Below, one piece after another: positions 1 to 20,976 of a DNA stretch of 20,976 bases. The translations under genes and the position numbers were made by a program. This stretch comes from a virus. The stretch is taken from the IMG/VR virus record IMGVR_UViG_3300020578_000509, positions 1 through 20,976 of that record; one strand, written 5' to 3'. A model generated the notes under the pieces. It did not search any database. It saw only the letters and a program-made list of their open reading frames with translations, and had not been told where the DNA came from. Within the stretch, counting starts at the first letter, position 1. Each line of letters opens with the position of its first letter.

Positions 1-1
1 A

Positions 2-511
2 ACTGGTCAAAATATTAGTTTAAAATATCCTTTATTTACTGCAACTGCAAATCTAACAGATTTTATAAAGCATATGCCTGTTTTAGAAAGAACAGATCAA
101 AATGGAAATACGCTTCTATTTAAAACACAAATTCAAAGTTTAAATTTTACTTTAAAAACAACTGTTGCTGATTTTACAATAAACAATACTTTAACTCCTC
201 AATTACAAGATACTACATTTTCTGTATACTATGATAATAGATTTATTAAAACTTCTCAAGGCACTGCAATAGAACAAGATAATTTTATAAGTTATGTAAA
301 TCTTACTGCTTTTTCTCCACAAAATACAGCATTAGAATTTATAGGTCAAAAAGAAGTTCAATTCAAATTAACATATTCTAGCATGCTAAATTCAGATACA
401 TTTGATAGATATGGATATGGAAATAATAAAGAAATAAGAACACAAATACATGTCGTAGGAGCGCAATCAGGTGCAAGTATTACAATACCAGTAACAGTAG
501 TAATAGCTTAA
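2..511 (+). CDS. Putative virion protein, 5'-truncated by window edge
   Basis: The reading frame is open without a stop from base 2 to the TAA at 509-511. The first ATG (74) has no Shine-Dalgarno sequence before it and sits inside continuous coding sequence, so the true start is probably upstream of the window. The visible 169 codons encode a Thr/Asn/Gln-rich protein with alternating hydrophobic residues, as in beta-sandwich virion proteins. There is no catalytic motif, signal peptide or membrane segment, and I do not recognise the family. It is followed after 21 bases by another putative structural gene on the same strand, which suggests a tail, baseplate or appendage protein. That role is inferred from context only. 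Confidence 0.65.
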   Translation, partial: TGQNISLKYPLFTATANLTDFIKHMPVLERTDQNGNTLLFKTQIQSLNFTLKTTVADFTINNTLTPQLQDTTFSVYYDNRFIKTSQGTAIEQDNFISYVNLTAFSPQNTALEFIGQKEVQFKLTYSSMLNSDTFDRYGYGNNKEIRTQIHVVGAQSGASITIPVTVVIA

Positions 512-532
512 CATTAATAAGGCAAAAAAAAT

Positions 533-1738
533 ATGAATACATATAACAGTAATTCTTTAATAACATTTAGTAACGCAGACAAATTATACACAAGCGGATC
601 AGTATATCAATTAGTAGATGTATTGCAAGTTGACATATCATCAATAGACCCTGAAGATGTTGAAACAAGCACGCGTAAAAAATATGATGTTTTTAGATCA
701 GGAACAGTAAATGAAATAACTTCTTCTCTTTTTCATACTATTTTCGACCAAGACAACACACTTCAGACTTCAAATGAGCTGCTTGATATAACAATAGGTT
801 CTTATGTAAGCGGAACAACAGTTCAAGATGTTTTATTAGAAACAGATAGCGCTGGAAAGCTCATCTTTGATTCGACTGGAACAATTATGATGAGAGAAAA
901 AATTGATATATATCGACAATATGCAAAAGAGCTTTTAGGAAGCACAGATAGCTATTTTACTTTGCCCTATGGAGAAACTATTATTGAGTCTAATGTTGCT
1001 GACCGTATTGATGATGCTATTTTTATAAATATTAAAAGATTATTTTCAAGGGACGGAATAGTAGAAGGTTCTTTTGCTATGAAAATGTACAATGAGAGTA
1101 GCGGAACTTTTAATAGAACTGAAGCTATTGACTATGATAATTTAACACCTCAGATAATATTTGATGATACTGACACTGTAACATTTAATACAATAATTTC
1201 TGGAAAAGTAGGAACAATTGTTAAAGAAGTTAATGATCAGGTTGTTAAAGTAGGACAAATTTGGTATGATAAAGGTATAGTAGTGCTTGATTCTAAAAAA
1301 GTAATAAATTTAGAAGAAGAATTAACTGGAAATATAACTGTTGTAAATGAAGACGAATTGCAAGAAAAGACAGGAACATTTATTGAATTTTGGACTGCAT
1401 GTACTATAGATGAAATATTAGACCATATATGTAGCACTTTGTTTGGTAGAACAAATGATGTAGCTTTAGCTTTTAAAAATAAAACTAAGATTTATTCAAA
1501 TATACTTTTTTGTAGAGCAGCGCCAAGTCAAATGAATTATTCATATAATCCTACTTTTGTTGACGAAGAAGGAAAGATAAGAACAGTAACAGATGACGAT
1601 GAAAATGGTTTTACGTTTATTACTACTGTAGGTCTATACGATGCAGGAAATAATTTACTTGCAGTTGCAAAAACAAGCAGACCTATTGAAAAAAATCCGA
1701 CAGTTGATATAACGCTAAGAATTCGTTTAGACTTTTAA
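533..1738 (+). CDS. Putative virion structural protein with C-terminal LAVAK..RLDF module
   Basis: This 401-residue protein starts at ATG 533, with AAGG about 9 bases upstream. It has no enzyme motif, signal peptide or membrane helix. The N-terminal half is mixed and acidic. The last 40 residues (362-401) run from FITTVGLYDAGNNLLAVAK to the terminal IRIRLDF-like end. They align by eye with the last 42 residues of the next gene product: a T-x-x-G/F-L-Y/H-D core, L-A-V/K-V/A-K, a central P, and a terminal R-[IV]-[RK]-[LM]-D-[FY]. I recall such endings in structural proteins of large marine myoviruses, but no function has been assigned to them in this work. Beside a LamG-type gene, a baseplate or tail-appendage role is the best inference. 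Gene reality is near certain; function is weak. Confidence 0.8.
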   Translation: MNTYNSNSLITFSNADKLYTSGSVYQLVDVLQVDISSIDPEDVETSTRKKYDVFRSGTVNEITSSLFHTIFDQDNTLQTSNELLDITIGSYVSGTTVQDVLLETDSAGKLIFDSTGTIMMREKIDIYRQYAKELLGSTDSYFTLPYGETIIESNVADRIDDAIFINIKRLFSRDGIVEGSFAMKMYNESSGTFNRTEAIDYDNLTPQIIFDDTDTVTFNTIISGKVGTIVKEVNDQVVKVGQIWYDKGIVVLDSKKVINLEEELTGNITVVNEDELQEKTGTFIEFWTACTIDEILDHICSTLFGRTNDVALAFKNKTKIYSNILFCRAAPSQMNYSYNPTFVDEEGKIRTVTDDDENGFTFITTVGLYDAGNNLLAVAKTSRPIEKNPTVDITLRIRLDF

Positions 1739-1798
1739 TATTTACTTATTTAGTTCTTTGTATATATAATATAAAAAGCTAGTGAGATACTTTTTCTT

Positions 1799-4700
1799 AT
1801 GTATTTAAAGAATATTAATAAAGACAATATAGTTTTTAATAAGGTAAGGCTTGACGATATAATAAATTATGTCAATATAAATGAAAAAAATTTAGACATA
1901 GTAAAAAATATAATTTCAAATAATAATTTAAAAATAACATCTAATTTAGACAGTTTGATTCTTGAAAATAATAATAAACTTATATTTGGAGAAAAGTCTG
2001 CAAATAATTTTTATTCTAAAAGTACTAGTGAAATTATAAATGATAATGTATATGAAATATTATCTAATTCTTTAACTGGCGGGCATAACGGAAAATTATT
2101 ATTGACAAATAAGTCTATTCTTAAAACAACAGGAACAATAATAAATACTCTTTCTAATTATAAGAGTTTTGGAATAGAAAGAATTGAGAAAAATTATCTT
2201 GTAGATGATCCAAATACTTCAAAAATAACATCATCATTAAATCAATTTAAAAAATATAAACAAAACACATTTCAGAAAACATTTTATAATTTTAATACAA
2301 TAAATTTTTATTCAACAAATAGCACACAATATAAGGGAACAAATTCAACTGCTACAATAGACAATAAAACACATAAAAATGTTTTATGCTATCCAAATCT
2401 AATAAATAATCAAGGATTAAAAAATTATTACATAGATGAAGATTGCTCTTTATCTTTTTTTATAAATCCTAGATATAAAAACTTTACATCAAAAGGTATT
2501 TTTGATTTTAATCCTGGCTGCGTTATAAATATACCTAACTTTTTAAGTGTATATCTAATAGGTGATACAGAAAAAGACGCTTTAGGAAAAATAGATTCTT
2601 ATAGGCTTTTAATTTCAACAAATAATAGTGCTTCTTCAAATATAGATTTTCAAGATATAATTGAAGGAATAGATTTTACTGATAATAACATTCAGTATAA
2701 TGATAATTCAGATTCAGTCTTAACAGAAAATAAAATATTAAAACATAATAATTGGCATAATATTTGTATATCAGTAAGCACTAATTTTAATAAAACTGAT
2801 AAAGATATTTATATTTTTATTGATGGTAAGTTATTAAATAAATATTCAGTTGAAAACTTTAATTATATTAATAAAGATTCTGAAGATTATATCTGCATAG
2901 GAAATAGAATTAGATTTGATACTGGAAATTATACAGATGCTGTTTATAAAATGTTTTCTGTAAATAAAACAGAAGAAGAAGATCTAGAAGGACCTTTTAT
3001 TACTAAATCTATAAAAATAGGAAAAAATACAGACAATATTTTTGGAACTTCATTACAAGAAATTTATTTAAATAATACGTTAAATATAGATAATAACTTT
3101 GTTCAGCAAACATCTGAAGCACTTCATGCTGAATTGCATGATATAAGAATTTATAATAATTCTGTTATCGATGAAAGATACTCAAATAACATTTATACAA
3201 AAGGCATTAAAGATATAAACGAAGAAAAGAAAAATGGATTAATTTTCTATGTTCCTGTATATTATATACCTGAGGTGACAGCAAAGCGTGCAAACCTAAA
3301 TCTTTCAGGCGTGACAAAAACTTATAAGAAAAATGGAAAAGGAATAATAGTATCTGACAATAATGGTCAAATATATAAAGATATTAATATTGCATATTCA
3401 AGTCCTATAAATCCTTATTTTTATAATTTTTGTGGTGGTTATGAAATAAATGTTGAAAACTTTTTATTTGAATTTATAAGTAAAACTTCTCCTAACGTAT
3501 TTTTTTCATTTATAGACACTGACGCTTTGATTGAATATCTATATGCTGTAAATACAACTTTGTCAAGTTATGATATAAAATCATTATATAAAGAAATATC
3601 AAAAAAAGGATTTAGCGCAAATAAATTTTTAGAAGAGCGTTTATGTTTTCCTAAGCTAAATGAAGAAGAAGACATGGAACCTATTTCTACATTTAGAATT
3701 TTATCTGCTTTTTTTGAAAAAAATAATCTTATATTACCAAATGACAATGGATTACAATATCAATATCACGATTTAATTTTTAATGTATTTAATGAATTTT
3801 CTAATAGTGTTTATTACAAATCAGAAAATAATCAATATAATGCAGCACAAGTAAACTTATCTACTTATTTAGAATGTGATAATAAAAAATTAAATATAAC
3901 AGAAAGAGAATCTGAAAGATATTCTGAAGAAAACGGCATAATAAGTTATTTCAATACAGCAACACCTACAAGCACTTATACTACTTATGACAGATACTAT
4001 GATTGCTCTAATTTAAACTATTATAATAATTTATTCACATTTACAAATAACGGAAGTAATATAGTCTATAAAAAATCAGAGTCAGGAGATATTAGCTTTA
4101 TAAATATATCTTCTGGAATTAAAACTTTTAGTAATCCTTTTAGTAGAAATTATTTTGATGAAGATGTATATAATAATATAACTGATAACAATATATTATA
4201 TTTTAAATCTATAAATGAAAACGAAAATATAGCATATAAAAAGTATTTATTACCAGAAGTTTCTATTAACAAGAACGAAACAAGTCCAAATATTTTAATG
4301 TTTGCAATTTCATCTCAGTTATTTGATAATTTTATAACTGATAATTCAATAAAGTTAAGGGACATTAATTTTGGATCTTCAGGTGGTGAAATAGATCTAA
4401 AATTTAGTGAGCATGAAGGTCTAATATATAGATCAAATGCTTTAACAAAAAATGCATTATATTCAAAGCAAGGAGTTTCTTTAAATAAAGAAGGATTAGT
4501 ATTTATGATGCATCCTGCTTTGTTTAGTTTTGGAAACGATATGTTTAATATACAGTTTAATAAAAGCAATTCAATGTTTGTTAATGAAGTCAATATTGAT
4601 GCACTTAATATCAATGTTTCAAAATCAAATAACAACTCTTATTTAGAGGACTTGAGATTAGACGATAGTGCGTTTAATAAAGATGAAAAATTTGTTTATA

Positions 4701-4819
4701 TTACAGATATTTTTTTACATGACGAAAATCTTAATATATTAGCAAAAGTAAAACTAGCTACTCCTTTTGCTAAGAAAGATTCAGATAATGTTAGATTTAG
4801 AGTCAAAATGGATTATTAA
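1799..4819 (+). CDS. Large LamG/concanavalin A-like domain virion protein
   Basis: This is a 1006-residue, Asn/Ile/Lys/Tyr-rich protein from ATG 1799, with only a weak GTGAGA-like ribosome site. Residues about 195-465 look like a LamG/concanavalin A-like jelly roll. A core strand resembles SLSFFINPRYKN. It is followed by N-W319-H320-N-I-x-I-S-V, a strand with D-I-Y-I-F-I-D-G-K-L, and the closing A-E-L-H-D-I-R-I-Y-N (about 443-453), which is typical of LamG repeats. The middle (470-960) is unrecognised. Residues 965-1006 match the C-terminal module of the preceding gene and end in R-F-R-V-K-M-D-Y. LamG folds in phage tails commonly bind glycans, so a receptor-binding or appendage protein is likely. 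The gene ends with TAA directly abutting the next ATG, implying co-transcription with the resolvase gene. Confidence 0.8.
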   Translation: MYLKNINKDNIVFNKVRLDDIINYVNINEKNLDIVKNIISNNNLKITSNLDSLILENNNKLIFGEKSANNFYSKSTSEIINDNVYEILSNSLTGGHNGKLLLTNKSILKTTGTIINTLSNYKSFGIERIEKNYLVDDPNTSKITSSLNQFKKYKQNTFQKTFYNFNTINFYSTNSTQYKGTNSTATIDNKTHKNVLCYPNLINNQGLKNYYIDEDCSLSFFINPRYKNFTSKGIFDFNPGCVINIPNFLSVYLIGDTEKDALGKIDSYRLLISTNNSASSNIDFQDIIEGIDFTDNNIQYNDNSDSVLTENKILKHNNWHNICISVSTNFNKTDKDIYIFIDGKLLNKYSVENFNYINKDSEDYICIGNRIRFDTGNYTDAVYKMFSVNKTEEEDLEGPFITKSIKIGKNTDNIFGTSLQEIYLNNTLNIDNNFVQQTSEALHAELHDIRIYNNSVIDERYSNNIYTKGIKDINEEKKNGLIFYVPVYYIPEVTAKRANLNLSGVTKTYKKNGKGIIVSDNNGQIYKDINIAYSSPINPYFYNFCGGYEINVENFLFEFISKTSPNVFFSFIDTDALIEYLYAVNTTLSSYDIKSLYKEISKKGFSANKFLEERLCFPKLNEEEDMEPISTFRILSAFFEKNNLILPNDNGLQYQYHDLIFNVFNEFSNSVYYKSENNQYNAAQVNLSTYLECDNKKLNITERESERYSEENGIISYFNTATPTSTYTTYDRYYDCSNLNYYNNLFTFTNNGSNIVYKKSESGDISFINISSGIKTFSNPFSRNYFDEDVYNNITDNNILYFKSINENENIAYKKYLLPEVSINKNETSPNILMFAISSQLFDNFITDNSIKLRDINFGSSGGEIDLKFSEHEGLIYRSNALTKNALYSKQGVSLNKEGLVFMMHPALFSFGNDMFNIQFNKSNSMFVNEVNIDALNINVSKSNNNSYLEDLRLDDSAFNKDEKFVYITDIFLHDENLNILAKVKLATPFAKKDSDNVRFRVKMDY

Positions 4820-5398
4820 ATGAAAGAAGTGTGTTATATTGGATTAGATATTTCTACTTCAATAGTAGGCGTATCTTTTTTTTGCAAAGAAAAGAAAGTA
4901 GTTTCAGTTTATAATATAAATTTAAAGAAGTTAGATAATCTTTTTTACAAAGCTGATTTTGTAAAAAAGTTCTTTATTGAAAAACAAAATTTGTATAATT
5001 TTAATAATTTAAATAAAATATATATTGAAGAGGCATTACAGTCATTTTCAAGAGGACAATCATCTGCAAGAACACTCCACCAGTTATCAGCATTTAACGG
5101 TATTGTTTCTAATATTGTTTATAATGTTTTTAATAGAATACCTTTGTATGTAAATGTAAATAAAGCTAGAAAAGTTTTAGGAATACAAATTGATAAGACT
5201 TTAAAAGAAAATACAAAACAGCAGGTATTTAATTGGGTTAAAGAAAATATAGAAAATTCTAATATAAATTGGCCTATAAAAACTCAAAAAAGAGGCGAGT
5301 TAAAAGGTCAATTAAAATTTGATGATTGTTGTTTCGATATGGCAGATGCTTATGTAATATGTAAGGCACCATTATTAAATGAAAGTTGTATCTCCTGA
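4820..5398 (+). CDS. RuvC-like Holliday junction resolvase
   Basis: This 192-residue protein has an RNase H fold of the RuvC type; E. coli RuvC is 173 residues. Visible catalytic positions are D10 in the N-terminal strand Y-I-G-L-D-I-S-T-S, E70/E71 at the end of a strand (K-I-Y-I-E-E-A), and D173 and D176 in the C-terminal helix D-M-A-D-A-Y-V-I-C-K-A, which mirrors the RuvC D-x-x-D-A ending. The stretch F-S-R-G-Q-S-S-A-R-T resembles the G-x-x-S-A segment after the second acidic residue in RuvC-like proteins. It should cut branched DNA during recombination or before packaging, the job T4 gives to the unrelated endonuclease VII. The start abuts the upstream stop, and the 3' end (TGA, the only non-TAA stop seen) overlaps the primase gene by 20 bases. 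Confidence 0.85.
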   Translation: MKEVCYIGLDISTSIVGVSFFCKEKKVVSVYNINLKKLDNLFYKADFVKKFFIEKQNLYNFNNLNKIYIEEALQSFSRGQSSARTLHQLSAFNGIVSNIVYNVFNRIPLYVNVNKARKVLGIQIDKTLKENTKQQVFNWVKENIENSNINWPIKTQKRGELKGQLKFDDCCFDMADAYVICKAPLLNESCIS

Positions 5399-6389
5399 AG
5401 ATAAAATAAAATTTATAAGTAAAATTACAAAATCAGTTGTAGATAGAAACGGAGAAAACATATCTATATCTTGTCCGTTTTGTAATAATTCTAATAAAAA
5501 TAAATTAAAGTTAGTAATTCATATAGAAAAAGGCTATTATCATTGCTGGGTTTGTGATAAAAAAGGTAGCGATGTTTCTTTCTTAGTAAAGAAAATAAAT
5601 CCTTCTTTTTATGAAGAATCTAAAACTTTTTTTATTAAAAAATCAACTTCAAAATTTAATCTTAATATTGATTTGTCATGTTTAGACAATACATATTTAG
5701 AAATTGAAGAACAAAAAATTGAAAAAGAACAAGTCTTAGACTTTCCTGACGATTTTGATTTGCTAGCAACTAATTTTAATAGTAAAAACCCTAATACTAA
5801 AGCTGTATTTAATTATGCATTATCTAGAGGCATTAATAAACATAAAATGTGGTTGCTTAAATTAGGTTTTTCTAATACTGCTAGATTTAAAAGACAATTA
5901 ATTATACCTTCATTTGATGAAGAAGGAGAAATAAATTTTTATACTGCTAGAAAAATAGACGCAGAAACATCTGATCCTTTTAAATACAATAATGCATCAG
6001 TAAAGAAAAAGAATATAATTTTTAATGAATTGTTAATCGACTGGAATAAAGAACTTACAATAGTCGAAGGGCCTTTAGACTTGTTAAAGACTAATGATAA
6101 CGCAACTTGTTTATTAGGCTCTTCTCTTACTGAGGACATGCTTTTATTTAATAAAATAGTTAAAAATAAAACAAAAATAAATCTTGCATTAGACGCAGAC
6201 GTTTATCCAAAAACAGTTCATATTGCTAATATGTTGTCTTCTTATGATATAGAGGTGAAAATTGTAGATACAAGATCAGCAAAAGATGTAGGTGATATGA
6301 CAATAGATCATTTTAAAGATATACTTCTAAATAAATCCAAAAAATTCAGTAAAGATGATTATCTCATCAATAAAATAAAAAAACTATAA
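5379..6389 (+). CDS. DNA primase (zinc finger plus TOPRIM; T4 gp61/DnaG-like)
   Basis: This 336-residue protein is close in length to T4 gp61 (342). An N-terminal CHC2-type zinc finger is visible: C32-P-F-C35 and, after a beta hairpin, C56-W-V-C59, preceded by Y-Y-H. A TOPRIM catalytic domain follows at about 225-300. It has E230 in I-V-E-G-P-L-D-L-L, a G-S-S-L turn, and D272-A-D274 in the strand L-A-L-D-A-D, which are the metal-binding acids of primases and topoisomerases. The protein should make RNA primers for lagging-strand synthesis with a phage helicase encoded outside this window. The gene overlaps the resolvase by 20 bases, has no obvious ribosome site of its own, and is probably translationally coupled. 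Primase is secure; assignment to gp61 rather than DnaG is less so. Confidence 0.88.
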   Translation: MKVVSPEDKIKFISKITKSVVDRNGENISISCPFCNNSNKNKLKLVIHIEKGYYHCWVCDKKGSDVSFLVKKINPSFYEESKTFFIKKSTSKFNLNIDLSCLDNTYLEIEEQKIEKEQVLDFPDDFDLLATNFNSKNPNTKAVFNYALSRGINKHKMWLLKLGFSNTARFKRQLIIPSFDEEGEINFYTARKIDAETSDPFKYNNASVKKKNIIFNELLIDWNKELTIVEGPLDLLKTNDNATCLLGSSLTEDMLLFNKIVKNKTKINLALDADVYPKTVHIANMLSSYDIEVKIVDTRSAKDVGDMTIDHFKDILLNKSKKFSKDDYLINKIKKL

Positions 6390-6398
6390 AGGAAAAAA

Positions 6399-9300
6399 AT
6401 GACATTTAAATGTATTCATATTGCAGATATTCATTTTAGAGGAATGAAAAGACATGATGAATATAGAGAAGTATTTGAAACATTTTTTCTTAAAGCAAGA
6501 GATATATGTCCAGATATAATTTATATTGGTGGCGATATAGTTCATTCAAAAACACAAGGAATTACACCTGAGCTTATTGATATTGTCACTTGGTGGCTAA
6601 ATGAATTAAGCAAAATTGCGCCTGTTCATATGATATTAGGAAACCATGACGGTTTAATACTAAATGATGACAGACAAGATGCGATTTCTCCTATTGTTAA
6701 TGCTATAAATAATAAAAATATTTATTTGTATAAGCAGAGCGGTGTATATCCTCTTAATAATATTAATAAAAAAATTAACTTATGTGTATTTTCATGTTTT
6801 GATGAAAAAGGTTGGGAAAATGTTAAGCCTGTTAAAGATGAAATAAATATTGCACTATATCATGGAGGGGTTTTAGGATCATTAACAGATATTGACTGGG
6901 AAATAGATGGAGAAATAGAATTAGACTTTTTTAAAGGTTATGACTTTGCATTTTTAGGTGATATACATAAATTTCAATATTTAGATGAGCAAAAAAGAAT
7001 AGCATATTCTGGATCAACAATTCAGCAAAATTACGGTGAAGATGAAAATAAAGGATTTCTTCTATGGGAAATAAACTCTAAATATGATTATGTCTCTTCT
7101 TTCCATAAAGTTGAAAATAAATATAAATTTATAAATATAGAGTTTAAGAATACAGTCAAAGACACGATTGAAACTTTAAAAAATAAAATAACTGAAAAAT
7201 CTAGAGTACGTATCATATCAGATGATGTTGTTACAAACAGTGAAATTAATGAATTATCTGCTTACTTAAAAAACAATTATAAAGTTTCTGAGGTTGTTTC
7301 AAAGGTAAATTCTCAAAATATTCAAAACGTCAGTATAAAAAATACAAAATACAATGGTTTTGATATTAATCATCAAGAGTCTAGACTTTCATTAATAGAA
7401 TCGTATTTTAAAAATACTATAACAAAAGAAGAAATATCTAAAATAGACAATTTAATGAGTTATTATCTTTCACAAGTTGCTGAAAACGAAGAGGATGTGA
7501 ACTCTTTTTATTCAAAATGGAAAATTGATTCATTAAAATTTAATAATACATTTGCTTATGGAGAAAATAATTACATTAATTTTAAAAAATTAAATGGATT
7601 AGTAGGTATTTTTGGAAAAAATAGAGCTGGTAAATCTTCTATTGTAGGAACTTTAATGTATGGATTATTTAATTCAACTGATAGAGGTGTAATTAAGAAT
7701 ATAAATATAGTTAATGAAAATAAGAAATCATGTGACGTAGAAATAAAATTAAATATTAATGACAACTATTACTTAATTAAAAGAGAGACAATTAAAAAAT
7801 ATAGCAAAAAAGGAGAGACTACTGCTTCTACAAATCTTGATTTAATTGCAATTGACAAAGATGATAATTTAATAAATCAAAATGACGAGCAGAGAAGAGA
7901 AACAGAAAAAATATTAAAATCATTAATTGGAACTTCTGAAGACTTTTTAATGACTTCATTTGCTTCTCAAGGTAATATAAACTCATTTATTGATGAAAAA
8001 TCAAGCAACAGAAAGTCTATACTCACAAAATTTTTAAATCTTGATATATTCGAGTATCTAGTTAAATACTCAAGAGAAAAATCATCAGAGTTTAAATATA
8101 AGCAAAAAATGTTTAGTGACAAAGACTGGATTTCTCTAATAGAAGAACAAAAATTAAAAATACTTTCTATTAATAATGAAATTAATTTATTAAATAATAA
8201 AATAAATGAATTGATAAATAAAAAGGTTTCTTTAGAAGTCGATTTATCAAATATTAAAAATGAAAATGAAATTTCTTATGAAGAATGTAATGAAAAAATA
8301 AATGAATTAGATCAAAAAATTTCTGCAATAAACCAAAAAATATCTGAAAATATTCAAAAAATAGAATATTCAACAAATAAAATAGATAAAATTAACGACT
8401 TTAAACAAAATTTTGATATAGAAACATTACATAAAGAGAAAAATAGAGTCGATAATTTAACACAAAATTTAAATTCTATTATAAGCACTTTACAAATTAA
8501 AGACTTCACAAAAAGCAAAAACGAAAAGTCTTTAAAAATATTACAAGAAGTTCCTTGTGAAGATAAGTTTACTAATTGCAAATTCATAAAAGAAGCGCAT
8601 GATATTAATCATTCACATAAAGATCTTATAAAAGAGATAGATGATTTAAACAAATCTGCAAATGAAATATTACAAATCTTAGAAGAATTAAAAAAGGAAG
8701 ATATAGAAGAAAAAATAAACAAATATAATAAAATAATTCAAAATGAAAAAGAATTATCTTTTAATATTAAAACAATAGAATTAGAAGTATCAAAACTAAA
8801 CCTTCAGCTAGAAGCATTACAACAATCAAAAAATAAATACGCAGAATTACTACCACAATTATTTAAAAATAAAGATGATAATACTAATATAAATAAAAAT
8901 AAGATTAAATCTGCATTAAAACAAGTTGATTTTGATTTAAGTGATTTAAATTCTATTAATCATAAGCTAATCGGACAGAGAGCTTCATGTGAAACATTAA
9001 TTTTAAATTATGAAAATATTAAGAAAGAGTATAGTGATTTTATAGAAGAATATAAAACATTTCAGCTATTTGAGCAATGTGTATCAAAGAAAGGTATTCC
9101 TACACTTTTAATAGAGACATGTTTACCTGCGATTAACAAAGAATTAACAAGACTATTATCTACTATTACTAATTTTAATGTTGAGTTGCAATTTGATAAT
9201 TCATTAGGATCTTTAGACATTTATATTGTTTATGAAAAGACAAGAAGACTTATTGAATGTTGCAGTGGAATGGAAAAAATGTTTGCTTCTATTGCATTGA

Positions 9301-9536
9301 GAGTCGTATTAATTAACATGTCTAGCATACCAAGATCTGATATATTTATAATTGACGAAGGATTTGGAACTTTAGATGCTACAAACGTAGAATCATGTAT
9401 AAAAATGTTTAATTTGCTAAAAATGTTTTTCAAAACAGTTTTAATTATATCACACGTTGATATAATAAAGGAATCAGTTGATTCATTTATAGAAATAAAC
9501 AATGAAAACGGATTTTCAAATGTCAGAGTTGAATAA
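6399..9536 (+). CDS. Single-chain Mre11-Rad50 (SbcD-SbcC, T4 gp47-gp46) fusion nuclease/ATPase
   Basis: This 1045-residue protein starts at ATG 6399 behind AAAGGA. Residues 1-335 are an Mre11/SbcD metallophosphoesterase: D10-x-H12, G-G-D46, G-N82-H83-D84, H155 and G-D188-x-H190. Residues about 385-550 are the N-terminal lobe of a Rad50/SbcC ATPase, with Walker A G406-K-N-R-A-G-K412-S and Q-loop Q524. A Lys/Glu/Asn-rich coiled coil (about 560-900) carries a hook-like C720-x6-C727. The C-terminal lobe has the signature C-S956-G-M-E, Walker B I-D986-E987, D-loop L-D993 and H1019. T4 encodes these as gp47 (339 residues) and gp46 (560 residues); here one frame carries both with no stop. The role is DNA end resection in recombination-dependent replication and possibly host DNA degradation. 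The 3' end overlaps the next gene. Confidence 0.93.
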   Translation: MTFKCIHIADIHFRGMKRHDEYREVFETFFLKARDICPDIIYIGGDIVHSKTQGITPELIDIVTWWLNELSKIAPVHMILGNHDGLILNDDRQDAISPIVNAINNKNIYLYKQSGVYPLNNINKKINLCVFSCFDEKGWENVKPVKDEINIALYHGGVLGSLTDIDWEIDGEIELDFFKGYDFAFLGDIHKFQYLDEQKRIAYSGSTIQQNYGEDENKGFLLWEINSKYDYVSSFHKVENKYKFINIEFKNTVKDTIETLKNKITEKSRVRIISDDVVTNSEINELSAYLKNNYKVSEVVSKVNSQNIQNVSIKNTKYNGFDINHQESRLSLIESYFKNTITKEEISKIDNLMSYYLSQVAENEEDVNSFYSKWKIDSLKFNNTFAYGENNYINFKKLNGLVGIFGKNRAGKSSIVGTLMYGLFNSTDRGVIKNINIVNENKKSCDVEIKLNINDNYYLIKRETIKKYSKKGETTASTNLDLIAIDKDDNLINQNDEQRRETEKILKSLIGTSEDFLMTSFASQGNINSFIDEKSSNRKSILTKFLNLDIFEYLVKYSREKSSEFKYKQKMFSDKDWISLIEEQKLKILSINNEINLLNNKINELINKKVSLEVDLSNIKNENEISYEECNEKINELDQKISAINQKISENIQKIEYSTNKIDKINDFKQNFDIETLHKEKNRVDNLTQNLNSIISTLQIKDFTKSKNEKSLKILQEVPCEDKFTNCKFIKEAHDINHSHKDLIKEIDDLNKSANEILQILEELKKEDIEEKINKYNKIIQNEKELSFNIKTIELEVSKLNLQLEALQQSKNKYAELLPQLFKNKDDNTNINKNKIKSALKQVDFDLSDLNSINHKLIGQRASCETLILNYENIKKEYSDFIEEYKTFQLFEQCVSKKGIPTLLIETCLPAINKELTRLLSTITNFNVELQFDNSLGSLDIYIVYEKTRRLIECCSGMEKMFASIALRVVLINMSSIPRSDIFIIDEGFGTLDATNVESCIKMFNLLKMFFKTVLIISHVDIIKESVDSFIEINNENGFSNVRVE

Positions 9537-9750
9537 TATTTTAAAAAACGCTAAATGGGAAAAAATAGATGATGAAGTAGAGCAAACTATAATTAATAGT
9601 ATTGTTTATAGAAGACCTATAGACTGTGAAACAATTAATTTAGATTGCAATAAATGCAAAAATCTAATTACTACTATTGAAGATGTAATAGCTTTCAAAG
9701 AAATAGGCAAATGTTCAACGTGTGCTGATATATATAAATATAATACTTAA
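9502..9750 (+). CDS. Small Cys4 zinc-binding protein, unknown function
   Basis: The product has 82 residues. Two Cys pairs, C49-x2-C52 and C71-x2-C74 about 18 residues apart, would form a zinc ribbon or finger; C42 is an extra cysteine. The N-terminal half is a charged helix. The gene overlaps the end of the Mre11-Rad50 fusion by 35 bases in another frame. An alternative start at ATG 9520 (M7) has a weak CGGA seven bases upstream and would cut the overlap to 17 bases; neither start has a good ribosome site, so coupling is likely. Small zinc proteins in phages can be transcription or replication accessory factors, but nothing here fixes the role. Confidence 0.65.
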   Translation: MKTDFQMSELNNILKNAKWEKIDDEVEQTIINSIVYRRPIDCETINLDCNKCKNLITTIEDVIAFKEIGKCSTCADIYKYNT

Positions 9751-9761
9751 AGGTTTTTATT

Positions 9762-10136
9762 ATGACAGTAAATTATAACGTATTAGGTACGTGCATAGAC
9801 AATGTATTTAATAATACTGCAAAAGATTCTTCTAGAAAAGCTATTTGCAAATTAAACGGTGACATTATGTCTATTTCTTTTTTAACAATTAAGGAATTTG
9901 CAAGAGAAAGTGATATTTTCTTGCAAACAAGAGACTTTGAAGAAGAAGCTAGACAAATAATAGGAAAAAAATTAAAAGACATTAAAGAAAAATATTCAGC
10001 AAGTGGAGAAAAAATAAAAATTGTTGAGGTAAAAGAAGATAAAAATAAATGTACTTTTGAAACATTAACTGTATCTCCTATTTCTCCTAAAAGAACTATA
10101 AAATGTTGTTATACTGTAAATTATAAATTTGCATAA
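9762..10136 (+). CDS. Hypothetical protein, 124 residues
   Basis: ATG 9762 follows AAAGG at a usable distance. The protein is of mixed alpha/beta type. Near residues 47-75 there is a helical, charged stretch, then E-x-I-K-I-V-E-V-K-E strands, and the end is C-C-Y-T-V-N-Y-K-F-A. No signal peptide, membrane segment or catalytic motif is visible, and I do not recognise the family. It sits just before the terminase gene (next start 18 bases on). That position could suit a neck or head-tail joining protein or a small terminase partner, but it lacks the coiled-coil look of T4 gp16, so I do not call it one. Confidence 0.7.
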   Translation: MTVNYNVLGTCIDNVFNNTAKDSSRKAICKLNGDIMSISFLTIKEFARESDIFLQTRDFEEEARQIIGKKLKDIKEKYSASGEKIKIVEVKEDKNKCTFETLTVSPISPKRTIKCCYTVNYKFA

Positions 10137-10154
10137 AACATTTTGAGTATTAAT

Positions 10155-11765
10155 ATGAATCTTACAAAAAGACAACAGCTTACTGAAGTTATAAAATGCG
10201 GAAAAGATCCCGTTTATTTTATGAATACGTATTTAAAAATACAGCACCCTGTAAAAGGATTGCTGCCATTTAAAACATTTCCGTTTCAGGATGACTGTAT
10301 AAAAAGTTTTAATGAAAATAGATTCAATATTGTACTTAAATCACGCCAGCTAGGATTATCTACTTTAGCAGCAGCATATGCTGTCTGGCAGGCCGCGTTT
10401 TATAAAGAAAAAAATATACTTATTATTGCAACTAAATTAGCAGTTGCACAAAACTTTATAAGAAAAGTAAAAACATATATTGAGAATATGCCAAAATGGC
10501 TCCTTATACCTACAATAACTGCATACAATAAACAAGCAGTAGAGTTTTCTAATGGTTCACAAATAAAAGCAATACCAACATCAGAAGACGCAGGTCGCTC
10601 TGAAGCTTTGACATTACTTATAGTAGACGAAGCAGCTTTCGTTAGAAACTTTGATGAGCTTTGGATGGGTTTGTATCCTACACTTTCTACAGGAGGTAGA
10701 GCAATTATTTTATCAACTCCTAATGGTGTAGGAGGTCAATATCATGATTTATATATAAAAGCAGTTGAAAAGCAAAATAAATTTAATCCTATAAAATTAA
10801 TGTGGGATGTTCACCCCGAAAGGGATCTTGCTTGGTTTGAGCGTGAAACAAAAAACATGTCGCAAAAGCAAATTTCACAAGAATTATTGTGCGACTTTGC
10901 ATCTTCTGGCGATACATTTTTAACTGCAGAAGTAATGGATATTTCAAGAAAATATATTCAAAATCCAATAGAAAAAAGCGGTCCAGATTTAGGTGTTTGG
11001 TTTTGGGAATATCCTCTTGAAGGATCAAATTATATATTGTCTGCAGACATCTCAAGAGGAGATAGCGCAGACTTTTCTACTTTTCACGTTATATCTACTA
11101 ATAACTTAAAAATTTGCGCTGAATTTAAAGGAAAAATAAGTCCTGATCTATTTGGTATGCTAGTGTACGATATTGCAAGAAGATATAATAAAGCATTAGT
11201 TATACCTGAAAATAATGCTTATGGTTACACAGTTTTAGTAAAATTAAATGAATTAAAATATAAGAATTTATATTTTGCATCTGAACAAGAAAAATATAAA
11301 TTCTTATATAATAGCGAAAACAACATAGGAAAAGCAGGATTTACTACTACAAAAGACAGCAAATCAAGAATTCTTATAAACCTAGAGGAGTCTATAAGAA
11401 ATGAAAAACTTAAAATACCTTCAGTAAGACTATATGATGAATTAAAAACATTTGTATGGCAAAACAATAAAGCAACAGCAATGACAGGTTTTAATGATGA
11501 CTTAGTTATGTCTATAGCAATAGGTTGTTGGCAAGCAGGAATGTCGTCTGATAGTTTTATTGATACACAAATAGAATATTCAAATGCCTTATTAAAAGGA
11601 ATGGCAATAAATAAAAATAAGATAGATGATACAATTATATCTCCTTTTTATAATAATAAAGACATAATGAATAAACCTTTATTTCCTACAACAATAGGCT
11701 CTGAGTATATGCAAAATAAAAATTCTGCATTAGGTGATTTTGAATGGCTAATAAGAAGAAAGTAA
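10155..11765 (+). CDS. Terminase large subunit (T4 gp17-like packaging ATPase/nuclease)
   Basis: I chose ATG 10155 (536 residues) over the in-frame TTG 10143, because the extra four codons have no better ribosome site. Residues 1-250 form the ATPase. The deviant Walker A is K62-S-R-Q-L-G-L-S-T70, with the lysine at the front as in lambda gpA rather than at the T4 position. Walker B is L-L-I-V-D158-E159, and motif III is I-I-L-S-T-P-N. The RNase H-like nuclease follows: D298 in L-S-A-D-I-S-R-G, E352 in V-I-P-E-N-N-A, and D448/D449 in G-F-N-D-D-L-V-M-S. It docks on the portal, pumps DNA and makes the cuts. It is somewhat shorter than T4 gp17 (610). No small terminase subunit is recognisable nearby. 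The portal gene begins four bases downstream. Confidence 0.93.
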   Translation: MNLTKRQQLTEVIKCGKDPVYFMNTYLKIQHPVKGLLPFKTFPFQDDCIKSFNENRFNIVLKSRQLGLSTLAAAYAVWQAAFYKEKNILIIATKLAVAQNFIRKVKTYIENMPKWLLIPTITAYNKQAVEFSNGSQIKAIPTSEDAGRSEALTLLIVDEAAFVRNFDELWMGLYPTLSTGGRAIILSTPNGVGGQYHDLYIKAVEKQNKFNPIKLMWDVHPERDLAWFERETKNMSQKQISQELLCDFASSGDTFLTAEVMDISRKYIQNPIEKSGPDLGVWFWEYPLEGSNYILSADISRGDSADFSTFHVISTNNLKICAEFKGKISPDLFGMLVYDIARRYNKALVIPENNAYGYTVLVKLNELKYKNLYFASEQEKYKFLYNSENNIGKAGFTTTKDSKSRILINLEESIRNEKLKIPSVRLYDELKTFVWQNNKATAMTGFNDDLVMSIAIGCWQAGMSSDSFIDTQIEYSNALLKGMAINKNKIDDTIISPFYNNKDIMNKPLFPTTIGSEYMQNKNSALGDFEWLIRRK

Positions 11766-11769
11766 AAAA

Positions 11770-13827
11770 ATGAAAGAAAAAGATCAAAATCTATTTAAAA
11801 AATTAACTACGCTTTTTAGAAGCGGACCTCTTGTTAAAAGAAAAATTAAAAAATCAAAAGCAAAACATTCTACTTCACCTAGCTCTCTTGAGACATTTAG
11901 AAGAGCACATAGCGATGTATACAATAGCACGTTAAGTGCATATGGCTCATATGATAGAATGGCAAGATATTCTGATTTTAGCGAAATGGAAGCGACACCT
12001 GAAATATCCAGTGCGCTAGACATATACTCAGAAGAGTGTGTATCTCCAGATGCTAATGGATCAATACTTTCTATTTACTGTGAAAATAGAAAAATGAAGG
12101 AAATATTAGATAATTTATTTTATGATATTATTAATGTAGACTTTAATTTAGCTATGTGGGTTAGAAATTTATGTAAATATGGCGACTTTTTTCTTTTTAA
12201 TGACGTTTCTCCTGAATTTGGTATTGTCAATGTTTTTCCTATTCCAATTGCAGAAATACAAAGAGAAGAAGGTTATGACCCAGAAGATCCTTCTGCTGTT
12301 AGATTTAGATGGGTAACACAAGGAAATAGAGTATTAGAAAATTGGCAAATTTCACACTTTAGACTTCTTGGAAATGATGCATTTTTACCATACGGCTCTT
12401 CTGTGCTAGAAGGAGCAAGAAGAATATGGAGACAATTAATTCTTATTGAAGATGCGATGCTTGTTTATAGAGTTATTAGAGCGCCTGAAAGACGTGTTTT
12501 CTATATTGACGTAGGTAATATTCCTCCAGAAAACGTTGCAGATTATTTACAGCAAGCACAAACTTCATTAAAAAGAAATTCAGTTATTGATAAAAATAGC
12601 GGACAAGTAGACTTAAGATATAATCCACTTTCAGTCGATGAAGATTATTTTATTCCTGTAAGAGGTGGCGATACAGGAACAAAAATAGACACGTTAGCAG
12701 GAGGTAATAATACTGCTGCAATAGAAGACGTAGAATATATACAGAAAAAGCTATTTGCTGCACTTAAAATTCCTAAAGCTTATTTAGGATATGATGAAGA
12801 TATAGGCGCTAAAGCAACATTAGCACAAGAAGACATCAGATTCAGTAGAACAATACAAAGAATTCAAAAGACAATAGTATCTGAATTAACTAAAATAGCA
12901 ATAATTCATCTATATTCACATGGATACGAAGATGAAGATCTGCTAAATTTTGAATTAAAATTAAGCAATCCCTCATCAATTGCTCAACAACAAAAGCTAG
13001 AATTAATAAAAATGAAATTTGACATAGCAAGTCAAGCGCCAGAGTCACTTGTTGATAGAGAGTGGATAAGAAAAAATATATTAGATCTAAATAATGATGA
13101 AATAAATAGAATATTATTAGGAAGAAAGGCTGATAAACTTGAAGATCTAAAGATTGAAAAAGTAGAATTACCACAAACTGAAAGTGCAGAAGGTGCAGAA
13201 GATGATCTAACAAAAGACTCGATGGCCTCAGACACACCTTCAGCAGGTACAAGTAGCACCGATGATTCTGGCGGATTAGGAGGCGGTGGCGGACTTGCAG
13301 GATTATTCTCTTCTGATGTTAAAAAAGGTAATGTGATAATTGAAGATGATTATCTCGAAGACAAAAGCATAAATGAAGAAGACGTGTATGAAGATGAAGA
13401 TGAAGATGAAGATGAAGATTTAGGTTTAATGTTTAAAAAAAATCATGCAGGTGAAAAAATTGTTCCGAAAGGGTCTAGACAAAAATATAAAAACGCAAAA
13501 GGCCATTCTGCATTAGGAAATGATGCAAGTTACAAGACAATAAAAGCAGCAGGTCCTAGTAAAAAATCAATATCATCAGTATCAAATACTACATTGTCTG
13601 ATATTTCATCTATATCCAGCATAAAAGATTCTTATTATACTTCAAGCCCTGTTTTAGCAGATTTTATAGAAAAAAATATTTCAAAAACAAGTTTATATCC
13701 TGGTTTGAGTAAATCATTAAAACAAATGGATAATAAATTTAAAAAACACAAAAGCACTATTTTAAATGAAGAAATAAACGATGATATTAATGGTATATTT
13801 AATATCAATGATGAAGAGGAAAAATAA
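11770..13827 (+). CDS. Portal protein (T4 gp20-like) with long acidic C-terminal extension
   Basis: This 685-residue protein directly follows TerL. Residues about 35-480 fit the gp20 portal family. The N-terminal part has A-R-Y-S-D-F-S-E-M-E and P-E-I-S-S-A-L-D-I-Y-S-E-E, followed by N-L-C-K-Y-G-D-F-F-L-F. The middle has W-Q-I-S-H-F-R-L and P-Y-G-S-S-V-L-E-G-A-R. The crown/clip region has P-K-A-Y-L-G-Y-D and L-A-Q-E-D-I-R-F-S-R-T-I-Q-R-I-Q. It forms the ring vertex for DNA entry and head nucleation. T4 gp20 has 524 residues; the surplus is a C-terminal tail (about 480-685). That tail holds a Gly-rich patch near 500-510, an (E-D)5 run at 541-550, a Lys/Ser-rich stretch, and a final acidic end. 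The tail looks disordered. Confidence 0.92.
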   Translation: MKEKDQNLFKKLTTLFRSGPLVKRKIKKSKAKHSTSPSSLETFRRAHSDVYNSTLSAYGSYDRMARYSDFSEMEATPEISSALDIYSEECVSPDANGSILSIYCENRKMKEILDNLFYDIINVDFNLAMWVRNLCKYGDFFLFNDVSPEFGIVNVFPIPIAEIQREEGYDPEDPSAVRFRWVTQGNRVLENWQISHFRLLGNDAFLPYGSSVLEGARRIWRQLILIEDAMLVYRVIRAPERRVFYIDVGNIPPENVADYLQQAQTSLKRNSVIDKNSGQVDLRYNPLSVDEDYFIPVRGGDTGTKIDTLAGGNNTAAIEDVEYIQKKLFAALKIPKAYLGYDEDIGAKATLAQEDIRFSRTIQRIQKTIVSELTKIAIIHLYSHGYEDEDLLNFELKLSNPSSIAQQQKLELIKMKFDIASQAPESLVDREWIRKNILDLNNDEINRILLGRKADKLEDLKIEKVELPQTESAEGAEDDLTKDSMASDTPSAGTSSTDDSGGLGGGGGLAGLFSSDVKKGNVIIEDDYLEDKSINEEDVYEDEDEDEDEDLGLMFKKNHAGEKIVPKGSRQKYKNAKGHSALGNDASYKTIKAAGPSKKSISSVSNTTLSDISSISSIKDSYYTSSPVLADFIEKNISKTSLYPGLSKSLKQMDNKFKKHKSTILNEEINDDINGIFNINDEEEK
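13390..13419 (+). repeat. (GAAGAT)5 hexanucleotide tandem repeat in portal gene
   Basis: Five perfect copies of GAAGAT encode E-D five times (portal residues 541-550). The repeat is in frame, so copy-number change by slippage would lengthen or shorten the acidic run without breaking the gene. Confidence 0.9.
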
Positions 13828-13830
13828 ATA

Positions 13831-14670
13831 ATGAAAAAGATTCACAATAAGAAAAGAAATGTGGGTATTATTTATGAGCAGATTGTTTCTTTTATATGCG
13901 AAAAAACTATAGAAAATAATGATAAAGATGCAAAAAAAGCACTAGATATATTGCAAAATCATTTTAAAAAAGGAACACAATTATATAAAGAATATAAATT
14001 ATTTAATGCTTTGCATAAAACAAGAAATATTACTGAATCTTTGTCAATGTCAATTATTAATGAATGTAAACAGGCATGCAATTATCATTTTGATGAAGAA
14101 AAACTAGAAATAGAAAAATCTTCGTTAATAAAAGAATTAAATTATAATTTTGGAAAAGGCGTTATTTTTGAAAATAAAGTTAAAGATTATACAATATATG
14201 CTACAATACAAGTATTATTAAATGAGTGGAGATTAAAAACAAATAGAGATATAGAAACTATAGGTTTATTTGAATCAAAATTACAAAAATGGTTAATGAC
14301 AGAAGAAGAGCAAGCAAATATACAACAAATTAATTCATATGATCCTCTAGTAACAAAAATAATGAAGGAGAAATATGAAAAAAAATACAATAATATTCTG
14401 AATGGTGAACAAAAAAATATAATAGATATTTTTATGAATTTAGAAAACAATACAGAAGAAGTTTTAATTAAAAAATTAATGGTTTTAAAAGAAAATACAC
14501 TTAGTTCTGTTAAAAAATTTAAAAAAGAATGTAATAATCAGATACTATTAGAAAATATCGATAATGTTATTTATAAAATAAACGCTTTAGATTGTGAAAC
14601 TATTAATGAAAAAAATATAGAAAAATTTTTATATATATCAAAGTTAATAGAAGAAATAAAAGGTGAATAA
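13831..14670 (+). CDS. Conserved-looking hypothetical protein between portal and prohead protease
   Basis: This 279-residue protein has a strong ribosome site (GAAGAGGA at 13813-13820, inside the end of the portal gene). It is mostly helical and rich in Lys, Glu, Asn and Ile, beginning M-K-K-I-H-N-K-K-R-N-V-G-I-I-Y-E. It contains a region resembling H-F-K-K-G-T-Q-L-Y-K-E-Y-K-L-F-N-A-L. There are no catalytic or metal motifs. In T4 the genes between portal and protease are 67 and 68, small prohead-core proteins. Position therefore suggests a head-assembly or core role, but it is much larger than either and I see no sequence similarity. Its TAA abuts the protease ATG, so translation is probably coupled. 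Confidence 0.75.
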   Translation: MKKIHNKKRNVGIIYEQIVSFICEKTIENNDKDAKKALDILQNHFKKGTQLYKEYKLFNALHKTRNITESLSMSIINECKQACNYHFDEEKLEIEKSSLIKELNYNFGKGVIFENKVKDYTIYATIQVLLNEWRLKTNRDIETIGLFESKLQKWLMTEEEQANIQQINSYDPLVTKIMKEKYEKKYNNILNGEQKNIIDIFMNLENNTEEVLIKKLMVLKENTLSSVKKFKKECNNQILLENIDNVIYKINALDCETINEKNIEKFLYISKLIEEIKGE

Positions 14671-15270
14671 ATGCAAAATTTATTAATTACTGAATGGGCT
14701 TCATTTGATTATGATAAATCTGTTATAAAGGAAATGAAAAATATGGGAGGTCCTCTTATGATGAAAGGAATTCTTCAAAAGGCAGAAACATTAAACCAAA
14801 ATGGAAGAGTTTATCCTAGAGTAATCCTTGAAAGAGAAATAAGAAACTATCAAAAATTTATAAAAGAAAATAGAGCGTTAGGAGAATTAGATCATCCAGA
14901 CTCTTCTGTTGTAGAATTAAAAAATGCATCTCATATAATTAGGGAAGCAAGAATGGAAGGCAATATTGTCTATGGAACTGTAGAAATATTAAACACACCA
15001 TCAGGCAAAATATTGCAATCATTAGTAGAAAGCGGAGTAACTTTAGGTATATCTTCAAGAGGCGTTGGTTCTACAAAATCAGACGGTGATTTACAAATAG
15101 TTCAAGACGATTTTCAGCTTATTTGTTGGGATTTCGTTTCAGAACCTAGCACACCTGGTGCATTTATGTTAAAAGAATCAAAACAAATAAATTCTACAAA
15201 TATAAATAAAATATTTAATAAAACTGACAGAATTAATAGAATATTCAATGAAATAACAACTTGGAGATAA
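14671..15270 (+). CDS. Prohead core protease (T4 gp21-like)
   Basis: This 199-residue protein is close to T4 gp21 (212). Family motifs are clear: L-N-Q-N-G-R-V-Y-P after the N-terminal strand, G-E-L-D-H75-P with the catalytic histidine, and L-G-I-S-S129-R-G with the likely nucleophile in the serine pair 128/129. A downstream I-C-W-D154-F-V-S-E-P-S may supply the third residue. This serine protease, related in fold to herpesvirus assemblin, sits inside the prohead and cleaves scaffold, capsid and internal proteins after [L/I]-x-E. ATG 14671 has AGGTG five bases upstream. A second ribosome-site-like GGGAGG lies at 14745-14750 before in-frame ATGs at 14758 and 14761 (M30, M31), so a shorter form is possible. 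The C-terminal 30 residues are Asn/Ile-rich and may be trimmed. Confidence 0.9.
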   Translation: MQNLLITEWASFDYDKSVIKEMKNMGGPLMMKGILQKAETLNQNGRVYPRVILEREIRNYQKFIKENRALGELDHPDSSVVELKNASHIIREARMEGNIVYGTVEILNTPSGKILQSLVESGVTLGISSRGVGSTKSDGDLQIVQDDFQLICWDFVSEPSTPGAFMLKESKQINSTNINKIFNKTDRINRIFNEITTWR

Positions 15271-15271
15271 A

Positions 15272-15703
15272 ATGACACCAGCACAACAAAGAATTCAAAC
15301 AGTTGGGCATAATTTCATGCCAGAATATCAAATAAGTGCGATACCTTATGTATTAAACGATACTGTAGACTCTGTTACTTTAACTGAGACATATGACGGG
15401 ACAGATTATAGAGTTATAAAATTACCTAAAATAAGCAATTTTATAAAATTAAAAACATCTAGTGCTACATTAAAAGTTTATTTTTCTAGAAATGATGTAA
15501 TAGATGATAAGAATTATATTCTTATAAAAGAAAATGAGAATAATGAATCATTAAAACTTAGAATAGTTAATTTATATTTTAGTGATGCTGAATCTGGCTC
15601 TAATATACAGTTAATTGCAGGTCTTACTACTATAGATAGAAAAGAATTTACTGATATGGTTGAAATATTTTTGGGAGATGACACGAGTCTAATTGGTGAA
15701 TAA
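15272..15703 (+). CDS. Putative head-associated structural protein (GHNFMPEYQ family)
   Basis: This 143-residue protein begins one base after the protease stop, with GGAGA just upstream. The N-terminus reads Q-Q-R-I-Q-T-V-G-H-N-F-M-P-E-Y-Q-I-S-A-I-P-Y-V. I recall that signature, followed by a beta-rich body, from uncharacterised virion proteins in the head region of large marine myoviruses; this is memory, not a search. The body alternates hydrophobic residues (L-K-V-Y-F-S, L-R-I-V-N-L-Y-F-S, I-Q-L-I-A-G-L-T-T-I) as in a beta sandwich, which would fit a decoration or spike protein. There are no enzyme motifs, signal peptide or membrane segment. Position within the head module supports a virion role; the exact role is unknown. 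Confidence 0.7.
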   Translation: MTPAQQRIQTVGHNFMPEYQISAIPYVLNDTVDSVTLTETYDGTDYRVIKLPKISNFIKLKTSSATLKVYFSRNDVIDDKNYILIKENENNESLKLRIVNLYFSDAESGSNIQLIAGLTTIDRKEFTDMVEIFLGDDTSLIGE

Positions 15704-15704
15704 A

Positions 15705-16079
15705 ATGAATAAATTTAAAAAAAGTGAAATAAAAGATATCGTTAAAGAATGTTTAATTGAGATTCTGCTAGAAGGAATCGATATTAGTAAAAATGAAAAA
15801 TTATCAATTAAAAAAGAAGAAGATACTCAATTTAAAAAAGGCTTTATAGAAGAAAATAAAAGAGTAAATAATACTACTAGACAATTAATTAAAAATACAA
15901 CAAGTGACCCTATTATTGCAGATATTCTTGCAGATACTGCAAGAACTACACTTCAAGAGCAGCTAAATGCAGATAATAGCAAAAATATTAGTAGCATTAG
16001 ACAGACACAAAATAATGATATTTCAATGTTTGACTCTTCTAATTGGGCAACTTTAGCTTTTAATAATAAAAGCAGGTAA
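15705..16079 (+). CDS. Hypothetical head-region protein with C-terminal SSNWATLAF tail
   Basis: I chose ATG 15705 (124 residues), one base after the previous stop, with GGTG upstream. An in-frame TTG at 15693 and GTG at 15696 would overlap the previous gene without a better ribosome site. The N-terminus is a basic/acidic amphipathic helix (K-S-E-I-K-D-I-V-K-E-C-L-I-E-I-L-L-E). A second helix reads D-P-I-I-A-D-I-L-A-D-T-A-R-T-T-L-Q-E-Q-L. A Ser/Asn/Gln-rich linker leads to S-S-N-W114-A-T-L-A-F near the end. The scaffold protein ends with a similar L-S-R-W-A-L-L-A-G. The family is not recognised. The layout (helices, flexible linker, short hydrophobic tail) would suit a scaffold- or capsid-binding protein, but that is inference. 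Confidence 0.7.
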   Translation: MNKFKKSEIKDIVKECLIEILLEGIDISKNEKLSIKKEEDTQFKKGFIEENKRVNNTTRQLIKNTTSDPIIADILADTARTTLQEQLNADNSKNISSIRQTQNNDISMFDSSNWATLAFNNKSR

Positions 16080-16116
16080 TATATAATATTTAGATATAAT
16101 AAAAAGGAGCTGTATA

Positions 16117-16392
16117 ATGAAAAATTTTACAATAACCGAAAATGAATTAAGACTTTTAATTAATAAGCAAAACGAATTAATAAAAGAGACACTTGAAGTT
16201 AATGCTAAACATCCAAAAGATGTTGCAAAAAGCACAAAACAAATAAATGCAAATGAATATTCAAAAACATTAGCACAATTAATAAACTATTATAAAAAAT
16301 GCTGTTTAAAAGAAGAAACATTAAAAAAAGAACTTCTTAAATTACAAGAAGTTAAAAAAGAAATTAGTAATAAATTAATGAATAATATTTAA
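16117..16392 (+). CDS. Small coiled-coil hypothetical protein
   Basis: This 91-residue protein has a near-perfect ribosome site (AAGGAG at about 16103-16108) before ATG 16117. It is almost wholly helical and Lys/Glu/Asn/Leu-rich. Two predicted helices are separated by a turn near A-K-H-P-K-D-V-A. The second half (K-E-E-T-L-K-K-E-L-L-K-L-Q-E-V-K-K-E) has heptad-like leucine spacing, so it probably forms a coiled coil and oligomerises. No known motif is visible. The size and charge recall small prohead-core or chaperone proteins, but that is only a contextual guess. Confidence 0.7.
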   Translation: MKNFTITENELRLLINKQNELIKETLEVNAKHPKDVAKSTKQINANEYSKTLAQLINYYKKCCLKEETLKKELLKLQEVKKEISNKLMNNI

Positions 16393-16414
16393 TAATATAA
16401 AAAGGAAACACTAA

Positions 16415-17026
16415 ATGGTTACAACAACTATACCTCATAAAGGAAGATACGGCACGTTAGATAATATACATGCAGAAATTCAAAAAGAAATTATAGAATC
16501 AAATAATGCTGTAAATTCTAGAAAGCTAACATTAGGTGTTTCAAGAAATTCTAATAGTATTTTTACAAAATCTTTACAAATAGCAGCAAATAGAATTGCC
16601 GAAAGAGATCCTGACGGTATTTATGATTCTGATGTATATACTACTTTTAAAAATGCTGTAGATGCGCCAGGTGGAATAACAGGCAGCGGTTTTAAAGGAA
16701 CAGATGAATTTGATAGAGGTTATTTAAATTTTGATCATCCAAATGCATATATTAAAAAAGTTCCTGTTTCAAAAGCAGAACAGAATTTGGATAATAATAC
16801 AGTCATTGATAATGATGAAAAAAGAACTTATAACATGTATCCAAATATTCAAAGTCCTTCAATTGAATCTCCTGGAGATACAACTGTAGAAGAAGAGAAT
16901 ATGGCAAAAATAGAATACTCAAGTGCTTGGGGAGCTTCTGTAGAGCAATCAAGACAAAGTAAAGACGATTACTTAGGTAATGGTAAAAACAATACTCTAG
17001 GTACGTTTTTTAAAAATAGCTACTAA
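16415..17026 (+). CDS. Hypothetical protein, probable virion/internal head protein
   Basis: This 203-residue protein starts at ATG 16415, with AAAAGGAAAC just upstream. It is hydrophilic and low in predicted regular structure, with many Asn, Ser, Asp and Gly residues. Landmarks are I-P-H-K-G-R-Y-G-T-L-D-N near the N-terminus, a helix around residues 45-70, a Gly-rich G-G-I-T-G-S-G-F-K-G stretch, and S-S-A-W172-G-A-S-V-E-Q near the C-terminus. The next gene product also has an N-S-W-G segment near its C-terminus. There is no signal peptide, enzyme motif or recognised family. Lying in the head module on the same strand, it is likely a capsid-associated protein, but function is unknown. Confidence 0.7.
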   Translation: MVTTTIPHKGRYGTLDNIHAEIQKEIIESNNAVNSRKLTLGVSRNSNSIFTKSLQIAANRIAERDPDGIYDSDVYTTFKNAVDAPGGITGSGFKGTDEFDRGYLNFDHPNAYIKKVPVSKAEQNLDNNTVIDNDEKRTYNMYPNIQSPSIESPGDTTVEEENMAKIEYSSAWGASVEQSRQSKDDYLGNGKNNTLGTFFKNSY

Positions 17027-17038
17027 AAGGATTTAAAA

Positions 17039-17560
17039 ATGTCACAAACAAAACAATTAAATTATTCAGATCCACAAAGAAACTGTTTTCTTGTAGACCA
17101 TCCTACAAGAGTAACAGAAGAATTTAGTTCTTTACCTAATACTATTCCTACATTTGGTGCGACTGACTGGGGAGACAAAGGTGTTTCAAATCAAAAAAAT
17201 CTAAGAAGAATTTTTAGAACAAATTCTTTGACAAATCGTGATGTTGCAATAAAATTTATACAACCACTTACACCTGTGTCATTTGACAATGCTTCTAATT
17301 ATAATCCTGACTTTTATAGTGTAGATTATACATTTAAAAACACAAGCACATCAGGACCGACTAATGACAACCCGCAATTAGGTGCTGCTCCAAATATTGC
17401 GTATCCTTCTGAGCCTACTTCTATATCTGATCCTAACACTGTTTCTGAACCTGTTACGCTTGAAAAAGGTGCAGGTAATAGCTGGGGATCAAGAGAAAAA
17501 GGAATTGAGAATAGAGGCGCATTTCAAACAGCTTTGGTTTTAAACAAATATTTACAATAA
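17039..17560 (+). CDS. Hypothetical protein, probable virion/internal head protein
   Basis: This 173-residue protein starts at ATG 17039 behind AAAAGGA. It is rich in Asn, Ser, Thr and Pro and mostly without predicted helices. The stretch from about residue 110 to 140 (P-Q-L-G-A-A-P-N-I-A-Y-P-S-E-P-T) looks extended or disordered. Near the C-terminus G-N-S-W149-G-S-R-E-K-G-I-E is followed by a short helix ending L-N-K-Y-L-Q. The overall plan (flexible body, Trp-Gly motif, short terminal helix) resembles the preceding protein, although sequence identity is low, so the two might be distant paralogues. No family is recognised. Confidence 0.7.
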   Translation: MSQTKQLNYSDPQRNCFLVDHPTRVTEEFSSLPNTIPTFGATDWGDKGVSNQKNLRRIFRTNSLTNRDVAIKFIQPLTPVSFDNASNYNPDFYSVDYTFKNTSTSGPTNDNPQLGAAPNIAYPSEPTSISDPNTVSEPVTLEKGAGNSWGSREKGIENRGAFQTALVLNKYLQ

Positions 17561-17574
17561 AGTAATTTATTAAT

Positions 17575-18462
17575 ATGACAATAAAAATAACGCCTGCTTA
17601 TTCTGTGACTTCTGGTGACGCAAAAAAAGACTTAGGCTTTGGTCCTAATTCTGTTGGCGGTAAAAGTGCAAGTCTTCCAGACACAAGAAAAGGGTTGGGT
17701 ATTGGATCAAATAGATTTATGTTAAATGATCCAAACGATCAAAGTAACAGGACTATTGCAGGAAAGGTTCCTGGCAATAGCTTTGGAAGAATAATTGGCG
17801 ATATTTATACAGAAAAAGGTGAGTTTGATGATGAGATAGAGGAAGATGAGCTAAGTGATGAAATATCTTCTTTAATTCCTACTAATAATGTTTTGCTTCC
17901 ATCAGACTCTTTTACACATTCAGATCCAGTTACATTTGGAAATTCTTTAGGTTATAGACTTAATGCTTCATATGATAGAATTTTAGATTATGAATTAAAA
18001 ATTTTAAAAGAATATATTACTCAATCTTTAGGATTAAGTGGTAAAAATATTGTAAGAGGCACGCTTGGTGACATGTATCCTAAAAAAAATGTAGTAGGCA
18101 CTGGAATAGCAAGAAATGGCGATAATTTTATTTCAGGGCACCAATCTGCTAAATTTAACAAAAAAGCAGGTTTTTATAAGAAAAATAGAGATATTGAAGA
18201 TGAAGAAAATGATTATCGTCTTGGTGGATTAGGAGACGATAAAGAAATATATACGCAGTCTGTAAGCTTCAATAAAGTTTCAGATGATGGAATTTTTCAC
18301 TCAAATACATCTTTTTTTGAAGAAGAAGATGAAGAACAAGATGTATTTGATTTTAAAAATGATTTCTTTTTTATAGGTGATGAAAAAAGCGATATTAGGA
18401 ATGATAACAATAATTTAAAAAATCACAATAAAAGAATAATTAAAAATAATAAGATCAAATAA
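17575..18462 (+). CDS. Hypothetical protein with acidic segments, head region
   Basis: This 295-residue protein starts at ATG 17575, 14 bases after the previous stop. The ribosome site is poor (AAAGTAATTT), so coupling to upstream translation is likely. The N-terminal third is Gly/Ser/Asn-rich (L-G-F-G-P-N-S-V-G-G-K and G-L-G-I-G-S-N-R-F). A short acidic patch follows at about residues 83-95. Next come a helix with Y-D-R-I-L-D-Y-E-L-K-I-L-K-E-Y, a Gly-rich middle, a second acidic run (E-E-E-D-E-E-Q-D), and a basic Asn/Lys-rich end. No motif or family is recognised. It may be an internal or capsid-associated protein, judging only by its place just upstream of the scaffold gene. Confidence 0.7.
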   Translation: MTIKITPAYSVTSGDAKKDLGFGPNSVGGKSASLPDTRKGLGIGSNRFMLNDPNDQSNRTIAGKVPGNSFGRIIGDIYTEKGEFDDEIEEDELSDEISSLIPTNNVLLPSDSFTHSDPVTFGNSLGYRLNASYDRILDYELKILKEYITQSLGLSGKNIVRGTLGDMYPKKNVVGTGIARNGDNFISGHQSAKFNKKAGFYKKNRDIEDEENDYRLGGLGDDKEIYTQSVSFNKVSDDGIFHSNTSFFEEEDEEQDVFDFKNDFFFIGDEKSDIRNDNNNLKNHNKRIIKNNKIK

Positions 18463-18473
18463 TACGAGAAAAA

Positions 18474-20159
18474 ATGTCAATTAGTATATACCAAGAAGCA
18501 TTAAATGATGCTAAATTAATAAAAGAATCTGCTGAAGACAAAGTTAAAGAAAAATTAATTGAAAAATTATCTCCTCAAATAAAAAAGCTGATAGAAGCAT
18601 CTTTTAATGAAAAAGAAGACGCTGATGAGGATATGGAAAACGAATCTGATAATTCTTCATATTCACGCAAAAAGGACGAAGGTTGCAGTGACATGTATGA
18701 ATCAGAAGACGTAGATGAAGGTTGTCATGAAGTAGACGAGTCAGAAGACGTAGATGAAGATTGCAGCGACATGTACGAATCAGAAGACGTAGATGAAGAT
18801 TGCAGCGACATGTACGAATCTTCTAGAAAAAATATTACTCCATTTAAAAAAATTGAAAAAAATGTATTATTTGAAACAGACAAAGAAACAAATTCTTTTA
18901 TAAAAAAATTAATCAATAAAAATCCAATAAAAGAAAATTTTTATAAGAATTTTAATAAATTTAATACTTTTTTAAAGAAAAATTCTGAATTAAGTAATAT
19001 AGATAATGTAACATTAAATGAAATAAATGATAGTTTAGATAATTTTTATAAAGAAATAAAATTATTTGAAAATAATAGTATAATTATTAAAGATAAAATA
19101 CTATTAAAAGATTTTTTAATATTCAAAAAGGAGATAGACAATATGTCAAGAAGAGTTTTTAAAGAAGCAAATTCAAGAAATAAAAAATTATTTGAAATGT
19201 ATCTTCAAGAAAAAGAAGAAGACAGCGAAAAAGAAGAAGACGAGCTTGATCTAAGCTTTTTAGATGACGATAAAAGCGATATGGGTAAAGATGAAGATGA
19301 AGATCAAGAAGTTGACTTTGATAGCGACGAAGAATCAGAAGATGAAGACTATGGAATGACAGATTCTAGCTCTTTAGGTGATATAGCTGATGATTTAAGT
19401 GATATTTCCAGCAAAATTCGTGATATGATACAGGACGAACAAGAGGAAGAAGAGGAAGATGAAGAGGAAGATGAAGAGGAAGAGGAAGATGAAGATGAAG
19501 AGGAAGGTGAGGAGATGGAAGAAGGATATGGCATGAAGGAAAATGCAAGAAGAAGAAATCGTATGCTGCAAATTGATGAAAACATGCTTAAAAGAGAAAT
19601 AAGCAAAATGAGAAAACTGAAAGAGGGAGAAGCTAAGTCTATGGCTCATCATTTTGGTGGTGGCAAATTAGGCAAAGAAATGTTTGTTGATGTTGATGAT
19701 AGGCTTTTAAATGCATACGCCGATGAGCTAGGCGATGCGCCTCGTCCAAAAGTTGAAGCTGCAATGAGAAATGAGCGTCGTAAAAATCGTATGCTTGAAA
19801 ACAGACTTCAGGAATATAAATCAGCATTAAAAGGAATGAAAGAACAACTTTCAGAAATGAATTTGTTTAATGCAAAACTACTTTATGCAAACAAACTTAT
19901 GCAAAATAAAGATTTATCTTTAAGCCAACAAAAACAAATAGTCGAATCACTAGACAGCGCAAAAACTTTAAATGAAGCTAAACTTTTATTTGAAAGTCTC
20001 TCTAAGAGCTTAATCAAGACCACTAGAAGTGGTAATCAAATGAATGAAAATAGAAGAGTTTTAAGTTCTTCTTCTAGAACAGTTACAAGCTCTCAGTCTG
20101 CTGGAACTCAATCTGCTGATTTAAGCCGTTGGGCTTTATTAGCAGGCATCAAAAAATAA
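18474..20159 (+). CDS. Prohead scaffold/core protein (T4 gp22-like), long acidic form
   Basis: This 561-residue protein, about twice T4 gp22 (269), lies directly before the capsid gene as gp22 does in T4. The N-terminus is a helix (I-Y-Q-E-A-L-N-D-A-K-L-I-K-E). Then come a 13-residue tandem repeat (about residues 70-116), a Lys/Asn-rich middle, a highly acidic region (about 240-350) and a basic helical part. The C-terminal helix F-N-A-K-L-L-Y-A-N-K-L-M and K-T-L-N-E-A-K-L-L-F-E-S-L match the gp22-type scaffold as I know it. The tail ends L-S-R-W553-A-L-L-A-G. It should assemble inside the prohead, template the shell and be destroyed by the protease; L39-I-E41 before A42 is a possible cleavage site. 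The upstream ribosome site (ACGAGAAA) is mediocre, whereas a strong internal one precedes in-frame M224. Confidence 0.85.
   Translation: MSISIYQEALNDAKLIKESAEDKVKEKLIEKLSPQIKKLIEASFNEKEDADEDMENESDNSSYSRKKDEGCSDMYESEDVDEGCHEVDESEDVDEDCSDMYESEDVDEDCSDMYESSRKNITPFKKIEKNVLFETDKETNSFIKKLINKNPIKENFYKNFNKFNTFLKKNSELSNIDNVTLNEINDSLDNFYKEIKLFENNSIIIKDKILLKDFLIFKKEIDNMSRRVFKEANSRNKKLFEMYLQEKEEDSEKEEDELDLSFLDDDKSDMGKDEDEDQEVDFDSDEESEDEDYGMTDSSSLGDIADDLSDISSKIRDMIQDEQEEEEEDEEEDEEEEEDEDEEEGEEMEEGYGMKENARRRNRMLQIDENMLKREISKMRKLKEGEAKSMAHHFGGGKLGKEMFVDVDDRLLNAYADELGDAPRPKVEAAMRNERRKNRMLENRLQEYKSALKGMKEQLSEMNLFNAKLLYANKLMQNKDLSLSQQKQIVESLDSAKTLNEAKLLFESLSKSLIKTTRSGNQMNENRRVLSSSSRTVTSSQSAGTQSADLSRWALLAGIKK
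18681..18820 (+). repeat. 39-bp in-frame tandem repeat, about 3.6 copies
   Basis: Copies lie at 18681-18719, 18720-18758, 18759-18797 and 18798-18820 (partial). Each full unit encodes 13 residues of the form [G/D]-C-S-D-M-Y-E-S-E-D-V-D-E. The second copy has diverged (C-H-E-V-D-E-S). The third and the partial fourth copies are identical over their shared 23 bases, which points to recent duplication. Confidence 0.92.
19128..19145 (+). promoter_or_regulatory. Strong internal ribosome-binding site with in-frame ATG in scaffold gene
   Basis: AAGGAG at 19128-19133 lies nine bases before ATG 19143. The ATG is in frame with the scaffold gene (M224) and would give a 338-residue short form. The site is stronger than the one before the gene's first ATG at 18474 and equals that of the gene at 16117. 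The purine run encodes K-K-E, so coincidence with coding is possible. Confidence 0.5.
19437..19525 (+). repeat. GAA/GAG/GAT purine-rich low-complexity tract
   Basis: This tract encodes about 29 consecutive codons, nearly all Glu or Asp (scaffold residues about 322-350). It is an irregular mixture of GAG, GAA and GAT codons. The purine bias is extreme on the + strand, and the complementary strand gives false Ser-rich reading frames. Confidence 0.85.
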
Positions 20160-20196
20160 TAGCAAATTCAAAAAATAAAGCATATATATAAAAAAG

Positions 20197-20202
20197 AAAG
20201 GA
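20197..20202 (+). promoter_or_regulatory. Ribosome-binding site of the major capsid gene
   Basis: AAAGGA lies six bases before ATG 20209 and fixes the start of the capsid gene. The 49-base gap before it is A/T-rich and is one of the two longest gaps in the window, so a late promoter could lie there, but none can be told apart from background. Confidence 0.75.
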
Positions 20203-20208
20203 CTTATT

Positions 20209-20976
20209 ATGTCATTTAACTTAAAAACATTAACAGAAGGTATCAAACAGAGAAACGTTGGTTCTCAAAACAAAAGACTTGTAGAAAAATGGTCAAGAAC
20301 TGGTCTTCTTAGAGGACTTGAAGACACCCATAGAGAAAATATGGCTACATTATTAGAGAACCAAGCTTCACAGTTACTCAGAGAAGCAAATACATTAGGC
20401 GGAGCACAAGGTACTTCTTCTGACATCAGAGGATTTACAAATATCGCTTTCCCAATTGTTCGTAGAGTATTCGGCGGACTTGTTGCAAATGAATTAGTAT
20501 CAATTCAGCCAATGAGTCTTCCTTCAGGCCTTCTATTCTATTTAGATTATACATATGGCTCTGACGTCGGTGGCGATGCAGATGGTTCTTCACCTACATA
20601 CAAAGCAGGAGAATCTATTTATCACCAACCCACAGGTAAACAAGTCAGAAACGGCTCGTTTGCTACAGGCGGTCAATTCGATTTAACAGGATCAGGTTTC
20701 ACAAAAGTTCATGAGAAAGTTACACTTACAGCATTAGCAACAGGAAGCAAAGTTGTTTCAGTAGGCCAATTAGATGTAACAGATGCAGATCATCTTAAAT
20801 TGGTTCAGTTTGATCAACAAGTTATTGATGCAGCAGAAACATCTACATTTCATCTTCTCGCAGTAAAACTTGCAGAATTAGTTGATGTAGATGACACACA
20901 ATTAAAAGATGTTTCTGTAGCAAAATCTTTGTCTGCTGCTGCTAATGCTGCTGAATTAACAAGACAAATTGAAGAT
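20209..20976 (+). CDS. Major capsid protein (T4 gp23-like), 3'-truncated by window edge
   Basis: ATG 20209 follows AAAGGA. The frame stays open for 256 codons to the last base of the window, so the C-terminal half is missing (T4 gp23 has 521 residues). The N-terminal propeptide (about 1-59) has a W-S-R-T-G-L-L helix region. The mature part contains I-V-R-R-V-F and S-I-Q100-P-M-S-L-P-S-G-L-L-F, which align by eye with gp23 M-V-R-R-A-I and G-V-Q-P-M-N-S-P-T-G-Q-V-F. L57-R-E59 before A60 aligns with the gp23 maturation site L-T-E before A. It forms the hexamers of the head shell. By eye, its codons are visibly less AT-biased than those of its neighbours, as expected for the most abundant phage protein. 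Confidence 0.95.
   Translation, partial: MSFNLKTLTEGIKQRNVGSQNKRLVEKWSRTGLLRGLEDTHRENMATLLENQASQLLREANTLGGAQGTSSDIRGFTNIAFPIVRRVFGGLVANELVSIQPMSLPSGLLFYLDYTYGSDVGGDADGSSPTYKAGESIYHQPTGKQVRNGSFATGGQFDLTGSGFTKVHEKVTLTALATGSKVVSVGQLDVTDADHLKLVQFDQQVIDAAETSTFHLLAVKLAELVDVDDTQLKDVSVAKSLSAAANAAELTRQIED
20377..20388 (+). other. Predicted prohead-protease cleavage site in capsid protein
   Basis: These codons encode L57-R-E59-A60. The [L/I]-x-E before Ala matches the known gp21 cleavage rule, and it aligns with the T4 gp23 site (after E65) at the same distance from the downstream V-R-R and Q-P-M motifs. Cleavage would remove a 59-residue propeptide. Confidence 0.6.

Follow-up and report, generated by a model that had tools for sequence, protein, structure and literature searches.

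We conclude that the open reading frame (ORF) immediately 5' of the major capsid gene in this virus is, with a probability of roughly 0.9, a dual-product gene that encodes a 561-residue putative prohead core or scaffold protein and, from an in-frame internal start, a 338-residue short form of it. Comparison of related sequences indicates that the internal site is selected as a translation start and that the long frame is maintained alongside it. The DNA studied, here called the window, comprises positions 1 to 20,976 (one strand) of the IMG/VR viral record IMGVR_UViG_3300020578_000509.

A T4-type head module lies at the 3' end of the window and runs off it. The module includes a terminase gene (from 10143), a gp20-type portal gene (from 11770), a stand-alone gp21-type prohead protease gene (14671 to 15270, + strand; Pfam PF03420 Peptidase_S77, E 3.9e-28; phrog_207), several unassigned genes, the 561-residue ORF (18474 to 20159, + strand), and a gp23-type major capsid gene (20209 to 20976, + strand; Pfam PF07068 Gp23, E 6.5e-12; phrog_138) that continues past the window end. 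Farther upstream, a single 1,045-residue ORF (6399 to 9536, + strand) carries both a nuclease domain of the calcineurin type (PF00149, residues 4 to 191) and an SMC/Rad50-like ATPase domain (PF13476, residues 378 to 608, a match slightly below the cut-off), and its domain content marks it as a predicted fused gp47-gp46 (Mre11-Rad50) protein. In T4, gp47 and gp46 are two separate proteins.

The 561-residue ORF has no match in Pfam or PHROG, nor do its residues 1 to 223 match any family in these collections. No sequence homology to T4 gp22 was detected (hhalign probability 0.2%, with a single T4 gp22 sequence compared), and profile comparison with T4 gp22, gp67, gp68, and P-HM2 gp22 revealed no similarity. 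We infer a scaffold function because the ORF sits between the gp21-type protease and gp23-type capsid genes, as gp22 does in T4, because its make-up is helical and acidic like that of gp22, and because the arrangement is conserved, the ORF being likewise upstream of the capsid gene at the relatives' loci. T4 gp22 differs in having only 269 residues and a single start.

The structure model of the long form (mean pLDDT 61) consists of elongated helices and disordered acidic linkers, with no globular domain. Exclusive to the long form are a conserved N-terminal helix of about 50 residues (18474 to 18623, + strand; predicted over residues 2 to 53 with pLDDT 70 to 93; M1, A9, A13, E21, and P34 invariant in 52 sequences), a 39-bp tandem repeat that codes for acidic linker (18678 to 18820, + strand; 3.7 copies by Tandem Repeats Finder), and a middle helical region. 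The sequence-only reading was right that the short form would drop the repeat and the N-terminal helix, as both lie upstream of the internal start. Common to both forms is a C-terminal helical domain (19746 to 20156, + strand) containing the EMNLFNAKLLYANKLMQN motif, an invariant block in 52 sequences. It is the best modeled and best conserved part of the protein (pLDDT 90 to 96 across residues 431 to 510), and it is also found in Flavobacterium phage immuto. Fold searches with the scaffold model returned no useful PDB match and, in BFVD, only uncharacterized phage proteins. No T4-type late promoter (TATAAATA) was found within or just 5' of the gene. The N-terminal helix closes with L/I/M-X-E (18600 to 18623 in the window) in 43 of 53 relatives, compared with a background of 49%, which is suggestive only of a candidate gp21-type cleavage site that might release the helix during maturation. 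The conserved Glu246 was also considered as a protease site; it looked promising in one alignment and was not upheld in another.

The internal site (19128 to 19145) reads AAGGAG-ATAGACAAT-ATG. Its Shine-Dalgarno (SD) sequence AAGGAG (19128 to 19133, + strand) is formed by the codons AAG GAG for K219 and E220 and is separated by a 9-nt spacer from ATG 19143, which is Met224 of the long form, lies in frame with 18474 to 20159, and would open the 338-residue short form (19143 to 20159, + strand). All of this agrees with what had been read from the letters alone. The accompanying claim that this is among the best ribosome sites in the window can be put more strongly, as its anti-SD duplex energy of -8.0 kcal/mol is the lowest among the 18 gene starts scored there; the runner-up, at 16117, has -7.2, and the scaffold gene's own start at 18474 has -3.0. 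A very strong SD (GGGAGG, -10.9) also occurs closely 5' of ATG codons 30 and 31 of the gp21-type protease gene (14740 to 14763, + strand). Although T4 gene 21 has an internal start, relatives of the window's gene carry this site only in weak form or lack it, and it may therefore simply reflect Gly-Gly codons.

Could the SD-like sequence of the internal site have arisen by chance, given that the scaffold gene is rich in AT and codes for much Lys and Glu? The window alone gives this some room, as AAGGAG followed by ATG after 5 to 10 nt occurs three times against 0.8 expected, with at least three occurrences in 6% of shuffles, so that its occurrence is only mildly unexpected. It is conservation that decides, and conservation is very strong. 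Searching IMG/VR with scaffold and capsid queries yielded 69 complete ORFs, 53 of them nonredundant, with a median pairwise identity of 36% and 28 clusters at 60% identity (a scan of genome contigs gave no relatives). At the corresponding place, 52 of the 53 relatives have an in-frame ATG with GGAG or GAGG 5 to 9 nt upstream. By protein alignment alone, 43 to 44 of the 53 have Met at the Met224 column, where their SD energies average -7.8 and do not exceed -6.9 in 98%; at other conserved-Met columns of the scaffold, gp23, and gp21 genes, a strong SD occurs in at most 12%. For 9 of the 53, the protein alignment placed no Met there, and the site was therefore chosen manually, in most cases on SD strength; eight of these nine relatives have a GGAG or GAGG close by, together with an ATG in frame. 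Across the 53 relatives, the mean SD energy is -7.5 at the internal site versus -1.9 at 726 other in-frame ATGs, and an energy of -6.9 is reached by 91% of the former versus 3.4% of the latter. A later scan turned up more relatives that have the site, including forms with E-E (L120 to L122) and Q-E (L118, L119, and L123) in place of Lys-Glu.

The nucleotides of the site are kept beyond what coding needs, the property to which the sequence-only reading had pointed as a check on its proposal. Lys-Glu at the internal site is written AAG GAG in 35 of 35 cases; elsewhere in the same genes, AAGGAG accounts for only 17 of 165 Lys-Glu pairs. At the alignment columns of the site, Lys is AAG in 36 of 37 sequences and Glu is GAG in 46 of 48, a GAG share of 96% compared with about 18 to 72% at other conserved Glu columns, and most conserved columns of the relatives' alignment show well-mixed synonymous positions. 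The ATG is conserved, and the GGAG/GAGG core persists where the encoded residues are different (QE in 7, GD in 4, and ED in 2, as well as EE, ME, GV, and GA). The altered stretches read Q-E, E-E, M-E, S-G-D, K-G-A, or H-G-V, two codon registers are in use, and the spacer measures 5, 6, 8, or 9 nt. Retention of the core across varied residues, registers, and spacers tells a nucleotide signal apart from a peptide motif. The contrary possibility is that K-E-x-x-N-M-S matters as peptide, for instance as a binding turn or as a site cut by the prohead protease, and that its codons create the SD incidentally. This view can appeal to the occurrence of Lys-Glu ahead of Met in 35 of 53 relatives, to the invariance of M224 and E220 in the first 13 sequences aligned, and to the fact that T4 gp21 cuts after L/I-X-E (PMC9026906). 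We consider it very unlikely, given the invariable use of AAG GAG (10% elsewhere), the shifts of residues and register over constant nucleotides at spacers of 5 to 9 nt, and the lack of a consistent L/I-X-E immediately before the Met.

When sequences are recoded synonymously one at a time, the site reaches p < 0.05 in only 12 of 53 (median p, 0.13). These individual values are modest, and the force of the case comes from conservation across sequences. They are the other point in favor of a chance origin, which is nevertheless scarcely credible for a site held at one position over 53 divergent relatives with fixation at the codon level.

The internal site shares other features with translation starts. 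Among 12 close pairs, pS falls from 0.64 in the middle region upstream to 0.38 in the last six codons before the internal start and 0.28 in the first twelve codons past it, and it is 0.54 farther on. Local mRNA folding at the start is weak (MFE, -6.1 versus -11.2 kcal/mol), and the stretch from -15 to +6 is more open (0.515 versus 0.439; Mann-Whitney p, 7e-7). The residue following the internal Met looks start-like, being Ser in 30 of the 53 relatives, Thr in 5, Asn in 5, Ala in 3, Gln in 3, and Pro in 2 (48 of 53 together), whereas the residues after other Mets are rich in Asp, Leu, and Glu. SD-like sequences within genes have been proposed to slow ribosomes, and the site might accordingly be a programmed pause or a translation-coupling element with no true start. 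A pause, however, requires neither an ATG at 5 to 9 nt nor a start-like second residue nor low structure, all of which are conserved, and we regard this explanation as highly improbable.

The long frame is also kept. All 69 complete ORFs begin at the N-terminal domain, with no stop or frameshift ahead of the internal start, and none is short-only; nor did any of the 69 prove to be a split gene with the short form encoded separately. In close pairs, the pN/pS of the N-terminal 50 residues is 0.08, the lowest in the gene. From the absence of short-only ORFs and the constraint on these 50 residues, it follows that selection keeps both read-through and restart. The alternative that the short form is the only product made and the only one that functions, with the upstream extension nonfunctional or part of a separate product, gains something from the often weaker SD of the upstream start (-3.0 versus -8.0 in the window). 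Even so, it has only a very small probability in view of the invariant positions and low pN/pS of the N-terminal residues and the full length of every complete ORF.

Exceptions to the pattern occur. One lineage (L050 and L111 to L117) is without an SD at the homologous Met. About 30 codons downstream, it has a weaker candidate start (-6.4) at KSGDN|MDAID (tctggagataa-ATG), and its sequences raise the possibility of turnover of the internal start. L043 and L053 have a weaker GAGG site (-5.9). The more distant relatives Flavobacterium phage immuto, Microcystis phage Mel-JY01, and L140 to L146, whose scaffold genes encode a similar N-terminal helix and the C-terminal domain, show no clear counterpart of the internal site. 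Both immuto gp067 (413 residues) and Mel-JY01 WWT39314 (366 residues) lie directly upstream of a gp23-type capsid gene and have an N-terminal helix like that of the window ORF; gp067 has the C-terminal domain in common with it (hhalign 99.6%), and WWT39314 gives a tblastn match (E 6e-9). Both are shorter than the window ORF. In L103 and L140 to L146, which are near immuto, no SD precedes the genes' own starts (energies close to or above 0), as would fit hosts whose translation does not depend on SD sequences. The immuto scaffold gene likewise has no SD at its own start, and for this reason an SD-independent internal start could still exist in immuto and L140 to L146. The internal site is absent from T4 gp22 and from the scaffold genes of cyanophage, Campylobacter, and Xanthomonas phages (P-HM2, CP220, and XacN1). 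Being missing from these and without a clear counterpart in the more distant relatives, it is a feature of one broad clade, and the group that carries it is a broad set of uncultured T4-related phages.

Phage lambda, whose scaffold Nu3 is made from an internal start, had been offered as the precedent. It serves as an analogy insofar as Nu3 corresponds, in frame, to the C-terminal portion of what a longer gene encodes. Lambda has one gene for both protease and scaffold, as stated in the part of PMC8508860 that cites Shaw and Murialdo (1980). The comparison fails at this point, as the upstream part of the lambda gene is the protease, whereas that of the window ORF is helix and acidic linker and the protease is the separate gene at 14671 to 15270; the window ORF is thus not a protease-scaffold gene of the lambda type. 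The herpesvirus proteins UL26 and UL26.5 have a common C-terminus, the short form arising from its own transcript. Both are listed in PMC12474303, and they resemble the present case in pairing a long minor scaffold with a short bulk one, but the separate transcript, the eukaryotic virus, and the protease in the long form are unlike the window ORF. T4 gene 21, to which the sequence-only reading did not refer, is a closer precedent than lambda. It has a second, internal in-frame start (Met45) that gives rise to the essential short gp21s, according to the passage of PMC9026906 citing Hintermann and Kuhn (1992), and RefSeq annotates internal starts for T4 genes 17 and 21. Like the window ORF, gene 21 is a T4-type head gene with an internal in-frame start and a shorter product, in its case beside the scaffold gene; the difference is that the dual-start gene is the protease in T4 and the scaffold here. 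T4 gp22, gp67, and gp68 have no strong internal SD-ATG. In the open-license literature, we found no paper on a dual-start scaffold in this phage group. The mechanism is of a familiar kind; what is new is its place, a stand-alone scaffold gene that is not fused to a protease.

Under the dual-product reading, ribosomes initiating at 18474 would make the 561-residue long form, and those binding AAGGAG 19128 would begin in the same frame at ATG 19143, yielding the 338-residue short form. Of the 53 relatives, 44 have a stronger SD at the internal site than at the start of the gene itself, which suggests that the short form is in excess. The short form would most likely be the bulk internal scaffold and the long form a scarcer variant, whose N-terminal helix may add one contact, for example with the portal or another initiator component; a single gene would thereby supply both roles at a fixed ratio. 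Both forms could join the same core, as the C-terminal domain is common to them. Counting against this reading, ribosomes on the long frame can occlude the internal site, and a predicted helix (residues 208 to 250) spans Met224, so that in the model the start does not coincide with a clean boundary between domains. The tuning of head size by the ratio of the two forms, as put forward in the sequence-only reading, is possible but unsupported and speculative. We likewise hold as doubtful the broader proposal of a clade-wide dual-start scaffold whose long form is rare and contacts the portal or a membrane through its N-terminal helix, whose short form is abundant, and in which the ratio of long to short, set by two ribosome sites of unequal strength, governs the nucleation or size of large T4-type heads.

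Gene callers give one scaffold protein for this locus, whereas the data point to two. If so, models of head assembly would change for a large group of phages of the gp23 type, most of them uncultured, and a stand-alone scaffold gene would join the T4-type head genes with nested starts, of which T4 gene 21 was already known. The conserved start also lends itself to a simple synonymous alteration of AAGGAG by which to ask whether the ratio of the isoforms matters for head assembly.
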